64,000 bases of DNA from Candidatus Poribacteria bacterium (GTDB lineage: Bacteria > Poribacteria > WGA-4E > WGA-3G): NCBI GenBank assembly GCA_022821965.1, contig JAJECN010000056.1:1-64000 (forward strand), written 5' to 3'. Positions 1-64,000 of the stretch are shown here, one piece after another. A model generated the notes under the pieces. It did not search any database and was not told where the DNA came from. It was given only the letters and a program-made list of their open reading frames with translations. The position numbers were made by a program, and so were the translations under genes. Each line of letters opens with the position of its first letter. Within the stretch, counting starts at the first letter, position 1.

Positions 1-9
1 TTTCGTCAT
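1..9 (-). CDS. Start of a truncated minus-strand gene at the left edge
   Basis: Only the first three codons (Met-Thr-Lys) lie inside the window. The support is an ATG at 9 preceded on the minus strand by a GAGGTG ribosome binding site about 5 bases upstream. Nothing can be said about the product. The 420 bases to its right contain no convincing gene, so they are probably the 5' region of this gene and the shared downstream region of the patatin gene. Confidence 0.3.
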
Positions 10-49
10 GGTTCACCTCAAAATATGTGGTTGTATAATGAGGTGTATT

Positions 50-89
50 CTATCAGAGATGGCGTGAAAAGTCACGCCATCTCTGATAG
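50..89. repeat. Perfect 18-bp inverted repeat with 4-base loop
   Basis: Bases 50-67 and 72-89 are exact reverse complements around the loop AAAG (68-71). There is no T-run on either side, so it does not look like a simple intrinsic terminator. It sits about 40 bases upstream of the minus-strand start codon at 9 and could act in the leader of that gene, or be a mobile palindromic repeat. Confidence 0.9.
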
Positions 90-117
90 CATCATTTACC
101 TTTGCCTCTGTGAGGTC

Positions 118-159
118 TCACCGACAATTGAATGCCTCTGCGCGCTTGAGGGATTCCAT
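118..159 (-). other. Possible 13-codon leader peptide
   Basis: An ATG at 159 is preceded at 168-173 by AAGGAG, an excellent ribosome binding site with 8-base spacing. The frame encodes a basic 13-residue peptide (Met-Glu-Ser-Leu-Lys-Arg...) and then stops. The order short ORF, hairpin (50-89), start codon (9) on one strand resembles an attenuation leader, but it may also be the remnant of a decayed gene. The rest of 160-429 is AT-rich and shows nothing further. Confidence 0.25.
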
Positions 160-429
160 GAAAATTTCTCCTTATTGGGTCCAGTTAAATCCTATTCCAA
201 GACAAAATTGGAGATGGGATTGTTAATGGATGAAGTTTGAGGTGCTTAGCCTCTCGTTAGCGAAACAAGAAATTGCCTTCACTTCTCAAAACGGAAAAAT
301 TTGTCACATTCTCCTGCATTATACATTTTGCAACATAAAAAGTCAATTTTTTAACAGAAAAGTATATCGGCGGGTCTAAATTGGGGTTAAAAATGCATGA
401 GAATCACGCTTTGACGTAATCCTTGTATT

Positions 430-1350
430 TTATTCAGACGCTTCGGAAATAAACGTCCTAATTTCTTTGGCGTGTCTCTCAAAATCGCGCTCGGCGAGAG
501 ATTTGAGGGTGTCCAACTGCGTGAGGTTATCTATCTCCCAACGACCAATTTCTGGACTGACGCGTAAATAATTGCCCCTTAGCAACAGTTTCGCTGTATG
601 TGCGGATGCTTGGGCTTGCAATGTCATCACGTATGAGGTTAGTTTTACACCCCCCCATCCGGTGATGAACCCCCAGCCTCGTCTCTGCTGATACATGTTT
701 GTCGAATGTCCTGTGCCGATGGATAGCATCCGAATTTCTCGTGGCTCTTTTCTAAACGCTGAGAGTGCCTCTGTGGCGGCAATTGTGGAAGGGTTGTTTG
801 CCCATAAGCAGCCGTCTGCTAACAAGAGATTATCAATAGATTTTGGCGCGAAAAAGATGGGTGCAGCGCAGGAGGCGAGGATAGCGTCTCGTAAACAGAC
901 CTCTTTACTTGTGGTGGGCGTACCCTCCGAATCGTGACTTCCATAATTGGATCTAAAAATGTGAACTTCACTTCTGGCGATTTCCGAACTTGTTATCATT
1001 AATGGTGTTGCTATTTCACCGAGAGGCGTTGCCGGAATATGCTTGGCAATAACCTTGGCGAGTTGTTCGCTTGGATATTTACTCAAAAATAACGGAATGC
1101 GATACCATCGCCTTCGGAAGATGTGCGGTGTCTCGGTATCAAAAAGTTCGACAATATCTTGCATCGGGATGTCGGAAACAGCAGCACCGGCGATAATAGC
1201 ACCTGTGCTTGTCCCAGCGATGAGATCGAAACAGGTTTTGATACGCGTTCCAAAAGCCTGTTCAATTTTGGCGAGCAGTTGGGCGGTGTATATGCCGCGG
1301 GTGCCGCCGCCATCTAATGCGAGGATGTGGAAGGTGTCTTTGTTTTTCAT
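430..1350 (-). CDS. Patatin-like phospholipase
   Basis: This 306-residue protein should hydrolyse acyl esters of (phospho)lipids with a Ser-Asp dyad. Seen: the glycine-rich oxyanion loop DGGGTRG at 13-19, the nucleophile elbow GTSTG at 46-50 (Ser48) and the second catalytic motif ADG at 178-180 (Asp179). There is no signal peptide or membrane segment, so it is predicted to be cytoplasmic. The overall form (single compact patatin domain, N-terminal start at the glycine loop) resembles the effector lipases of bacterial defence systems such as CapV, but no nucleotide cyclase lies nearby. It starts 17 bases after the stop of the DUF4268 gene and has only a weak ribosome binding site, so it is probably co-transcribed with and dependent on that gene. 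Lipase family is certain; biological role is not known. Confidence 0.88.
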   Translation of the reverse strand: MKNKDTFHILALDGGGTRGIYTAQLLAKIEQAFGTRIKTCFDLIAGTSTGAIIAGAAVSDIPMQDIVELFDTETPHIFRRRWYRIPLFLSKYPSEQLAKVIAKHIPATPLGEIATPLMITSSEIARSEVHIFRSNYGSHDSEGTPTTSKEVCLRDAILASCAAPIFFAPKSIDNLLLADGCLWANNPSTIAATEALSAFRKEPREIRMLSIGTGHSTNMYQQRRGWGFITGWGGVKLTSYVMTLQAQASAHTAKLLLRGNYLRVSPEIGRWEIDNLTQLDTLKSLAERDFERHAKEIRTFISEASE

Positions 1351-1367
1351 TGGTTGTTTCTTTACGT

Positions 1368-2363
1368 TTATTCGTCATCCTCATCTTCTGGTGGTTCCCA
1401 ATCAGCAGCATTGAGTGCTTTGATGCGACAGCGGAAAACTTCATAAAACTTTTCAAGATTTAGGGCAAACCATTTGTGTTGGTCTCGCCAATCTGCTTCG
1501 TTTATTGGATTCACGTCATTCTTGTACAGTGTCACTCGGTTTGAAGTTTCTCTCCATTCGGGTTCTCCATTAAAGTTAGGATCAATTTCTTCTTGTTGTT
1601 GCTTTAATAATTGGTAATAAGTTGTAGCATGGGGCGGAGCACCTGTTGGGTTGAATATATCAAGTTCAACCCTAATTTGATTTCCTGTTGGATTCATTGA
1701 TATGTGTAACCTAAATCCACTGCGACCAATGCCTAGGAACACGGAATTACCATTGGGTTGGGGTCTTCCAATTATAATTGGGCTGCCTATCTCACGTAGA
1801 TACTCACCCAGTTTTAACCAGTATTTTTCCCGCAATTGCCTCGCCTCCGATTCCTCTGGAGGTATGTGTCTTGTTTGCCGATTCACGGTCCGACTCCAAT
1901 CGTTGGGCTTAGAGACGATTTCAAATTGTGGGGCCGGGGCAGAATTACGAATTCGCCATACTTTAATCTCTATTCCAAAGTACCGAAAGCGTTCATCTGT
2001 AATTTCATTTAGCTTGTCAAATGCTGCGAGGTGTTCTTCTCGAAACTCCTTCGCAACCCATATAACTGTGTGAACATCCAAGCCTACCGAATATGTCAGA
2101 ATTTGACCCAGATGTTTATGGTCTGTCCTTGTCAGTTGATTTTCAATAAGTACCCGTGAACTGTCTTCAGTATTACGACACAGAATATCCGCTTGGAAGT
2201 CTCCAACATTTAGCTCTTGATCTTCAAGTTCAAGTCCGAAACCTAATGTTTCCGCAAGTAGATTAAGATTTTCCTCTTCCGCTAACCAAGGTGTAAAGTC
2301 TGTTGCTTCGTTCGGCCAAATATCGCGGAGTTCAATAGGTTGAAGCCGATCTAATTCAGGCAT
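1368..2363 (-). CDS. DUF4268-type protein with restriction-nuclease-like fold
   Basis: A 331-residue protein. The N-terminal half has the pattern of DUF4268 proteins: about residues 51-110 read as a PD-(D/E)XK-like core with Asp59 (GDFQADI) and a strand ending in Glu74-x-Gln76 (LIENQ), followed by a helix and the strand TVIWVAKEF. The C-terminal half is rich in Trp, Arg and acidic residues and ends in a run of Asp/Glu. The start at 2363 was chosen over the longer frame because AAGGAG lies 8-10 bases upstream; the longer form would add 19 residues without a site. It is the first gene of a two-gene unit with the patatin gene. Nuclease activity is an inference from fold; the Glu-x-Gln in place of Glu-x-Lys makes it less certain. 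A role in defence or in DNA repair is possible. Confidence 0.75.
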   Translation of the reverse strand: MPELDRLQPIELRDIWPNEATDFTPWLAEEENLNLLAETLGFGLELEDQELNVGDFQADILCRNTEDSSRVLIENQLTRTDHKHLGQILTYSVGLDVHTVIWVAKEFREEHLAAFDKLNEITDERFRYFGIEIKVWRIRNSAPAPQFEIVSKPNDWSRTVNRQTRHIPPEESEARQLREKYWLKLGEYLREIGSPIIIGRPQPNGNSVFLGIGRSGFRLHISMNPTGNQIRVELDIFNPTGAPPHATTYYQLLKQQQEEIDPNFNGEPEWRETSNRVTLYKNDVNPINEADWRDQHKWFALNLEKFYEVFRCRIKALNAADWEPPEDEDDE

Positions 2364-2439
2364 AAAGTAGTTCTCCTTTGTAGTAATGTCGCAAATCAAT
2401 ATACCACATTTCTCGACCAAAAATCAACTGAATTATATC

Positions 2440-2468
2440 TTGACACAAACCCACAATTTCTGTAAAAT
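2440..2468 (+). promoter_or_regulatory. Sigma-70 type promoter of the sod gene
   Basis: TTGACA (2440-2445) and TAAAAT (2463-2468) are separated by 17 bases. This is a near-consensus housekeeping promoter about 30 bases ahead of the ATG at 2500. It supports that start over the longer open frame that begins at 2386, upstream of the promoter. Confidence 0.8.
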
Positions 2469-2499
2469 GCTATCCAAAATAGCAGGACGAGGAGAACTC

Positions 2500-3222
2500 A
2501 TGGATCGTAGAAATTTTTTAATTCAGGGAAGTACTGCAGTGGCAGGACTGCTCCTTGCGAACAGTCCGCTGCGTCTTTATGCAGACCATCACGAGCAAGC
2601 GCATAGCCATGGTCATACGCTACCGGCACTGCGCTATCCGCACGATGCGCTTGAACCATACATCGATAAACGCACAATGGAGATCCATCACGGGAAACAC
2701 CATCAAGGCTACGTCAATAAACTCAATGCGGCAATCAAAGGACACCACGATTTGACGCACATGTCAATTGAGGAGCTGCTTCGGAATATTGATAAAGTGC
2801 CGAAGGACATTCGCCAAGCCGTTATCAATAGTGGCGGTGGACACGCCAATCATACGCTTTTCTGGAGTATTATGATTCCGGGTGGTAGTGAACCGACAGG
2901 GAAGATTGCTGAAGCCATTCAATCCACATTCGGTTCATTTGATGCTGGCAGTGAAATGTTCGCCAAAGCCGCGAAAACACATTTCGGATCCGGGTGGGCA
3001 TGGCTTGTCGTTGATGAAAACAAGAAACTGCAAATTTACTCAACATCGAATCAAAATAGCCCGCTCATGAAGGGACATACCCCGATCCTCGGTCTTGATG
3101 TCTGGGAACACGCCTATTACCTAAATTATCAAAACCGACGCGCTGATTACGTTGATGCTTGGGGAAATGTCGTCAATTGGAAAATGGTTAACGCTAACTA
3201 TATTGCGGCGACGAAGGCTTAA
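2500..3222 (+). CDS. sod: Tat-exported Fe/Mn superoxide dismutase
   Basis: Converts superoxide to hydrogen peroxide and oxygen. The 240-residue protein has a Tat-type leader (DRRNFLIQG followed by a hydrophobic stretch, residues 2-21), a His-rich linker at 30-39, then a complete Fe/Mn-SOD. Metal ligands are visible as the His in MEIHHGKHH (His63), the His in NHTLFW, and Asp and His in DVWEHAYY. The start at 2500 has GGAG 5 bases upstream and lies behind a good promoter. Most Fe/Mn-SODs are cytoplasmic; this one is expected to act folded and metal-loaded in the periplasm or on the cell surface. It is followed 30 bases later by another Tat-exported redox enzyme, a sulfite-oxidase-like protein, so the pair may protect against or process oxidants outside the cytoplasm. 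Confidence 0.95.
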
Positions 3223-3252
3223 ATCGCACTTGTCTAAAAATGAGGAGATACC

Positions 3253-4389
3253 ATGGAGCGTAGGGATTTTTTGCGACGTAGCGGTCTAACGCTTACAGGG
3301 CTGCTGCTCAGTCCGTGGGCGGTCTATGCTTTTCCACGCCGTGAGGGTGAAGTGCTTATTGCGTTCGCAGATCAGCCGCCGGAACCACCTTCAAAGCGCG
3401 GCTTGCTGGATTGGGACAAATTTGATACCTTTATTACACCGAACGATGAATTCTTCAACGTTTCACATTACGGCAAACCTGAAGTTGATCTCGCGACGTG
3501 GAAATTGGAGATTAGCGGTTTGGTTGACAACCCACTGGTGCTCACGATTGAAGACATTAAAGCGCGTCCACGGCAGGAGGTAACCTTTACATTGGAATGC
3601 TCCGGCAACCATGGGTTTGCAACGTTCACAGGTGCTATTGGTAACGCAAAATGGGTTGGTACACCCCTCGCGCCGATCCTCAAGGAGGCTGGTATCCAAG
3701 AAAACGGGATTGAGGTTATCTTCTTCGGACACGATGTCGGAGAAGAGGAACGACGAGGTGTAAAGATGCGTCAGAACTTCGCACGGAGTATGTCCGTTGA
3801 AGATGCACTGGAAGACACCAACCTCCTCTGTTATGAGATGAACGGTGAACCGTTACCACACGCGAACGGTGCCCCGCTACGTTTAATCGCGCCCGGATGG
3901 TATGGCATCGCCTGCGTCAAATGGCTCAAGCGCATTGAGGTGCGCGATACCCGGTACATGGGGCGGTTTATGGGACGCGATTATGTCACAATGCGTGAAG
4001 AGAAACGTCCTGATGGTGAATCGGTCTGGATGGAGACCTCAGTTGGTAGAACAAAGTTGAAATCGTTAGCGGCGAAAGTAACGCGCATCGGTGATAAATA
4101 CCGTATCTACGGTGCAGCGTGGGGCGCACCTATCAAGACCGTTGAAGTGAGTGTTGATGGCGGTGCATGGCAAAAAGCGACGATAGACCCGGAAGAGGAT
4201 GCCGAATTCGCATGGAAAATCTGGCATCTTGATTGGAACAGCCCATCGAAGGGTGAACATACTGTCGTCTCCAGAGCCATTGATACGAAAGGGAACATCC
4301 AACCCGCTGGGGACTCGGACTACATCACCGGAAAGCATACGTATTGGGAAAGCAACGGTCAGGTCGTCCGTCAGGTAGATATCGAATAG
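3253..4389 (+). CDS. Sulfite-oxidase-like molybdenum enzyme, Tat-exported
   Basis: A 378-residue member of the sulfite oxidase family, which binds molybdopterin and oxidises sulfite or related substrates. Seen: Tat leader MERRDFLRRS with hydrophobic core to about residue 26; the Mo-cofactor domain with the ligating Cys116 in ECSGNHG; WYG in PGWYGIACVKW; and a C-terminal immunoglobulin-like dimerisation domain from about residue 270 (YRIYGAAWG...VSVDGG). There is no haem domain, so electrons probably go to a separate cytochrome, as in SorA/SorB systems, but no cytochrome gene is adjacent. It has a GAGGAG ribosome binding site and sits 30 bases after sod, likely in the same transcript. The exact substrate is not determined by the sequence. 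Confidence 0.92.
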   Translation: MERRDFLRRSGLTLTGLLLSPWAVYAFPRREGEVLIAFADQPPEPPSKRGLLDWDKFDTFITPNDEFFNVSHYGKPEVDLATWKLEISGLVDNPLVLTIEDIKARPRQEVTFTLECSGNHGFATFTGAIGNAKWVGTPLAPILKEAGIQENGIEVIFFGHDVGEEERRGVKMRQNFARSMSVEDALEDTNLLCYEMNGEPLPHANGAPLRLIAPGWYGIACVKWLKRIEVRDTRYMGRFMGRDYVTMREEKRPDGESVWMETSVGRTKLKSLAAKVTRIGDKYRIYGAAWGAPIKTVEVSVDGGAWQKATIDPEEDAEFAWKIWHLDWNSPSKGEHTVVSRAIDTKGNIQPAGDSDYITGKHTYWESNGQVVRQVDIE

Positions 4390-4409
4390 AATTTATACTC
4401 CCATGTTAC

Positions 4410-4455
4410 TGACGAGGTTCCATATGGGAAACACCCCAGCAAAAACACCTCGTCA
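4410..4455. repeat. Inverted repeat of the ACGAGGTT family
   Basis: TGACGAGGT (4410-4418) is repeated inverted as ACCTCGTCA (4447-4455). A second palindrome with the same arm sequence occurs at 26832-26850, so this is a dispersed intergenic element. Here it lies between the sulfite-oxidase-like gene and the PhyH gene. Confidence 0.8.
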
Positions 4456-4479
4456 GCGACACGTGATAGGTAGGAGTTT

Positions 4480-5259
4480 ATGAATATAACTGATGCACAG
4501 AAACAGCAATTCCAAGAGGAAGGTTATTTTATTTTAGAGAGTGTTATCCCGGAACCACTGCTGGAACTCCTTCGCGGTGAGTGCGGGACCTTTATCAATC
4601 AGGCGGATGCTGAGATGGAGCGGCAGGACACAGAAGTACTCGGTCTCAATCATCGCGGCAAAAGATATTTCGTCTCAAACTGCTTCAGGCAACAGCCAAA
4701 ACTTCGCGAATTTCTGTTCAGCGACCTGATGGCGGATGTCTGCCGTGCGACCTTAGGCGATACGGCGTATCTCTTTTGGGAACAGTACGTCGTCAAGGGA
4801 GCAGAAGAGGGAATGAAGTTTAGCTGGCACCAAGATTCGGGGTACGTCGGTTATCCCGATCACAAGCCGTACCTCACCTGTTGGTGTGCCCTTGATGATA
4901 TGTCCGAAGAGAACGGCACGGTCTACGTGATGCCGTTTTCCCACATCGGTGTCCGTTCATGGGTAAAGCACATCCGCGACGAAGAGAGCAACGATATGGT
5001 GGGCTATTTCGGACCGGAAAAGGGTGTCCCTGCTATCGTGCCAGCGGGGAGTATTGTGGCGTTTACGAGCGTCAATTTCCACTGCAGCGGGACGAACTAC
5101 ACGAACAACCTGCGGCGTGCGTATCTTGCGCAGTATTCCGCGGAACCACTGCTTTCGCATGATGGAAGTCGTTTGTGGGGCAATGCTGAGCCGTTGTTGA
5201 AGGATGGCAAGTCCGTTGTGGGAGAACCACCACCGGAGATTACTTCACGGTTTGATTAG
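4480..5259 (+). CDS. PhyH-family Fe(II)/2-oxoglutarate dioxygenase
   Basis: A 259-residue phytanoyl-CoA-dioxygenase-like enzyme: Fe(II) and 2-oxoglutarate dependent hydroxylation of an organic substrate. The iron triad is visible as His117-x-Asp119 (WHQDS) and His201 (FHCSGTN); Arg212 (LRRAYL) is the expected 2-oxoglutarate anchor. No signal peptide, so cytoplasmic. The start at 4480 has TAGGAG with 5-base spacing. It follows the sulfite-oxidase-like gene after a palindromic spacer. Its 3' end overlaps the convergent carboxypeptidase gene by 15 bases. Substrate unknown; the family covers lipid, alkaloid and phosphonate hydroxylases, and four members lie in this window. Confidence 0.92.
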   Translation: MNITDAQKQQFQEEGYFILESVIPEPLLELLRGECGTFINQADAEMERQDTEVLGLNHRGKRYFVSNCFRQQPKLREFLFSDLMADVCRATLGDTAYLFWEQYVVKGAEEGMKFSWHQDSGYVGYPDHKPYLTCWCALDDMSEENGTVYVMPFSHIGVRSWVKHIRDEESNDMVGYFGPEKGVPAIVPAGSIVAFTSVNFHCSGTNYTNNLRRAYLAQYSAEPLLSHDGSRLWGNAEPLLKDGKSVVGEPPPEITSRFD

Positions 5260-6558
5260 TTTTTTATCAGCGTCATAGGTGCTGTTTGAAACTGTGCCTG
5301 GGGAAACCAGACGGCTGAACTGGGTCAGATAATTCCCGATTTTATCTTGGATATCCCGTGCAGGTGTCGCCGGACCAACATAATGGCTGATGAGGATGCC
5401 GAACGCAAACACCTCACCGTCTGCTGTTACGGTGTAACCAGCAAGCGCAGAAACGCCGCTTAACGTCCCCGTTTTTGCACGTAATACCTTTTCGGCGGAC
5501 ACACCTTGCATCCGATTTCTTAAGGTACCGTCAACACCAGCGATCGGAAGCGATGCCAGATACTCCGGCATCAACTCAAAATTGTGGTGCATATAGACGA
5601 GTAGCTTGGTGAGCAATTCAGCGTTGAGGAGGTTGTACCGAGAAAGCCCGGAACCGTCAACGAACCGATGCGGTGGCGGTTCGCCCATAATCTCGTTCAA
5701 AAAATTAGTAACCGCTTCCCTGCCTTTCCTCCACGTTCCGGGTTCACCGACCACTTCAGCACCTATCGTTTTGAAAAGTAGTTCAGCGATCCAGTTGTCA
5801 CTCGGTTTGTTCATTAACTTCAGGATGTCGGCGAGCGGCGGTGATAAATGCTTGGCAACACTATGGGCATCTGGTGGAACTGTTCCTAAGACGACATCAC
5901 CCACTACTTCAATGCCTTTTTGTTCGAGTTCGATTTTCAATAGATAGCCGCACGGCAGTGCTCTGCTTCTCGTGCCCGGATCGGGTTCTATTTGTCTGAT
6001 ACTTAAAGCACCAATCCGAAGTGGTCTATCGTCCCACATCCATCCTGGACCTTCCCGAACGGTGTCAAGGTATGTTTCGTCAACGATGATGTCGCCTTGT
6101 ATTGATTCCACACCGGTTTCAAGCAACGTATCCGCCAATTTCAGTATATCGCTCGGCTGAAGCACTGGATCGGCTCTGCCTTTGAGATAGAGATTTCCTA
6201 TCACTTGTGTGTCGGCATCCGTATCGACATAGAGGGTTGTTTCAAATTGGTAGTCTGCCCCCAATTTCGCCAAAGCGGTCGCTGCCGTGAAGAGTTTCGT
6301 TGTGGAGGCGGGGTGTTGTAATTTATGGGCGTTTCTTTCATAAATCACTTCTCCTGTTTCAACAGCAACCACCTTTATCCCGATGCTTGCCGTCGTGAAC
6401 AACGCTTCCTGCAAAACGGCATCAATATCAGCGTGTAGTTTTTCGAGTGGGTCTAACGATACAGCCGGAATTTCCGTTTCAACCGGCTTGGCGGTGAATA
6501 TTCCACAACCTGAGAGCAGCATGATGCTGCAAAAAAGAAAGATAGCAAAGGTTCTCAT
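5245..6558 (-). CDS. dacB: D-alanyl-D-alanine carboxypeptidase/endopeptidase (PBP4 type), lipoprotein
   Basis: Peptidase family S13 enzyme trimming peptidoglycan stem peptides in the periplasm. All three catalytic motifs are present: Ser85-Thr-Thr-Lys88, Ser253-Asp-Asn255 and Lys362-Thr-Gly364. The N-terminus is a lipoprotein signal (hydrophobic stretch ending in LLSGC, Cys18), unusual for PBP4 proteins, which are normally soluble. I took the ATG at 6558, giving 437 residues; ATG 6576 and TTG 6594 are possible but have no better ribosome binding site. The domain between the first and second motifs (residues 95-245) is the typical PBP4 insertion. The gene is convergent with the PhyH gene and overlaps its end. 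Confidence 0.93.
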   Translation of the reverse strand: MRTFAIFLFCSIMLLSGCGIFTAKPVETEIPAVSLDPLEKLHADIDAVLQEALFTTASIGIKVVAVETGEVIYERNAHKLQHPASTTKLFTAATALAKLGADYQFETTLYVDTDADTQVIGNLYLKGRADPVLQPSDILKLADTLLETGVESIQGDIIVDETYLDTVREGPGWMWDDRPLRIGALSIRQIEPDPGTRSRALPCGYLLKIELEQKGIEVVGDVVLGTVPPDAHSVAKHLSPPLADILKLMNKPSDNWIAELLFKTIGAEVVGEPGTWRKGREAVTNFLNEIMGEPPPHRFVDGSGLSRYNLLNAELLTKLLVYMHHNFELMPEYLASLPIAGVDGTLRNRMQGVSAEKVLRAKTGTLSGVSALAGYTVTADGEVFAFGILISHYVGPATPARDIQDKIGNYLTQFSRLVSPGTVSNSTYDADKKLIKP

Positions 6559-6686
6559 AATTCTTAATAATATCATAACCGAACGAATTCTCAAAATACA
6601 AACCGATTACGATTTTTATGGGTTTAAAGAGACGCAGCGTCGGGATTTCATTTTGCTATCGGCACTGCGAAAAACGTAGACAAAAT

Positions 6687-6715
6687 TTGACTTTTACCCT
6701 TAAATATGATAAAAT
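6687..6715 (+). promoter_or_regulatory. Sigma-70 type promoter of cimA
   Basis: TTGACT (6687-6692) and TAAAAT (6710-6715) with a 17-base spacer, about 100 bases before the citramalate synthase gene. An AAAGGAG sequence at 6759-6765 lies in the leader but is not spaced for any in-frame start of cimA. Confidence 0.7.
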
Positions 6716-6814
6716 ATTAGCATAAGAACTAAACAGGAATTAAGACATAAAAGTATAAAAGGAGACACCGAATTTTGGCGTAGCTTGAAGCCAAAACTTG
6801 CCGTGAAAAGGGAC

Positions 6815-8392
6815 ATGGTTGAATTTTATGACACAACACTTAGGGATGGCAGCCAAGCAGAGGGCGTAGCGTTTTCTGTTGAAGATAAACTTATCATCAT
6901 AGAGGCACTGGATAAGTTAGGTATCCGCTATATTGAGGGAGGCTACCCCGGTTCCAACCCGAAGGATATAGAGTTTTTCAAGCGAGTAAAAGGAATGGCG
7001 TTAGAAACGGCAACGATTGTGCCGTTCGGTAGCACGCGCTATCCGACTTATACCGCCGATGCCGATCCGAATTTGACTGCCTTGCTGGATACTGGTGCAA
7101 GGACCGTTACAATTTTTGGAAAGAGTTGGCGACTCCACGCCACCGATGTCCTGCGTGTCACAGCAGAAGATAACCTGGCATTAATTGAGAGTTCTGTCCG
7201 CTACCTTGTCGAAAATGGGCGAGAGGTGATTTACGATGCCGAACATTTCTTCGATGGTTATGCCGACGATGCTGCGTATGCAATAGAAACGCTGCGGTCG
7301 GCTGCATCTGGCGGTGCGAGCTGTCTCGTGCTCTGCGATACCAACGGCGGCAGATTACCACTGGAAATCCAAGCAGGTGTTGAAGTTGTCCTTTCCGAGT
7401 TGTCGTTGCCGGTTGGTATTCATACACACAACGATGCTGGAATGGGTGCGGCAAATTCCGTTCTGGCTGTTCAGGCTGGTGCAACCCATGTGCAAGGCAC
7501 GTTTAATGGCTACGGTGAACGGTGTGGAAACGCGAATCTCGCCTCTATTATCCCCACAATTCAACTCAAACTTGGTATAAAGTGCCTTAGCGATTCGCAG
7601 CTGCCAGCGTTAACGAGCGTGTCACGACTTATCAGCGAATTGGCGAACCTTCCGCATGATGAACGTCAACCTTATGTTGGGCGTTCCGCTTTTGCCCACA
7701 AAGGTGGCTTGCACACCGATGCCATCCGTAAAAATCGTCTCACTTACGAACACATCGTGCCGGAAACGGTTGGCAATACGCAACGAATTCTCGTCTCTGA
7801 CCAAGCGGGACGTGGGACCATCATGAAAAAGATCGAGAAGGCATACCCCGATTACGACAAGGATTCACCACAGGTGTTAGAACTCTTCAAACGCCTCAAA
7901 GAAGCGGAACAGGAAGGCTACCAATACGAAGCCGCTGAAGCATCGTTTGAACTTTTGACACATAAGATATTTAATGGGCACGAATCCTTTTTTGAGCCTG
8001 TTGGTTTCCGTGTGATCATTGAACAGTTCAGCGACTACGCCATGCGTTCTGAAGCAACCATAAAAGTTACGACACCAGACGGTCTTACCGCGCACACCGC
8101 TGCCGATGGAGATGGACCGGTCAACGCACTTGACACCGCTCTCCGAAAAGCACTTGAGCAGTTCTATCCGGCTTTGCAGACAGTCCGATTGATAGATTAC
8201 AAGGTTCGAGTGTTGGATACCAAAGCTGGGACAGGCTCAAAAGTCCGAGTATTGATTGAAGCGAGTGACGGCGAAAGAACTTGGAGCACCGTTGGCGTTT
8301 CAGAGAACATCATCTCCGCGAGTTGCGAAGCACTCATAGACAGTTTTGAGTATAAACTTTACACAGACAAAACTTTCGCCGCTTCACTTTGA
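6815..8392 (+). CDS. cimA: (R)-citramalate synthase
   Basis: Condenses pyruvate and acetyl-CoA to citramalate, the first step of the pyruvate route to isoleucine. The DRE-TIM-like barrel starts at once with the conserved DTTLRDG (residues 6-12) and carries HTHNDAGMG, the metal-binding His pair, followed by NGYGERCGNA. The C-terminal third (from about residue 400) is the LeuA-type regulatory domain, here usually the site of isoleucine feedback. The order EGGYPGSNPKD early in the barrel distinguishes CimA-type from LeuA. I chose ATG 6815 (525 residues); TTG 6785 and GTG 6803 are in frame and cannot be excluded, as no start has a well placed ribosome binding site. Likely expressed from the promoter at 6687-6715, with the next small gene 32 bases downstream. 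Confidence 0.93.
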   Translation: MVEFYDTTLRDGSQAEGVAFSVEDKLIIIEALDKLGIRYIEGGYPGSNPKDIEFFKRVKGMALETATIVPFGSTRYPTYTADADPNLTALLDTGARTVTIFGKSWRLHATDVLRVTAEDNLALIESSVRYLVENGREVIYDAEHFFDGYADDAAYAIETLRSAASGGASCLVLCDTNGGRLPLEIQAGVEVVLSELSLPVGIHTHNDAGMGAANSVLAVQAGATHVQGTFNGYGERCGNANLASIIPTIQLKLGIKCLSDSQLPALTSVSRLISELANLPHDERQPYVGRSAFAHKGGLHTDAIRKNRLTYEHIVPETVGNTQRILVSDQAGRGTIMKKIEKAYPDYDKDSPQVLELFKRLKEAEQEGYQYEAAEASFELLTHKIFNGHESFFEPVGFRVIIEQFSDYAMRSEATIKVTTPDGLTAHTAADGDGPVNALDTALRKALEQFYPALQTVRLIDYKVRVLDTKAGTGSKVRVLIEASDGERTWSTVGVSENIISASCEALIDSFEYKLYTDKTFAASL

Positions 8393-8424
8393 GGCTACTG
8401 TGCCTCACATCTTTAGGGGAAAAC

Positions 8425-9012
8425 ATGGGACACTTAGACACAATTGAGAAGGCAGCACAGAAACTGATAGCACTCTGTCAGAAAGAGAAACAGACAAAGA
8501 CCGATAAAGAGAAGATGCTCGTCATACATGCTGAGATGCTTACAAGCATCGAGAACCTGTCCGAATGTGAAGTCTGTGGCGCGATTACAGAAATGATTGT
8601 AACGATGACCTTGGCGGATGTCACAGCAAAGTTGTGTAAGGAATGTGGTGTCAAGTCCTTGGAAGTGGGGAAAATTCAGGTTTCTAAACAGGGAACGTCT
8701 CGAAGAAGGGCGCGCCAGACGAAAACACGGACATCTCCATCGGCAGAATCGAAACCGAAAAGAAAAGGGGCACCTTCCAAACGCGCAGCACCTATCAAAG
8801 AACCTGAATCTCCTGCTGAGCTACATACCCGCATCGAAGCACAGACCGGTATCAAGAAAACCGATGTGAAACGGCTTCACAAGATCGTTCAGGACATTGC
8901 TACCCCGATGAGTCCAGAGCATACACTCACTTATGTCCAGCGCGAGGTAGAGATAGCAAAAATAAAGGTGGATGCCGATGCTTTGAAAAAGGCAGTCACA
9001 CTATTGACTTAG
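8425..9012 (+). CDS. Unknown protein with Cys4 zinc-ribbon-like motif and basic linker
   Basis: A 195-residue protein I do not recognise. It has a helical N-terminus, a CEVCG...CKECG pair about 28 residues apart (a likely zinc site around residues 49-80), a strongly basic, Ser/Thr/Pro-rich linker (about 85-130) and a helical C-terminal part beginning near ESPAEL. The zinc site plus basic linker would suit nucleic acid binding, which is inference only. The ATG at 8425 has GGGGA 8 bases upstream. It lies 32 bases behind cimA and is probably in its transcript. Confidence 0.7.
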   Translation: MGHLDTIEKAAQKLIALCQKEKQTKTDKEKMLVIHAEMLTSIENLSECEVCGAITEMIVTMTLADVTAKLCKECGVKSLEVGKIQVSKQGTSRRRARQTKTRTSPSAESKPKRKGAPSKRAAPIKEPESPAELHTRIEAQTGIKKTDVKRLHKIVQDIATPMSPEHTLTYVQREVEIAKIKVDADALKKAVTLLT

Positions 9013-9077
9013 TGCTTTGTTTCGTCAAAGTTAATGGGTGTAAAGGTCGCGAGCACGCGAAATCCTCAGAAATGCCC

Positions 9078-9125
9078 AAGCAAAAACACCCCAAGCAATA
9101 CGCAGAAATATTCAAGCAAAAACAC
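9078..9125. repeat. Direct repeat AAGCAAAAACAC in intergenic spacer
   Basis: The 12-mer AAGCAAAAACAC occurs at 9078-9089 and 9114-9125, and AGCAAAAACACC occurs also in the spacer at about 4438-4449. It is followed at 9129-9144 by a sequence (CTCCTACAAGTAGGTGC) resembling the TGTAGG/ACCTACA hairpin at about 20843-20872. These look like decayed copies of dispersed intergenic elements between convergent genes. Confidence 0.6.
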
Positions 9126-9148
9126 TCGCTCCTACAAGTAGGTGCGGT

Positions 9149-10129
9149 TTAGCCTGTTTGGATGTCTTTTGCCCATTCGCGATTCGCCTGATACCACTCT
9201 ACAAGCGCAGTGATACCTTCATGAAAAGTGACTTGTGGTCGCCAATCTAAAAGTTGTTTCGCCTTGCGGATATCTGCCCACGTGGCGCGAACATCAGCCG
9301 GATGAAAAGGTTGGTGCGAGAGCTGCGCTTCCTTGCCAACGAGTTCCTCTATAAGCCGAATCGTATCGATAAGTACAATCGGACTGTCTGAACCGAGGTT
9401 AATCACTTCATAGTTGAGTGGTTTCAGCCCTGCTATCACCCCACGAGCGATGTCTTCAAGATAGGTATAGTCTCGCGAGGACTGTTTGCCATCGCCATAG
9501 ACGATGACCGGTTTCCCTTCACTGATCCACTGTACAAAACGGAACGCGCTCATATCGGGTCTGCCAGCGGGTCCGTAGACAGTGAAAAAACGGAAGATTG
9601 TCACGTCGATGCCGTAGAGGTGGTGATAACTATGACAGAGCGACTCTGCACCTTTCTTTGAGGCGGCGTAAGGGGATAAGGGACCGTCCGTGTTTGCCTC
9701 CTCGCTGAAGGGGAGTGTGTTGTTCGCACCGTAGAGACTTGATGTTGATGCTAATACAAATTTCTGGACTTCAAACTCGCGGCACAACTCCAGCAGGTTG
9801 AGCGTGCCGGTCACATTCGTGTCAACGTACACCCACGGATTCTCAACGGACTGCCGTACGCCAGCACGTGCTGCGAGGTTAATCACTGCGTCAAATGTAG
9901 GGGTACTCTTCTCGAATAGTGCTTGTAGGGCATCTCGGTCACAGATGTCTGAACGGTGAAATTGGAAGTTTGGGGTGCCTTCGAGTTGTTGAAGTCTCCA
10001 GTGCTTGACTTGCGTATCATACGCCTTGTTTACATTATCGATTCCAACGATGGTGTGTCCCGCTTCCAACAAAAACTCCGTCACTTTCCAACCAATAAAC
10101 CCTGCACAGCCAGTGACAAGATACTTCAT
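9149..10129 (-). CDS. SDR-family nucleotide-sugar epimerase (UDP-glucuronate 4-epimerase-like)
   Basis: A 326-residue extended short-chain dehydrogenase/reductase acting on nucleotide sugars for surface polysaccharide synthesis. Visible: NAD-binding Gly7-x-x-Gly10-x-x-Gly13 (GCAGFIG), acidic residue after strand 2 (IDNVN), catalytic Ser129-131 region and Tyr154-x-x-x-Lys158 (SPYAASK), and the RFFTVYGP motif. The sequence after strand 2 (NKAYDTQVKHWR) matches the pattern of UDP-glucuronate 4-epimerases, but GalE-like or dehydratase activity is possible. Ribosome binding site AAGGGGA precedes ATG 10129. The upstream gene on this strand (coiled-coil membrane protein) ends 18 bases earlier, so the two are probably co-transcribed. 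Confidence 0.88.
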   Translation of the reverse strand: MKYLVTGCAGFIGWKVTEFLLEAGHTIVGIDNVNKAYDTQVKHWRLQQLEGTPNFQFHRSDICDRDALQALFEKSTPTFDAVINLAARAGVRQSVENPWVYVDTNVTGTLNLLELCREFEVQKFVLASTSSLYGANNTLPFSEEANTDGPLSPYAASKKGAESLCHSYHHLYGIDVTIFRFFTVYGPAGRPDMSAFRFVQWISEGKPVIVYGDGKQSSRDYTYLEDIARGVIAGLKPLNYEVINLGSDSPIVLIDTIRLIEELVGKEAQLSHQPFHPADVRATWADIRKAKQLLDWRPQVTFHEGITALVEWYQANREWAKDIQTG

Positions 10130-10147
10130 ATCCGTTCCCCTTCGTGA

Positions 10148-11002
10148 TTATTCGCAACCCGCTTTGAACTCTTCAAAACGCTCTTGATATATTGAGAGTG
10201 CCATCTTTGACATCTCATATTGCGTTTGAGTGTCTGTTTCCAGTTTTTGTAATTCGGTTTCGTGCTGCGAGAGCAGCGCGTCAACCTCCTCAACTTCCTG
10301 TTTCAATGCTAAAATAGCGTTGAATGCATTCGTTTCGCTGGTACACGCCGTCAACAATTCGTGATAAAGCGTTACGCCGCCATCAAGTCTTTTGAAATCG
10401 TGATGGATCCAATTCAGGACACTACGGTAATCCTCTGGGACCATCGGGCTTTCTGTCTCTGCGAGTGTTTTTAAAGTGTTCCCCAACTGTGTCAACTGAA
10501 TCTGCTGATCGGACCAGAGAATCTTTTTCGCAACACCGTCTACGTTGTCGCTATCCATAACGGGTGCGTGCTTCTGTAGATTGTCGTGAAGTTGCGTTTC
10601 CGATTCAACCAACTCGGTTTGAAACGCCTTGATACGGCGTTTGAATTCCTCAGAAGATGCTCGGACTTCAGGGAACTTCTCATGCAGGTCTTCATGTTTC
10701 TCTTTCAACTTGTGAACCTTTAAGATGTAGGTTGGGTAACGCACCTTCAAATCTTGAGAAAGGGCACGCACCTCCTGCTGGTTTCCCTTAATCTGTTTTT
10801 GTTTGCCTTCTACTATCCCCATGAACCCGTAGACTGCAGCAGAAAAACCAAAGAAGATTAAAATCCAGTCTAAAATAAAAAAGAGTAAGTCGTCTCCGGC
10901 TACGCTCATCGCGAAGAAACCGAATCCACCGAGGAACAGACCCGCGATCAGGAAAAAGATTGGACTGGACAAATAGGGTTCTATTCTAATTTTTGTGGAC
11001 AT
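10148..11002 (-). CDS. Membrane-anchored coiled-coil protein of unknown function
   Basis: A 284-residue protein with two adjacent N-terminal membrane segments (about residues 10-30 and 35-60), followed by a long, highly charged helical region up to the C-terminus with heptad-like patterns and no cysteine-rich or catalytic motif that I can see. The short loop between the two membrane helices suggests that the coiled coil lies on the cytoplasmic side. Start taken at ATG 11002 because GGAGG lies 5 bases upstream; an ATG at 11014 overlaps that site. It could be a scaffold or division/polysaccharide-related protein, given the epimerase next to it, but this is a guess. Confidence 0.65.
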   Translation of the reverse strand: MSTKIRIEPYLSSPIFFLIAGLFLGGFGFFAMSVAGDDLLFFILDWILIFFGFSAAVYGFMGIVEGKQKQIKGNQQEVRALSQDLKVRYPTYILKVHKLKEKHEDLHEKFPEVRASSEEFKRRIKAFQTELVESETQLHDNLQKHAPVMDSDNVDGVAKKILWSDQQIQLTQLGNTLKTLAETESPMVPEDYRSVLNWIHHDFKRLDGGVTLYHELLTACTSETNAFNAILALKQEVEEVDALLSQHETELQKLETDTQTQYEMSKMALSIYQERFEEFKAGCE

Positions 11003-11090
11003 ACTTTCCTCCATTACCGAGAGGATTGTGTGTGGTTGGATATCATTGGATAAGAAAATAAACTGACAACAAGCGTGAATTCATAAAAGA

Positions 11091-11639
11091 CTACTTTGAA
11101 TCGGACTTCGTTAAAAGTTTGTCGATTTCCTTTTTAAGTTCAGCATAAGTTTCCGGATTAAAATCGGCTTTCCGGTGGAACACAATAGTGCCTTCCTGCG
11201 AGATTAAGTAGAGCGTCGGTTTCTCCTTTTCCGTCTGATACTGCTTATGTACTTCTCCCTTCCAATCTAATAGGAATCTCACAGGGGGTGGGTTCTTTTT
11301 CAGCTGACTTCTAATAAACCGTTTCGGTATGAAACCAGGGACACTTCGCAGATCGCCAATGATATAGGCAACAACCTGTTTATTCTCTCGGTAATCCTTC
11401 TGGAACGCCTCTGCCCACTTGTCATCCTCTTCCCGAATTTTACGGTTGCCCATAATGAGGAAAACGACTTTCCCGCGCAGTTTCTTCAGGTTGTGTTCCC
11501 TCTCTTCAGGGTCTTGGAGGGTGAAGTCCGGAGCTGTATCGCCTACTTTTGGTGGTGCAGTTTCGGACTTTTCATTGGCGAAACTCATGAGTATCCCGAA
11601 GAAAGCGATACTGATGAGAGCAACAGTGGACAATTTCAT
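11091..11639 (-). CDS. Secreted thioredoxin-fold (redoxin) protein lacking catalytic cysteine
   Basis: A 182-residue protein with a signal peptide (residues 1-22, ending near SFANE) and a redoxin/AhpC-TSA-like domain: APDFTLQDPEE, LRGKVVFLIMG, the cis-Pro-like EKPTLYLI and a C-terminal helix. The place where TlpA/peroxiredoxin proteins carry the reactive Cys reads FLIMGNRKIRE, and the mature protein has no cysteine at all. It therefore cannot be an ordinary thiol oxidoreductase and may be a binding or structural relative (compare the YtfJ-like group). The start at 11639 has GAAAGG upstream; a longer frame to 11699 would overlap the promoter at 11677-11706. Confidence 0.75.
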   Translation of the reverse strand: MKLSTVALISIAFFGILMSFANEKSETAPPKVGDTAPDFTLQDPEEREHNLKKLRGKVVFLIMGNRKIREEDDKWAEAFQKDYRENKQVVAYIIGDLRSVPGFIPKRFIRSQLKKNPPPVRFLLDWKGEVHKQYQTEKEKPTLYLISQEGTIVFHRKADFNPETYAELKKEIDKLLTKSDSK

Positions 11640-11676
11640 AGCAGCCTTTCTCCCGTACCGTGTATTTTCTATCCGC

Positions 11677-11706
11677 ATTCTAACACAGTCTCTCAACAAT
11701 TGTCAA
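11677..11706 (-). promoter_or_regulatory. Minus-strand sigma-70 type promoter
   Basis: TTGACA (11706-11701) and TAGAAT (11682-11677) on the minus strand with an 18-base spacer. Transcription would begin near 11670, about 30 bases before ATG 11639, which excludes the longer reading frame of the thioredoxin-fold gene. Confidence 0.75.
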
Positions 11707-11707
11707 G

Positions 11708-11736
11708 TTGACTTTTTCGAGAAGACCTGCTATCCT
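11708..11736 (+). promoter_or_regulatory. Plus-strand sigma-70 type promoter, back to back with the previous one
   Basis: TTGACT (11708-11713) and TATCCT (11731-11736) with a 17-base spacer. The -35 boxes of the two divergent promoters are separated by a single base, so both may share upstream contacts or a regulator. If real, it excludes the TTG at 11708 as the start of the next gene. Confidence 0.55.
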
Positions 11737-11794
11737 ATTAGGAGAAGACGAGATCACTAAACTACAATACCTGCAAATTTTACAAGCAAAAGAT

Positions 11795-12481
11795 ATGAAC
11801 GCTGAACGCTCTATTCCTATACTCTTGAATCAGATTCGGGATGAACTCCTCCCGTATATTGCACACTCGTCGGAAATCCAGACGACCGAGAACTTACAAC
11901 GCTTTCGGAGCCAACTCCACAGTCTTCACTACTACTGCGTCCGCGCACAAATCCCCGACGCAGTTTGCAATCGCCTGGAGGTTTTGCTTTCAACGAGTGC
12001 GGATTTTTGGCATCTTATCGCTGATAATGAATTGATGCTGAAAAATCTGAAGGAGTATACACGGGTGCGGACCTTTTCCGCTGAAGCAGAGGGGATTACT
12101 AACATCGAGGAACTCCTCTCCGGCGAGGATAGTCTCCGCGATGTACTTATCAACAGCGTGGCGTTTATGCTCAATTGGAAGGCGAATACGATCTGGGTAG
12201 ACTCTGCTAAACGGGCACGGACCGCAATGGCAAAAAATTATATGCTGGAAATTCAAGACCGCATCTGGCAGTTTATCAAAGAGAGCACAACAGAGGTAGA
12301 AGAGGACGATTTAGAGAAAGCCGAACAGGTACGCGAACGTGCGGATAGGCTGCTCGCGGTAATTCATGCCAGCGATCTGCCGACGGAGGCGCAAGTTACG
12401 CTCCTGATGCAAATTTATACCTTACTGTTGCGTCTTCAACTTGGTCAATTGATTCTTCAATTAGAAACCCTTCAAGCGTAG
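11795..12481 (+). CDS. Unknown all-helical protein
   Basis: I do not recognise this protein. It is predicted to be almost entirely helical, acidic, soluble, without signal peptide, membrane segment or metal motif. The open frame extends up to a TTG at 11708, but that codon is inside a promoter, so I prefer ATG 11795 (228 residues); its ribosome binding site is poor, and the strong AGGAG at 11740-11744 has no standard start at the right distance, so the start is uncertain. It is followed 17 bases later by the esterase-TPR gene and then mazG, all on the plus strand and likely one transcript. Confidence 0.55.
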   Translation: MNAERSIPILLNQIRDELLPYIAHSSEIQTTENLQRFRSQLHSLHYYCVRAQIPDAVCNRLEVLLSTSADFWHLIADNELMLKNLKEYTRVRTFSAEAEGITNIEELLSGEDSLRDVLINSVAFMLNWKANTIWVDSAKRARTAMAKNYMLEIQDRIWQFIKESTTEVEEDDLEKAEQVRERADRLLAVIHASDLPTEAQVTLLMQIYTLLLRLQLGQLILQLETLQA

Positions 12482-12498
12482 GGGAATGGAGCGGACGC

Positions 12499-13770
12499 AT
12501 GAAAACACGCGCAGCTTGCAGGTTTCCGAAACTTGCTATCAGAAACCTACGTTCCAATAATTTACGCCGCGGCGTGAGGATTGTGTGCTGCAATATATTC
12601 CTGCTGCTTCTGGTTCACAGCGCGTTCGCTGCTGAGATACCTACTGTGGTGCCGGGGAAAGAAGTGCGTATCACAGCCCCAAAGACAGGGAAAACATTTC
12701 TGCTTTACGTTCCAATTAATTACACCGACAAACGCCCATTCCCAGTTATGTTTTATTACCACGGTTACCGTGGGACAGCCACAACGGGAATGTTCAGGCA
12801 TCTAACAAAAGGAAAAGGGTTTATCATTGTCGGTATGAATTATGCGACTGACATCTATTACAACAAACTCCTCCCGACCGAAACGGCAAAGGAGAAAATT
12901 TTCTTCGATGAGGCGTTAGATCTGATTTCAAAACGGGTGAACGTCGCCAAAGAGTACATTTTCATGGGGGGTTATAGCCAAGGCGGTTACTCAACCACCG
13001 TTCTCGGCGAACAGATGTTGGATCGGTTAGCGGGAAGGATCGTCCTCGGTGCTGGTAGACGTGATGTAGACATGAATCCACCGCCTGCGGAACTGATTCG
13101 TGACCATCCGGTCTTTTACGGGGCAGGTGAACTGGATGACCCGCATTACCAACGCGCAAAACGCGCCGCGCAGCTTTATAAGGCATGGGGAGCAGATGTG
13201 ACTTTTGAGGGGTGGCCAGATGAAACACACACTCTTTCCCCAAAGTGGTCAACGAAAACAAAAATTCGGGAGTGGCTTATCGCTTATGGACCTATGAAAC
13301 AGGTCGAATCTGGATTTGAAAAGGCACAAACCGCTGAAAAGAGTGGCAGACTTGGAGAGGCATTCACAATTTACACCCAAATTGCGGAGATTTTACCTGA
13401 TACAGAATTGTGTCAAAATGCAAAAAAATTGGCGATGCGTCTCAGGATACAAGCTGAGAAACGATTCGACCGCCTAAGAAAGGCAGCTGATGAAAAACCC
13501 TACGCCGAGATGGTAAAAACATTAGAGGCATTTCGCAACACCTACGCCGATAGTGTTTTCGTGGAACGGGCGGTACAACTACTCAGCCAGTTACTGAACG
13601 CCAAAGCAGATGCGTTAGAAGAGCAAGCTCGTGCGGCGGAAGCAGAGAAAAACTATGCGCGTGCGCTGCAACTCTATGAACTTTATCTCACATATTTCCC
13701 AGAAGCGGAACGTTACCCCGAAGTCCAAAAACATGTAAAGGCTTTGAAAAACAGGACAAAAACGAAGTAA
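12499..13770 (+). CDS. Secreted alpha/beta-hydrolase (esterase) with C-terminal TPR-like region
   Basis: A 423-residue exported hydrolase of the PHB-depolymerase/feruloyl-esterase-like type. A long basic n-region leads into a hydrophobic signal (about 28-45). The hydrolase domain has the oxyanion loop YYHGYRG, nucleophile Ser160 in GGYSQGG, acid in GAGELDD (Asp213/214) and His244 in DETHTLSP. From about residue 272 the chain becomes helical with repeated units of about 34 residues (AEKSGRLGEAFTIYTQIAE; AEAEKNYARALQLYELYLT), typical of tetratricopeptide repeats, which usually mediate protein contacts. The start at 12499 has GGAG with suitable spacing. The substrate is unknown; co-location with MazG is probably incidental. 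Confidence 0.85.
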   Translation: MKTRAACRFPKLAIRNLRSNNLRRGVRIVCCNIFLLLLVHSAFAAEIPTVVPGKEVRITAPKTGKTFLLYVPINYTDKRPFPVMFYYHGYRGTATTGMFRHLTKGKGFIIVGMNYATDIYYNKLLPTETAKEKIFFDEALDLISKRVNVAKEYIFMGGYSQGGYSTTVLGEQMLDRLAGRIVLGAGRRDVDMNPPPAELIRDHPVFYGAGELDDPHYQRAKRAAQLYKAWGADVTFEGWPDETHTLSPKWSTKTKIREWLIAYGPMKQVESGFEKAQTAEKSGRLGEAFTIYTQIAEILPDTELCQNAKKLAMRLRIQAEKRFDRLRKAADEKPYAEMVKTLEAFRNTYADSVFVERAVQLLSQLLNAKADALEEQARAAEAEKNYARALQLYELYLTYFPEAERYPEVQKHVKALKNRTKTK

Positions 13771-13781
13771 AGGAGAACTCT

Positions 13782-14573
13782 ATGGAAAAAGAATTGTTTG
13801 AAGAACTTATTGAGGTCATAGCGACCTTAAGAAGCGAGAATGGATGTCCGTGGGATCGGGAGCAGACACATGAAACACTGAAATCCACACTCATCGAGGA
13901 AACATACGAGACTCTCGAAGCGATCGATTCGGGTGACCCGAAAAAATTGAAAGAGGAATTGGGGGATCTCCTTTTGAACATCATGCTCCAAGCGCAGATC
14001 GCAGCGGAACACAAGGATTTTGACATCTATGCGGTGATTGAAATGTTAACAGAAAAGCTGATCCGACGGCACCCACATGTTTTTGGTGACGTTAATGTTG
14101 AGGATTCAAACGAGGTCGTAAAGAACTGGGAAGAGATCAAACGCCAAGAGGCAGGGTATGAGGATCGTCAATCGGTGCTTGACGGAATTCCGAACGCGCT
14201 TCCGACACTTCTCCGCGCTCAGAAGATACAGAATCGAGCGGCGCGTGTCGGTTTTGATTGGGATAAACTCGCCGATGTCGTCGCCAAAGTCGATGAAGAA
14301 CTCGAAGAGGTCAAAGCAAGTATCAAGGCAGATGAGCCGGAAGCGATTTCGGCAGAACTCGGAGACCTATTTTTTGCTATCGTTAATCTGTGCCGTTTTA
14401 TGGAGATTCAAGCCGAAGAAACGTTGCGGAACGCGAACCGTAAGTTTATGACCCGCTTTAAATGGATGGAAGCGGAATTGGAACGCCGCGGCACGAATTT
14501 TGAAGCGCAGGACTTAGAAAGTTTAGATGAAATCTGGGAAGAGGCGAAAAAGGCAGAAGTTGATAGGGATTAA
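13782..14573 (+). CDS. mazG: Nucleoside triphosphate pyrophosphohydrolase MazG
   Basis: Hydrolyses NTPs and dNTPs to monophosphates and pyrophosphate, removing damaged nucleotides. The 263-residue protein has both tandem MazG domains: the first with NGCPWDREQTH and the metal-binding EEtYE...EELGDLLL (about 45-70), the second with the WDK and EELEEVKA...ELGDLFF pattern (about 155-210). Start at 13782 has AAAGGAG 7 bases upstream, 11 bases after the esterase stop. A second, much smaller MazG-like gene lies at 47766-48050. Confidence 0.95.
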   Translation: MEKELFEELIEVIATLRSENGCPWDREQTHETLKSTLIEETYETLEAIDSGDPKKLKEELGDLLLNIMLQAQIAAEHKDFDIYAVIEMLTEKLIRRHPHVFGDVNVEDSNEVVKNWEEIKRQEAGYEDRQSVLDGIPNALPTLLRAQKIQNRAARVGFDWDKLADVVAKVDEELEEVKASIKADEPEAISAELGDLFFAIVNLCRFMEIQAEETLRNANRKFMTRFKWMEAELERRGTNFEAQDLESLDEIWEEAKKAEVDRD

Positions 14574-14628
14574 TTCTGTACCCTTGAAGTAGAAATTGAG
14601 GACATGGAAAGCGAACATAGGTGTGCGA

Positions 14629-15408
14629 ATGGCAAACTCAGTTTTGAATTTATTGATACAAAAATGCGAAAGCCATCCGGACTACGAGCGATATACTAAA
14701 CTCTTTAACCGGCTGGACCCGACAGCTCCTCCGCAGATAGAACTGATTCACCGTGCCACATTGTCAACCCTTAAACACGGTAAGAAACTCGGTATTTTTT
14801 CAGGCTCTTTTAATCCGTTGACACTTGCCCATACGAAGATGATAGAGGAAACAATCGCTAAATACCAATTAGATGAACTGCTGCTACTCCTTGCAAAAGC
14901 AAACGTTGATAAAACGGTGTTTGGTTTACCGCTTGCTGCGAGGCTCTTGACCCTCAAAAGATACACAAAGGATCATCGGAAGTTTTCCGTGGGTGTGTCA
15001 AGCCACGGCAGATATATCGACAAAGTCACCGCTTTAAAAACGATTTCACCTCCGGAGACTGAGTTCTACTTTATTGTTGGATATGATACCTTAGTGAGAA
15101 TCTTCGATCCGAAATATTACACAGATTTTCACGCGGAATTGGAGGCACTGTTCGGAACCGCCCGTTTTATTGTTGCGAATCGTGCCGAGGCGGATATCGA
15201 GACAATAGCATCCTTCATGACCCAACCCGAAATTCGCCGATATGCTTCTTACGTTTCATGTATTTTGCTGCCTGACGTTTACGCCTATATGTCCTCAACA
15301 GAGGTCCGCGAACTGTTGGCGCGGGATGAGGCTATTGAACACCTCGTGCCTCCGAGTATCCTCGCTATGCTCAACGAAAGCCTTTCTAACTCCACTTGTA
15401 CGGAATGA
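14629..15408 (+). CDS. NadD-like nucleotidyltransferase
   Basis: A cytidylyltransferase-fold protein related to nicotinate/nicotinamide mononucleotide adenylyltransferases. Seen: GIFSGSFNPLTLAH, the variant of the GxFxPxHxGH nucleotide motif (last two positions Ala-His rather than Gly-His), the strand FYFIVGYDTL, and the C-terminal SSTEVRELL, the ISSTxIR-type phosphate motif. It carries about 50 extra residues at the N-terminus compared with NadD and totals 259 residues from ATG 14629 (AGGTG upstream). It may be NadD of this organism or a relative acting on another nucleotide. It follows mazG by 55 bases and overlaps the end of the convergent gene by 23 bases. Confidence 0.8.
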   Translation: MANSVLNLLIQKCESHPDYERYTKLFNRLDPTAPPQIELIHRATLSTLKHGKKLGIFSGSFNPLTLAHTKMIEETIAKYQLDELLLLLAKANVDKTVFGLPLAARLLTLKRYTKDHRKFSVGVSSHGRYIDKVTALKTISPPETEFYFIVGYDTLVRIFDPKYYTDFHAELEALFGTARFIVANRAEADIETIASFMTQPEIRRYASYVSCILLPDVYAYMSSTEVRELLARDEAIEHLVPPSILAMLNESLSNSTCTE

Positions 15409-15955
15409 CGAGTTTGTCTAACTTCTGGCAGCTATAGACTTGCGCATCCAAATGCTCACAGTAAAGGCAAGATTTGCGATGCGGGTTTTGGACAGTTGGC
15501 TGTAAATATTCACACGTATCGGCGATCTGTTCCATTGTATCTTGATAAACCTTAGCAAGTCCGTTATTGACAGATTCAGCAGCTTGGTCGATAGCACGCG
15601 TTGCTTTGCCTGTCGCTTCCCATATATTATTAATCACCTCAGTGAGAACGGCGCGATAGGTTTGTTCACCCGGAGACTCCGGTGAGTAGAGGACAACATC
15701 GTTTTCAAGGCAATAATCCGCCAAACCCTTGAGTCTGCTTTTTTCACCTTTGCTATATTCCTTGCGCAGCTGCGCTTTGAAGGCTTGTTGAAATTCTTCC
15801 CACCCAAGTTTCTCTGTTTCCCATCTTCGTAACAGTTCTGCAGCTGGCGTTAACTCAAGTATACTCTGCAAACCGTCTACTGCTTGGTGGCAGATGGCGA
15901 ATTGGTTTTGCGTGTTGTCTTTTTTTAGGTTGTCAAGTGTATCTAAATATAACAT
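15386..15955 (-). CDS. Unknown protein with DUF488-like segment and C-terminal Cys cluster
   Basis: A 189-residue protein. The part EEFQQAFKAQLRKEY...LADYCLENDVVLYSPE (about 54-95) resembles the second half of DUF488 proteins, but the Cys-His-Arg that normally follows is replaced by EQTYR. Residues 100-145 are helical. The end has CEYLQP...CLYCEHL...CQKL, four to five cysteines that could bind zinc or an iron-sulfur cluster. Ribosome binding site GAGGT precedes ATG 15955. The 3' end overlaps the NadD-like gene. Function unknown; the DUF488 resemblance is weak. Confidence 0.6.
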   Translation of the reverse strand: MLYLDTLDNLKKDNTQNQFAICHQAVDGLQSILELTPAAELLRRWETEKLGWEEFQQAFKAQLRKEYSKGEKSRLKGLADYCLENDVVLYSPESPGEQTYRAVLTEVINNIWEATGKATRAIDQAAESVNNGLAKVYQDTMEQIADTCEYLQPTVQNPHRKSCLYCEHLDAQVYSCQKLDKLVIPYKWS

Positions 15956-16181
15956 CTACTTACCTCGTGAAAACAATTGTCCTTGTGCACCTTGACGCTA
16001 AAAATACGATAAAGTTACGTTTTATATCCATTTCCTGAAAAACGTACCCACGTAAAACCTTACTTAAAAGACCTACTGGCGTGTTTCTATTTTGCTACAA
16101 TTTCTTCACATTTTTCGGCCCTTTGTGTCAAATAAAACACATTTTTCCGACTTATTCGGTCATTTTAGAGGTTTTTTTAGA

Positions 16182-16197
16182 TGGCACGATTATTGCT
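16182..16197 (+). promoter_or_regulatory. Consensus sigma-54 promoter
   Basis: TGGCACG (16182-16188), four bases, TTGCT (16193-16197): an exact match to the -24/-12 sigma-54 consensus with GG and GC in the correct register. Transcription is expected to begin near 16208. The 226 bases before it (15956-16181) hold no gene and would be the place for enhancer-binding-protein sites; they are AT-rich and contain no obvious repeated operator. No sigma-54 activator gene is in the window. Confidence 0.8.
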
Positions 16198-16239
16198 AAT
16201 CTACTTCTATTGGGAGAATTAATAGACAAATTAAACAAA

Positions 16240-16304
16240 GTTTGAAACCGATTCACAGGTATTTTCGTTTATCATAGCAATTTCGGTGGCAGGTTTCAAA
16301 CCTG
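16240..16304 (+). repeat. Structured leader: long-range hairpin and palindrome
   Basis: GTTTGAAACC (16240-16249) is repeated inverted as GGTTTCAAAC (16292-16301), and the right arm is itself part of a 15-base palindrome CAGGTTTCAAACCTG (16290-16304), so two alternative foldings compete. It lies between the sigma-54 start site and the small membrane protein. The palindrome at 24345-24365 has the same core (GGTTTGAAACC), so this may be a copy of a dispersed element. Confidence 0.7.
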
Positions 16305-16374
16305 AGAAACGTCAATAGACTCACACAGGTCTATTAATATAATAATAGAAATTTTACAGTGAGGAGAACGGACG

Positions 16375-16527
16375 ATGTTCTACGGAATAGAGATTATTAT
16401 CGGTAGCTTAGGTGCCCTCATCGGTATTGGCGGCGGTTACCTTGTCCTCTCTGCTTTTTTTGCGGGCATCCGGCATATAACGAAGCCCGGTGCTGTTGAA
16501 GTCAAAGAAACAACGCGAGAAAAATAG
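16375..16527 (+). CDS. 50-residue membrane peptide behind a sigma-54 promoter
   Basis: A small gene. ATG 16375 has GAGGAG about 8 bases upstream and the frame closes at TAG 16527. The peptide has a single membrane segment of about 27 residues rich in Gly and Ile (EIIIGSLGALIGIGGGYLVL...), an aromatic end, and a charged C-terminal tail (KPGAVEVKETTREK). The glycine spacing favours helix packing, as in small regulatory membrane subunits or pore-forming peptides. It is the only gene between the sigma-54 promoter and the strong promoter of the next gene, so it appears to be the sole target of that promoter. Function unknown. Confidence 0.7.
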   Translation: MFYGIEIIIGSLGALIGIGGGYLVLSAFFAGIRHITKPGAVEVKETTREK

Positions 16528-16559
16528 CCACTTGGACTCGTAGGCTATACCGAAAAGGT

Positions 16560-16588
16560 TTGACAGTTGAAGATTTTTGTGTTATAAT
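16560..16588 (+). promoter_or_regulatory. Consensus sigma-70 promoter ahead of endonuclease V
   Basis: TTGACA (16560-16565) and TATAAT (16583-16588) with a 17-base spacer: both hexamers are perfect. The predicted leader to ATG 16693 is close to 100 bases. Confidence 0.9.
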
Positions 16589-16692
16589 GTTATTGTGTAT
16601 CGGGACGAAGGGTTTACCACCGTGTTTTTTCTTGGTGCTTGGAACATTGTAAAACAAAATGATGTTTAGATTGAAAACGAACAGCGGCAGCT

Positions 16693-17364
16693 ATGAAGTA
16701 TCACGCCCTCCATTCGTGGGATGTTCTACCTGAAGAGGCACGGCACATTCAAAACAGGCTTCGCACACAGGTGGTTACAACAGACCGGTTTGGGACAATC
16801 AACACCGTTGCTGGCGTAGATATCGGGTTGAAAAAGGACATCGCACGTGCATCCGTGGTAGTCCTCAGTTTTCCCGAACTACAGGTGGTAGATAGCGTGG
16901 TAACAGAGAGCCCTGTTCGTTTTCCTTATATACCAGGGTTGTTGTCCTTCCGAGAAATCCCACCGCTACTGATGGCGTTTTCGCAGTTGCAAACGGAACC
17001 AGATCTGGTGATAGTAGACGGACAGGGCATCGCGCACCCACGACGATTCGGACTTGCATCGCATTTAGGATTGGTCTTGGATAAACCAACTATCGGTTGT
17101 GCAAAATCCCGACTCTGGGGACGATACGAAGAACCTGACTTAGAACAGGGTGCTTATACGTACCTCACAGACAAAGACGAGGTGATTGGTGCCGCGGTCC
17201 GCACACGTACAAACGTTCGGGTGGTCTATGTATCAATAGGACACCGGATCTCCTTGGATTCAGCACGTACATGGACATTGGCATGCTGCCAAGGGTATCG
17301 CCTGCCTGAGACGACCCGTCACGCACACAACGCTGCATCCGGCAAAATCCCCCAAAATACGTAA
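16693..17364 (+). CDS. nfi: Endonuclease V
   Basis: Cleaves DNA one base 3' of deoxyinosine and other deaminated bases, starting repair. The 223-residue protein keeps all family residues at the expected places: Asp43 (AGVDIG), the wedge RFPYIPG with Tyr79, Glu88 in FRE, Asp109-Gly-Gln-Gly (IVDGQG), His115 and Lys138 (CAKS). No signal peptide. The ribosome binding site is weak, but the promoter upstream is a consensus one. The next gene starts 14 bases after its stop and then overlaps the sulfatase gene, so a DNA repair enzyme heads an operon otherwise devoted to unknown and sulfatase functions. Confidence 0.96.
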   Translation: MKYHALHSWDVLPEEARHIQNRLRTQVVTTDRFGTINTVAGVDIGLKKDIARASVVVLSFPELQVVDSVVTESPVRFPYIPGLLSFREIPPLLMAFSQLQTEPDLVIVDGQGIAHPRRFGLASHLGLVLDKPTIGCAKSRLWGRYEEPDLEQGAYTYLTDKDEVIGAAVRTRTNVRVVYVSIGHRISLDSARTWTLACCQGYRLPETTRHAHNAASGKIPQNT

Positions 17365-17378
17365 ATGATTGCAATACC

Positions 17379-18173
17379 ATGAACAATAGCAATCCGCTGC
17401 ACTGGTCGTTTGACTACAATTATGGTGCACAAAATCCCCAATTTGCACAGGAATTAATCAGAATACTTCGTGGATATGATCCAGAGGTTGGCACGCATGG
17501 TACACAAAAAGTGCAAGCTGCCACCCACGTTTACGATATTCTGCCGAACTATTGGCGCGGCTATAGTAGAGGGGGTGTTCGGGAAGAACTGCGTATCGGG
17601 ACAGCCATCATTGAACGAAGCAAGAACGGCGATAATCTCTGGAGTTATTCTGTTCAATATGAGAATACAACAAGCGGTGAGAACCTGGAGATTAAGTTCC
17701 GTTGTAGCGATGAAGATTACCGTCCACTCACGGGGACTTGGAGCGTTGATGCTCGAAACAGTGGCGACGATACATACTCCCGATTGTCATGTGAGGGTTA
17801 TCTCACCTTAGATTCAGAGGTTCGGCTGCGCATTAATGACACTGAAATCAGTGCTGGAACAGTGGACACATCTGTCAAACTGACGTGTAATTGGGCGTTC
17901 TTTGATGTGATTCCTGCGCTTGCACAAACAATTCGAGCATCTGGCGATGGGATCGACCTTGCGGTGCTTGAAGACTTAGAGCAACTTCGACGAAAAAGTA
18001 GACTCGGTTTCCTTGAATCGATACAGACCCCACTTCCGCTTGACGGTTATTATCTCTACGGCACTGGACTTTTGCCCTCGTATTGGTGGCTTGATGCCCA
18101 TGGGGACATTGCTATCGCTTCGACTTTCTTTGAGACATTGGTACTCAGAGAGAAGATGGGGGACCGTAGATGA
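17379..18173 (+). CDS. Unknown protein translationally coupled to a sulfatase
   Basis: A 264-residue protein I cannot assign. It has no signal peptide and no membrane segment. The middle (about 65-165) is rich in beta-strand patterns (SYSVQYENTTSGENLEIKF; GTWSVDARNS; LTLDSEVRLRIND), suggesting a beta-sandwich, and the C-terminal third is helical (LAVLEDLEQLRRKSRLGFLESI) then aromatic (YYLYGTGLLPSYWWLDAHGDI). The stop TGA overlaps the ATG of the sulfatase (ATGA at 18170-18173), which usually means the two proteins work together or need equal amounts. It could be a partner or processing factor of the sulfatase; this is inference from position. Confidence 0.7.
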   Translation: MNNSNPLHWSFDYNYGAQNPQFAQELIRILRGYDPEVGTHGTQKVQAATHVYDILPNYWRGYSRGGVREELRIGTAIIERSKNGDNLWSYSVQYENTTSGENLEIKFRCSDEDYRPLTGTWSVDARNSGDDTYSRLSCEGYLTLDSEVRLRINDTEISAGTVDTSVKLTCNWAFFDVIPALAQTIRASGDGIDLAVLEDLEQLRRKSRLGFLESIQTPLPLDGYYLYGTGLLPSYWWLDAHGDIAIASTFFETLVLREKMGDRR

Positions 18174-19594
18174 ACGAACGTCCCAACATTCTTTTTATTA
18201 ATACCGACCAGCACTCATGGGATGCGATCTCGGCTTACGGAAACCCGTATCTCCGCACCCCTAATATTGATGAACTCCATCGGAATGGAACCTCTTTTCG
18301 CAAGTCATTTTGTACAGACCCTGTATGTGCCGCTGCACGCTCCAGTTGGGCGACAGGTTTATACACCTCTGAAACAGGTGTCCCCTTCAACGGTGGATAT
18401 TTGCACCCAGAAATTCCTGATCTTGGGCAGCTCCTCAACGCAGGCGGCTATAGAGCGTTCCATTGTGGCAAGTGGCATGTTCCTGGTAGAAATGTTCGTG
18501 AGAGTTTTCAAACGCTTTATTACGGGAAAACCGATATTGGGGCAGGCGGCGCAGCGTACTACGATTCAGCATCTACGCATGCGGTTGCTGATTTCTTGAC
18601 AAATTACGATAGCGATGAACCGTTTTACCTACAGATCGGGTATGTCGATCCACATGATGTATGCGAATATTTGCACAACCATGAGGAAAAACGTATCCCA
18701 AATCCTCTGGAACAGGGAACTGTTTCGGAAGACGATTTGCCACCACTCTCTGAAAACTTCGACTATGATGAACGGGAAACGGTGCTACATCGCGTCTGCC
18801 GAAGGGTTGACGACGCGCTCATCCATGCTGCTATCCTTAAAGGGGTCCGTAATTGGGATGAACTCCATTGGCGTTACTTGAGATGGAACTATTACAGATT
18901 CATCGAAAAGGTTGACGCAGAGATTGGAAGAGTGCTCGCACTACTACGGGAGACATCTTTGCACCATAACACACTCATCATTTTTAGCGCGGACCATGGC
19001 GAAGCGTGTGGCAGTCATCAGATGTTCCAAAAGTTCACGCTCTACGAGGAGAGTGTGAGGGTGCCTTTTATCGTGGCGTGTTTAGGGGATGGGATTTCTA
19101 TAGAAAAAGATCGGTTTGATGAAACGCATTTCGTCTCTGGTGTAGACCTATTCCCGACCGTTTGTGATTACGCTGGTATTGACGTACCGGAACGGATACA
19201 AGGCGTGAGTGTTCGTCCACTTGCTGAAGCGAAAGATGTCCCTTGGCGCGATTACGCTTACATAGAGAGTAACTATTGGGGACGTGCAATCGTTACTGAA
19301 GAGTATAAATACGTTACAGAATATAAACCAAAGGCGGTGGAGGATTTCTCACCACCGGGACCTGATGCCGAACAACTTGGGCTTTCGCAGCTATTTGATC
19401 GGCATGATGATCCAGGTGAGACAAAAAACCTCGCAGAGGACGCAGCCTATAGCGAGGGCGTGAACGCGTGCCGGAATAAACTACTCGCTCAAGAGGCTCA
19501 ACTTCATCGACAGCAAATCGTGCATCCAAGCCCGAAACGCGTCATATCAAATTGGGGGGAGCGGTTACGGGCATATTGGGAGCACGGTAGATAG
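18170..19594 (+). CDS. Type I sulfatase with atypical CxAxR maturation motif
   Basis: A 474-residue alkaline-phosphatase-superfamily sulfatase, expected to release sulfate from an organic ester after oxidation of its Cys to formylglycine. Seen: metal site NTDQHSWD (Asp13-Gln14), maturation motif Cys53-Ala-Ala-Ala-Arg57 followed by SSWATG, KWH (GKWHVPG), SADHGEACG and the C-terminal metal/His region. The standard motif is CxPxR; Ala in the third place is known for sulfatases matured by anaerobic radical SAM enzymes (anSME). There is no signal peptide, so it appears cytoplasmic, again atypical for polysaccharide sulfatases. No maturase gene is in the window. Start fixed by the ATGA overlap with the preceding gene. 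Confidence 0.92.
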   Translation: MNERPNILFINTDQHSWDAISAYGNPYLRTPNIDELHRNGTSFRKSFCTDPVCAAARSSWATGLYTSETGVPFNGGYLHPEIPDLGQLLNAGGYRAFHCGKWHVPGRNVRESFQTLYYGKTDIGAGGAAYYDSASTHAVADFLTNYDSDEPFYLQIGYVDPHDVCEYLHNHEEKRIPNPLEQGTVSEDDLPPLSENFDYDERETVLHRVCRRVDDALIHAAILKGVRNWDELHWRYLRWNYYRFIEKVDAEIGRVLALLRETSLHHNTLIIFSADHGEACGSHQMFQKFTLYEESVRVPFIVACLGDGISIEKDRFDETHFVSGVDLFPTVCDYAGIDVPERIQGVSVRPLAEAKDVPWRDYAYIESNYWGRAIVTEEYKYVTEYKPKAVEDFSPPGPDAEQLGLSQLFDRHDDPGETKNLAEDAAYSEGVNACRNKLLAQEAQLHRQQIVHPSPKRVISNWGERLRAYWEHGR

Positions 19595-19642
19595 AAAATA
19601 AATTCGGTAGCACAAATCTAAAAAATTAGGACTTTGGAAAAA

Positions 19643-20818
19643 ATGGATATATTTTCAAAACGCTTAAATCGGCTTCCGCCATACATGTTCGGTAAGCTCA
19701 AACAGATAACACACGAACGCCGACAGCAAGGAATAGATATTATTGATCTGGGAATGGGGAATCCGAATCAAGCGACCCCACAACCCATCATTGATAAGCT
19801 GACGGAAGCGGCACAGGAACTTCGGAACCACCGTTATTCCGCTTCGCGCGGCATCTACAACCTGCGGCGGGAAGTCAGTTGGCATTATGAACGCCGGTTT
19901 GGGGTTGACATCGACCCGAATGAAGAAACCATTGCCGTCATTGGCACTAAGGAGGGACTTGGACACCTCGCTTTAGCCTTGATTGATAATGGAGACTTGG
20001 CGATGGTGCCGAATCCGACCTTCCCAATCCATATGTACAGTATTGTGCTTGCGGGTGGAAGTGTTGTGAGCATACCGTTGACAGAAGAGAACGATTTTAT
20101 CCCCTCATTGACCGAAATCACGCGTGATATTTGGCCGAGACCGAAAGTGTTAATATTAAGTTTCCCACATAATCCCACAGGGGCTGTCGTTGATCTTGGG
20201 TTCTTTGAGGAGATCGTTGCGTTCGCGAAACGCCAAGAGATCGTTGTTATCCACGATTTGGCTTACGCGGACATCGTTTTCGACGGCTACAAAGCACCGA
20301 GTCTTTTACAAGCAAAGGGCGCGAAGGATGTAGGTGTTGAATTTATCTCGCTGTCCAAATCCTACAATATGGCGGGATGGCGCTGCGGGTTTGCCGCTGG
20401 AAATCGGGAGATTATTGAGGCACTCGCTCGGATTAAAGGTTACTACGACTATGGGATTTTCGCACCGATTCAGGTTGCTGCAATCATGGCTCTCCGCACA
20501 CCAGAAGACACGGTGATGGAAAACGCTTCTGTCTATCAAAAACGCCGCGATGTCCTTGTTGACAGCCTAAACCGGATTGGATGGAAGGTACCGAAACCGC
20601 AGGCTTCTATGTTTGTTTGGGCACCTATTCCCGAAGCGTGGCGGCATCTAAGTTCTATGGACTTTGCAATGAAACTTCTAAATGAGGCTGAGGTTTGTGT
20701 CTCTCCGGGTGCAGGTTTTGGTCACAACGGCGAAGGCTATATCCGTATTGCGCTCGTAGAAAACGAGGATCGGATTCGTCAGGCAGTGCGTCAGATTCGG
20801 CGAGCGTTGTTCGGTTAA
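19643..20818 (+). CDS. PLP-dependent class I aminotransferase (AlaC-like)
   Basis: A fold-type I aminotransferase, most like glutamate-pyruvate transaminase AlaC and LL-diaminopimelate aminotransferase relatives. Seen: RLPPYMFGKLKQ at the N-terminus, GMGNPNQATP substrate loop, SRGIYNLRREVSWHY, SFPHNPTGAVV, the PLP Lys in SLSKSYNMAGWRCG and the C-terminal Arg in GEGYIRIALV. Likely makes or degrades alanine or a related amino acid with 2-oxoglutarate. The start was taken at ATG 19643; a TTG at 19634 in frame would add three residues. It is 48 bases behind the sulfatase and may share its transcript. Confidence 0.92.
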   Translation: MDIFSKRLNRLPPYMFGKLKQITHERRQQGIDIIDLGMGNPNQATPQPIIDKLTEAAQELRNHRYSASRGIYNLRREVSWHYERRFGVDIDPNEETIAVIGTKEGLGHLALALIDNGDLAMVPNPTFPIHMYSIVLAGGSVVSIPLTEENDFIPSLTEITRDIWPRPKVLILSFPHNPTGAVVDLGFFEEIVAFAKRQEIVVIHDLAYADIVFDGYKAPSLLQAKGAKDVGVEFISLSKSYNMAGWRCGFAAGNREIIEALARIKGYYDYGIFAPIQVAAIMALRTPEDTVMENASVYQKRRDVLVDSLNRIGWKVPKPQASMFVWAPIPEAWRHLSSMDFAMKLLNEAEVCVSPGAGFGHNGEGYIRIALVENEDRIRQAVRQIRRALFG

Positions 20819-20842
20819 AAGGACTTGTAGGCTTGTTCTCTT

Positions 20843-20872
20843 GTAGGCACAGTGTGAAACTGCACCTACAGT
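20843..20872. repeat. Imperfect hairpin of the TGTAGG/ACCTACA family between convergent genes
   Basis: TGTAGGCACAGT and ACTGCACCTACA face each other over GTGAA with two mismatches. AACTGCACCTAC recurs in the spacer near 24321-24332, and a related piece is at 9131-9145. It may serve as a bidirectional transcription stop between the aminotransferase and PhyH genes. Confidence 0.55.
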
Positions 20873-20888
20873 CGAAGAATGTGTGTCC

Positions 20889-21791
20889 CTATTCCAATCC
20901 CCATTCCTTCTTTGCTTCCTCAAACGAAATCTTTTGGCTTCCTGTGTGAGAGATCGGATTCTTGCCGACCCATCGCTCATCAATTGGATGCGCTGCGGGT
21001 TGGAAACGGATGTCACAACTGACGCGCCACCTATCGGAGAGATTCTTGGTAGAGGTGTGCATCGTGTGCATTGTGAAAATGATGACATCCCCCATCTCAA
21101 AATCGGCTGTCTGCCACTCGCCGCCGTATTTATCGCTAATTTCCATCGGATCACGTCCGAAATGCCCCGGGGTGCCGTCTTTGTCAACATCTGTTTTGCC
21201 GTAAGTATCCCGGATACGGGCGAAGCTTGGGAGGTTATGGGACCCGACAAGCACAGTCAGTGTTCCCATCGTCGCAGGCACATCGCCGAACGGGACCCAA
21301 CACGTGTGCAGCTGCTTTGAACCTCTGCCCATATAGACGAAATCGAAATGTGGACCCGACCAACCATCCGGACGGACGAATCGGAGCCATTTGTAATCAA
21401 ATGTGCGTGTATCGCCCCCAAAGAAATTGCGGAAGAACTTGAAAAGCTCATCGCCTTCCAAAACAGCCTGGACATCTGGATGGTGTGTGACAGCTGGTGT
21501 GCCCATCGTTCGCCCAGGACTCCCTTCACCCGCGACAGCCTCTATTATGTCGGTGCCGGATTTAAAAACTTCGTCTTTACCGTTGCCATTGGCGTATTCA
21601 AGGATAGCCCGACGCCCTGCGATAACTTTTTCTTTATCTATTAAGCCACGAACGAGTAGATACCCGTCCTCTGCTATTTGCTGGGGCAAGCCTTCTGCTG
21701 AGTCAAGCACGGCGTTACAGTCCCGAAGTACACCGAGGTGTGGACCGGGGAAGGTGAGTTCATGGTCTCCTAAAAACACAGTTTCCGCCAT
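20889..21791 (-). CDS. PhyH-family Fe(II)/2-oxoglutarate dioxygenase
   Basis: A 300-residue enzyme of the phytanoyl-CoA dioxygenase family. The iron triad reads His-x-Asp in GPHFDFVYMG and the distal His in MHTMHTSTKN; the Arg that follows (SDRWRVS) should bind 2-oxoglutarate. Start at ATG 21791 chosen because GAGGAG lies 7 bases upstream; the longer frame to 21806 covers that site. It starts 23 bases after the stop of the solute-binding lipoprotein gene on the same strand, so uptake of a ligand and its hydroxylation may be linked. Substrate unknown. The pattern TRTFDYKWLRFVRPDGWSGPHFD is that of the larger PhyH group seen also in sponge-symbiont genomes. Confidence 0.9.
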   Translation of the reverse strand: MAETVFLGDHELTFPGPHLGVLRDCNAVLDSAEGLPQQIAEDGYLLVRGLIDKEKVIAGRRAILEYANGNGKDEVFKSGTDIIEAVAGEGSPGRTMGTPAVTHHPDVQAVLEGDELFKFFRNFFGGDTRTFDYKWLRFVRPDGWSGPHFDFVYMGRGSKQLHTCWVPFGDVPATMGTLTVLVGSHNLPSFARIRDTYGKTDVDKDGTPGHFGRDPMEISDKYGGEWQTADFEMGDVIIFTMHTMHTSTKNLSDRWRVSCDIRFQPAAHPIDERWVGKNPISHTGSQKISFEEAKKEWGLE

Positions 21792-21814
21792 TGTTTTTCT
21801 CCTCAAACGTGCTA

Positions 21815-23023
21815 TTAAGGTGCGAGCACGTGGTAAAGTTGTATCTCTCCATCTGTGATAATGTTGATAACAGCACTCTTGATGGCATGTCTATTTTGAT
21901 TAAAATGTGAGAGTATTGCTGCCCCCCTATAGTCCTGAGTCGCTTGAATTTGGTCGCGAATCGCTGCAGATGTCAAGTTAGGGGCACGTTTCATTGCCTC
22001 GATGATAATGTTCGCTGCATCATATCCGAGTGATGCGGGACCGTCAGGGGCAATCCCAAACCGTGAGGTATAGTCGGTAATAAATTGGATTGCCTCTTTC
22101 CCTAACTGTTCTGGGTTGCCTTCGGCTGAAAAGTGATTCGCAAAGAAACTGCCTTCAGCCGCCAGCCCTGCAATTTCAAAGAGATCGGGTCGATCCCAGC
22201 CATCGCCTCCGAGGAAGGTTGCGGGGATATTGATATCGGCAGCTTTCGCCTGCTTCACGGCTAATAAGAATTCGGGACCCAAGCCGGGTAGAAAGACAAC
22301 ATCAACAGTGGTTTCCAAGGCTGCAATTGCCATTAATTGCGTGCTGAAATCCGTAGTGCCTGTCTCGTAAAATTGACGGCCCCTAATTGCACCGCCCTGC
22401 GCGGTGAATTCTTCGATGAAAACATCTGTCAATCCTTGCGAATAAGTACTATCTGTTTCTGTGAGGACCGCCGCTGTCATCGCGCCTAACTCTTGGACGG
22501 CAAAACCCGCCATTACACCCGCTTGGTATGGATCCGTGAACGCTCCCATAAACGAAAAATTCCTGTTTTCGGGAACTTTCGGATTTGTAGGATAGGTCGT
22601 CACCATAGGGATTCCGTGTTCTTGGATAACCTCTCCTACTGGCATTGCCAGGGTAGAGTAATCTGGCCCCACGATTGCGGATACACCAGCATTAATTAGC
22701 TCCTTTGCGTATTGGACGCTGAGTGCGGAGTCTCTTTTATCATCTCGGATGAGGAGTTCTATGGGTAAGCCCTTAATGCCGCCAGCTTCGTTTGCAAGTG
22801 CGACAGCCAGTTCCGCGCCGTTTCGAGTTGTGCCTGGGTCGGGAGGGCTATACAAAAAACCGATTTTGATGCTTTTTGTGCCATCAGGAGTTTTCAAAGT
22901 AGCAGGCGCGGTGACTTTTTGAATCTGATCGCAGCCCGAAAAGAAAACGCTTATTACGAGAAACACGGCGACAACGCCGTAAAGCCAAATATATTTGTGG
23001 ACTGTTCGATTTTGTTTGAACAT
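21815..23023 (-). CDS. ABC-type branched-chain amino acid-like solute-binding lipoprotein
   Basis: A 402-residue periplasmic binding protein of the LivJ/Peripla_BP_6 type. It has a lipoprotein signal with lipobox FFSGC (Cys30 region), then the usual order: IKIGFLYSPPDPGTTRNGAELAVALANEAGGIKG, VSAIVGPDYSTLAMPVGEV, the hinge and PATFLGGDGWDRPD, and SLGYDAANIIIEAM. It is expected to be anchored at the outer face of the inner membrane and to pass an amino acid, amide or similar ligand to a permease. No permease or ATPase gene is adjacent, so it is either an orphan feeding a transporter elsewhere or a sensor. A promoter lies at 23201-23230, giving a leader of about 170 bases. Confidence 0.92.
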   Translation of the reverse strand: MFKQNRTVHKYIWLYGVVAVFLVISVFFSGCDQIQKVTAPATLKTPDGTKSIKIGFLYSPPDPGTTRNGAELAVALANEAGGIKGLPIELLIRDDKRDSALSVQYAKELINAGVSAIVGPDYSTLAMPVGEVIQEHGIPMVTTYPTNPKVPENRNFSFMGAFTDPYQAGVMAGFAVQELGAMTAAVLTETDSTYSQGLTDVFIEEFTAQGGAIRGRQFYETGTTDFSTQLMAIAALETTVDVVFLPGLGPEFLLAVKQAKAADINIPATFLGGDGWDRPDLFEIAGLAAEGSFFANHFSAEGNPEQLGKEAIQFITDYTSRFGIAPDGPASLGYDAANIIIEAMKRAPNLTSAAIRDQIQATQDYRGAAILSHFNQNRHAIKSAVINIITDGEIQLYHVLAP

Positions 23024-23200
23024 AAAAAATTCTCTTTATCAATTATTTTTCTTGAGGGTTTCCCTTAACCTTTTTGGGTAATTGGTGTCTGTTTGTGTGA
23101 TGTGTTGGCTTGACTGTGTCACTTCCAGTTCCTATGGGATATTTAATAGTGTCGCTGATAGTGTGTAAATGCTACCTCTACCTTGTGAAGTAGCAGGACT

Positions 23201-23230
23201 ATTTTAACAAAAGTTAGCAATTAGTGCAAG
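23201..23230 (-). promoter_or_regulatory. Minus-strand promoter of the solute-binding protein gene
   Basis: TTGCAC (23230-23225) and TAAAAT (23206-23201) on the minus strand, 18-base spacer. The spacer region 23024-23350 contains this and the divergent promoter at 23263-23291; nothing else coding is seen there. Confidence 0.55.
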
Positions 23231-23262
23231 TGTATAGCGCGTTGCGTCGAAAAAATTGCGAT

Positions 23263-23291
23263 TGACGTGGCAGTTAATGTCTGCTAATATG
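23263..23291 (+). promoter_or_regulatory. Plus-strand promoter of the PhyH gene at 23351
   Basis: TTGACG (23263-23268) and TAATAT (23286-23291) with a 17-base spacer, about 55 bases before the ATG. Confidence 0.6.
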
Positions 23292-23350
23292 CTGAAACTC
23301 AGTTTTCACAATACGCGCTTAAATCTAACAAAATATCTGAGGTGTTACGC

Positions 23351-24223
23351 ATGGAAGAATATTTAGAGATTCAAAAACCGGAACTTGGTTACACTTATGA
23401 ATTTGAGATGGATCAGCTTTCTCAGATGTCCGAATGTTTGGAGGCACACGGTTTCGCGATTGTCAAAGATGTGCTGCCTCCTGAATTAGTTGACGGTTTA
23501 AAACAAGCGGTTTTCGATGGCACGGATCCGAAAAGAGAATTGGAGCATGGGCAAAGTAGCACCCGTCATGCTTGGGTCGAATCTGGAGCGGGGGCGTGGC
23601 AACTCTTAGCGTATGAACCCTTTATGAAGATTCACCGCCACCTGATTGGTACAGAGGAGATGACTGTCCACCGTTCCGCCGCTATTATTCGGATGCCAGG
23701 CTCGCAGCCCGTCGCATGGCATACTGACTGGTGCGGATTCTCAACGGATGCCCCGAAAAATTCGGGCGATGTGCTGAACCGTGGATTGTGGCCCTCAGGC
23801 AAATGGTTCTACTTGACGGGTTCGCGTCCGGAACACGGCGGTCTGTGCGTGATTGAGGATTCCCACGTTGAGAACTGGGAAGGACCTGAAGGTTTTAATC
23901 TGACAGCAGATAAGCGTTCCTTCTATAAGGAAGGTGAAGAGGAAAAGGCGTATGTAGGATTTGATATTCCGGGGTTAGTGCCGCTCTTCACGAATCCAGG
24001 AGATATGATTGTGTTCGCGCATCGGACGTATCACGGTGCATTCCCGAACCAGATTGATGAAATTCGGCTGTCGTGCGCCATCGGTTTTCGGCGGCGTGAC
24101 CATTACATTGACATCCCGTGGGAGATTCCAGAGGACGGTAAGCAGTTCTTGGCGGATTTACCGCCGCATCTGCATCAATACACGCATGGGTATACCAGTA
24201 TTGATGTGGGTTGGCGGAGGTGA
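23351..24223 (+). CDS. PhyH-family Fe(II)/2-oxoglutarate dioxygenase
   Basis: A 290-residue phytanoyl-CoA-dioxygenase-like enzyme. The metal site is His-Thr-Asp in AWHTDWCGF and the distal His in RTYHGAFPNQ, with Arg in EIRLSCAIGFRRR for 2-oxoglutarate. It differs clearly in sequence from the other three PhyH proteins of the window (for example no long insert between the two metal motifs), so they are likely not simple duplicates. ATG 23351 has TGAGGTG upstream with 8-base spacing and stands behind its own promoter. Single-gene unit. Substrate unknown. Confidence 0.9.
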   Translation: MEEYLEIQKPELGYTYEFEMDQLSQMSECLEAHGFAIVKDVLPPELVDGLKQAVFDGTDPKRELEHGQSSTRHAWVESGAGAWQLLAYEPFMKIHRHLIGTEEMTVHRSAAIIRMPGSQPVAWHTDWCGFSTDAPKNSGDVLNRGLWPSGKWFYLTGSRPEHGGLCVIEDSHVENWEGPEGFNLTADKRSFYKEGEEEKAYVGFDIPGLVPLFTNPGDMIVFAHRTYHGAFPNQIDEIRLSCAIGFRRRDHYIDIPWEIPEDGKQFLADLPPHLHQYTHGYTSIDVGWRR

Positions 24224-24270
24224 TTTTCTGAATGCAGATCGCAAATGTAAAGCATTCTCACTGCGAAGCA

Positions 24271-24365
24271 AAATTTGGTTTCCGCGTGTGGGAGACCAAA
24301 TTTGGGTGAGTACACCGCAAAACTGCACCTACCTACCCGTCAAAGGCGGGGTTTGAAACCCCGCC
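24271..24365. terminator. Two hairpins between convergent genes
   Basis: AAATTTGGT (24271-24279) pairs with ACCAAATTT (about 24295-24303), and GGCGGGGTTT/AAACCCCGCC form a perfect 10-bp stem around one base at 24345-24365. No long T-run follows, so the role as bidirectional terminator is inferred from position between the PhyH gene (plus) and the purine permease gene (minus). Confidence 0.5.
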
Positions 24366-24380
24366 AACGGAGGATGGTGA

Positions 24381-25706
24381 TTACAGATCACCGATGTAGC
24401 AGGCGATGAAGAAGAGTGCGAAATAGTAGATGACAGGATGTACTTCTTTTCTACGACCCGTCACTAACTTTAAAAACGCTAACGAAATTAATCCGAAGCC
24501 GATGCCGTCCGTAATGCTGAAAGAGAGCGGCATCATGATCATCGTGAGGAACGCAGGGATGGATTCCGTGATGTCCTCCCAATCAATTTGGCTGACGTTC
24601 CTGAGCATCAACCCACCGACAACGATGAGTGCCGGAGCGATAATCGGATAAAGCACGGCTGTCTGAGTAATCGCATATCCACCGCCAACAATCTTAACAA
24701 GCGGATATAAAAAGAGGGACAGCAACATGCAAATCCCTGTAAAGACAGCGGTGAGACCAGTACGTCCACCTTCGGCGATACCTGTTGCGCTCTCGATGTA
24801 ACATGTCACAGTTGAAGTGCCGAGTAAGGCACCACCGACAGTACTCCCCGCATCAGTCAAAAGCGCAGGTCGGGCTTTTGTGAGTTTCCCCTCTTCGAGG
24901 AGTTCTGCCCTATACCCGATAGCCGTGAGTGTGCCGATGCTATCGAACATGTCAATGGCAAAGAACACAAAGATGACAGGAATTAATTCCAACTTGTCGA
25001 AAATGTTGGGAATTTTTAGTTTAAAGAGCGTCGGTGCGATAGATGGCGGTGACGCAGCAATGCCATCAAACGATGCGATTCCGAAGATGAGGTTCGCAAT
25101 CGCTGAGGCAAAAATACCGATCAAAATCGCGCCTTTTACTTTGCGTGCTATGAGTGCCAATGTTACGGCAATACCGAAGAGTGAGAGAAGTACCGGTTTA
25201 GTGTCGAGATCACCGCGGGTTATAAATGTGGCGGGATCTCTCGTAATAATCCCACTCATTTGTAGTCCGATGAAGGCGATAAACAGCCCGATGCCGATAG
25301 CAATTGCGTTCTGGAGCGATGATGGCAGGGCGTTCATGATTGCTTCACGGATTCCGACAAATGAGAGTATAAGGAATAGCAAGCCTGCTATGAAAACGAT
25401 GCCCAATGCTTCCTGCCACGGTACACCTGAACCCAAGCAGACATCAAAAACTAAATAGGCATTAAGCCCCATACCGGGTGCCAACACAACAGGATAGTTT
25501 GTAAAAAACGCCATGCCGAATGTCGCGAGTGCACTGGAAAGACAGGTCGCGACCATGACAGCACCGTAATCCATTCCAGCTTGTGAGAGCATGGAGGGTT
25601 GCACGAAGATTATATATGAAATCGTCATAAAATTCGTGAAACCCGCGATCAGTTCGCGTTTCAGCGAAGTGTTGTTTTCTTTTAACCCGAATAATTTTTC
25701 TAGCAT
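24381..25706 (-). CDS. NCS2-family purine permease (AzgA/PbuG-like)
   Basis: A 441-residue inner-membrane transporter of the adenine/guanine/hypoxanthine branch of the NCS2 family. It opens with the family pattern (LFGLKENNTSLKRELIAGFTNFMT and NYPVVLAPGMGLNAY in TM3) and has GTSTVTCYIESATGIAEGGRTGLTA, the substrate/proton motif of TM8. About 12-14 membrane segments fill the chain. Likely imports a purine base by proton symport. Ribosome binding site AGGAGG before ATG 25706. Located downstream of the 2-hydroxyacid dehydrogenase gene with a repeat-filled spacer between. Confidence 0.92.
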   Translation of the reverse strand: MLEKLFGLKENNTSLKRELIAGFTNFMTISYIIFVQPSMLSQAGMDYGAVMVATCLSSALATFGMAFFTNYPVVLAPGMGLNAYLVFDVCLGSGVPWQEALGIVFIAGLLFLILSFVGIREAIMNALPSSLQNAIAIGIGLFIAFIGLQMSGIITRDPATFITRGDLDTKPVLLSLFGIAVTLALIARKVKGAILIGIFASAIANLIFGIASFDGIAASPPSIAPTLFKLKIPNIFDKLELIPVIFVFFAIDMFDSIGTLTAIGYRAELLEEGKLTKARPALLTDAGSTVGGALLGTSTVTCYIESATGIAEGGRTGLTAVFTGICMLLSLFLYPLVKIVGGGYAITQTAVLYPIIAPALIVVGGLMLRNVSQIDWEDITESIPAFLTMIMMPLSFSITDGIGFGLISLAFLKLVTGRRKEVHPVIYYFALFFIACYIGDL

Positions 25707-25724
25707 TTTTCCTCCTTTATTGGT

Positions 25725-25820
25725 GGTCAGCCATCAGGTCGCTTCGCTTTCAGATGTCAGTTCAGAGAACGTTGGCAGTTACAAAAGTTCGTAATACACA
25801 CAATGCCTTACTGACTGATG
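25725..25820. repeat. Palindromic repeat of the TCAGT/GATAAC family (degenerate copy)
   Basis: The spacer contains GTCAGCCATCAGG and CAGATGTCAGTTCAG on the left and CTGACTGATGACTCC on the right, the inverted arm. It resembles the better copies at 28318, 30660 and 33175. Confidence 0.5.
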
Positions 25821-25827
25821 ACTCCTA

Positions 25828-26799
25828 TTAAAAGTTTGGCTGAAGGACTCCATAAGGTAACTGTTCTCCCTTCAAACCAGCGAGTAAGTTTTCCATCGCC
25901 ATTGTTGCCATTTTCATCCGTGTTTGAATGGTAGCGCTGCCAAGATGCGGTGCGATGATAACATTGTCTAAACTGAGGAGCGGGTGGTCGGTATTAATCG
26001 GTTCGGGTTCGGTTACATCGACAGCAGCACCGGCAATCTGTCCATCTTTGAGGGCATCGTGTAAAGCGTAGTGGTCAACGACGGGTCCCCTCGCGATGTT
26101 AACTAAAATGGCTGTCTTCTTCATCAAGGCGAGCTCAGTTTTGCCAATGAGATGTGTTGTTTCTTCCGTTAGCGGAACATGAAGCGTCACGAAATCAGAG
26201 GCTTCCAGAAGATTTTCAAGCGTTACATACTCTACACCGAGTTCCTGTTCCCAGTCTTCTCTACGTTCACGTTTGTAATAGAGGACGCGCATATCAAAGG
26301 CTCTTGCACGTTTCGCAACTGCATGTCCAATTCGTCCCATACCAACAATCCCTAATGTCGAGTGGTGTACATCGGTTCCCCAAAGAATGTTTGGGTCATA
26401 ATACTTCCACTGCTTAGAAACTTGGACATGGTTATAGGCAGGCACGATGTTTCGTGCAGCGGCGAGCAGGAGTGCCATGGTCATATCGGCGGTGGTGTCG
26501 CTGAGGACACCGGGCGTATGCCCTACTGCGATCCCGCGTTCCCTACAAGCCTCAACGTGGACGTGGTCATAACCGACTCCCATGACAGAGATCGCTTTGA
26601 GATTCGGTGCTGTAGCGATCATTTCTGGCGTGACCAGTTCATGTCCATAAGTTAGCAATCCATCAAGAGGGGAGATCCTTTCGGCGATAGGCGGCAGAAT
26701 GGCACTTGTATGCCACATATCTACTTCGCATTCCGCTTCGATCTTCGCACGAATTTCTTTAGGGATAGGACGTGTGATAAAAACTTTAAATCGTGACAA
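25828..26799 (-). CDS. D-2-hydroxyacid dehydrogenase (glyoxylate/hydroxypyruvate reductase type)
   Basis: A 323-residue NAD(P)-dependent dehydrogenase that reduces glyoxylate, hydroxypyruvate or a similar 2-oxoacid. Seen: dinucleotide motif GIVGMGRIG, catalytic Arg in NIARGPVVD, Glu in the following DVTEPEP region and catalytic His in APHLGSAT. I chose the TTG start at 26799 because AGGAGG is exactly 6 bases upstream and the protein then begins SRFKVFITRPIP, as in relatives; a longer frame to 26856 runs back through that site and the palindrome at 26832. Cytoplasmic. It follows the der gene by about 75 bases. Confidence 0.9.
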   Translation of the reverse strand: MSRFKVFITRPIPKEIRAKIEAECEVDMWHTSAILPPIAERISPLDGLLTYGHELVTPEMIATAPNLKAISVMGVGYDHVHVEACRERGIAVGHTPGVLSDTTADMTMALLLAAARNIVPAYNHVQVSKQWKYYDPNILWGTDVHHSTLGIVGMGRIGHAVAKRARAFDMRVLYYKRERREDWEQELGVEYVTLENLLEASDFVTLHVPLTEETTHLIGKTELALMKKTAILVNIARGPVVDHYALHDALKDGQIAGAAVDVTEPEPINTDHPLLSLDNVIIAPHLGSATIQTRMKMATMAMENLLAGLKGEQLPYGVLQPNF

Positions 26800-26831
26800 A
26801 GCGTTCCTCCTATTATTGGTTAGGACTGCTA

Positions 26832-26850
26832 ACGAGGTTGCAAACCTCGT
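26832..26850. repeat. Palindrome of the ACGAGGTT family
   Basis: ACGAGGTT (26832-26839), GCA, AACCTCGT (26843-26850), extended on the right by CAGC. Same arm as the inverted repeat at 4410-4455. It sits between der and the dehydrogenase gene and could stop or attenuate transcription. Confidence 0.7.
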
Positions 26851-26874
26851 CAGCAAAGGGCTGCGTAAGTGTTA

Positions 26875-28293
26875 TTATGACCTACGATAAAAGATCCGTA
26901 TCGGTGTGCCGTGAAATCCAAATTCTTCCCGAATATTGTTGATAAGATATGATTCATACGGCTGCTGCACGCGATGGACGTTTCGTCCAAAGATTAGAAA
27001 AGTCGGCGGTTTTGTTTCCACTTGCGTGATGTATTTGAGTGCGGGTCGCGCTCCCTTAACGCGCGGGGGTGGGTGCGCGTTCCGTAACTCCAGAAGCAGG
27101 TCGTTGAGTGCTGGTGTCGGGATATGGGTGCAATACTCACGGTAAACTTCAAGGGCAGTTGCTAATATTTGGGTAACGCGTTGTCCAGTCAGGGCAGAAG
27201 CAAAAACGCGTGGGACATAGCCGAGTCGTGGGAGTTGTGCATCTATTGTATCCATAAACTCTGGGTGTGTCGTATTATCCTTATTGACGATGAGGTCCCA
27301 TTTATTCATGACTAAAATAGAGGCTTTCCCCTGCCGTTCAATGAAATTGGCGATCGTCTTATCCTGCTGTGCGACATCTTGGGTTACATCCAGCACGAGT
27401 ACGGCGACATCGCTTTGGCGAATACTGTGTATCGCACGTTTCACAGTGACAGATTCAAGTTCATCGTTGATAACCGATTTACGTCGCATGCCAGCTGTGT
27501 CAACGACCTCAAAAGGGATGTTATCGTGAACGATGCGTATATTCACCGCATCACGCGTCGTGCCGGGTCGGTCATCAACAATCATCCGTTCTTCACCCAA
27601 GAGGTTATTGATAAGCGAGGATTTTCCGACATTCGGTCTACCGACAATCGCAATTTTTATTGCTGCAGGTGCGTGGTGGACTGTTTCATCAGTTTCCGGG
27701 AGGATTTCTACGACCCGGTCAAGCAGTTCTCGAATCCCATCGTTTTGGACACAGGAGGTCCACATCGGTTCTTCCAGACCAAGCCTATAAAACTCGGCGG
27801 CTTCATTGCGAAATTGCTCGCTGTCTACTTTGTTGACGACGAGGCAAATCGGTTTGTCAGCGGCTCTGAGTTTGTCAGCGACGATTAGGTCGTGTGGCAT
27901 GATACCGGTTCGCGCGTCAACAACAAAAAGCACAAGGCTCGCTTCAGCCAAAGCAGCATCTACCTGTAATTGAACGTTATCAATAAGTCGATCATCCGGA
28001 TCAACGTCCAAACCACCTGTATCGACAATGGTAAACGGACGATCCCTCCATTCCACATCCGCATAGTTCCTATCGCGCGTTACGCCGGGAGTATCATGGA
28101 CAACGGCGAATCTACGCGAGGAACGGGAGCCTTTGGAAACCTTCGGCTTTTGGAAACCTTCAGCAAAGAGATTTTCTTCCTGACCGCTGACGGTTGATGG
28201 CTGATGGCTATTTCCAGTGATTCGATTGAAGAGCGATGATTTCCCGACATTGGGTCTGCCGACAATCGCAACAATGGGGTGTCCAGTTTCCAT
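26875..28293 (-). CDS. der: Ribosome assembly GTPase Der with in-frame repeat insertion
   Basis: A GTPase needed for maturation of the 50S subunit. The 472-residue protein has two G domains, each complete: GRPNVGKSS (12-20), DTPGVTRDR, VDTGG and NKVD; then GRPNVGKSS, DRPGTTRD, DTAGM and NKWD; and the C-terminal KH-like domain (from about 385) ending in GTPIRIFYRR. Unusual: between G1 and switch I of the first domain there are about 32 extra residues (28-60, rich in Ser, Gln and Lys) where relatives have about seven. The DNA for this stretch (28114-28212) matches the palindromic repeats of nearby spacers. The G2 threonine in GVTRDR is kept, so the domain may still work. Start ATG 28293 has AAGGA upstream. 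Confidence 0.95.
   Translation of the reverse strand: METGHPIVAIVGRPNVGKSSLFNRITGNSHQPSTVSGQEENLFAEGFQKPKVSKGSRSSRRFAVVHDTPGVTRDRNYADVEWRDRPFTIVDTGGLDVDPDDRLIDNVQLQVDAALAEASLVLFVVDARTGIMPHDLIVADKLRAADKPICLVVNKVDSEQFRNEAAEFYRLGLEEPMWTSCVQNDGIRELLDRVVEILPETDETVHHAPAAIKIAIVGRPNVGKSSLINNLLGEERMIVDDRPGTTRDAVNIRIVHDNIPFEVVDTAGMRRKSVINDELESVTVKRAIHSIRQSDVAVLVLDVTQDVAQQDKTIANFIERQGKASILVMNKWDLIVNKDNTTHPEFMDTIDAQLPRLGYVPRVFASALTGQRVTQILATALEVYREYCTHIPTPALNDLLLELRNAHPPPRVKGARPALKYITQVETKPPTFLIFGRNVHRVQQPYESYLINNIREEFGFHGTPIRIFYRRS
28114..28212 (-). repeat. Palindromic repeat copy translated in frame inside der
   Basis: Read on the minus strand of this segment as AGCCATCAGCCATCAACCG, TCAGCGGTCAG, then GAAGAAAATCTCTTTGCTGA. 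The spacer copy at 28333-28400 reads AGCCATCAGCCTTCAGCC, TTCAGTTGTCAG, then AACCTCTTTACTGA, and the copy at 32405 reads TTGTCAGAAGGAAATCTCTTCCTGA. Next to it a 13-mer GAAGGTTTCCAAA occurs twice. The insert is a multiple of three bases and has no stop. Confidence 0.75.
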
Positions 28294-28317
28294 TTTTTTA
28301 ATGTTCCTTTTTGAAGA

Positions 28318-28422
28318 GGCTATCAGCTAAGAAGCCATCAGCCTTCAGCCTTCAGTTGTCAGCAAGCGGGCTATCCTTTATGAGGAAACCTCTTTACTGA
28401 TTGCTGATAGCCGATAGCCCTT
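28318..28422. repeat. Intergenic palindromic repeat
   Basis: GGCTATCAGC (28318-28327) and its reverse complement GCTGATAGCC (28403-28412) enclose about 75 bases with several TCAGC/CTTCAG units. It fills most of the spacer between the AI-2E-family gene and der. Confidence 0.8.
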
Positions 28423-28442
28423 CTTGTCGCCTGCCTTTTCTC

Positions 28443-30647
28443 TTAGAAATGTTTTCCAATTGTCTCTCTGTCGTCGGAAACGGCGATAACCGATTTTATC
28501 ACAACAATGATAGGAATTGCAAGCAAAACACCCCAAAAACCGAGTACAGCTGCCCCGACAATCACAGCAAACATAATCAGCAATGGATCCACATCAACAG
28601 CAGAACTCATGATTTTGGGAGAGATAAGCGAGTTGTCAAGCGTCTGAATACCGAGGATGGCACCTAACACAACAGCACTACGAACAAGGAAGTCAATTAA
28701 GCCGAAATCTCCAGCTGCGAGTCCCATCAGCATCGCTATAAAGGCGAAGCCGCCCCCGATAAAGGGACCAAAGGTCGGTATCGCATTACAGATACCAGCG
28801 AGCAAACCGATAACCAACGCGAACGGCACACCAATAATGCTGTACGCGATGCAGGAAACCACGGACACAATCGCAATCACGGCGACTTGTCCTTTTAAGA
28901 ACTGTTGAAGATTTTTATCAATTTCGCGTAGGTAGGTCTTGACAGTCTCACGATAGCGTTCAGGCACCAACAAGATAAAACTGCGGAAATAGTTATCAAA
29001 CGACTGACTTGCATAGACGAACACGATGAAAGCGAACAATACTGTGGCGAGAAATCCACCGAACCCAAAAGCGACCGAACCCGCGAATTGAAAAGTTTCC
29101 CTGATAGCCTCGCTACCGGTTTGTGCTATTGTTGGTATTCTTTCTGTAAAATATGCCTTCGCCTGCTGGACAATCGGTTCGTCTTTGTAAGCGTGACTAA
29201 TGCCCTCTTTATACGTCGCAAGGGGTTTCCAACCGCCCGTAGGGGTGGCACGATGTCGGATGCCAGTCTCATTACCGGCGTATACACCGGAAGGTGCCGA
29301 TGCTAACAGTGAAATTGTCGCTGTCCCTTCTGCTCCTTCCATCTTTCGCCACTCGTTTCCGAGACGATGCCATTCATAGAGACCATTGGGGGTCCCGGCG
29401 TATAGTTCAATATCTGACACTTGTGAAGTGCCATCTACACCTGCGAGCGCGTAAACCTCTTCTGTTATCGGGGAAAGTGGTTCCCATTCGAGAGAAGAGT
29501 CTTCCAGATACCAATACACCGTCGTAATCGTAGGCGGAGGAATCGTCTGTTCTGGCGATTCAGTTTCGATCGCCGTTGTGCTGGCAACATACGTTATTCT
29601 ATCACCATTTCTATCCACAACAGAGATAATACTGACAATGGATCTTTCAGCATAAATTTCAGGGGCAATTTCACGCCACGTTTGTCCTGAATCTTTACTA
29701 TTGTAAAGCCCCTTTTGCGTTCCGACGTAGATTTGGGCGTTCTCCCAAATTGGAACGCTGGTGGCTTGGACAGAAGCAGTATCAAAGGGAGTGCCTTCTA
29801 TCTTGTGCCAGATTTTCGGTTTAATCTGCTGCGTATCCGCATCGCTGTCGATTGCCTCAACGGGGAGTGCTTTATAATACCTATATAACCCATTTTGGGT
29901 ACCGGCGTAGATAACATTTCCATTTGCTGTAAGTGTCTGTATCGGTTTACCGAGGAGTGCTCCGTTCGTGATACCGATACGGGGAAGTTTATCCGCCACG
30001 TCCTGTTGGATTTCATAGACCCCGTGGTTGGTACCGAGATAGAACGTTTCTGTCGCTTGCCCGTTTCTTTTCGTAGTCTCGTCCTGATGTATGGGTGAGG
30101 TAACCTCGCCCATACTGATAGCAACTGCTTCAAAGGTTTCACCGACGGCATACGGCAGCATAGTTTCATAATAAAATTTCAGCAACCCACTCGCCATCTG
30201 ACCTGTCTGTTTGCTGACCTGTTTTCCTGTGTAGAAAAGCAGTCCGCCACAGACGAGTACAATCAGGACAGTTGCGATTCCGCGTTGATAGCGCGCTTTG
30301 AACGGGAAAGAATTCCAGAGGAACCTGAAGATATAAGCAAATCCAAACCCTAAAATGAAAGGCGTTAGCACACCTAACAACCGTGTAAAAATCCACACAA
30401 CTATCATCAGTATTTCCAGAATGACGATGCTTTTTATATCAATCCAGCGGTAAACGCGGATGAGCAGCACAATCAGCAGTATCGACACTATCGGATGTAA
30501 CAGCAGGATCCGGCTACTCTCTGCGGAAGATCCTTTGTAGTAGGCGAACGCTATCCACCCGGCAGCGAGCACGACGCTGATGATCGCGAGAATTGACGCG
30601 CCGCTGAGTGCTGGTTGCTGTGGGTTTGGTTGGTTTTGGGTGTCCAT
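28443..30647 (-). CDS. AI-2E-family transporter with inserted propeller-like domain
   Basis: A 734-residue membrane protein. The AI-2E/PerM transporter family is normally about 350 residues; here its membrane part is split. Residues 15-145 carry about four membrane segments, residues about 175-485 form a large extracytoplasmic insert, and residues 515-730 carry the rest of the transporter, including the family motif with GQVAVIAIV...GLLAGICNAIPTFGPFIGG. The insert holds four to five units ending in GT-x-x-GLY (205-211, 249-255, 309-315, 418-424, plus GNETGIR near 458), with KDSGQTW at 319-325, the BNR/Asp-box type seen in sialidase-like beta-propellers. The family exports small molecules or exchanges ions; the insert could be a sensor or a surface-binding domain. 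No good ribosome binding site before ATG 30647. Confidence 0.88.
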   Translation of the reverse strand: MDTQNQPNPQQPALSGASILAIISVVLAAGWIAFAYYKGSSAESSRILLLHPIVSILLIVLLIRVYRWIDIKSIVILEILMIVVWIFTRLLGVLTPFILGFGFAYIFRFLWNSFPFKARYQRGIATVLIVLVCGGLLFYTGKQVSKQTGQMASGLLKFYYETMLPYAVGETFEAVAISMGEVTSPIHQDETTKRNGQATETFYLGTNHGVYEIQQDVADKLPRIGITNGALLGKPIQTLTANGNVIYAGTQNGLYRYYKALPVEAIDSDADTQQIKPKIWHKIEGTPFDTASVQATSVPIWENAQIYVGTQKGLYNSKDSGQTWREIAPEIYAERSIVSIISVVDRNGDRITYVASTTAIETESPEQTIPPPTITTVYWYLEDSSLEWEPLSPITEEVYALAGVDGTSQVSDIELYAGTPNGLYEWHRLGNEWRKMEGAEGTATISLLASAPSGVYAGNETGIRHRATPTGGWKPLATYKEGISHAYKDEPIVQQAKAYFTERIPTIAQTGSEAIRETFQFAGSVAFGFGGFLATVLFAFIVFVYASQSFDNYFRSFILLVPERYRETVKTYLREIDKNLQQFLKGQVAVIAIVSVVSCIAYSIIGVPFALVIGLLAGICNAIPTFGPFIGGGFAFIAMLMGLAAGDFGLIDFLVRSAVVLGAILGIQTLDNSLISPKIMSSAVDVDPLLIMFAVIVGAAVLGFWGVLLAIPIIVVIKSVIAVSDDRETIGKHF

Positions 30648-30659
30648 TTTTTAAGGGTT

Positions 30660-30800
30660 GTCAGCCGTTAGTTGTCAGTTATCGGTTAGGAGGTGTTTTT
30701 GTAACAACCATCCCGAATTTGCAGGGCTTCAGGAAGTCGTGAATTGTTACAGCGTCCCTCTTTAACTGAAAACCGATAACTGACTACCGACAACTATGTT
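30660..30800. repeat. Intergenic palindromic repeat with long arms
   Basis: The left arm (about 30661-30690: GTCAGCCGTTAG, TTGTCAGTTATCGGTTA) and the right arm (about 30763-30797: TAACTGAAAACCGATAACTGA, CCGACAAC) are inverted copies of each other. The right arm carries CTCTTTAACTGA as in the other family members. It lies between the symporter and transporter genes and reaches to the symporter stop codon. Confidence 0.8.
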
Positions 30801-32392
30801 GTTGCTGCGGCTTCGGTTGTATCTCCATCTCTGGATTCATACGTCTCAATTACACCTGCGCCGATGCTGTCGCCCCAGACGTTAACTGTGGTACGGAATC
30901 GGTCGAGTAGCCAATCAATGGAAAGAATCAGCGTTATCCCCTCAACTGGGAGATCGACGGCTCTGAGGACGATAACCATTGTGACAAGCCCTGCTTCTGG
31001 AATCCCTGCTGCCCCGATAGCTGCCAAGGTTGCAGTCAACACGACGACCACCTGTTGCGCTGGATCCATGGAAATTGCATAGACTTGGGCGATAAACATG
31101 ACAGCGACTGCCTCATAGAGTGCGGTGCCATCCATATTAATGGTTGCACCCAAGGGAAGCACAAAACTGGAGGTCCGTCTGGAGACACCGTTCTGGTTTT
31201 CTACTCCTTCCATTGTTAACGGAAGGGTTGCGCTTGAACTCGCTGTTGAGAAGGCGTTGAGTAACGCGGTTGCCATGCCTTTGAAGTAATTGAGCGGATT
31301 TCTACGTCCGAGGAGCAGTAGGAGTATCGGCAAAGCGATAACGGCGTGTACGCCGAGACCTAACACGACTGTCGCACTATATTTACCGACGGCGACGAGT
31401 TCGGGCCAGAAGCCTGCAAAGCCTTTTGCCTCGCCGATCCTACCTGCAATTAAGCCGAAGATACCGAGAGGCGCGACGTACATTATCCAGTGGACGAGTT
31501 TCATCACCGCCTCATTTAGTCCTGAAATCACGGAGACGACAGGTTTGCCAATATCACCGAGCATGGACAGAGCAGCACCGATAAGAAGCGAGAAAAAGAT
31601 TAAGGGCAGAATGTCGGTATGCACCATCGCTTTGAAGACGTTTGAAGGAATCATCCCTTCTTTCCCTGTTTCTTCATTGCCGAGGAAGACCTCTTTAATG
31701 GTACTGCCCATCGTCTTTTCCATTTTGCCAGACACTCTTGCTGCAATGGGCAGGTTGATGTTAACGCCTGTGCCTGTATTTTGAGGTTCTATCGTCTCAA
31801 GACGACCGTCAATGAATAATAGGCGTTCACCACTGTCTGTTGTTACGTAACGAGCATCTTCGGACAGCGGTTGCCATGATTTCACTGTGGCTGTTGTTCC
31901 GTCAATTGATTTCACTTCACCACTCACGTTCTGGTCAGCGAGCGTTATAACATATTTATTGTTATATGTCCGATTAAATTCTCCGCTCAACTCAACAGTG
32001 AGCATATCAGCACCGGAGAGTGTATAACTCAAATCGGCACGTTCTTCGCCTTGTGATAGTCCTTTTCCCGGCGAGATGATGTTGACGAGAATCATCCCGA
32101 TGATAACGGAGATAGCGGTTGTTGCCATGTAGTACAGGACGGTTCGTCCGCCGATGGAGCCGATGTTGCGGATGTCGCCTAAATTGGTTATCCCGACGAC
32201 CATAGACAAGACAACGAGCGGCACCACTATCATCTTTAGCAGATTTAAGAATACTTCACCGAGTATTGTTGTGTGGACCGCATATTCCGGCGCGAATCCA
32301 CCGATGATTGCCCCAGCAACAATGGCGATGATAATCCCATAGAGTAGACCGAGGCTTACTTTCGGTTTCTTTTCGTTTTCATTTTCATTCAT
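30794..32392 (-). CDS. Dicarboxylate/amino acid:cation symporter (DAACS) with extra loop domain
   Basis: A 532-residue inner-membrane symporter of the GltP/DctA family, importing glutamate, aspartate or C4-dicarboxylates with sodium or protons. Seen: MIVVPLVVLSMV in TM2, the serine-rich hairpin ASSSATLPLT, NMDGTALYE in TM7 and the second hairpin region with AAGIPEAGLVTMVIVL. Family members are about 420 residues; the surplus is a single stretch between TM3 and TM4 (about 118-215) of beta-strand-like, hydrophilic sequence containing a SGEVKSIDGTTATVKSW segment. It would face outside. AAAGGAG precedes ATG 32392. Confidence 0.92.
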   Translation of the reverse strand: MNENENEKKPKVSLGLLYGIIIAIVAGAIIGGFAPEYAVHTTILGEVFLNLLKMIVVPLVVLSMVVGITNLGDIRNIGSIGGRTVLYYMATTAISVIIGMILVNIISPGKGLSQGEERADLSYTLSGADMLTVELSGEFNRTYNNKYVITLADQNVSGEVKSIDGTTATVKSWQPLSEDARYVTTDSGERLLFIDGRLETIEPQNTGTGVNINLPIAARVSGKMEKTMGSTIKEVFLGNEETGKEGMIPSNVFKAMVHTDILPLIFFSLLIGAALSMLGDIGKPVVSVISGLNEAVMKLVHWIMYVAPLGIFGLIAGRIGEAKGFAGFWPELVAVGKYSATVVLGLGVHAVIALPILLLLLGRRNPLNYFKGMATALLNAFSTASSSATLPLTMEGVENQNGVSRRTSSFVLPLGATINMDGTALYEAVAVMFIAQVYAISMDPAQQVVVVLTATLAAIGAAGIPEAGLVTMVIVLRAVDLPVEGITLILSIDWLLDRFRTTVNVWGDSIGAGVIETYESRDGDTTEAAATT

Positions 32393-32404
32393 AGTTTGAC
32401 TCCT

Positions 32405-32450
32405 TTTTGGTTATCGGTTGTCAGAAGGAAATCTCTTCCTGATCGGATAG
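32405..32450. repeat. Short palindromic repeat copy
   Basis: The spacer reads GGTTATCGGTTGTCAG, then AAGGAAATCTCTTCCTGATCGG: a small hairpin plus one arm of the TCAGT/GATAAC family. It lies 13-60 bases upstream of the symporter start, i.e. in its leader. Confidence 0.6.
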
Positions 32451-32492
32451 ATAGCACTTAGTGGTAGCAGCGAGTGCATCTATTGGAACTGG

Positions 32493-33158
32493 TTATTCGG
32501 ATCTTTGTAAACGTTCAAGTGCTGCGCGCAGTTTTGCGAGTTCTTCTTCGGCGTGTTGGGCACGGGCTTCCGCTTCGGCTGCATGCTCCCGACCAGGACC
32601 GAACCACGCATCCTTGATAGGATCATAGAGCCGCAGCACGCCATCACGCTCACCGAGTTCTAAACCTAACGTTTCGGATGGAAGTCGTCCCTCTACAAAT
32701 TCTATCTCTTCATAAGAACCATCCACAAGGCGAAACCCTATGAAAGATGGATGAATCTCACCATAAGGGTCGTAAATGTAGTACTCTTTGACCCGTAAGA
32801 TTTTCTCATAAATCATCTTTTTTTCGTTGAAGTCTTTCGTATACGTGCTTGGACTGGCAAGTTCGAGGACGAAATCGAGATACGGTTGCTGTTCCCACGT
32901 TTTGTAGGTTCGCAGGTCTTTCTTTGAAACACCACGTACCATGAACACGTCCGGTGAGATAACTTTCCGCGGATTGCCCTCTTCATAATATAGGAACATG
33001 TTGCCGCAGACATGCACATCCGGTGCGTCTCGGAAATGCCAATCTATCATTTCTATCATATCCAAAAGGAGTCTGACATGTCTCCCCGTTTCTGCCATCG
33101 GTTCACCGTCTGATTCGGGATAGACGAGTGTGGGGGCAGTGGCTATTTTTCTTTCCAT
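32493..33158 (-). CDS. Uma2-family PD-(D/E)XK protein
   Basis: A 221-residue protein of the Uma2 (DUF820) family, a nuclease-fold group abundant in cyanobacteria and other environmental bacteria, usually as many scattered paralogues of unknown role. The fold residues are visible: Asp in VISPDVFMV, Glu in LDFVLELASPST and Lys in NEKKMIYEK, followed by VKEYYIYDP. The C-terminus from about 185 is a Glu/Ala-rich coiled coil (AEAEARAQHAEEELAKLRAAL), common in the family. AAAGGAG precedes ATG 33158. Nuclease activity is unproven. Confidence 0.88.
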   Translation of the reverse strand: MERKIATAPTLVYPESDGEPMAETGRHVRLLLDMIEMIDWHFRDAPDVHVCGNMFLYYEEGNPRKVISPDVFMVRGVSKKDLRTYKTWEQQPYLDFVLELASPSTYTKDFNEKKMIYEKILRVKEYYIYDPYGEIHPSFIGFRLVDGSYEEIEFVEGRLPSETLGLELGERDGVLRLYDPIKDAWFGPGREHAAEAEARAQHAEEELAKLRAALERLQRSE

Positions 33159-33174
33159 CGTGCTATCTCCTTTA

Positions 33175-33345
33175 TTGGTTATCGGTTATCGGTTATCAGT
33201 TGTCGGTTTTCAGTCGTCAATGTTAGAAAGTGTGCTAAAGTTAGGAAAGTTGCGAAGTTGATAACTTTACCGAATTTAAAACACTTTACAGACTTTATGA
33301 ACTTCTTTAACTGAAAACTATTTCCTCTGATAACCGATACCTCAT
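33175..33345. repeat. Intergenic palindromic repeat between aspS and the Uma2 gene
   Basis: GGTTATCGG occurs twice in a row, then GTTATCAGTTGTCGGTTTTCAGT at about 33178-33218; the inverted arm TTTAACTGAAAAC and CTGATAACCGATACC lies at about 33306-33343. The middle contains several AAGTT/AACTTT repeats. Longest copy in the window, about 170 bases. Confidence 0.8.
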
Positions 33346-33358
33346 AACTTTTTCTACC

Positions 33359-35386
33359 TTAGCCGTCTGCATCGACGCGGATGGAGAGTTCTTCTAACTG
33401 TGCATCCGTTACAACGGACGGGGCATGGGTGAGCGGGCAGAGACCTTGTTGTGATTTGGGAAACGCTATAACTTCTCGGATGTTTTCCTCATTTCGCATC
33501 AACATCACCATTCGGTCAAGTCCGGGTGCGATGCCGGCATGCGGGGGTGTGCCATACGCCAACGCCTCTATAAAATAGCCAAACCGACTTTCGACCTCTT
33601 CCGGCGTGATGTCCAGAATGTTGAAGATCTTCTGTTGGATATCCCATTGGTGAATCCTGACGCTTCCGCTACAGATTTCATACCCGTTGCACACGAGATC
33701 GTAGTGTTGGCTCTGGACCTTCCCCGGATCTGTTTCTAACAGCGGTAAAGTCTCTTCCGTCGCGCCTGTGAACAGATGGTGGTAAGGTTCGTAGCGGTTC
33801 TCTTCTTCATTCCATTCAAACAGTGGGTAATCGACAATCCACAAGAAGTTGTATTGGGATTCATCAATAAGGTTGAGTTTTTTGCCAAGATGAAGGCGGA
33901 GATTACCGAGTGCATCCGCGACGATCTTCGGTTTGTCAGCAACAAAGAACATGATGTCCCCCGGCTGCGCGCCGGTTCTCTCTTGCGCGGTTTCAAGTTG
34001 CTCTGTTGTGAAGAACTTGACAATCCCGGATGAGAAACCTTCTGACGTGACTTTGACCCACGCCAAGCCTTTTGCGCGGTAGGTGGCGACAAATTCGGTC
34101 AAGTCATCGATGTCTTTGCGTGAAAAGTCTGCCCCACCGGGTGCAGCGATGGCTTTGACTTCTCCGCCGCTTTCCAAGGTGCGCGTGAACACTTGAAAAT
34201 CACAGTCCGCCATAACATCTGAGAGGTCGGTGAGTTCCATGCCGAACCGCGTGTCCGGTTTGTCGTTTCCGAAGCGTGCCATTGATTCATGATAGGGTAG
34301 ACGTAGGAAGGGTGTTTGGACAGGAATGCCACCCGCGTCCTCAAATATTCGTTTCATCAACCCCTCGGTCACCTCAAGTACATCGTCCATCCCTGCGAAG
34401 GACATTTCAATATCAAGCTGTGTGAACTCCAACTGCCTATCGGCACGAGTATCCTCATCGCGGAAGCATCGGGCGATCTGGAAATATCGGTCAACGCCGC
34501 TCATCATGAGAATCTGTTTAAACTGCTGGGGTGATTGCGGGAGTGCATAGAACCGACCGGGATAATGACGACTCGGCACAAGGACATCGCGTGCCCCTTC
34601 AGGTGTGCTGTTCATCAAAATGGGTGTCTCAATTTCAAGAAAACCCTGCTCGTTCATGTAGTTACGTGCTGCGAGCGCTGCCTGATGCCGCATTGCCAAA
34701 GTTTTTTGCATATCGGGACGACGCAAATCGATGAACCGATAGCGCATCCGAATGTCTTCCGCCACGTCAATATCGTCTTCAACGGGGAACGGCGGTGTTT
34801 TGGCAGTATTTAGAATCTGCAGAGAATCCACAGCGACCTCGATCTCACCCGTATCAAGTTCTGGATTGACCGTGCCTTGGTAGATGCTGATACCGTTTTC
34901 CTCGTTCTTAATGTGATAGGTCCGATTATTTTCGACATCGGTGAGCAGCCATCGCGCGTCAGCGACTCGGGTTGCGACCTCAATTTCTTCGGAAAGGGTG
35001 TATTTAGTGTCAACATCCGAAAACAGTGCCCGGAATGCGGGGGAAAGGGTGCCATCGGCGAGTTCTGCCTGATACACTGCATCTGCGTGGAAGAGCAATT
35101 CGCCTGGATCACGTTCACGGACGGTGCCGCTGATATTCAGTACAAATTCACCTCTAACAGCATCGGCGAGGGCGTGTGCTTCTTCGTCAATTTGTGGATC
35201 AAAGACGACTTGTGTGATGCCTGTCCTATCGCGTAAATCGACGAAGATGACCCCACCGTGATCGCGGCGACGTTTGACCCAACCGTTGAGTTGCGCGGTC
35301 GTTCCCGCATCGGTTAAGCGTAGGTCCCCACAATAATGGGTTCGTTTTAAACAAGGCGATGTGGCTTCTTGGGTTTCTTGAGACAT
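33359..35386 (-). CDS. aspS: Aspartyl-tRNA synthetase with insertion in the anticodon-binding domain
   Basis: Charges tRNA-Asp. The 675-residue protein is of the bacterial type with OB-fold anticodon domain (GWVKRRRDHGGVIFVDLRD, about 35-53), class II catalytic core (GFLEIETPIL motif 1; LPQSPQQFKQ; FRDEDTRADRQLEFTQLD motif 2; GIAPGLDRMVML motif 3) and the GAD insertion domain. Bacterial AspRS is usually about 590 residues; the surplus is one block of about 78 residues (93-170) inside the OB domain, just before GTVNPELDTGEIEV. The block has ARWLLTDVENNRTYHIK and looks beta-rich. It is not derived from the nearby palindromic repeats as far as I can see. Start ATG 35386 with AAGGGA upstream. Confidence 0.95.
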   Translation of the reverse strand: MSQETQEATSPCLKRTHYCGDLRLTDAGTTAQLNGWVKRRRDHGGVIFVDLRDRTGITQVVFDPQIDEEAHALADAVRGEFVLNISGTVRERDPGELLFHADAVYQAELADGTLSPAFRALFSDVDTKYTLSEEIEVATRVADARWLLTDVENNRTYHIKNEENGISIYQGTVNPELDTGEIEVAVDSLQILNTAKTPPFPVEDDIDVAEDIRMRYRFIDLRRPDMQKTLAMRHQAALAARNYMNEQGFLEIETPILMNSTPEGARDVLVPSRHYPGRFYALPQSPQQFKQILMMSGVDRYFQIARCFRDEDTRADRQLEFTQLDIEMSFAGMDDVLEVTEGLMKRIFEDAGGIPVQTPFLRLPYHESMARFGNDKPDTRFGMELTDLSDVMADCDFQVFTRTLESGGEVKAIAAPGGADFSRKDIDDLTEFVATYRAKGLAWVKVTSEGFSSGIVKFFTTEQLETAQERTGAQPGDIMFFVADKPKIVADALGNLRLHLGKKLNLIDESQYNFLWIVDYPLFEWNEEENRYEPYHHLFTGATEETLPLLETDPGKVQSQHYDLVCNGYEICSGSVRIHQWDIQQKIFNILDITPEEVESRFGYFIEALAYGTPPHAGIAPGLDRMVMLMRNEENIREVIAFPKSQQGLCPLTHAPSVVTDAQLEELSIRVDADG

Positions 35387-35593
35387 TGTTAGATATTCCC
35401 TTGCCTATTTACCAGATGCAAGGGTTCCTCCTATTCAGAAATTCCCACCATTTACGGTAGGTATTTTACATCATTAAACACCGAATCGTTTCCGAAATTC
35501 ACATCAAAAACTGTGTCTGCCCAATGGGTAAAATCGTTTAGGTAGTTAGTCTTGATAACATCAGAAACGATGGGTGGATGTCAGTGAAAAATA

Positions 35594-38500
35594 TTATCTT
35601 TTAAGTTGTTCAAGTTCACTTTGAATCTGTTCTTTGGCACTCAGTAGATCGCTCGGGTCTGCGGTGCCACGGATGACCTTATCAATCGCTTTCAAAGCGT
35701 TGTTGTAGGACTCTATCTGTTTCTCTGGTTGATTCATAGCGGCGTAAACGTTTCCGAGAACGTAATAGGACCGCCACGAATTGACATCCGCTGCGATGCC
35801 CTTCTTTCCATATTTTTCGGCTTCGGTTATGTTTTCCAATTGCAGATGGAGGCCCGCCATTGCCGCAAAAATGGGTGCTGGCAATTGCAAATCCGTCTCT
35901 TGTCGTTCAAGCCGTTCGTAAGTGCGAAGCGCGTCTTTGTAGCGTTCTTGGCGTTCATACAATGGACCTAAGAGCAGATAGACCTCAAATCTCTTCGGAT
36001 CGCGTCTGAGTAATTCCTCCAACTCCGTTGCTGCCTTTCCAAGTTCACCCTGCATTTCATACAACGTTGCGAGATGGAGGTGTCCCTGAATATCATCAGG
36101 GTTTTGTGCCATCGTCTGTTGTACCTGCCGTTCAATCTGTTGGAGTTCTTCCTGCTCACCTTCGCGAATTAAACCTGCGACGACCCCAAAGTTATAGCGA
36201 ATTGTCTCGTCAACAGGATTGAGTTCCACCGCTTCGTTCATGAGTGCCGCGGCGTTTTGATACTGCGCGCTCGCATAAGCAATTTGCCCACGAATCAATC
36301 TCTGTGTGGCTCTAAAGTAGGTGTCAAGCTTCTCTCGTGCCCCCCGTTTCTCTGCGAGTGTCGCGCCGTAGTTTGTGAGGTAAGGCAGCACCCGTTCCCG
36401 ATATTCTGCCATCCCTTTAATGTTTTGTGTTGTCGTGCCTACCAAATCCGCCCCACGGAAAAATTCCAATCGAGGGCGATTGTCTGTGTGGATAGGTCCG
36501 ATGCCTGCGTATTTACGTACGTTCTCAGGTCCCATCATGAATGAATCGAGCAGCGACATTCCATCCAGATCATCGGCAGCAAGCCCTTCACGAATACTCG
36601 CTATCTGTGAGCGTTCGATGAAGTTTTTGTAGTCAATCCGCAGCGGTTCAAGGGTGCCGATAAGAATCACAAAATCGGGTGTGTACTTATACCAGAGTGT
36701 TGTGTGCGGGAACACCTCAATGAAGGTGCGCACAATCATCTTATAGTGTGCCTCTGGCAAGCGATGCAACGGCACCCATTGACACATAATCCCATCTTCG
36801 CTCAAAATCCGACGACACAAACGGTAGAAATCGGCGGTGTAAATATTGGAGCTCCCCGCACTGACGAGCGGATGGATGATACCCGTCGAGATCATATCGT
36901 ATTTGGTTTTTGTCATCAGGATATGGTTTCGCCCATCGTTGAGCCTATAGTTAAATTGAGGGTTTTCAAACACATTCCCGTTGACGTGTGTGAAATACTT
37001 CTGTGCAGCGGAAATTACGCCGCTGGACAATTCCACTGCGTCAACTTGCACCCCGTGCTGTGTTATGGAATACGAAGTAAGCCCCATACCGAACCCGACG
37101 ACGAGTGCACGTTTCGGACGTGGATGTAATAGCAACGGTAGATGTGCGATGACGCGATGCGACGGTGAATCCCAACGTGAGGCATCCGCTGCCTGATTTG
37201 TGTCTACATAGAGACGATAGACCCCTTCATCATCTTTCAACGTTGTTACGGTCGCGTCCACCTCTTCGTTGTAATCAACGAGCGTATCGCCAGGGCGTTG
37301 CGTTTTGAAAATGGCACTTTTTAGAAAGAGCGGTTGATTCACGGTGAGCAACATGATAACAGCCATTCCAGCGTTGAGGATCGGCATCCCGATACTTACG
37401 CCTTGTAAGAGCGATTTTCCAGTTTCAGCCCGCCATTCGCCTTTCAAAACAAGCAAGCACCCGATGCCTGTGTTCAAGGCGACTGTCAGCACGATACTCG
37501 GTCGGATACCCAGAAGTGGGATCAGGATGAATCCGGCACAGAACGCCCCCAGAATGCTCCCGACTGTGTTGACAGCATAGACGTTCCCAATGCTCCTGCC
37601 TAATTGACGCGCGCTGCCAGTATAGATTTTCGTCACAAGCGGAAAACTTGTGCCCATCAAAAACGTTGGAAGGCACATCACAAGGAAACAGGAAAAGAAT
37701 GCCCAGAATCTACTTCCGCCGAAGGTGGACTGGAACGCGCGACTCATACCGTACAACTCCTCAAACGCTGGCATTAGGATCAGCGCGAAAAGTCCGATAC
37801 CGAGTTGAACGATACCGAAAATTGCTACAGGTTGTTTAATCCGATCAACCCAGCGTGCAAACACCATACTCCCCAGTGCGATGCCGAACAGAAACGCAGC
37901 AAGCATCGTCGCGAACGCATACGTTGTGCTTCCGAGAAAGAAGACCATGATGCGTGTCCACAAGACTTCATACGCCAAAGCACAGAACCCGGAGATGCCT
38001 ATTGCCCATAATACCAATTTAGAGTTGTCGGTTATCGATTGTCGATTGTCAGTTAAAGAGGGCTCTGGTTCAACTGGTATCTCTCTTAACTGATGATTGA
38101 CATCTTCTGTTTCCGAAACCTTCTGTGATAATGCTAATGCAACCGCCGCCACACCGAAATTGATAGCGATACCGACACCGAGTGTCCATCGAACACCTAA
38201 CGCCTCAATTAGGAGGAAGCCTGCTGCAACTGTGCCGATGACTGCGCCGAATGTGTTCAACGCGTACAGGATTCCGATGTTGGTGCCGAGCTGCTCCAAC
38301 CTTTTCACAAAAAATCGAGTTAGCACCGGTAAAGTCCCACCCATCAGTGTGGAAGGGATTAGTAGGACCCCGAACGTTAGCACGAACCGGATGAGCGAGA
38401 GGGTGTAGAACTCTGATGTGATATTGCGATGAATCAAGACATAGATGGCACTCAATGCCCCTAAAATGAGGGGCCAGACAAGGCAGAACGCACCGATACC

Positions 38501-38737
38501 GACTTCCAAGAGCGCGTAAATCCGCAACGGTGATTGCGTGCTTTCGTCAATCTTCCGACCGAAGTAGTAGCTGCCGAGCGCAAGCCCTGCCATAAACGCT
38601 GTCAGGACGGTGCTCGTCGCGAAGACGGTGCTTCCGAAGATGAGCGTGAGCTGCCGCATCCAGATGACTTCATAGATGAGTCCGCTGGCACCGGAGAGAA
38701 TGAAGATGAGCCAAACGATGGGTTTGATATATCGCAT
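35594..38737 (-). CDS. MFS-like / spermidine-synthase-like / TPR fusion protein
   Basis: A 1047-residue inner-membrane protein. Two similar blocks of six to seven membrane segments (about 1-205 and 240-460), each opening with SGFCALAYEVLWTR or its twin SGASGLIYEVIWMRQ, are followed by a spermidine-synthase-like Rossmann domain (about 500-760: VVGFGMGLTSYSI, VDAVELSSGVI, YRLNDGRNHI) and a C-terminal array of about five tetratricopeptide repeats (about 810-1040). The family is common in planctomycetes and related lineages; actual aminopropyl transfer is doubtful since the key acidic residues of SpeE are not clear here. The linker between the two membrane blocks (211-239, LTDNRQSITDNS) looks like a translated palindromic repeat. 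Confidence 0.9.
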   Translation of the reverse strand: MRYIKPIVWLIFILSGASGLIYEVIWMRQLTLIFGSTVFATSTVLTAFMAGLALGSYYFGRKIDESTQSPLRIYALLEVGIGAFCLVWPLILGALSAIYVLIHRNITSEFYTLSLIRFVLTFGVLLIPSTLMGGTLPVLTRFFVKRLEQLGTNIGILYALNTFGAVIGTVAAGFLLIEALGVRWTLGVGIAINFGVAAVALALSQKVSETEDVNHQLREIPVEPEPSLTDNRQSITDNSKLVLWAIGISGFCALAYEVLWTRIMVFFLGSTTYAFATMLAAFLFGIALGSMVFARWVDRIKQPVAIFGIVQLGIGLFALILMPAFEELYGMSRAFQSTFGGSRFWAFFSCFLVMCLPTFLMGTSFPLVTKIYTGSARQLGRSIGNVYAVNTVGSILGAFCAGFILIPLLGIRPSIVLTVALNTGIGCLLVLKGEWRAETGKSLLQGVSIGMPILNAGMAVIMLLTVNQPLFLKSAIFKTQRPGDTLVDYNEEVDATVTTLKDDEGVYRLYVDTNQAADASRWDSPSHRVIAHLPLLLHPRPKRALVVGFGMGLTSYSITQHGVQVDAVELSSGVISAAQKYFTHVNGNVFENPQFNYRLNDGRNHILMTKTKYDMISTGIIHPLVSAGSSNIYTADFYRLCRRILSEDGIMCQWVPLHRLPEAHYKMIVRTFIEVFPHTTLWYKYTPDFVILIGTLEPLRIDYKNFIERSQIASIREGLAADDLDGMSLLDSFMMGPENVRKYAGIGPIHTDNRPRLEFFRGADLVGTTTQNIKGMAEYRERVLPYLTNYGATLAEKRGAREKLDTYFRATQRLIRGQIAYASAQYQNAAALMNEAVELNPVDETIRYNFGVVAGLIREGEQEELQQIERQVQQTMAQNPDDIQGHLHLATLYEMQGELGKAATELEELLRRDPKRFEVYLLLGPLYERQERYKDALRTYERLERQETDLQLPAPIFAAMAGLHLQLENITEAEKYGKKGIAADVNSWRSYYVLGNVYAAMNQPEKQIESYNNALKAIDKVIRGTADPSDLLSAKEQIQSELEQLKR
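38018..38107 (-). repeat. Palindromic repeat copy translated in frame inside the MFS/SpeE-like gene
   Basis: On the plus strand: GTTATCGATTGTCGATTGTCAG, TTAAAGAGGG, then TCTCTCTTAACTGATGATTGACA; the TCAGTTAAAGAG and CTCTTAACTGA arms face each other. The same words make up the intergenic copies at 30660 and 33175. No stop arises in the reading frame. Confidence 0.75.
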
Positions 38738-38894
38738 TTCTTGTCTATACTATAAACATTTCGTCGTTACATGACTAATCAAGTTCTTACATATATGATA
38801 CGTTAGTTGACCGCAGAATTTCAAGTAGAATCCTCTATCTTCTCAGGGCATCCGGTTTTTTATAGCCTTCAATAAACATATTAGTCGGTAAACT

Positions 38895-40490
38895 CTATGT
38901 CTGTTGTGAGGGAGCTTCTTGGACAACAGGAATGACGTAACTCCGAATTATCAAACCTTCTATTGTCTCTGTTTCTGCACGGGGTTCTGGCTCGGCGCGA
39001 TGATCGAAGACGACGTAGTATCCTTCACACACGCCCTCCAGTTTGAGATATGCGGCGAGTTGTTTTTTGCCAGCCTGATAGGACCGGGGTCCCTCACATA
39101 TCTTGGTCTCAACGATGTATTTTTTAGCGTTGTGGAGGATGACGAGGTCCATCCTGCCACGTCCGGTTTGAACTTCAAGATACATTGTCCCGCGGATTAA
39201 ACTAACGAACTGGTCAAGATAGGCATAGAGAAGATCTTGCCCGACGTATTCTTTCGGTGTCTCTGGGACTTGGAGTATCCGAAATCCCACGCGAGCAATA
39301 AAATCTCGGAAGTTGTCAAGAAGCATCTCTATATTAATCTGCCCCGTGGGCGTGAGATAGTCGGGAAAATCGGTATCTTCAGGGAAGTAATCTTTTTCTA
39401 ACCCGTTCACTATAGGTCTGAATGTTTGTAGGATGCAGTAGTGATAAATCGGGTTGATGATCTCACAACGATCGTCAACCCCTCTCTTGATTACGCCGTA
39501 AGTGGCGAGTTCGCTGATGATTTCTTGGCGTAAGTTAAAACGGACTCCTCTCTCGTAAGAAACGATTTCCATCAGAATGTTTTTAAAACGCGGGTCCCTG
39601 TGAATATTCGTCACCAGATGTGTAAGGTTGGTGTTATTTTCTTCAAGAATTTCTGCGTGTGCTTTTGAAAAGTGCGTCATTGTAATCGTCTCGGTTTTCG
39701 GAACGTTCATCTCCTCGGTAAGGATTTGCGCGAACCGATTGACGAGGAACGGCTGTCCGGCAGTCTGTCTGTGAATATTCTCAACAACCTCGGGTGCGAA
39801 GGCTTGACCGACTTCATGCGTATACTGTCCAAGAAGTTCGCTGACCTGCTCAACCGTGAAGTTAGGCAAGGTGAACTCGTCCTGGATATTGAAGGGCGAA
39901 ATAGAGCGGTCTAAATTGAGCTGCGCGATGTTCTTAACGCCTACAATGCCAACACTGTAGGGACATTGGCTCATAGAACTGTGAACATAGATATTACGGA
40001 GTGAACGAAGGAAACCTCTCACAGCATCACGCGGGATACCATCAAACTCGTCAATGACGAGGACAAGTTTCTCATCTCCGAGAAAAGCCCCGAACTCTTG
40101 CAAGAATTCAAGCATCGCTACGTGGTCTGATAGCTTTGTGTCCTCCAAGAATCGACTTAAGGCTTCGGAAGGCGTGATGCCGCGCTTTTGGAATACGCGC
40201 TTAATCTCTTCGTAAATTCTTTTGTAGAGCGATGCATAGAAATCAGGAGCGGTATAGTCTTCATATACCTCAAAGTTGAGTTCAATCGGGAAGTAGGTTT
40301 CTGAGGTATCAGATGCCAGGGAGTCAAGTGCCCATTGGAAGAACGTTGTTTTGCCTGTCTGCCGAGGTGCAAAGATAACTATATATCGTCCCAGTTTGAC
40401 GCGTTTGATGAAATCAGCGAGTTCCGCTTCGCGTGAGACGACGTAATGTTCTTTGGGATTAACGGGTCCATAAGTGCCAAATGTTTTCAT
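38895..40490 (-). CDS. AAA-like ATPase fused to PD-(D/E)XK nuclease-like domain
   Basis: A 531-residue protein. The N-terminal STAND/AAA-like ATPase has Walker A APRQTGKTT (41-49), Walker B VLVIDEFD (141-148) and a winged-helix-like region after about 240. The C-terminal part (about 400-510) has the nuclease-fold pattern Asp in GRGRMDLVI, Glu-x-Lys in KYIVETKI and a following helix QAGKKQLAAYL. This architecture (ATPase plus PD-(D/E)XK, related to DUF1703 proteins) is widespread with many paralogues in anaerobes and Poribacteria-like genomes, and its function is unknown; mobile or defence-related roles have been suggested for relatives. AAAGGA precedes ATG 40490. Confidence 0.85.
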   Translation of the reverse strand: MKTFGTYGPVNPKEHYVVSREAELADFIKRVKLGRYIVIFAPRQTGKTTFFQWALDSLASDTSETYFPIELNFEVYEDYTAPDFYASLYKRIYEEIKRVFQKRGITPSEALSRFLEDTKLSDHVAMLEFLQEFGAFLGDEKLVLVIDEFDGIPRDAVRGFLRSLRNIYVHSSMSQCPYSVGIVGVKNIAQLNLDRSISPFNIQDEFTLPNFTVEQVSELLGQYTHEVGQAFAPEVVENIHRQTAGQPFLVNRFAQILTEEMNVPKTETITMTHFSKAHAEILEENNTNLTHLVTNIHRDPRFKNILMEIVSYERGVRFNLRQEIISELATYGVIKRGVDDRCEIINPIYHYCILQTFRPIVNGLEKDYFPEDTDFPDYLTPTGQINIEMLLDNFRDFIARVGFRILQVPETPKEYVGQDLLYAYLDQFVSLIRGTMYLEVQTGRGRMDLVILHNAKKYIVETKICEGPRSYQAGKKQLAAYLKLEGVCEGYYVVFDHRAEPEPRAETETIEGLIIRSYVIPVVQEAPSQQT

Positions 40491-40546
40491 GATCCTTTAC
40501 CGTAGAATTGTGGATATATCTATTTGGACAGCAGATGCCGCGAAAA

Positions 40547-41368
40547 CTATTTGTCCTCTGTTAATTTTTTTTCAAGACGTTCAATGTGCCGATACGTTGT
40601 AGAGAAAATTATGTCCAGTGTGGCGATGTCGCGTGCCTCCAGTGGGGCGCGTGAGAAGACCCGACGCAACGATTTCAGATACGTCTCCCATTCATGGTTA
40701 TATGGCGTTACTCCGACTTTATCCAATAGGCGAGTCACGCGCTCGTAGAATTCTTCCAAGGCATTTACTTCGGCGTAGTCGATTTCGGATGGTGGATACT
40801 CGTTCAGACTCGCGACGAAGACCTCATAGGCAAAGATTTGGACTGCCTGCGCCAAGTTCAGAGATGGGTTTTTCGTAGCCATCGGTACGCTTGCGGTCAA
40901 CTGGCAGAGACTCATCTGATCGGTGGACAAGCCAAAGTCTTCGCGTCCAAAAAGCAGTGCGACCGATTTATCCTGCGAAATTGTAGCGATCGTTTGCGCC
41001 GCTTCGCGGGCAGGTACGGGCTGTGGTAGACGTACATCGCGGCGACGGTGTGTCGTCCCCACCAGATATTGGATGCCGTCAAGTGCGTCTTTCAGTTCAG
41101 GAACGACGTGGCAATTTTCGAGAATATCCTTCGCACCGTGTGCCATATACCACGCTGCATCGACATCTTGGAATGGCACAGGATTTACCAGATAGAGCTG
41201 CGACAGCCCCATACCCTTCACGACTCTGGCGACAGAGCCGATATTTCCAGGTTCGCGTGGTTCAAAGAGGATGACTCGAATGTTACCGAGATTCTCCGGC
41301 ACTGCGACAGGGATAGCACGGAAATTCCCGGTAGGTTGATACGATTTTTTATGGGTGTCTGTGGACAT
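40547..41368 (-). CDS. trmJ: SPOUT-family RNA methyltransferase (TrmJ-like)
   Basis: Methylates the 2'-O of a nucleotide in tRNA (position 32 in TrmJ). The 273-residue protein has all three SPOUT motifs: NIGSVARVVKGMG (motif 1), ALLFGREDFGLS (motif 2) and MATKNPSLNLAQAVQIFAYE (motif 3, knot). The C-terminal helical extension (from about 200) is as in TrmJ. I took ATG 41368; an ATG at 41395 would add nine residues. Located upstream of the ATPase-nuclease gene and divergent from gap. Confidence 0.88.
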   Translation of the reverse strand: MSTDTHKKSYQPTGNFRAIPVAVPENLGNIRVILFEPREPGNIGSVARVVKGMGLSQLYLVNPVPFQDVDAAWYMAHGAKDILENCHVVPELKDALDGIQYLVGTTHRRRDVRLPQPVPAREAAQTIATISQDKSVALLFGREDFGLSTDQMSLCQLTASVPMATKNPSLNLAQAVQIFAYEVFVASLNEYPPSEIDYAEVNALEEFYERVTRLLDKVGVTPYNHEWETYLKSLRRVFSRAPLEARDIATLDIIFSTTYRHIERLEKKLTEDK

Positions 41369-41444
41369 GTCAATAGGGTATCTGAAATTATTCAAATTGT
41401 CAAGTCAAATTGCCTCAGAGCGGTCAAATCCGTTAACAACGCGT

Positions 41445-41473
41445 TTGCAATTTACTGCAGTTTAGAGTATAAT
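41445..41473 (+). promoter_or_regulatory. Promoter of the gap-tpiA-secG unit
   Basis: TTGCAA (41445-41450) and TATAAT (41468-41473), 17-base spacer. Leader of about 180 bases to ATG 41661 without an obvious riboswitch. Confidence 0.65.
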
Positions 41474-41549
41474 TAAAAAAGATGTAAATCGTAAGACTTG
41501 AATAATAGCAAATCAAGGAGTATCGCTTGCAAGCCCGTATTGTGAATAG

Positions 41550-42665
<1,116 letters not shown>

Positions 42666-42676
42666 TGGAAGGAACT

Positions 42677-43432
42677 ATGAGAACACCTATCATTGCAGGG
42701 AATTGGAAACTAAACAAAACGATTTCAGAGGCGGTCGCGCTCACAACAGCGTTAAAGGCATTAGTTGCAGACGACACCGGCGTTGAAATTATCGTAGCAC
42801 CTCCGTTCACCGCACTTGCTGCGGTTAGTGACACTATAGCCGACAGTAACATTTGCCTTGCTGCCCAAGATGTTTATTCAGAAGACAGTGGTGCATTTAC
42901 CGGCGAAGTCTCAGCACCAATGCTAAAAGATGCCGGATGTGACTACGCCATTATCGGGCACTCGGAGCGGCGGCAATACTTCGGTGAAACAAATGATAGC
43001 GTCAATCAGAAAACGAAAGCGGCGTTAGCACACGATTTAAAGCCGATTATCTGTGTCGGTGAACAGCTTGAAGAACGAGAAGCCAATCAAACAGAAGCAG
43101 TGATTGAGAGTCACGTCACGGGAGGTATTGCGGGTTTATCCGCTGCCGACCTGTTGTCTTGTGTTATCGCTTACGAACCGGTTTGGGCAATCGGCACTGG
43201 AGAAACCGCTACGCCCGTCCAAGCACAGGCGGTTCATAATTTCATCCGAGGGCTGCTGACGAAAGCCCACTCGGCAGAAATCGCATCACAGATATGTATT
43301 CAATACGGTGGTAGTGTGAAGCCGGAAAATGCGGCAGAACTGATAGCACAGCCTGACGTGGACGGTGCTCTTGTCGGCGGTGCAAGCCTTGAAGCGGAAT
43401 CGTTTGCACAAATCGTGCGAAATGTTCAATAG
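42677..43432 (+). CDS. tpiA: Triosephosphate isomerase
   Basis: Interconverts dihydroxyacetone phosphate and glyceraldehyde 3-phosphate. 251 residues with the full set: Asn-Trp-Lys in AGNWKLNK, catalytic His in IIGHSERR, catalytic Glu in [11 protein letters not shown] and the phosphate loop YGGSVKP. The ATG at 42677 has GGAAGGA immediately upstream; the ATG at 42665 overlapping the gap stop would add four residues. In many bacteria pgk stands between gap and tpiA; here it is missing from the unit. Confidence 0.97.
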
Positions 43433-43450
43433 GAAGGAGGAAATGAGCAA

Positions 43451-43849
43451 ATGGAAATTATCATGGGTTTTATCGTGTTTCTCTTTGTGCCAATCTGTGT
43501 TGTGCTGACGCTGATTATTCTGTTGCAGGACAGCAAAGGCGAAGGGCTTTCATCGAGCGCGTTTGGTGGTGCGGAAATGCAGTCTGTCCTCGGAGGACGC
43601 GGTGCAGCGACCTTTCTGAGTAAGCTGACGACATGGCTCGCTATCGGGTTTATGGTTATTTCACTGTTACTCATGCGTTTCTACGGTGAAGACAGCGGCA
43701 GTGAACTCACACCGATCGAGCAGGAAACGACACAGGAAGCCACAACCGAACCTGTTGATACTACAGGTGGAGAGACTGTTGAAACCCCAACAGATGAAAG
43801 CAGTGGGGATGACTCAAAGACAGAGATTGATAGCGGGACCACAGAATAG
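43451..43849 (+). CDS. secG: Preprotein translocase subunit SecG
   Basis: Small subunit of the SecYEG channel. 132 residues with the two membrane segments (about 4-25 and 57-77), the conserved LLQDSKGEGLSSSAFGG loop and FLSKLTTWLAIGFM. The C-terminal 50 residues are an acidic, Thr/Glu-rich low-complexity tail, longer than in most SecG proteins. Strong AAGGAGG ribosome binding site; directly after tpiA as in many genomes. Confidence 0.95.
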   Translation: MEIIMGFIVFLFVPICVVLTLIILLQDSKGEGLSSSAFGGAEMQSVLGGRGAATFLSKLTTWLAIGFMVISLLLMRFYGEDSGSELTPIEQETTQEATTEPVDTTGGETVETPTDESSGDDSKTEIDSGTTE

Positions 43850-43882
43850 CCTCGCTTGCGTTCATAAACACGTAGGAGATCA

Positions 43883-44323
43883 TTGCTAAAAAAGAGTTCC
43901 GATATGTCGCACGCGCCTACAACGCTTTCATGGACAGTGCATCCGCTCGTTGAGAATTGGCGCAAATCTGTACTGTTAGGGCTTTCTCTCGTCCTCCTTT
44001 TGCTTATTATCTATCTGGGTTTTCAATTAATTTATGTCGCTGTCCTGTCTGCTATTTTTTTGATCGGGTCGCTCTATAAATATTTTCTGCCGTTTCACCA
44101 CCAGTTTGAAGTGGATAAGCTTATCATTACAAGTTGTTGTTTCTACAAACTGGAGCGGTCTTGGGAAACATTTCGCAGTTTCTACACCGACGCGAACGGG
44201 GTGTTGCTCAGTCCGTTCGCCCACCCAACACGCCTCGAAAACTTCCGCGGTGTTTACGTCCGATTCGGCAAACACTCCCCTGAAGAGATCATTAACTTTA
44301 TTACCAGCAAAATTAAAGACTAA
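43883..44323 (+). CDS. Unknown two-helix membrane protein
   Basis: A 146-residue protein with two adjacent membrane segments (about residues 32-53 and 55-74), then a cytoplasmic beta-rich domain (HHQFEVDKLIITSCCFYKLERSWETFRSF...GVLLSPF), resembling the bacterial PH-like membrane proteins in layout. I chose TTG 43883 since AGGAG stands 5 bases before it; ATG 43904 (139 residues) has no comparable site. It follows secG by 33 bases. Function unknown. Confidence 0.65.
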   Translation: MLKKSSDMSHAPTTLSWTVHPLVENWRKSVLLGLSLVLLLLIIYLGFQLIYVAVLSAIFLIGSLYKYFLPFHHQFEVDKLIITSCCFYKLERSWETFRSFYTDANGVLLSPFAHPTRLENFRGVYVRFGKHSPEEIINFITSKIKD

Positions 44324-44495
44324 ACTTTGGATAATCCTTATGATATTCCAGCAGACTTTCGAGGCGTGGATCCGTTCACTGCTGAGGTTTGTACCGTTGT
44401 GATTCTATAATTATTCCGCGTGGAGGTCTCAAGTGCCGTCCCTCTATTTAACAGGTTTCATAAGAGATGCAACATATACACCTTAACAGGTCGTC

Positions 44496-45332
44496 ATGGC
44501 TAGTAAATTACCAAAAAGCCCGTTGCGATATCCAGGTGGTAAATCAAGGGCACTCAAACAGATTCTGCCTCTTGTTCCGCTGAATATATCAGAATTTCGT
44601 GAGCCTTTCGTTGGGGGTGGCTCTGTTTTTTTTGCGATCCGAAGCCTCTTTCAAGATCGTATCAAATCCTATTGGATTAATGATCTCAACTACGATCTTT
44701 ACTGTTTCTGGAAGGAGGTAAGAGACAATGTGCCAGACTTAATTGCGACGCTGAGAGAAATACGCGCAACCGCTATTGATGGACGCGCTCTGTTCGAGGA
44801 ATTGACAGAGGCGAAAGATGAACTGAACCAGAACCGAAACGCACTCTCTGAATTTCAGCGTGCAGTGCGTTTCTTTGTACTCAACCGAATTACCTTCTCC
44901 GGTATCGTGGATTCCGGTGGATTTTCACAATCCGCTTACGAGAAGCGATTCACAGATTCGTCCATTGAACGCGTCAAAAACATATCGCCTTATCTTGCTA
45001 GGACCAAAATCACCAACGGAGATTATACTGAGGCACTTTGCCAAGACGGCGATAATGTGTTTATATTTCTTGATCCACCCTATTGGAAAGCAACGGAGTC
45101 AAAGTTATACGGTGTGAGAGGCACCCTCCATACTGCATTTGATCACGCGCAATTCGCTGAAAATATGAGGAAGTGCCCGCACAAATGGTTAATTACCTAT
45201 GACGACTCACCTATTATTAGGGAGCTTTTCGCCTTCGCCGAAATTCAGGAATGGACATTACAATACGGGATGAACAATTATCGGAAAACGAGTGCTGCAA
45301 AAGGGGATGAGTTGTTTATTAAAAATTACTGA
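44496..45332 (+). CDS. D12-class N6-adenine DNA methyltransferase (Dam-like)
   Basis: Transfers methyl from S-adenosylmethionine to adenine N6 in DNA. The 278-residue protein shows RYPGGKSRALKQIL (SAM motif X), EPFVGGGSVFF (motif I), the catalytic FLDPPYWK (motif IV) and the C-terminal MNNYRK element. Dam-class enzymes commonly recognise GATC, but the target cannot be read from the sequence. No restriction endonuclease or MutH-like gene is next to it, so it appears as an orphan methylase. Spacer of 173 bases to the previous gene without features. Confidence 0.92.
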   Translation: MASKLPKSPLRYPGGKSRALKQILPLVPLNISEFREPFVGGGSVFFAIRSLFQDRIKSYWINDLNYDLYCFWKEVRDNVPDLIATLREIRATAIDGRALFEELTEAKDELNQNRNALSEFQRAVRFFVLNRITFSGIVDSGGFSQSAYEKRFTDSSIERVKNISPYLARTKITNGDYTEALCQDGDNVFIFLDPPYWKATESKLYGVRGTLHTAFDHAQFAENMRKCPHKWLITYDDSPIIRELFAFAEIQEWTLQYGMNNYRKTSAAKGDELFIKNY

Positions 45333-45374
45333 TTCCTATTAAATCAGAATTTTCTCATGAAAAGGGAAACCCGA

Positions 45375-46376
45375 ATGCCGAAAAAGATAAGATGGGGTAT
45401 ACTCGGTCCCGGTGGTATTGCACATAAATTCGCCACTGGACTGAAGGCGGTTCCTGATGCCAAAATTAGTGCTGTCGGTTCACGCGACCTCCAGAGAGCC
45501 AACACATTTGCAGACACGTTTGATGTTCCACATAGACACGGCAGTTACATCGAATTGGTGGACAATCCTGAAATAGACGTTATCTATGTAGCAACGCCGC
45601 ACCCTTTTCACAAGGAGTGTGCGATGCTGTGTCTGGAGGCGGGGAAAGCGGTTTTATGCGAAAAGCCTTTCACCGTGGACGCAGAGCAGGCAGAGGAACT
45701 GATAGCATGCGCTCGAGAACGCAAGCAATTTCTGATGGAAGCCATGTGGACACGCTTTCTTCCCGTAATCGTTAAAGTTCGAGAGTGGTTGGCTGAGGGT
45801 GCTATAGGCGAACCGCGTTTGCTGACAGCGGATCACGGATCTCGAAAAACCCTGAGTCCCGAAACCCTTGAAGGTAGGCTGTTCAATCCAAAGTTAGGGG
45901 GCGGTGGGCTTTTGGACGTTGGCGTTTACACGGTCGCGCTTGCATATATGGTATTCGGTGCACCATCTAAGCTCACCAGTCTGGCACATATCGGAGTAAC
46001 CAACGTGGACGAACAAGCGTCTATCCTGTTAGGCTATGACTCTGGGCAAATAGCCAATTTATTTTCTGCCATCAGAACCGAGACCTCAAAGGAAGCGCGT
46101 ATTATCGGAACCAAAGGGGCGATACATATTCCCGAATTCTGGCAAGCGACTTCTGCGACGCTCATTCGGACTGGAAAAGATCCCGTACACATTGAGATGC
46201 CTTTCATCGCAAACGGTCACGAAAACCAAGCAATTGAGGTCATCAACTGTATACGGGAAGGGAAACTTGAAAGCCATGTGATGCCGCTGGATGAGTCTCT
46301 ATCCATCATGAAGACCATGGATACAGTTCGGGAGCAGTGCGGTTTGGAGTATCCGCCGTTCGACTCTGTTTTATAA
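45375..46376 (+). CDS. Gfo/Idh/MocA-family oxidoreductase
   Basis: NAD(P)-dependent oxidoreductase for a sugar or inositol-like substrate. 333 residues; Rossmann motif GILGPGGIAHKF, the family signature AGKAVLCEKPF (Glu-Lys-Pro) and the second catalytic region GGGGLLDVGVY with Asp and Tyr. Closest in pattern to the dihydrodiol dehydrogenase/1,5-anhydrofructose reductase group. Start at ATG 45375 with AAAAGGG upstream; an in-frame ATG at 45357 would add six residues. Followed after 100 bases by a uronate-isomerase-like gene, so both may belong to uronic acid or sugar breakdown. Confidence 0.9.
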   Translation: MPKKIRWGILGPGGIAHKFATGLKAVPDAKISAVGSRDLQRANTFADTFDVPHRHGSYIELVDNPEIDVIYVATPHPFHKECAMLCLEAGKAVLCEKPFTVDAEQAEELIACARERKQFLMEAMWTRFLPVIVKVREWLAEGAIGEPRLLTADHGSRKTLSPETLEGRLFNPKLGGGGLLDVGVYTVALAYMVFGAPSKLTSLAHIGVTNVDEQASILLGYDSGQIANLFSAIRTETSKEARIIGTKGAIHIPEFWQATSATLIRTGKDPVHIEMPFIANGHENQAIEVINCIREGKLESHVMPLDESLSIMKTMDTVREQCGLEYPPFDSVL

Positions 46377-46479
46377 TCCAACATTTCACTAAAGGACTGC
46401 CGCGAGTTCGTTCAAAGGGAGTTGGAAGGTGTCAACGTCCGTTTTTTCTAATTATTTTTTTCAGAATCTGGAGGATTAA

Positions 46480-47751
46480 ATGAATATGAATCACACACAG
46501 ACACTTGCTACCACAGAACAGTTGAAAACCGCTATTTTTGATGCTGTTGACACGCAAAACATCACAGATATTCACACGCACCTCTTTAGTCCACCCTTCG
46601 GTGACTTGTTGCTATGGGGTATAGATGAATTACTGACGTATCACTACCTCATCGCTGAAGTCTTCCGCAAATCGGATATCTCTTATGCGCAGTTCTGGGC
46701 GATGACAAAGACAGAACAGGCTGATCTCATCTGGCAGGTGCTCTTTATTGAGAACTCACCGGTGAGTGAGGCATGCCGAGGGGTTGTGACGACTTTAAAT
46801 GAATTGGGGTTAGATGTCGGTTCTCGTAATCTACAGGACTACCGCGACTATTTTGCGGATACCACTGTTGAGGCATTCATCGACACTGTTTTTGAACGGG
46901 CAAAAGTCTCTAAAGTGGTGATGACGAACGACCCCTTTGATTCAGCAGAGGCACCGGTCTGGCAATCTGGAGACACGGGTGACACGCGCTTTGAAGCGGC
47001 ACTTCGGATGGATGTTCTCATCAACACATACCAAGAAGTCGGTTATGACCACCTTCTCGGTCTCGGCTACGATGTCGATCCTGCCCTGTCAACGGAGAAA
47101 ACCTACAAAGAGGTGCGCCGATTTTTAGAGACGTGGATTCAGCGAATGAACCCGAAATATATGGCGGTCTCCCTTCCGCCCGATTTCCAATACTCTGACA
47201 ATGGTGTCCTTGGAAGGCTTTTTGACAACTGCATATTACCGATTTCGCGTGAATTTAACGTCCCGTTCGCGCTGATGATCGGCGTAAAACGTGCGGTTAA
47301 CCCACAACTTCAGATGGCAGGCGACGGTAGCGGGAAAGCGGATTTGACGAGTCTGGAAACGCTACTCCGTGAAAATCCCGACAATAAGTTTCTCGTTACA
47401 CTTCTGTCGCGCGAAAACCAGCATGAATTGTGTGTGATTGGGCGGAAATTCAAGAATCTGATGATATTCGGATGTTGGTGGTTTATGAACAATCCGAGCG
47501 TCATTGAGGAGATTACACGTGAGCGGATTGAACTGCTTGGCTTGAGTGTTATCCCTCAACATTCCGATGCGCGAATTCTGGATCAGCTCGTCTATAAATG
47601 GAAACACTCACGTCGGATTATCGCGGACGTTTTGGTAGAGAAATATCAAACGCTTCTTGATGTTGGGTGGACACTCACACCTTCAGAGATTGAACGGGAT
47701 GTCAACAATCTATTTGGCGGTAACTTTGAACATTTCCTAAATGGGAAATAA
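46480..47751 (+). CDS. UxaC-like amidohydrolase-superfamily protein
   Basis: A 423-residue TIM-barrel protein related to glucuronate/galacturonate isomerase. Seen: DIHTHLFSP (metal-binding His-x-His) near residue 30, DELLTYHYLIAE, the WQVLFIENSPVSEACRG segment and GCWWFMNNPS late in the barrel. True UxaC enzymes are about 470 residues and turn glucuronate into fructuronate; this shorter relative may act on another uronate or be an isomerase-like hydrolase. GGAGG precedes ATG 46480. Probably co-transcribed with the preceding oxidoreductase. Confidence 0.82.
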   Translation: MNMNHTQTLATTEQLKTAIFDAVDTQNITDIHTHLFSPPFGDLLLWGIDELLTYHYLIAEVFRKSDISYAQFWAMTKTEQADLIWQVLFIENSPVSEACRGVVTTLNELGLDVGSRNLQDYRDYFADTTVEAFIDTVFERAKVSKVVMTNDPFDSAEAPVWQSGDTGDTRFEAALRMDVLINTYQEVGYDHLLGLGYDVDPALSTEKTYKEVRRFLETWIQRMNPKYMAVSLPPDFQYSDNGVLGRLFDNCILPISREFNVPFALMIGVKRAVNPQLQMAGDGSGKADLTSLETLLRENPDNKFLVTLLSRENQHELCVIGRKFKNLMIFGCWWFMNNPSVIEEITRERIELLGLSVIPQHSDARILDQLVYKWKHSRRIIADVLVEKYQTLLDVGWTLTPSEIERDVNNLFGGNFEHFLNGK

Positions 47752-47765
47752 GTCCACTACGTGAG

Positions 47766-48050
47766 TTAACAATCGCAGGGCGTATTTTTGCACTTTGGGC
47801 AACCTGCTGCGTAGATTTGCGCGGCATCCGCTAAGGAAATACCGAGCAGGCTTGCTAATGTAGCGAGCCACGCAAAAACATCGGCAAATTCCTCTCGCAG
47901 CCGTTCTATGTCCTGCGGCTGTTTACGGATCTCCTTTGCCAACTCGCCGACCTCCTCAACGAACCATGTAAAGGTTAGTGGCACGCCGCGTTCAGCATCA
48001 CGCGTGTAATAGATATCTTCAATTTGCTTCTGAAACGCTTCAATTGTCAT
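47766..48050 (-). CDS. Small MazG-like nucleotide pyrophosphohydrolase with Cys-rich tail
   Basis: A 94-residue protein with a single MazG-like domain: WFVEEVGELAKEI (Glu-x-x-Glu) and EEFADVFAWL (Glu-x-x-Asp) are the metal ligands for cleaving (d)NTPs. After the domain it ends in CPKCKNTPCDC, four cysteines that look like a metal site and are not part of the usual fold. Start at 48050 chosen because AAGGAAA lies 9 bases upstream; this site is itself the end of the tandem repeat at 48061. It is convergent with the UxaC-like gene. Confidence 0.85.
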   Translation of the reverse strand: MTIEAFQKQIEDIYYTRDAERGVPLTFTWFVEEVGELAKEIRKQPQDIERLREEFADVFAWLATLASLLGISLADAAQIYAAGCPKCKNTPCDC

Positions 48051-48060
48051 TTTTTTAATT

Positions 48061-48293
48061 TTCCTTGCGGTTCGGTTAGGTGGGTTGGTGGTTTTCACGT
48101 TTCTCTCCGTAGATCCGCTTTTCACTTCGTTCCAAGCTACGCGCTATTTTAACTGAAACCCATTGCCTGATTTTACTGTTCCTTGCGGTTCGGTTAGGTG
48201 GGTTGGTGATTTTCGCGTTCCTCTCCGTATATCCGCTTTCCACTTCGTTCCAAGCTACACGTTATTTTAACTGGAATCCATTGCTTGATTTAG
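48061..48293. repeat. Tandem 118-bp direct repeat, two copies
   Basis: Copies start at 48061 and 48179, each beginning TTCCTTGCGGTTCGGTTAGG, and remain nearly identical for about 115 bases (shared words CTCTCCGTA, CACTTCGTTCCAAGCTAC, ATTTTAACTG). On the minus strand the edge reads CCGCAAGGAAA and serves as ribosome binding site of the small MazG-like gene. The repeat fills the spacer to the transglutaminase gene. Confidence 0.92.
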
Positions 48294-48307
48294 TCCCTTG
48301 TGAATCG

Positions 48308-49189
48308 TTAAAAATTTTCCCGTTTACAATCCACGGAGACGGATAATTCATGTGTGCCGCTCCCAAAGATTACACCCTTCAGCGGCGTTACGTCTGCATA
48401 GTCTCTGCCCCATGCGATTGTGATGTGTTGATCTGCGGGTATTTGATTATTCGTCGGATCGAAATCTACCCAGCCAAGCTGCGGGAGATAAACAGAAAAC
48501 CATGCATGGGAGGCATCGGCACCCGCTAACGGCTCCTGATCCGGTGGTGGCACGGTTTCAACATAGCCGCTGATGTAACGCGCAGCAAGTCCCAAGGCAC
48601 GTAGACAGCCAATGCCGAGATGCGCGAAATCTTGACAGACGCCTCGACGGTACTTTATCACATCAGCCAACGGAGTCGCGACTGTTGTGAAACCCGGGTC
48701 GTAAGTGAAATCGGTGTAGAGACGGGAGGTCAAGTCATCAATGGCTTCAAGCAGCGGTTTTCCTTTGGTAAATGACTTCTCAGCATAAGCATGGAGCTCG
48801 GGCATCATCGGAACCATTGGAGAATCAAGAATATATTGCCGTATCTCCAGAATTCCTGGATTCTGATCGGTTTGCAGCTGCTGCCGCACTTCCTCCCAAG
48901 TGAGGTGTTCGCCGAAATTCAGTTGCATCTCTCTGTCTTTGACGTTTACATGACTCGTAACCGTAACGGTGAGCTGATTGTGAGGCTGCTGGATTGTGAA
49001 ATAGTAAACGGTGTTTCCAAAGAAATCCTGACGTTCTCGACACTCTTTAGGTTCGGGTTCAACAATGAATTGACTGTCGTTACAGTCCTGATGCGCGAAA
49101 CTCCGGGGACTCAAGCGCGCCTCGTTATAGCAAAGGTTCACGGGATGAGTATAGCTGTATTCAGTTTTATGGACGATTTTGTAGTGCAT
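48308..49189 (-). CDS. Transglutaminase-like protein (bacterial N-terminal plus core domain)
   Basis: A 293-residue cytoplasmic protein with a bacterial transglutaminase-like N-terminal beta-domain (about 1-85) and a papain-like core with Cys185 (YRRGVCQDFAH), His228 (DASHAWF) and Asp244 (VDFDPTNN). Such proteins in this genomic context are thought to act as peptidases or amidases that process peptides made by the neighbouring ATP-grasp and amidoligase enzymes (Iyer and co-workers, amidoligase survey). Last gene of a five-gene run on the minus strand; AGGA precedes ATG 49189. No signal peptide. Confidence 0.92.
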   Translation of the reverse strand: MHYKIVHKTEYSYTHPVNLCYNEARLSPRSFAHQDCNDSQFIVEPEPKECRERQDFFGNTVYYFTIQQPHNQLTVTVTSHVNVKDREMQLNFGEHLTWEEVRQQLQTDQNPGILEIRQYILDSPMVPMMPELHAYAEKSFTKGKPLLEAIDDLTSRLYTDFTYDPGFTTVATPLADVIKYRRGVCQDFAHLGIGCLRALGLAARYISGYVETVPPPDQEPLAGADASHAWFSVYLPQLGWVDFDPTNNQIPADQHITIAWGRDYADVTPLKGVIFGSGTHELSVSVDCKRENF

Positions 49190-49227
49190 AGTCGTGATCC
49201 TATAGAGGCTGTAAGCATTCCCCGGGG

Positions 49228-51978
49228 CTAAAGGTTATCGGTTGTAATCAACTGCTGCGGTCTTTGGACGTGGCTAAAATAGGTCTGTGTGAGGACATCG
49301 GAAATGTCAATAAGTATCTGGGCAAGACGGACGAGGAGTTTTTCTAACCCCTTACGTTGTGTTGTGTGCTCCGAACGCTCGGCGAGGTCTACTGTATTAG
49401 AAAGCTGCAACTGCGTTAAAGCCTCCAGAATGAGTTGTTCCTCCTCGCTAAGCCGGTAGCCGAGTTTTTCTCTTGGGAGGACACGGATCTGTTCCTCAAG
49501 CCGTTTCAATTGATATAGGAGCGAGCGCGGATTATTTTCGTCGAGAAGTAGCAACTCCAAGGCAGTTGGAAAGTGGAGTGTTGTACGATAGCGGCTGCGG
49601 TAAGTGATCAGGCTCTCGGCGGCGGCAAGGACAGATTCAAGCAACATATATTCAACCCAGTCGTCCTGAACAGCGACAAGACTTGAACGGCAAAGCACAA
49701 TGAGGAGCAGGGCGCGTTCGATACGCCGCCCCATATCCAAGCTAATCCAACCGATCGTTTGCGTCATGTTTTCGGCATTAAGCCCACTCAAGGCTGAAAG
49801 GTAAATCATGAGTTGGTCAAGTGAGGCTAATTCCGCCTCTTGCAACACGAGATCCGTCAATATCTGTGGACTTGCACCGCCATCTTCGGGAACGCTTTTT
49901 TCGAGGGCAGCACATAGATCTTCAATACCGTTCATCACACGCCATGTGTCGGTGGACCAACGGTCTCTGACTGCGTAAGCCGCGCTGAGAAAAGCCTGAA
50001 GTGTAGATACCAAGCTACCGGTATTTTCCACGTCCAACATGATGGAAAGAAGTTCATCTTCTAACGACTGTTCGTCTTCTCTGACGAACCCCGGGTGCGA
50101 TGAAGTTAAGCCGGTCAGGGAGCGGAGCATGCTGTGGAGATACGCGAGTTCCGAGACTTCCCTTTCATCTTCACCGAAGGTCTCCGTAAAGAGCGCGGAA
50201 GGCGGTCCCTGCGCCAAGTGCGAAGTCTCCAAGCCCATCCGACCCATCTTAACCTTATTCAACATAATCCGCAGGAGCCGTGCTTGCCCCTCTGCGCGTT
50301 CTGCATAGCGACCCACCCAGAACAGATTTTCAGCTGCCCGACTCGACAATCCAGCGGGACTCGTAGAAGCAGGACCCATCACTTCGGTGATACGTCGCTG
50401 CCATAAACTGACATGCGGTTCAGGTTCAGCGGCAAGCACCCAGGTGTCTTTACTAACCCCACCATCTTGGATTGAGATTGTCAGTTCACGCTTCTCGCCT
50501 GCACAACGGGTAAGTCCACCCGGCATCACGGTGTATCCATCTCTGTCTGCGAACAAAAAACTGCGGAGGATCGCGCGGCGGGGTTCAAGTTTCCCTTCAA
50601 TCAGCGAGGGTGTTGTGGAGAATTGAACATACTCCTGCCCGACATAGAGATGCGGTTTGGCATTAATCCGAGCGCGAAGTGCGTCAAGTTGGGTGCTATC
50701 GAGTTCAGTTCCAAAAAGGGGTCGTCCGCCCGGTTGACGGTGAATGGGTTTGACAACCAACTTTTTGAGGTTTGCCAACACATAGTCGCGCGCCTTCGGT
50801 TGTCCACACCACCACGTTGCAACAGAGGGAAGGCGCAAGTCTTCGCCCAGCAACCGTTTTGCGATATTTGGCAGGAACGGCATCAAGCCCGGATTTTCCA
50901 AAACACCGCTGCCCGGTGGATTTATCACAACCACATTTCCCTGTCGAATCGCTTCCAGCAAACCTGCGACCCCAAGTCTTGAGTCCTGTCGGAGTTCTAA
51001 CGGATCACAAAAAACATCGTCCACTCGGCGCAGAATAATATCGACAGGACGCAATCCATCAAGCGATTTCAGCCAAACACGTCCATCCCATACCGTCAAG
51101 TCGTCCCCTTGGACTAAGGTGTAACCAAGGTAGTTTGCGAGATACGCGTGTTCAAAGTAAGTTTCGTTGAGGGGACCGGGGGTCAGTACAACGACCTGTG
51201 GATTGTCTGTTTGGTGCGGTGCCATACGGGAGGCAGTTTCGAGTTGGTGCTGTAGGTCTACCACGCTATTTTGCAGTGCGCGGAAGAAGAAAGAGAGTCG
51301 ATGAACACCGACTTCACCAAAGAGGTTCGGTAGTGCGCGCGCGAGGGCGGTGCGATTTTCGAGGGCATAGCCTGCACCTGATGGTGCCTGCGTCCGATCG
51401 CCGAGTATCCACATTTTGCCGTCCGGTCCGCGCGCCAAATCGGCAGCATAACTCAAGAGGAAAGGAGAGTCTGAAGGAACAAGCCCGACACACGCTCGCA
51501 AAAAACCGGCATGTGCATAAACCACTTCCGGCGGTATCAACCCATCTTTAATTAGGGTTCGCTCACCATAGAGGTCCGTCAAGATTAGGTTCAGCAGTTC
51601 CGCCCGTTGCGTAAGTTCCTCAGAGATAGTTTCCCAATCTGTGTTTGAGATAATTAGTGGAATAGGATCCAATTCCCACGGGCGATGTCCCTGCTGTTCT
51701 CCGTGTAAGACATAGGTGACACCATTCTCACGAAGCAGACGTTGCACCTCTTTGTCGCGAGATTCCATCTCCGCGAGTCCTAAGGTGTCGAGTGCTTGCA
51801 TGAAGGCGTGCCAGTGCGGATTGACGTTTCCATCTTGGTTCAGCATCTCATCAATTTGTCCACTGGGTGAATTAGCAGACTTAGCGGTATGATAATTATC
51901 GCCAATCACCTTCCAATCTGTTATGTCTGATCGTTGCATCTTTTTATTTTTGCCCAACTTGTATAACGCACTTTCCAT
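49228..51978 (-). CDS. Circularly permuted ATP-grasp / alpha-E fusion protein
   Basis: A 916-residue protein. The N-terminal two thirds (about 60-550) is a circularly permuted ATP-grasp ligase: LILTDLYGERTLIKDGLIPPEVV, PGPLNETYFEHAYLANYLG, VDIILRRVDDVFCDPLE, and the nucleotide-binding VVKPIHRQPGGRPLFG. The C-terminal third (from SRAAENLFWVGRYAERAE, about 565) is an alpha-E domain (DUF403), all helical. In most genomes these are separate proteins; here the fused version coexists with a separate pair (56748 and 55514). It probably forms an amide or peptide bond on a small molecule or protein. Start at 51978 or at ATG 51939; neither has a clear ribosome binding site, and it is 21 bases after the preceding stop. 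Confidence 0.9.
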   Translation of the reverse strand: MESALYKLGKNKKMQRSDITDWKVIGDNYHTAKSANSPSGQIDEMLNQDGNVNPHWHAFMQALDTLGLAEMESRDKEVQRLLRENGVTYVLHGEQQGHRPWELDPIPLIISNTDWETISEELTQRAELLNLILTDLYGERTLIKDGLIPPEVVYAHAGFLRACVGLVPSDSPFLLSYAADLARGPDGKMWILGDRTQAPSGAGYALENRTALARALPNLFGEVGVHRLSFFFRALQNSVVDLQHQLETASRMAPHQTDNPQVVVLTPGPLNETYFEHAYLANYLGYTLVQGDDLTVWDGRVWLKSLDGLRPVDIILRRVDDVFCDPLELRQDSRLGVAGLLEAIRQGNVVVINPPGSGVLENPGLMPFLPNIAKRLLGEDLRLPSVATWWCGQPKARDYVLANLKKLVVKPIHRQPGGRPLFGTELDSTQLDALRARINAKPHLYVGQEYVQFSTTPSLIEGKLEPRRAILRSFLFADRDGYTVMPGGLTRCAGEKRELTISIQDGGVSKDTWVLAAEPEPHVSLWQRRITEVMGPASTSPAGLSSRAAENLFWVGRYAERAEGQARLLRIMLNKVKMGRMGLETSHLAQGPPSALFTETFGEDEREVSELAYLHSMLRSLTGLTSSHPGFVREDEQSLEDELLSIMLDVENTGSLVSTLQAFLSAAYAVRDRWSTDTWRVMNGIEDLCAALEKSVPEDGGASPQILTDLVLQEAELASLDQLMIYLSALSGLNAENMTQTIGWISLDMGRRIERALLLIVLCRSSLVAVQDDWVEYMLLESVLAAAESLITYRSRYRTTLHFPTALELLLLDENNPRSLLYQLKRLEEQIRVLPREKLGYRLSEEEQLILEALTQLQLSNTVDLAERSEHTTQRKGLEKLLVRLAQILIDISDVLTQTYFSHVQRPQQLITTDNL

Positions 51979-51999
51979 TTTTCAACGTTTGGAACCGGA

Positions 52000-54900
52000 T
52001 TAAAAAACCTTACGGAGATCCAGGGTATAGGGATACTCAGCATTCATCTCTTCTGGCGGAACGTCTATCGGACCAGGAGGATTCCCTTCAGGCAAAAAAT
52101 GTCCAGTTGCGGGTGCTGACGGGCGCGGTTGAATAACACCTGGTGTATGTCCATCAGTTCCGAATCGACTTACACGTCGTGCTTCTGCCTCGTAGGCATT
52201 AACTGGAAACGTGTCATAGTGTCGCCCACCAGGATGGGAGACGTGATAGGTACAACCGCCAATTGCACGCCCGTTCCATGTGTCAATGATGTCAAATACG
52301 AGCGGTGAATGGACACCAATTGTGGGATGCAATGCTGATGGCGGTTGCCATGCACGATAGCGCACCCCACCGACATATTCTCCATGTGTGCCAGTATTGT
52401 GAAGTATCAAGCGTCGCCCATTGCATGTGACGATGTAGCGGGACTCTGTCAATCCACTGACTTTCACTTGGAGCCGCTCAACAGACGAATCAACAAAACG
52501 TGAGGTCCCCGTCCGGGTTACCTCCTCACCGAGTACATGCCACGGTTCAATTGCCATCCTTAATTCCAACTCAATATCTTGTATATTTGTAATGCCCAAC
52601 TTCGGGAAACGGAATTCGAAAAACGGTTCAAGCCACGCTATCTCAAACGGATAGCCTGCTTCTTGGATTTCGGTAACGACCTCCTGTATATCAGTCCAAA
52701 CGTAGTGGTGAAGCATGAAGCGATCGTGTAATTCTGTCCCCCAACGCACTAATTTGCCTTTGTAGGGTGTCTTCCAGAATTTGGCGATTAATGCACGTAC
52801 CAACAGCATCTGTACGACACTCATCTGTGCATGGGGCGGCATCTCAAAAGCGCGTAGTTCAAGCAATCCGAGTCTTCCACTCGCTGCATCAGGTGAATAA
52901 AGTTTATCAATGCAGAACTCCGCCCGATGCGTATTACCGGTAAGATCTACCATGAGATGTCTCAGCAATCGGTCTACGAGCCAAGGCGGAACATCTTCCG
53001 CATCACCGATTTCATCAGGCATCTGTTCAAAAGCGACCTCAAGTTCATAGAGTTGCTCATCGCGTCCCTCATCCACGCGAGGGGCTTGGCTTGTTGGTCC
53101 AATGAATGTACCAGAAAAAAGATAAGATAAAGCCGGATGATGTTGCCAATAGGTGATGAGACTTCGCAGTAAGTGCGGCTGTCGCAAAAACGGACTGTCC
53201 GCCGGGGTGGCTCCACCAATCACAATATGATTACCGCCTCCGGTTCCGGTATGCCGACCATCCAACATGAATTTTTCAGCACTAAGTCCAGCGAACCGTG
53301 CTTGTTCGTAGAGTGTGGTGGTATTCTGGACGACCTCATCCCAATTTTTCGCTGGATGAATGTTTACCTCAATGACTCCTGGGTCGGGTGTCACATTTAG
53401 AGATTCAATTCGGGAATCATGTGGAACCTCATATCCTTCAAGGATCACCGGCATATCCAAGGCTTCAGCCGTTGCTTCAATCGCTTCAAGAAGTCGCAGA
53501 TAATGCTCCAAGTGCGTCAAGGGTGGTATAAAAATATGTAATCGTCCATCGCGCGGTTCAATACACAAGGCAGTGTGAAAAATTGCTTCCGCTTCTCCGT
53601 TCCGTGTTGAAGGTCTATCTTCACCCTCTGTATCTAAACTCTTCTCGCGCGGTTCAAGCGGGTCGCGCTCATAAACCATTTCGCGCTGTTCCGGTGACAC
53701 CCACTGTATAGACTCCAACGGTAGACGCAACCCGATGGGTGAATCACCGGGGGTTAAGAACATCCGTCCCCCTCGGAAATTCCACGCGCAACTTTCCCAA
53801 GTATCGTCCACAAGATCCCAGCGTAGCGGTAGTGTGTAGCCAATCGGTTCACCGAGTGTCTCTGTTTGCAGAAGCTGGGCGAGTCGTTGTCTTTCAGGAG
53901 CCTCTTTGAAGTCAAATTCAAGCGGATTAATGTTAACAGGAAGCCTATCCTCTGTCCAGAGGAAAAAAAGCGCGTCTTCATAAGCTGGAACTATCTGGTC
54001 TGGTGAGAGTTTCAAGCATTCAACGAGGTGATGCATAAATCGTTCTGCCTCTTGAACACCGAAGCCATAATCCTTGTGAGGTTCGGCGAGAAGTTTATCG
54101 TTCCGCCACACGGGCATCCCGTCCTTGCGCCAAAAACACCCGAACTTCCATCGCGGTAAAGGTTCACCCGGGTACCATTTCCCCTGTCCATAATAGAGTG
54201 CCCCGCCGGGTCCGAAGTTATCGCGCAAACGTTGTAAGAGTACGGCACCCAATTCTCTTTTTCTCGGGCTATCCGCCTCCGTATCCCATTCTGCTCCCTC
54301 TGTGTCATCAATTGATACGAAAGTAGGTTCACCACCCATTGTCAACCGGATGTCATGTTGGATTATATCTTCGTCAACCTGTTGACCGAGTGCATTAATA
54401 TTAGCCCACTGTGCTTCCGTGTAGGGTTTCGTCACGCGCGGGTCTTCGTGGATACGCTGGACAGTGTTGCTATAGGTAAATTCTGTTTCGCACGGATCTG
54501 TGTAGCCGGTGACGGGTGCGGCACTCACTGGCTCTGGTACACATGCCAATGGAATATGTCCTTCCCCAGCAAATAAGCCGGATGTCGGATCCAATCCTAC
54601 CCAACCTGCGCCGGGCGCGTAGACCTCGCACCAAGCATGCAAATCGGTGAAGTCTTGAGGCGGACCAGCGGGTCCTGTCACAGGTTTTTGATCAGCGACA
54701 AGTTGTACAAGGTAGCCAGAAACAAAACGGGCAGCCAAGCCGAGATGTCGCAAAATTTGAACGAGCAACCAGCCCGTGTCTCGGCATGAGCCGGTCTGTG
54801 TCGCTAAAGTTTGCTCACAGGATTGTACGCCCGGTTCCATCCGAATCGTGTATTTTATATGTTCCGACAAGTGCCGGTTAATGTTAACGAGAAAATCGTT

Positions 54901-55323
54901 CATTTTCTGCTTCGTCCGGGGAACGTTTTCCAACCACGCGGTCAGCAGCGGTCCGTTCTCTCTGATTTCAAGGAACGGCGTGAGTTCTTCCTTGAGCTGC
55001 GCTTGGTATGAGAAAGGATAGTGTTCAGCACTCGCTTCAAGGAAAAAATCGAAGGGATTGATCACAGTCATATCTGCAATGAGATCAACCTCAACCGACA
55101 AGGCATGTGTGGGTTGTAAAAAAACGACACGGGCTTGATAATTGCCGAACGGGTCTTGCTGCCAATTAATGAAGTGTTCTTCGGGTTCAATTTTGAGCGA
55201 ATACGCCTCAATCGGCGTACGGCAGTGGACTGCTGGACGCAATCGAAAAACGTGTGGTGACAAGTTGACAAGCCGATCATATTGGTAAAGGGATTTATGA
55301 TTGATTGCTACACGGATTGCCAT
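52000..55323 (-). CDS. Transglutaminase-like / DUF2126 putative amidoligase fusion
   Basis: A 1107-residue cytoplasmic protein. Residues 1-270 are a transglutaminase-like unit with Cys180 (TGSCRDTGWL), His229 (DLHAWCEV) and Asp245 (VGLDPTSG). From about residue 310 it is a DUF2126 domain, a family annotated as putative amidoligase: IRLTMGGEPTFVSIDD, LYYGQGKWYPGEPLPRW, HTGTGGGNHIVIGG and DKLYSPDAASGRLGLLELRAFEMPPH are visible. DUF2126 is predicted to have a glutamine-synthetase-like fold. The fusion of hydrolase and ligase suggests making and cutting the same bond type. Preceded by a copy of the AAGGAAA leader repeat. Confidence 0.92.
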   Translation of the reverse strand: MAIRVAINHKSLYQYDRLVNLSPHVFRLRPAVHCRTPIEAYSLKIEPEEHFINWQQDPFGNYQARVVFLQPTHALSVEVDLIADMTVINPFDFFLEASAEHYPFSYQAQLKEELTPFLEIRENGPLLTAWLENVPRTKQKMNDFLVNINRHLSEHIKYTIRMEPGVQSCEQTLATQTGSCRDTGWLLVQILRHLGLAARFVSGYLVQLVADQKPVTGPAGPPQDFTDLHAWCEVYAPGAGWVGLDPTSGLFAGEGHIPLACVPEPVSAAPVTGYTDPCETEFTYSNTVQRIHEDPRVTKPYTEAQWANINALGQQVDEDIIQHDIRLTMGGEPTFVSIDDTEGAEWDTEADSPRKRELGAVLLQRLRDNFGPGGALYYGQGKWYPGEPLPRWKFGCFWRKDGMPVWRNDKLLAEPHKDYGFGVQEAERFMHHLVECLKLSPDQIVPAYEDALFFLWTEDRLPVNINPLEFDFKEAPERQRLAQLLQTETLGEPIGYTLPLRWDLVDDTWESCAWNFRGGRMFLTPGDSPIGLRLPLESIQWVSPEQREMVYERDPLEPREKSLDTEGEDRPSTRNGEAEAIFHTALCIEPRDGRLHIFIPPLTHLEHYLRLLEAIEATAEALDMPVILEGYEVPHDSRIESLNVTPDPGVIEVNIHPAKNWDEVVQNTTTLYEQARFAGLSAEKFMLDGRHTGTGGGNHIVIGGATPADSPFLRQPHLLRSLITYWQHHPALSYLFSGTFIGPTSQAPRVDEGRDEQLYELEVAFEQMPDEIGDAEDVPPWLVDRLLRHLMVDLTGNTHRAEFCIDKLYSPDAASGRLGLLELRAFEMPPHAQMSVVQMLLVRALIAKFWKTPYKGKLVRWGTELHDRFMLHHYVWTDIQEVVTEIQEAGYPFEIAWLEPFFEFRFPKLGITNIQDIELELRMAIEPWHVLGEEVTRTGTSRFVDSSVERLQVKVSGLTESRYIVTCNGRRLILHNTGTHGEYVGGVRYRAWQPPSALHPTIGVHSPLVFDIIDTWNGRAIGGCTYHVSHPGGRHYDTFPVNAYEAEARRVSRFGTDGHTPGVIQPRPSAPATGHFLPEGNPPGPIDVPPEEMNAEYPYTLDLRKVF

Positions 55324-55513
55324 TTTTGTTTTTTTATATTTCCTTGCGGTTCGGTTAGCGGAATTTTACTGATAAGATCTCACTCCGTATATCTATGAAG
55401 AAACACCCAATCAAATAAACCCGGCGCGATGCTTGGGACTACAAGTTTTGCTTCCGTTTAAGAGGAGAATTAGATGCTCCGTAGGGGGCGGGTTTCCCAC
55501 CCCTTCTCTTTAC
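55324..55513. repeat. Spacer with a partial copy of the CCGCAAGGAAA leader element
   Basis: ATTTCCTTGCGGTTCGGTTAG at about 55338-55358 matches the first 20 bases of the 48061 repeat, and CTCCGTATATC follows about 25 bases later as in the second copy there. It provides the AAGGAAA ahead of the 55323 start (about 14-base spacing, longer than ideal). The rest of the spacer shows nothing. Confidence 0.7.
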
Positions 55514-56500
55514 TCACAATTGAGACTGTTCCTGTTCCGCAGCGGGTTCTCCATTGACGGGTCGCAAAGCAAAAAATGTCTTGTAAATATCATCACCGAC
55601 TAAGTTCAGCTTGGTTTGGAAAGCATCAAGGAATTCATGCAAACCAGATGTAAGTACCTGTTTGACTTGGGCATACGCAAACTCGGAACGGAGCTGCCCT
55701 AAACGCTGCTCTGCTTGATTGGAGAAGGTTTCCAAGGGGGTACCGGATATCGCGTGCAGTGACTCCTCCGCCTTGGAGAGACAGTAGAGAACCGACCGTG
55801 GAAATTCGCGATCTAACAATAAAAAAGCGACAACATCGTCCGGAGAGATGAGTCCATAGGTACGTCGGTACATTTCAAAACCGCTGGCAGAATGTAACAG
55901 CGCACCCCACTGAATGTCATCAAAAGGTGTGTCCACATCCCAGATAGAGGGCAGTAAAATAAAATACTTAACATCAACGATTCTTGAGGTCTTGTCGGCA
56001 CGCTCAATCAAACGTCCCAACTGGGAAAAGTGCCAAGCTTCACTATGCGACATAATGTTATCTGTAAGTCCCATGAAGAGGTGTGATGCAAGTTTGATCT
56101 CTGTAAAGAATTCATGGGGTTCTGCCATCGCCCACTGTTCGGAGGTGTTTGCCACGAGTAAGTAGGCATCGTTGAGCTGCTCCCACATCTCTGACGAAAT
56201 ATTTTCGCGTATGGACCGGGCGTTTTCTCGACCAGCCCGCAGGCAAGAGACAATTGAATTTGGATTTTCAGTGTCAAACGCCAAAAATCGGATGACGGCT
56301 TCACGTGATGCCTCGCCATAACGCTCAGCGAACACTTCATCATCGCCTGTAGTCGCAACAAGAGGTTCCCACTGTGCCTGCATCCCGACGGGTGCGTCAA
56401 GGATCAAACGCAGATTGACATCGACGAAACGGGCGACATTCTCGGCACGTTCAATGTAGCGACTCATCCAATAAATTGATTCAGCAACGCGACTCAGCAT
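55514..56500 (-). CDS. Alpha-E domain protein (DUF403)
   Basis: A 328-residue all-helical protein with the alpha-E family start MLSRVAESIYWMSRYIERAENVARF and the following Leu/Asp helix. Alpha-E proteins have no known enzymatic activity; they occur with circularly permuted ATP-grasp and transglutaminase-like proteins and are presumed to act in the same modification. It is the stand-alone counterpart of the C-terminal domain of the 916-residue protein. AAGGAAA in the adjoining repeat is 10 bases upstream of ATG 56500. Confidence 0.93.
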   Translation of the reverse strand: MLSRVAESIYWMSRYIERAENVARFVDVNLRLILDAPVGMQAQWEPLVATTGDDEVFAERYGEASREAVIRFLAFDTENPNSIVSCLRAGRENARSIRENISSEMWEQLNDAYLLVANTSEQWAMAEPHEFFTEIKLASHLFMGLTDNIMSHSEAWHFSQLGRLIERADKTSRIVDVKYFILLPSIWDVDTPFDDIQWGALLHSASGFEMYRRTYGLISPDDVVAFLLLDREFPRSVLYCLSKAEESLHAISGTPLETFSNQAEQRLGQLRSEFAYAQVKQVLTSGLHEFLDAFQTKLNLVGDDIYKTFFALRPVNGEPAAEQEQSQL

Positions 56501-56501
56501 G

Positions 56502-56731
56502 TTTTTAAATTTCCTTGCGGTTAGTCAGATAGGTTTTATGAACACGGATCCCTTGGAGAATCCAAGCCGCACGTTGTTTGGCTTTTCGTGATTTTATGTC
56601 GGGGCGAAGTAACCTCTTTTTAAATTTCCTTGCGGTCAATCAGATAGGTTTTATGAACACTGGTTCCTTAGAGAATCTAAGCCGCACGTTGTTTGGCTTT
56701 TCGTGATTTTATGTCGGGGCGAAGTAACCTC
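56502..56731. repeat. Tandem 115-bp direct repeat, two copies
   Basis: Copies run 56502-56616 and 56617-56731 and differ at only a few positions. Both start TTTTTAAATTTCCTTGCGG, so each carries a potential AAGGAAA ribosome binding site on the minus strand, but only the first copy is followed by a start codon (56500). Sequence after the first 20 bases differs from the 48061 repeat, except for short words such as GCTTGGA on the minus strand. Confidence 0.93.
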
Positions 56732-56747
56732 GCCTCTACGCGCATTT

Positions 56748-58190
56748 TTATGACGGACCCGATAAGACCCACGTATCCTTGCTACCGCCACCTTGTGAGG
56801 AGTTGACAACAAGCGAACCCTTTTTGAGTGCGACCCGTGTCAATCCACCCGGGAGGACGTAAATATCTTCACCATAAAGGATAAACGGACGCAAGTCAAC
56901 GTGCCGTCCCTCAAAATGGTCGTCAATCAGGACCGGCACGCGTGAAAGCGAGAGTGTCGGTTGCGCAATATAATTGCGCGGATTGTCTTTGATTCGGCGG
57001 GCAAACTCCTCGTGTTCTGCTTTTGTTGCGTGGGGACCTATCAGCATTCCATAGCCACCAGACTGATTGGCTTCTTTCACAACGAGTTCGTGAAGATGTT
57101 CCAGAACATATTTCTGATCGCTATCTTTCCAACACATGTAGGTCGGAACATTTGGGACGATAATGTCTTCACCGAGATAATACTTGATGATCTCAGGGAC
57201 GAAAGCACAGACGACTTTGTCGTCTGCGACACAGGTGCCAGGGGCATTAACCAAAGCGACGCGTCCAGCCTTGTAAACGTCCATCAATCCCGGAACGCCA
57301 AGCATTGATTCAGGTTTGAACGCTTTCGGGTCAAGGAAATCGTCGTTAATGCGGCGATAGATGACATCAACCTGCTCAAAGCCTTTCGTCGTTCGCATGT
57401 GCACAAACCCATCCATTACGACAAGATCGCGTCCCTCAACTAATTCAACTCCCATCTGTTGTGCGAGGAAGGAGTGTTCAAAATATGCGGAGTTATAAAC
57501 GCCAGGTGTTAGTACGGCAACTTCAGGAGATAAGACTTTGTCAGTTACGAGGTACCGGAGCATATTCAGCAGTTGGCTTGGATAATCTTCGACGGGTTGA
57601 ATCTGCGACATCCCAAAGAGTTGGGGAAAAGTACGTTTCATTAACTGCCGATTTTCCACGACATAAGAGACCCCGGATGGACAACCGAGATTATCTTCCA
57701 ATACATAGACTTGTCCATCGCCATCGCGAACTAAATCTGTGCCAGTGATATGACACCAGACCCCGCGCGGCGGGTCTAAACCGATGCAGGGTTGTAAGTA
57801 TCTTTCCGATGAAAGCACGACATCTGCCGGGACGACACCGTCTTTGAGAATTTTTTGGTCGTGGTAAACATCGTCAATGAATAGGTTCAGCGCGTGGATG
57901 CGTTGTTTGAGTCCACGTTCTATCCATTCCCATTCACTGGTATCAATAATTCGTGGGATGAGATCGAACGGAAAAATCTTTTCGACTCCCTGTTCGTCTG
58001 CGTAGACGTTGAACGTGATGCCCATTCGGAGCAACGCGTATTCAGCGGCAATTTGGCGACGCGTGAGTTCGCCTTCAGGAAAGCCTTCAATCCGCTCTAC
58101 CAACATCTGGGCAGCGGGACGAGCACTCCCGTCTGGTGCAAACATCTCGTCATAAAATCCGTCAGTGCTGTATTCCTCAAATCCTGTCAT
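56748..58190 (-). CDS. Circularly permuted ATP-grasp protein (type 2)
   Basis: A 480-residue ligase of the circularly permuted ATP-grasp family. Seen: DVYHDQKILKDGVVPADVV, YLQPCIGLDPP, VLEDNLGCPSGVSYVVENR, PGVYNSAYFEHSFLAQQMG, VDVIYRRINDDFLDPKAF, the nucleotide site VVKEANQSGGYGMLIG, and a C-terminus ending in SSQGGGSKDTWVL. It heads the five-gene run; GGGAGG precedes ATG 58190 with 8-base spacing, and a promoter lies at 58403-58431. It presumably activates a carboxylate with ATP and couples it to an amine; the substrate is unknown. Confidence 0.94.
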   Translation of the reverse strand: MTGFEEYSTDGFYDEMFAPDGSARPAAQMLVERIEGFPEGELTRRQIAAEYALLRMGITFNVYADEQGVEKIFPFDLIPRIIDTSEWEWIERGLKQRIHALNLFIDDVYHDQKILKDGVVPADVVLSSERYLQPCIGLDPPRGVWCHITGTDLVRDGDGQVYVLEDNLGCPSGVSYVVENRQLMKRTFPQLFGMSQIQPVEDYPSQLLNMLRYLVTDKVLSPEVAVLTPGVYNSAYFEHSFLAQQMGVELVEGRDLVVMDGFVHMRTTKGFEQVDVIYRRINDDFLDPKAFKPESMLGVPGLMDVYKAGRVALVNAPGTCVADDKVVCAFVPEIIKYYLGEDIIVPNVPTYMCWKDSDQKYVLEHLHELVVKEANQSGGYGMLIGPHATKAEHEEFARRIKDNPRNYIAQPTLSLSRVPVLIDDHFEGRHVDLRPFILYGEDIYVLPGGLTRVALKKGSLVVNSSQGGGSKDTWVLSGPS

Positions 58191-58402
58191 TGCAATGTGC
58201 CTCCCTTACCTCGCGCGACTAAGAATCCAGTGATCCTGCAGTGAGAATGCATTAAATGCATTAAAGGACTACGGTTTGTGGAATCGCGTAAGCCCTCTAC
58301 CAAGAGGTGGTGCAATACTTGTGCCAATACTAATTTGTCCAGAAGAGTGATGACCTGTTTTTGTTGTATGCGCAAAATACCACGCTTTGGGCGTTGTATG
58401 GC

Positions 58403-58431
58403 AGTATAAAAGCGAGTTAAATACCTGCCAA
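58403..58431 (-). promoter_or_regulatory. Probable promoter of the ATP-grasp/transglutaminase cluster
   Basis: TTGGCA (58431-58426) and TATACT (58408-58403) on the minus strand with a 17-base spacer. The leader to ATG 58190 would be about 200 bases and contains the small hairpin CCTCT-ACCA-AGAGG near 58290 and AATGCATT twice (58246-58253, 58255-58262). Confidence 0.5.
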
Positions 58432-58734
58432 TTGTATGCTAATTTTTTAGGCAATGCGGTCGGTGGCTGTCTAATTATGGTGCACCGGTTGATTTGTGTT
58501 TTGAGTTAGGAAAGGACACCTAAATCTATGATGCCATACTTGAGATGTAAAGTCAAGTGAAAAATTTGGATACGTGTTGGATGTGTAAAGTTTTTGTCCC
58601 AGTATTCATTTTTTGGAAATGAATTGCGCCACTACTAACCGATTTTTCGCTAATCTGAGAATAGTTCTGAGAGGCAGGCACAAGACCTGCCCCTATAACA
58701 ATTTGCGATTATTATGGCCAACTGAGTTGTGATG
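58432..58734. other. Non-coding spacer
   Basis: No gene is supported between the cluster promoter and the PhyH stop. The only structure I see is GGCAGG-CACAAGA-CCTGCC (about 58674-58692), a small hairpin that may end transcription of the PhyH gene. Frames in this spacer are short and lack ribosome binding sites. Confidence 0.5.
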
Positions 58735-59913
58735 TTAGCCAACGGTTTGGAAAGATTCCCACGCGTCACCGGCTGCAGCGGCTTGGCGTTCCAATTCAGT
58801 GCGCCACCCGACAACTTTTCCGGATTTGATCTGCCGGATATCGTAACCAGCATACCGGTCTTCAAGCGTTTCGCCGAGTTTCTGCGTTTCCGCCCAGCGG
58901 TCCCACGCCGTCTGCATCCATGTGTGCGGTAAAGCCTCTCGGACAGCAGGATCGAGTTGCCAAGCGTTCCGTGCGTCTGCGACTGACGGCTCGCCAGTGA
59001 ATTCGCCCGACCATTTCGACCAACCGATTGACAATGTATTGCGCTCACGCTCAGGCACAGTGTGTCCGGTGTGGATATTGTTGCCGTTTCGGATGAGTGC
59101 TTCACCCGGTTTGAGCCGAATAGCAACCTGATCGGGTAACGGGTCTTTCTTGTTCCAACTCGGTGTATGTGGAACGCCCTGATCCTTCATCGATTGTGGG
59201 AGTAGCACATCGTGCTCAAACGGTGTGCGCCACCGGTGGTGGCTACCCGGAATCAGCTCATGGCATTCGTCGTCTGTGAGTGCCAAAAACATGCTTACGC
59301 CGTTCCGTTCGGTGATTCGCTTCTCGTTGCTTTCTTGAATCTCTTTCCAACGGATCCGCTCTACCTCTTCGGAATAGTCTTCGGGGGTATCTCCACGGAC
59401 TTCCCGCTGTGAGAAGTAACCTTTGCCATCTCCCCACCACGTCACGTCTCTGTGCCAACTGGGTCCATTTTCGTTACGTCGGGGGTTTGCCCACAGCAGC
59501 ATCCCGCTAAACGTCATGTCCTCAGGTTGTAGTCCGTGACACCATGAGGTTATAAAGTCCAAGAAATCTGAAGAGCCGTGGAATTCGGAGAAACTTGACT
59601 CACCGAAAGCTGGATGGATGAGTCCCCGGATTGCCCACGGTTCATCTTCTGCTGCGCGATGGACGTAGCCCTTTGAACAATCAATTTTGTTGTAGACGTT
59701 TTCGGGGGCGCATGCCTCGGTAACACGCCGCCCGGCTTCTCGAAGAATCGGGATCCACGGGTTATCAACAAAGTCGTTGATGATGACGAAGCCGTGCTCT
59801 TTCAGGTATGCTAATCTTTCAGGTGTAGCACCTGGAGCCGAAAGTTCAGGTTTGAAATCCGCGAAGGCAGTCGCGCGGTAAGTTTCTTTCGCTTGTGATT
59901 CATTCGTGCTCAT
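58735..59913 (-). CDS. PhyH-family dioxygenase, long form
   Basis: A 392-residue Fe(II)/2-oxoglutarate dioxygenase. His-x-Asp is in SWHRDVTWWG and the distal His in NIHTGHTVPERERNTLSIGW, with Arg for 2-oxoglutarate next to it. It is about 100 residues longer than the other three: a charged insert (KGYFSQREVRGDTPEDYSEEV) follows the first metal motif, and a C-terminal helical extension follows the last. Start at 59913, where GAGGAAC stands 5 bases upstream; the frame to 60051 runs past the promoter at 59957-59986. Single-gene unit, divergent from the sigma factor gene. Confidence 0.9.
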   Translation of the reverse strand: MSTNESQAKETYRATAFADFKPELSAPGATPERLAYLKEHGFVIINDFVDNPWIPILREAGRRVTEACAPENVYNKIDCSKGYVHRAAEDEPWAIRGLIHPAFGESSFSEFHGSSDFLDFITSWCHGLQPEDMTFSGMLLWANPRRNENGPSWHRDVTWWGDGKGYFSQREVRGDTPEDYSEEVERIRWKEIQESNEKRITERNGVSMFLALTDDECHELIPGSHHRWRTPFEHDVLLPQSMKDQGVPHTPSWNKKDPLPDQVAIRLKPGEALIRNGNNIHTGHTVPERERNTLSIGWSKWSGEFTGEPSVADARNAWQLDPAVREALPHTWMQTAWDRWAETQKLGETLEDRYAGYDIRQIKSGKVVGWRTELERQAAAAGDAWESFQTVG

Positions 59914-59956
59914 TGTTGTTCCTCCGTGTCGGACAGTGATTTTGAACCAGTACGCT

Positions 59957-59986
59957 ATTTTAGCACATTTTAGGATATTCACGCAA
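59957..59986 (-). promoter_or_regulatory. Promoter of the long-form PhyH gene
   Basis: TTGCGT (59986-59981) and TAAAAT (59962-59957) on the minus strand, 18-base spacer, about 40 bases before ATG 59913. Confidence 0.5.
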
Positions 59987-60062
59987 ACTTTGGTAGCCGG
60001 GGGGTGTAAAATTCCACTTTTTTGCAGAATTGTGTACGCTTTTACCCTCAAGTCGCGTCACT

Positions 60063-60090
60063 ATATAGTAGATAAAATATAGTAGATAAA
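60063..60090 (+). repeat. Perfect 14-bp tandem repeat upstream of the sigma factor gene
   Basis: ATATAGTAGATAAA occurs twice in direct succession (60063-60076 and 60077-60090), 23 bases before the start codon at 60113. Position suggests an operator or a promoter element used for autoregulation. Confidence 0.8.
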
Positions 60091-60112
60091 GCATTTCCGT
60101 TAGAGGTGTTTG

Positions 60113-61669
60113 ATGAGAAATGACAATATTGAACTAATTCAACGTATTCTTGAAGGCGACGACGCTGCTTTTGCGTGTTTGGTTAAAAAGTACCAGAAGC
60201 GGGTTCACGCGCTTGCATGGCGAAAAATAGGAGATTTCCATATCGCTGAAGATATTACGCAGGAAACGTTCCTAAAGGTCTATCGCAAATTGGCAACGCT
60301 GAAAAATCCAAGTCAGTTTCCGGGATGGCTTTACGTTATTACTAACAGCTGCTGCCTCGCGTGGCTTCGCAAGAAACGGATCCAAACGCAATCCTTGGAG
60401 GAAATAGATATGGCAATAGCAGAGAGAGCTTCTTACTCCAGATACGTAGCTACAGAGCAAGCGGAAAGTGCTGCAGAGGCAAAACGCGAATTAGTCAAAA
60501 ACTTATTGGCGAAGTTGAAGGAAAGCGATCGCACTGTTGTCACGCTCTACTACTTCGGCGAAATGACCTATGAAGAGATAGGCGCGTTTTTAGGGATGTC
60601 CGCCGATACAGTTCGGATGCGTGTCCGCCGCGCACTGCAACGCTTAAAAAAGCACGAACCGATGATTCGCGAGGCACTGGGCAGTTTCCAACTGTCGCCC
60701 AATTTAACCGAAAACATCATGCGCGAAATTCCGCGTATCAAACCCTTATCTCCTACCGGAGGGAACCCACCGGTAGTGCCGTGGGCAATTGCGACTTCAA
60801 CCGCTGTTCTGATTGTGATGATGCTCGGCATCAGCAACCAATACTTAGCGCGTTTCCAGCGGCCTTACAGTTTTGATGCTACATCTGAGATGACTGTCGA
60901 GCTTATTGATGTCCCCTTTATTCTTGATCTCACATCAAAGCCTGATGCCCGAAATCAGTTTGGAAATACAGACGGCACCAATAAGAGGCGTAGTACAGGT
61001 GCGAAACTTAACGATATTCTTGAATCACACTTTAATGCGATTGGCGGTCTCGCGCGGCTCTCAGAAATTCGGAATATCCAACGTTCCGGCAACGCACAAC
61101 TCACACAATGGAATGGACAACCCGTGAATGAATCGGGTCGCGTTGAAATAGCAGCAGTCGTTGGAAAAAAATCGTATAACCAACACGACTTCGGTCAACT
61201 TTTCAGTGAAACCAGTGTCTGGAATGGTGTAGGAGGTTGGAAATCCGTTATGGGAAGCAGTCCAACACTCCTTCCAGAAACAGAATATGGGCGTGCCAAA
61301 AGCACAACCTATATGGATCCATTACAGGCAATCTACGAAGAATTTGGTAGCAGTGTATTTCAACAAATTGAAGATGAACTGTTCCGAGGTAAGGAATGCT
61401 TGGTGATTCGAGTTATTGACTCGGAAGATGTATTCTATATTGATAAGGTTTCCAACCAACTCGTCGGAGCGAAGACCACCTATACAGGTCTGAACGTCAA
61501 AAATGCTATCGCGGTCCTTCACTATGCCGATTATACAGATTATGAAGGTGTAATGTTGCCCAATTCCTACGAAATCTTTATTGGGGACGGGGCTTTAACG
61601 GTCAATTACACCATTACAAAAACGGAGATTGACGGTGCGTTAGACGAGACGATTTTTGAGAAACCGTGA
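60113..61669 (+). CDS. ECF sigma factor fused to membrane segment and extracytoplasmic domain
   Basis: A 518-residue protein. Residues 1-185 are a complete ECF sigma factor: region 2 (AFACLVKKYQKRVHALAWRK...EDITQETFLKVYRKL) and region 4 (RTVVTLYYFGEMTYEEIGAFLGMSADTVRMRVRRAL). A Pro-rich link leads to one membrane segment (about 221-241, VVPWAIATSTAVLIVMMLGI), then about 270 residues that would lie in the periplasm and resemble the LolA/lipoprotein-sorting fold (LNDILESHFNAIGGLARLSEIRNI, IDSEDVFYIDKVSNQLVG). Sigma factor, anchor and possible sensor are thus one chain, while usually a separate anti-sigma factor spans the membrane. AGAGGTG precedes ATG 60113. The next gene is a TonB-dependent receptor, as in FecI-FecR-FecA systems. 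Confidence 0.9.
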   Translation: MRNDNIELIQRILEGDDAAFACLVKKYQKRVHALAWRKIGDFHIAEDITQETFLKVYRKLATLKNPSQFPGWLYVITNSCCLAWLRKKRIQTQSLEEIDMAIAERASYSRYVATEQAESAAEAKRELVKNLLAKLKESDRTVVTLYYFGEMTYEEIGAFLGMSADTVRMRVRRALQRLKKHEPMIREALGSFQLSPNLTENIMREIPRIKPLSPTGGNPPVVPWAIATSTAVLIVMMLGISNQYLARFQRPYSFDATSEMTVELIDVPFILDLTSKPDARNQFGNTDGTNKRRSTGAKLNDILESHFNAIGGLARLSEIRNIQRSGNAQLTQWNGQPVNESGRVEIAAVVGKKSYNQHDFGQLFSETSVWNGVGGWKSVMGSSPTLLPETEYGRAKSTTYMDPLQAIYEEFGSSVFQQIEDELFRGKECLVIRVIDSEDVFYIDKVSNQLVGAKTTYTGLNVKNAIAVLHYADYTDYEGVMLPNSYEIFIGDGALTVNYTITKTEIDGALDETIFEKP

Positions 61670-61807
61670 GCTTTCAGTATTATCTGCGAATGCAGATGAT
61701 TGCAACTGACGATCAACACGCCATTAAACATGCCAGATTGACGATTTTCAGGCATTCCAGTTTTTACACCTGTCACAAATCTATTCTATCTATAGGAAAA
61801 CTCACCC

Positions 61808-64000
61808 ATGAAATTTTGTTTATACCTTGTCCTATTTATTGGGATCATGATGCCGTTCTCTGTTTTCGCTGAAGCAAACACCGCTAAAGCGGATAAGTCC
61901 GAAAGCACTCAACAACCCGTCTCGCCTACCACTGGTGATATAGAAGGTACTGTCTACTCAGAGGACACTGACACGCCGTTAGTTGCGGTAGAGGTGCACT
62001 GCATTGAAATCGATGGGTCTACGAGAACCGACGCGTCCGGGAATTTTCAGTTTATCAGTATCGCACCTGGCACCTATACCCTCTCGATTATGCACGCAAC
62101 GTCTAAGACACCGACGACCGCGAAAGTAGAGGTCACAGCCGGTAATACCACGCAGATAAAAATATATGTCGGAACAACCGTCCAGCTCGAAACAGTGGTT
62201 GTGGAAGGACAACAGCTTCCACCAACAATCAGTCGTAAAGTGATGCGAGGTAGTGAAATGATACGGATCCCCAGTGCCGGTCGTGATGCACTCAGAGCTA
62301 TCACCACACTACCAGGAATCGGTGTTCCCAACGATTTCCTTCGCGCCCTCCATATCCGCGGGAGCGCGCCTGGCGACACGCGTATTTATCTCGACAGAAC
62401 CCCGCTCGGCTATCCGTTTCATTTTGGTGGACTCTTTTCAACGACGCATTCGGATAGTATTGAAGATATCCATGTGTATGCAGCCGGCTACGGTGCCGAA
62501 TTCGGATTGGATTCACAATCGATTATTGACATCCACACACGTGAACGGTTGAATAAAAAATGGGCAGGTGTTTTAGACTTCAACTTTATATCACCGTACG
62601 GATTCTTTGAAACCCAAATTGGAGAAAAAGGATACGCATCCATCGCTGGACGGTTCACCACATATAATCTCATACTCCAATTTTTCTTTGATTCTACATT
62701 TCCCACTTGGTCAGATTATCAACTCAAATTTGCTTATCAGCTCACCGATAAACATCACTTAACCTTCAACGGCATCGGTGCTACAGATCATTTTGACTTC
62801 TCCGACACTGAATCCTCCGCGTATTTCAAAAACGGGTTTCAGGCAGAAGGTATCCATCTCCGTTCGCATCTCACCAATACACTCACATCCCATCTATCGC
62901 TTACACGTTCCTATAACTTTCTGAATAGCAATTTCGGTATCGCTCCAAGCCAAGACGATGTCTTGCCAAGCGAAAAATTTATCTACGCTGCTGTCCAAGT
63001 CAACGTCCCAACGTATACACTTCGCGAAGACCTATCTTATAAACTCACACCTACCTTTCAATTCGAGCTGGGATTTATCTTCGCCTTCAGTCCAGCCGAA
63101 AGCACCACACATACCTTTCTTCCGCAGAACATCAGTTCCGATGATGAGAAACTCATTTGGAAAGAGGAATTCGACACATTTCATTACGACTTCCAACAGG
63201 CAGAAGGATACTTACAAGCACGCTACGATCCGCTACCCTTTCTGTCGGTTGCCTTGGGTGTACGACTTGATTACCTCAATTTGACGGATGAACTCTCAAT
63301 TCAACCGCGCGGAAGCCTTAGTATCACGCTCCCAACAACTTCCACGCTCCGATTCGCCTACGGCAGATACGAACAAAGCCCCTTCGCGTATCAAGTCCTC
63401 AAAACGAGCGGAAATAGAGATCTGAAATCAGGCATCGCCGAGCATTATGTCATTGAACTTGAACATGAACTCTCACCGCAAACTGAACTTAAAGCTGCAC
63501 TCTATTACAAAGACCTGAAAAATTTAGTCACTCGATCTGTCAACACTGATACCCTTTTTAACGACTCGGATACGCCGCTCACAACGCCATATCGCAATCA
63601 AGGCACAGGTTTTGTGAACGGAGTAGAATTCTTTCTGCGACACCGTGTGAGCGAAAAGTTTTTCGGATGGCTCTCATACGCCTACACGCACGCTGAGCGA
63701 CAGGAGACACCCAGCACTCGGTACAAACCGTTTCTCTTTGACAATACACACATTATCAGCCTCGTTGCAAACTACAGCCCAACACTTAAAAACGATATCG
63801 GTGCAAAGTGGCAATATGTCAGTGGCACCTCCGCCGTTCCGCTCAGCACGCTCCTAATGATTCAAGACCCCGTGACGCTCAGTATGCATCCTCTCCTCTC
63901 CGATGTCGCTGGTGCGATTGCACCAGCTGCGTTTCAAGCATATCACCGCTTAGACCTCCGATTGAGTCGCAAGAGAACCCAATGGGGCATCCCTATAACA
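61808..64000 (+). CDS. TonB-dependent receptor with carboxypeptidase-regulatory-like N-terminus (runs off the window)
   Basis: An outer-membrane active transporter. The frame is open from ATG 61808 to the last base (731 codons seen, no stop). Order: signal peptide (residues 1-22, ending VFAEA), a beta-sandwich of the carboxypeptidase D regulatory type (about 40-112: GDIEGTVYSEDTDTPL, TDASGNFQFISIAPGTYTL), a TonB-box-like ETVVVEG, the plug domain (ALHIRGSAPGDTRIYLD, YPFHFGGLFSTTHSDSIEDI, GLDSQSIIDI) and the beginning of the beta-barrel with alternating aromatic strands. AGGA stands 10 bases upstream. It follows the sigma-sensor gene by 138 bases; the substrate cannot be told. Confidence 0.9.
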   Translation, partial: MKFCLYLVLFIGIMMPFSVFAEANTAKADKSESTQQPVSPTTGDIEGTVYSEDTDTPLVAVEVHCIEIDGSTRTDASGNFQFISIAPGTYTLSIMHATSKTPTTAKVEVTAGNTTQIKIYVGTTVQLETVVVEGQQLPPTISRKVMRGSEMIRIPSAGRDALRAITTLPGIGVPNDFLRALHIRGSAPGDTRIYLDRTPLGYPFHFGGLFSTTHSDSIEDIHVYAAGYGAEFGLDSQSIIDIHTRERLNKKWAGVLDFNFISPYGFFETQIGEKGYASIAGRFTTYNLILQFFFDSTFPTWSDYQLKFAYQLTDKHHLTFNGIGATDHFDFSDTESSAYFKNGFQAEGIHLRSHLTNTLTSHLSLTRSYNFLNSNFGIAPSQDDVLPSEKFIYAAVQVNVPTYTLREDLSYKLTPTFQFELGFIFAFSPAESTTHTFLPQNISSDDEKLIWKEEFDTFHYDFQQAEGYLQARYDPLPFLSVALGVRLDYLNLTDELSIQPRGSLSITLPTTSTLRFAYGRYEQSPFAYQVLKTSGNRDLKSGIAEHYVIELEHELSPQTELKAALYYKDLKNLVTRSVNTDTLFNDSDTPLTTPYRNQGTGFVNGVEFFLRHRVSEKFFGWLSYAYTHAERQETPSTRYKPFLFDNTHIISLVANYSPTLKNDIGAKWQYVSGTSAVPLSTLLMIQDPVTLSMHPLLSDVAGAIAPAAFQAYHRLDLRLSRKRTQWGIPIT

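Follow-up and report, generated by a model that had tools for sequence, protein, structure and literature searches.

In a poribacterial fusion protein, the loop that joins the membrane domain's two halves is very probably (at roughly 0.86, in our estimate) an in-frame copy of a palindromic element, non-autonomous and MITE-like and about 70-170 bp long, which has multiplied in one sponge-associated genus of the Poribacteria. The element codes in frame for segments of many unrelated proteins, its occurrence at the fusion linker is polyphyletic, and individual sites have gained it recurrently or had one copy replaced by another. We infer that it is moved by a transposase acting in trans, and that its cores are also exchanged via recombination between the 7-bp-repeat (heptad) arms. 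The sequence comes from Candidatus Poribacteria bacterium (GCA_022821965.1, genome label G000), and the window is the whole stretch analysed, namely positions 1-64,000 of the forward strand of contig JAJECN010000056.1. Its relevant features are:

35594-38737, minus strand: host CDS of 1047 aa; its MFS-like membrane domain is split into two halves and accompanied by TPR repeats and a spermine/spermidine synthase domain
38023-38104, plus strand: palindromic heptad-arm element within the fusion-protein CDS; the minus strand encodes about VNHQLREIPVEPEPSLTDNRQSITDNS
38023-38054, plus strand: left heptad arm, AGTTGTC-GGTTATC-GATTGTC-GATTGTC-AGTT
38051-38060, plus strand: left half of the inner stem, AGTTAAAGAG
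38083-38102, plus strand: inner stem and right arm, CTCTTAACTGATGATTGACA
28129-28212, minus strand: second coding copy, degenerate, in the Der GTPase loop NSHQPSTVSGQEENLFAEGFQKPKVSKG (CDS 26875-28293); orthologues have clear heptads or the T-type peptide here
28340-28419, no strand assigned: intergenic family copy with C-type heptads (GGCTATC)
30656-30795, no strand assigned: intergenic family copy forming a 145-nt hairpin (z = -4.6)
33177-33349, no strand assigned: intergenic family copy, with different cores at the same site in G001/G008 and in G017
32409-32422, plus strand: two-heptad fragment, with longer copies at this place in G001 and G017

The element copy in the fusion protein and its relatives in the window

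The repeat words quoted for this gene in the initial annotation are present as AGTTGTCGGTTATCGATTGTCGATTGTCAGTTAAAGAG at 38023-38060 and CTCTTAACTGATGATTGACA at 38083-38102, and its translation of the linker, SLTDNRQSITDNSK, is the correct minus-strand reading of the CDS. The copy is full length, with arms of 7-bp repeats (RGTTNTC) around the inner stem AGTTAAAGAG...CTCTTAACTGA, such that the left heptads are followed by AAAGAG, a 22-nt core, CTCTTAACTGA and the right arm TGATTGACA. Its 17-nt arms are 82% complementary and, as had been claimed, can still pair; folding of 90 nt against shuffled sequences gives z = -4.6 for the plus strand and only z = -2.2 for the minus strand, which is that of the mRNA. 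Dispersed copies in sister genomes align with it near full length (72-75% identity, E 1e-6 to 1e-8), and the repeat it was said to share with spacers near 30660 and 33175 corresponds to the intergenic copies at 30656-30795 and 33177-33349. Pfam searches identify MFS_1, Spermine_synth (5.5e-22) and TPR in the fusion protein. In an AlphaFold2 model built on 27 relatives, the element-coded residues 210-235 have pLDDT < 50 and fall between transmembrane helices 182-211 and 232-268, in keeping with the proposal that the linker is a tolerant site between domains.

Two coding copies had been reported within 10 kb, the second of which is most likely the Der loop. In the window genome this copy matches no heptad even when 3 mismatches are allowed, with heptads clear in orthologues, and gives a weak profile match (28162-28203, E = 0.04). 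Throughout the genus, the Der (EngA) loop that separates the G1 motif from DTPGVTRDR is unusually long (about 25-50 aa); it is element-derived in half of the species read and made of a different stretch in the rest.

Synteny of the window was compared with G001, G008, G017, G009 and G015. Filled and empty versions of the same site occur among sister species at about 43416, 48121 and 32408, a presence/absence polymorphism as in MITEs, and the cores of sister species differ at 33175 (three cores) and 28340. At about 43416, the copy in G001:C56, G008:C81 and G009:C1 replaces the last codons or stop-codon region of a gene, which gains a new C-terminal tail of element peptide in these sister species. 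The site orthologous to 30656-30795 is occupied by another dispersed repeat (GGAAGGATGGAAGG type) in G001 and G008 and by a short CCCGCCAGC-type stretch in G017/G009; a GGAAGG-type stretch also lies within the G009 fusion linker. Unrelated repeats appear to refill intergenic sites.

The dispersed family and its recurring peptide

Genome-wide counts bear out the view that the resemblance between copies is hardly coincidental: with up to 2 mismatches, (RGTTNTC)3 has 383 plus-strand and 395 minus-strand matches in the 5.69-Mb genome vs none for the reversed pattern, and TTATCGGTTATCAGTTAAAGAG (up to 3 mismatches) has 50, including the window copy, vs none for the control. The 30 places read share a common plan, which consists of a heptad arm, AGTTAAAGAG, a variable core falling into several subfamilies, CTCTT(T)AACTGA and a second heptad arm, with the element ending near AATAGTT...AACTATT or AACCATT. 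The arms are either T-type (GGTTATC) or C-type (GGCTGTC and AGCAGTC), and opposite arms are mostly spaced 5-170 bp apart. In several copies (L003, L011, L026, L027) the right arm itself harbours a small secondary hairpin with the sequence AACTGAAAGGTTTTTCGCAGAAAAACCGAACTGA or a similar one. Like MITEs, the family is thus short, is present in hundreds of copies, and has terminal inverted repeats and no transposase of its own. Heptads are abundant in a single genus, where all 38 genomes have between 42 and 543 (one mismatch); they are sparser in the neighbouring genera g3 and g4 of the family, number at most 1 in g2 and are absent or nearly so elsewhere. The 1.256 Mb sampled of the 5.69-Mb genome contain 70 strict heptad clusters, and only 6 of these overlap predicted CDS vs 83% of the sequence being coding (P = 5e-43); since coding copies drift, this figure undercounts them. 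The window copy fell below a coding-score cutoff of 10 bits, and a looser list with a coding mask was used instead. Rfam gave no match above the gathering score in window positions 30000-40000, and our literature search found no description of the heptad element in Poribacteria, which is not proof of absence.

The genetic code offers an account of how such an element can be tolerated within genes. Three heptads equal seven codons and, as 7 and 3 have no common factor, an array read on its purine-rich strand yields a single cyclic heptapeptide whichever of the three frames is used: GACAACC reads DNRQPTT, GACAGCC reads DSRQPTA and AGCAGTC reads SSQQSAV. Only heptads supplying TAA or TAG (GATAAC, GATAGC) interrupt the array, in one of the three phases, and the inner stem can be read through in a single frame (CAG TTA A.. 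and TCT TTA ACT GA.). Insertion into a surface loop in this orientation would therefore easily remain open, and the recurring peptide follows from arrays that read alike in every frame joined to a stem that opens in one.

A peptide of about QLKDxxVESDxSLTDNRKLxTDNY is encoded in frame in the Der GTPase, CarA, PbpC, RecD2, a NadB-like flavoprotein and others. Searching the window genome's remaining proteins for repeat-coded linkers, as had been suggested, uncovered the element peptide in about ten large reading frames. In the propeller protein at G000:C10:153310-157800 (two-component-regulator-propeller; Pfam Reg_prop), heptad-derived segments occupy adjacent loops; they are present in nearly all members of the genus and in none of its order-level relatives. 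A peptide from this protein has 104 matches in 29 of 36 genomes, 66 of them in stop-free frames 300 aa or longer and 29 with stops, and the Pfam names of the hosts include CarA, PbpC, Der, BatA/VWA, peptidase C25, POTRA and PD40-Omp85 proteins. A profile search of the window genome adds the RecD2 helicase, the NadB-like flavoprotein, PbpC and two FG-GAP/ASPIC proteins; CarA, the propeller protein and the fusion linker match this profile by construction, because some of its rows came from the window genome. Insertion in these conserved protein genes is in frame and uses the one open frame of the element, as in the RPE class discussed below. A residue-class regular expression for the peptide was dropped as a statistic, since the control matched nearly as often as the real pattern. 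A propeller protein of G013 (L285, G013:C75) has the element peptide GQLRDVPIEPEAPTDNRQLKTDNYS in each of two adjoining loops, as if the copy in one loop had been duplicated into the other.

Gain, exchange and replacement in coding loops

Among 36 same-genus orthologues of the fusion protein, the linker is heptad-derived in 17 and an unrelated acidic stretch (e.g. TEADEPPEETQQAESEDVSYLPERQLVLW) takes its place in 19. The end of the acidic linker resembles that of outgroup genus g3 (..QERHFVLW), and it is therefore the likelier ancestral state. The expectation that linkers would differ between genomes with and without the repeat held only for the locus: its alleles do differ, but no genome of the genus lacks the repeat, so the contrast is one between alleles. 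Similarly, the element is present as proposed, yet it replaces resident codons rather than simply extending the linker. Conservation of the linker at the protein level with synonymous change, which would speak against a repeat origin, is found in G015 alone among the relatives (a similar peptide, with roughly 6 synonymous vs 5 non-synonymous codon changes, counted by eye), and the closest relatives G001, G008 and G017 lack a conserved G000-type peptide. On a tree of the flanking protein, computed with the linker left out, the linker state undergoes 10 changes, at least 8 of them forced by the starred branches; the element linker is polyphyletic, its confinement to one clade being rejected at p = 1.7e-5. 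In Candidatus Poribacteria AGPOR5 (L175), the fusion-protein match spans 4142 nt vs about 3200 nt.

Element loops are also present in Der, in 15 of the 29 genomes read; 14 of the 15 are placed in the tree, where they require 4 changes. The element peptide interrupts or replaces the short native linker WQHQENNNVDPKYRVV of CarA in 17 of 30 orthologues read, making it 16-32 aa longer, whereas the other 13 retain the clean short linker; this amounts to 3 changes on the tree. In PbpC, the copy at the same site is C-type in G000 and T-type in G001.

Recurrent gain competes with the alternative that there was one ancient insertion, and that both linker types then spread between species by short-tract homologous recombination, a reading compatible with the identity of the element. 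All 17 element linkers of the fusion protein share nearly the same junctions, and acidic linkers are likewise alike across the genus. Cores differ even within the clade of the window genome, with G000 resembling the distant G015, G001 resembling G017, and G008 resembling G034, G022 and G011. The G000 and G015 linkers are 85% identical over 87 nt (E 5e-22), closer to each other than either is to any dispersed copy, and at least part of the pattern therefore reflects allele sharing or exchange rather than fresh insertion. However, the 75 nt flanking the linker at each end mostly track the relatives of the gene itself and not the linker donor, which means that exchange tracts would need to be very short; a search for import tracts in sister pairs likewise found flanks that follow the relatives, with a slight excess of changes at the junction only. 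The cores of sister species differ also at intergenic sites and in PbpC, and the right-hand junctions of the CarA copies differ between G000 and G001. We regard spread from a single insertion as a serious possibility, if on balance an improbable one; exchange and insertion probably both contribute at the fusion linker.

Other alternatives question the nature of the element itself. Heptad arrays are tandem repeats of variable number, and a low-complexity linker could have grown by 7-bp slippage, with its likeness to intergenic repeats being convergence; this is highly unlikely, given that the inner stem and core AGTTAAAGAG...CTCTTAACTGA, which are not tandem, recur in dispersed copies near full length and that the same core peptide is present in unrelated proteins. 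The recognizable peptide in many proteins, and the similar residues kept by the G000 and G015 linkers with about half of the codon changes synonymous, might instead point to a selected functional module, as claimed for PARCELs, that is shuffled among proteins and leaves intergenic copies as by-products. This too appears very improbable, as intergenic copies far outnumber coding ones, many orthologues manage without the peptide, and the hosts are as diverse as a ribosome-assembly GTPase and outer-membrane proteins. Finally, most of the genomes are metagenome-assembled, in tens to hundreds of contigs, but the family also occurs in the single-contig or near-complete assemblies G005, G009, G017 and G021, and independent assemblies carry the element in the same host genes, leaving an assembly or binning artefact with a negligible chance.

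In light of the above, we favor a mobile MITE-like element, whose arrays would insert into surface loops in the purine-rich orientation, with the reading frame remaining open. Copies landing in genes would mostly be purged, those in disordered inter-domain loops would survive as protein segments, and such loops repeatedly gain or lose copies or swap them for another core. Between heptad arms, no transposase was found in 1.26 Mb of the 5.69-Mb genome, where wide-spaced arm pairs enclose ordinary genes. No clean target-site duplication was read in the empty/filled pairs, which differ by about 10% and have replaced sequence; element insertions are accompanied by loss of resident sequence. The distribution of Y1 (RAYT-like) transposases does not track the element: the window genome has 4 Y1_Tnp genes, and outgroups without the element have them equally. 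More tentatively, and less likely than not, the heptad arms might serve as recombination handles through which cores are exchanged by conversion or template switching, such that tolerant loops in essential proteins keep being rewritten from a genome-wide pool of cassettes. The chimeric G000 linker would fit such a process, its outer left end TTTAGAGTTGTCGG being common to the G001 and G008 linkers and its core resembling that of the distant G015, as would the three cores at intergenic site 33175.

Comparison with known repeat systems

Several known repeats share individual features with the poribacterial element. The STRR heptanucleotide repeats of heterocystous cyanobacteria are likewise tandem 7-bp units scattered between genes; they are simple direct arrays with no paired arms around a core, and by this description are set apart. 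REP/BIME sequences with RAYT are palindromes of 20-40 bp with a GTAG or CGTC tag and a Y1 transposase, whereas the poribacterial element has heptad arms and spans 70-170 bp. BrickBuilt of Porphyromonas gingivalis is also a MITE carrying a minisatellite (tandem array), but has a 23-bp unit and 19 copies that are always intergenic (PMC4596501). The enterobacterial ERIC/RU-1, RU-2 and RU-3 are MITE-like and mostly intergenic, with an open frame that is sometimes fused to genes (PMC2759123); unlike the poribacterial element, their terminal inverted repeats are short (4-7 bp) and lack heptad arrays (PMC2229807). PARCELs are also coding sequences with dyad symmetry shuffled between proteins (PMC2996958), but they are 25-residue tandem protein repeats of amphipathic structure and are not mainly intergenic.

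The closest parallel is with the Rickettsia palindromic elements (RPE) and their Wolbachia counterpart, which are about 100-150 bp long with terminal inverted repeats and are found in intergenic spacers as well as in frame within genes for conserved proteins, the host protein Gmk having been shown to be made and active (PMC2229807, PMC10969869). The poribacterial element is likewise palindromic, intergenic and coding in frame; we liken the two by mode and not by sequence, and claim no membership of the RPE class. It differs in its phylum, in arms that are 7-bp arrays giving the same peptide in all frames, in being mostly intergenic, and in being replaced again and again between species at one loop. 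It behaves as RPEs do, and it matches the pattern of a MITE except for the target duplication and the autonomous partner. TDNRQ- or SSQQSAV-like segments in poribacterial proteins are accordingly element-derived and should not be taken as domains. Rickettsia and Wolbachia provide the best-known in-frame mobile palindromes; the Poribacteria add an uncultured phylum with large genomes, in which Der, CarA, RecD2 and PbpC are among the core genes affected. Gains, losses and replacements can be counted at one loop across dozens of sister species, which makes the origin of new protein segments from a selfish repeat directly measurable.
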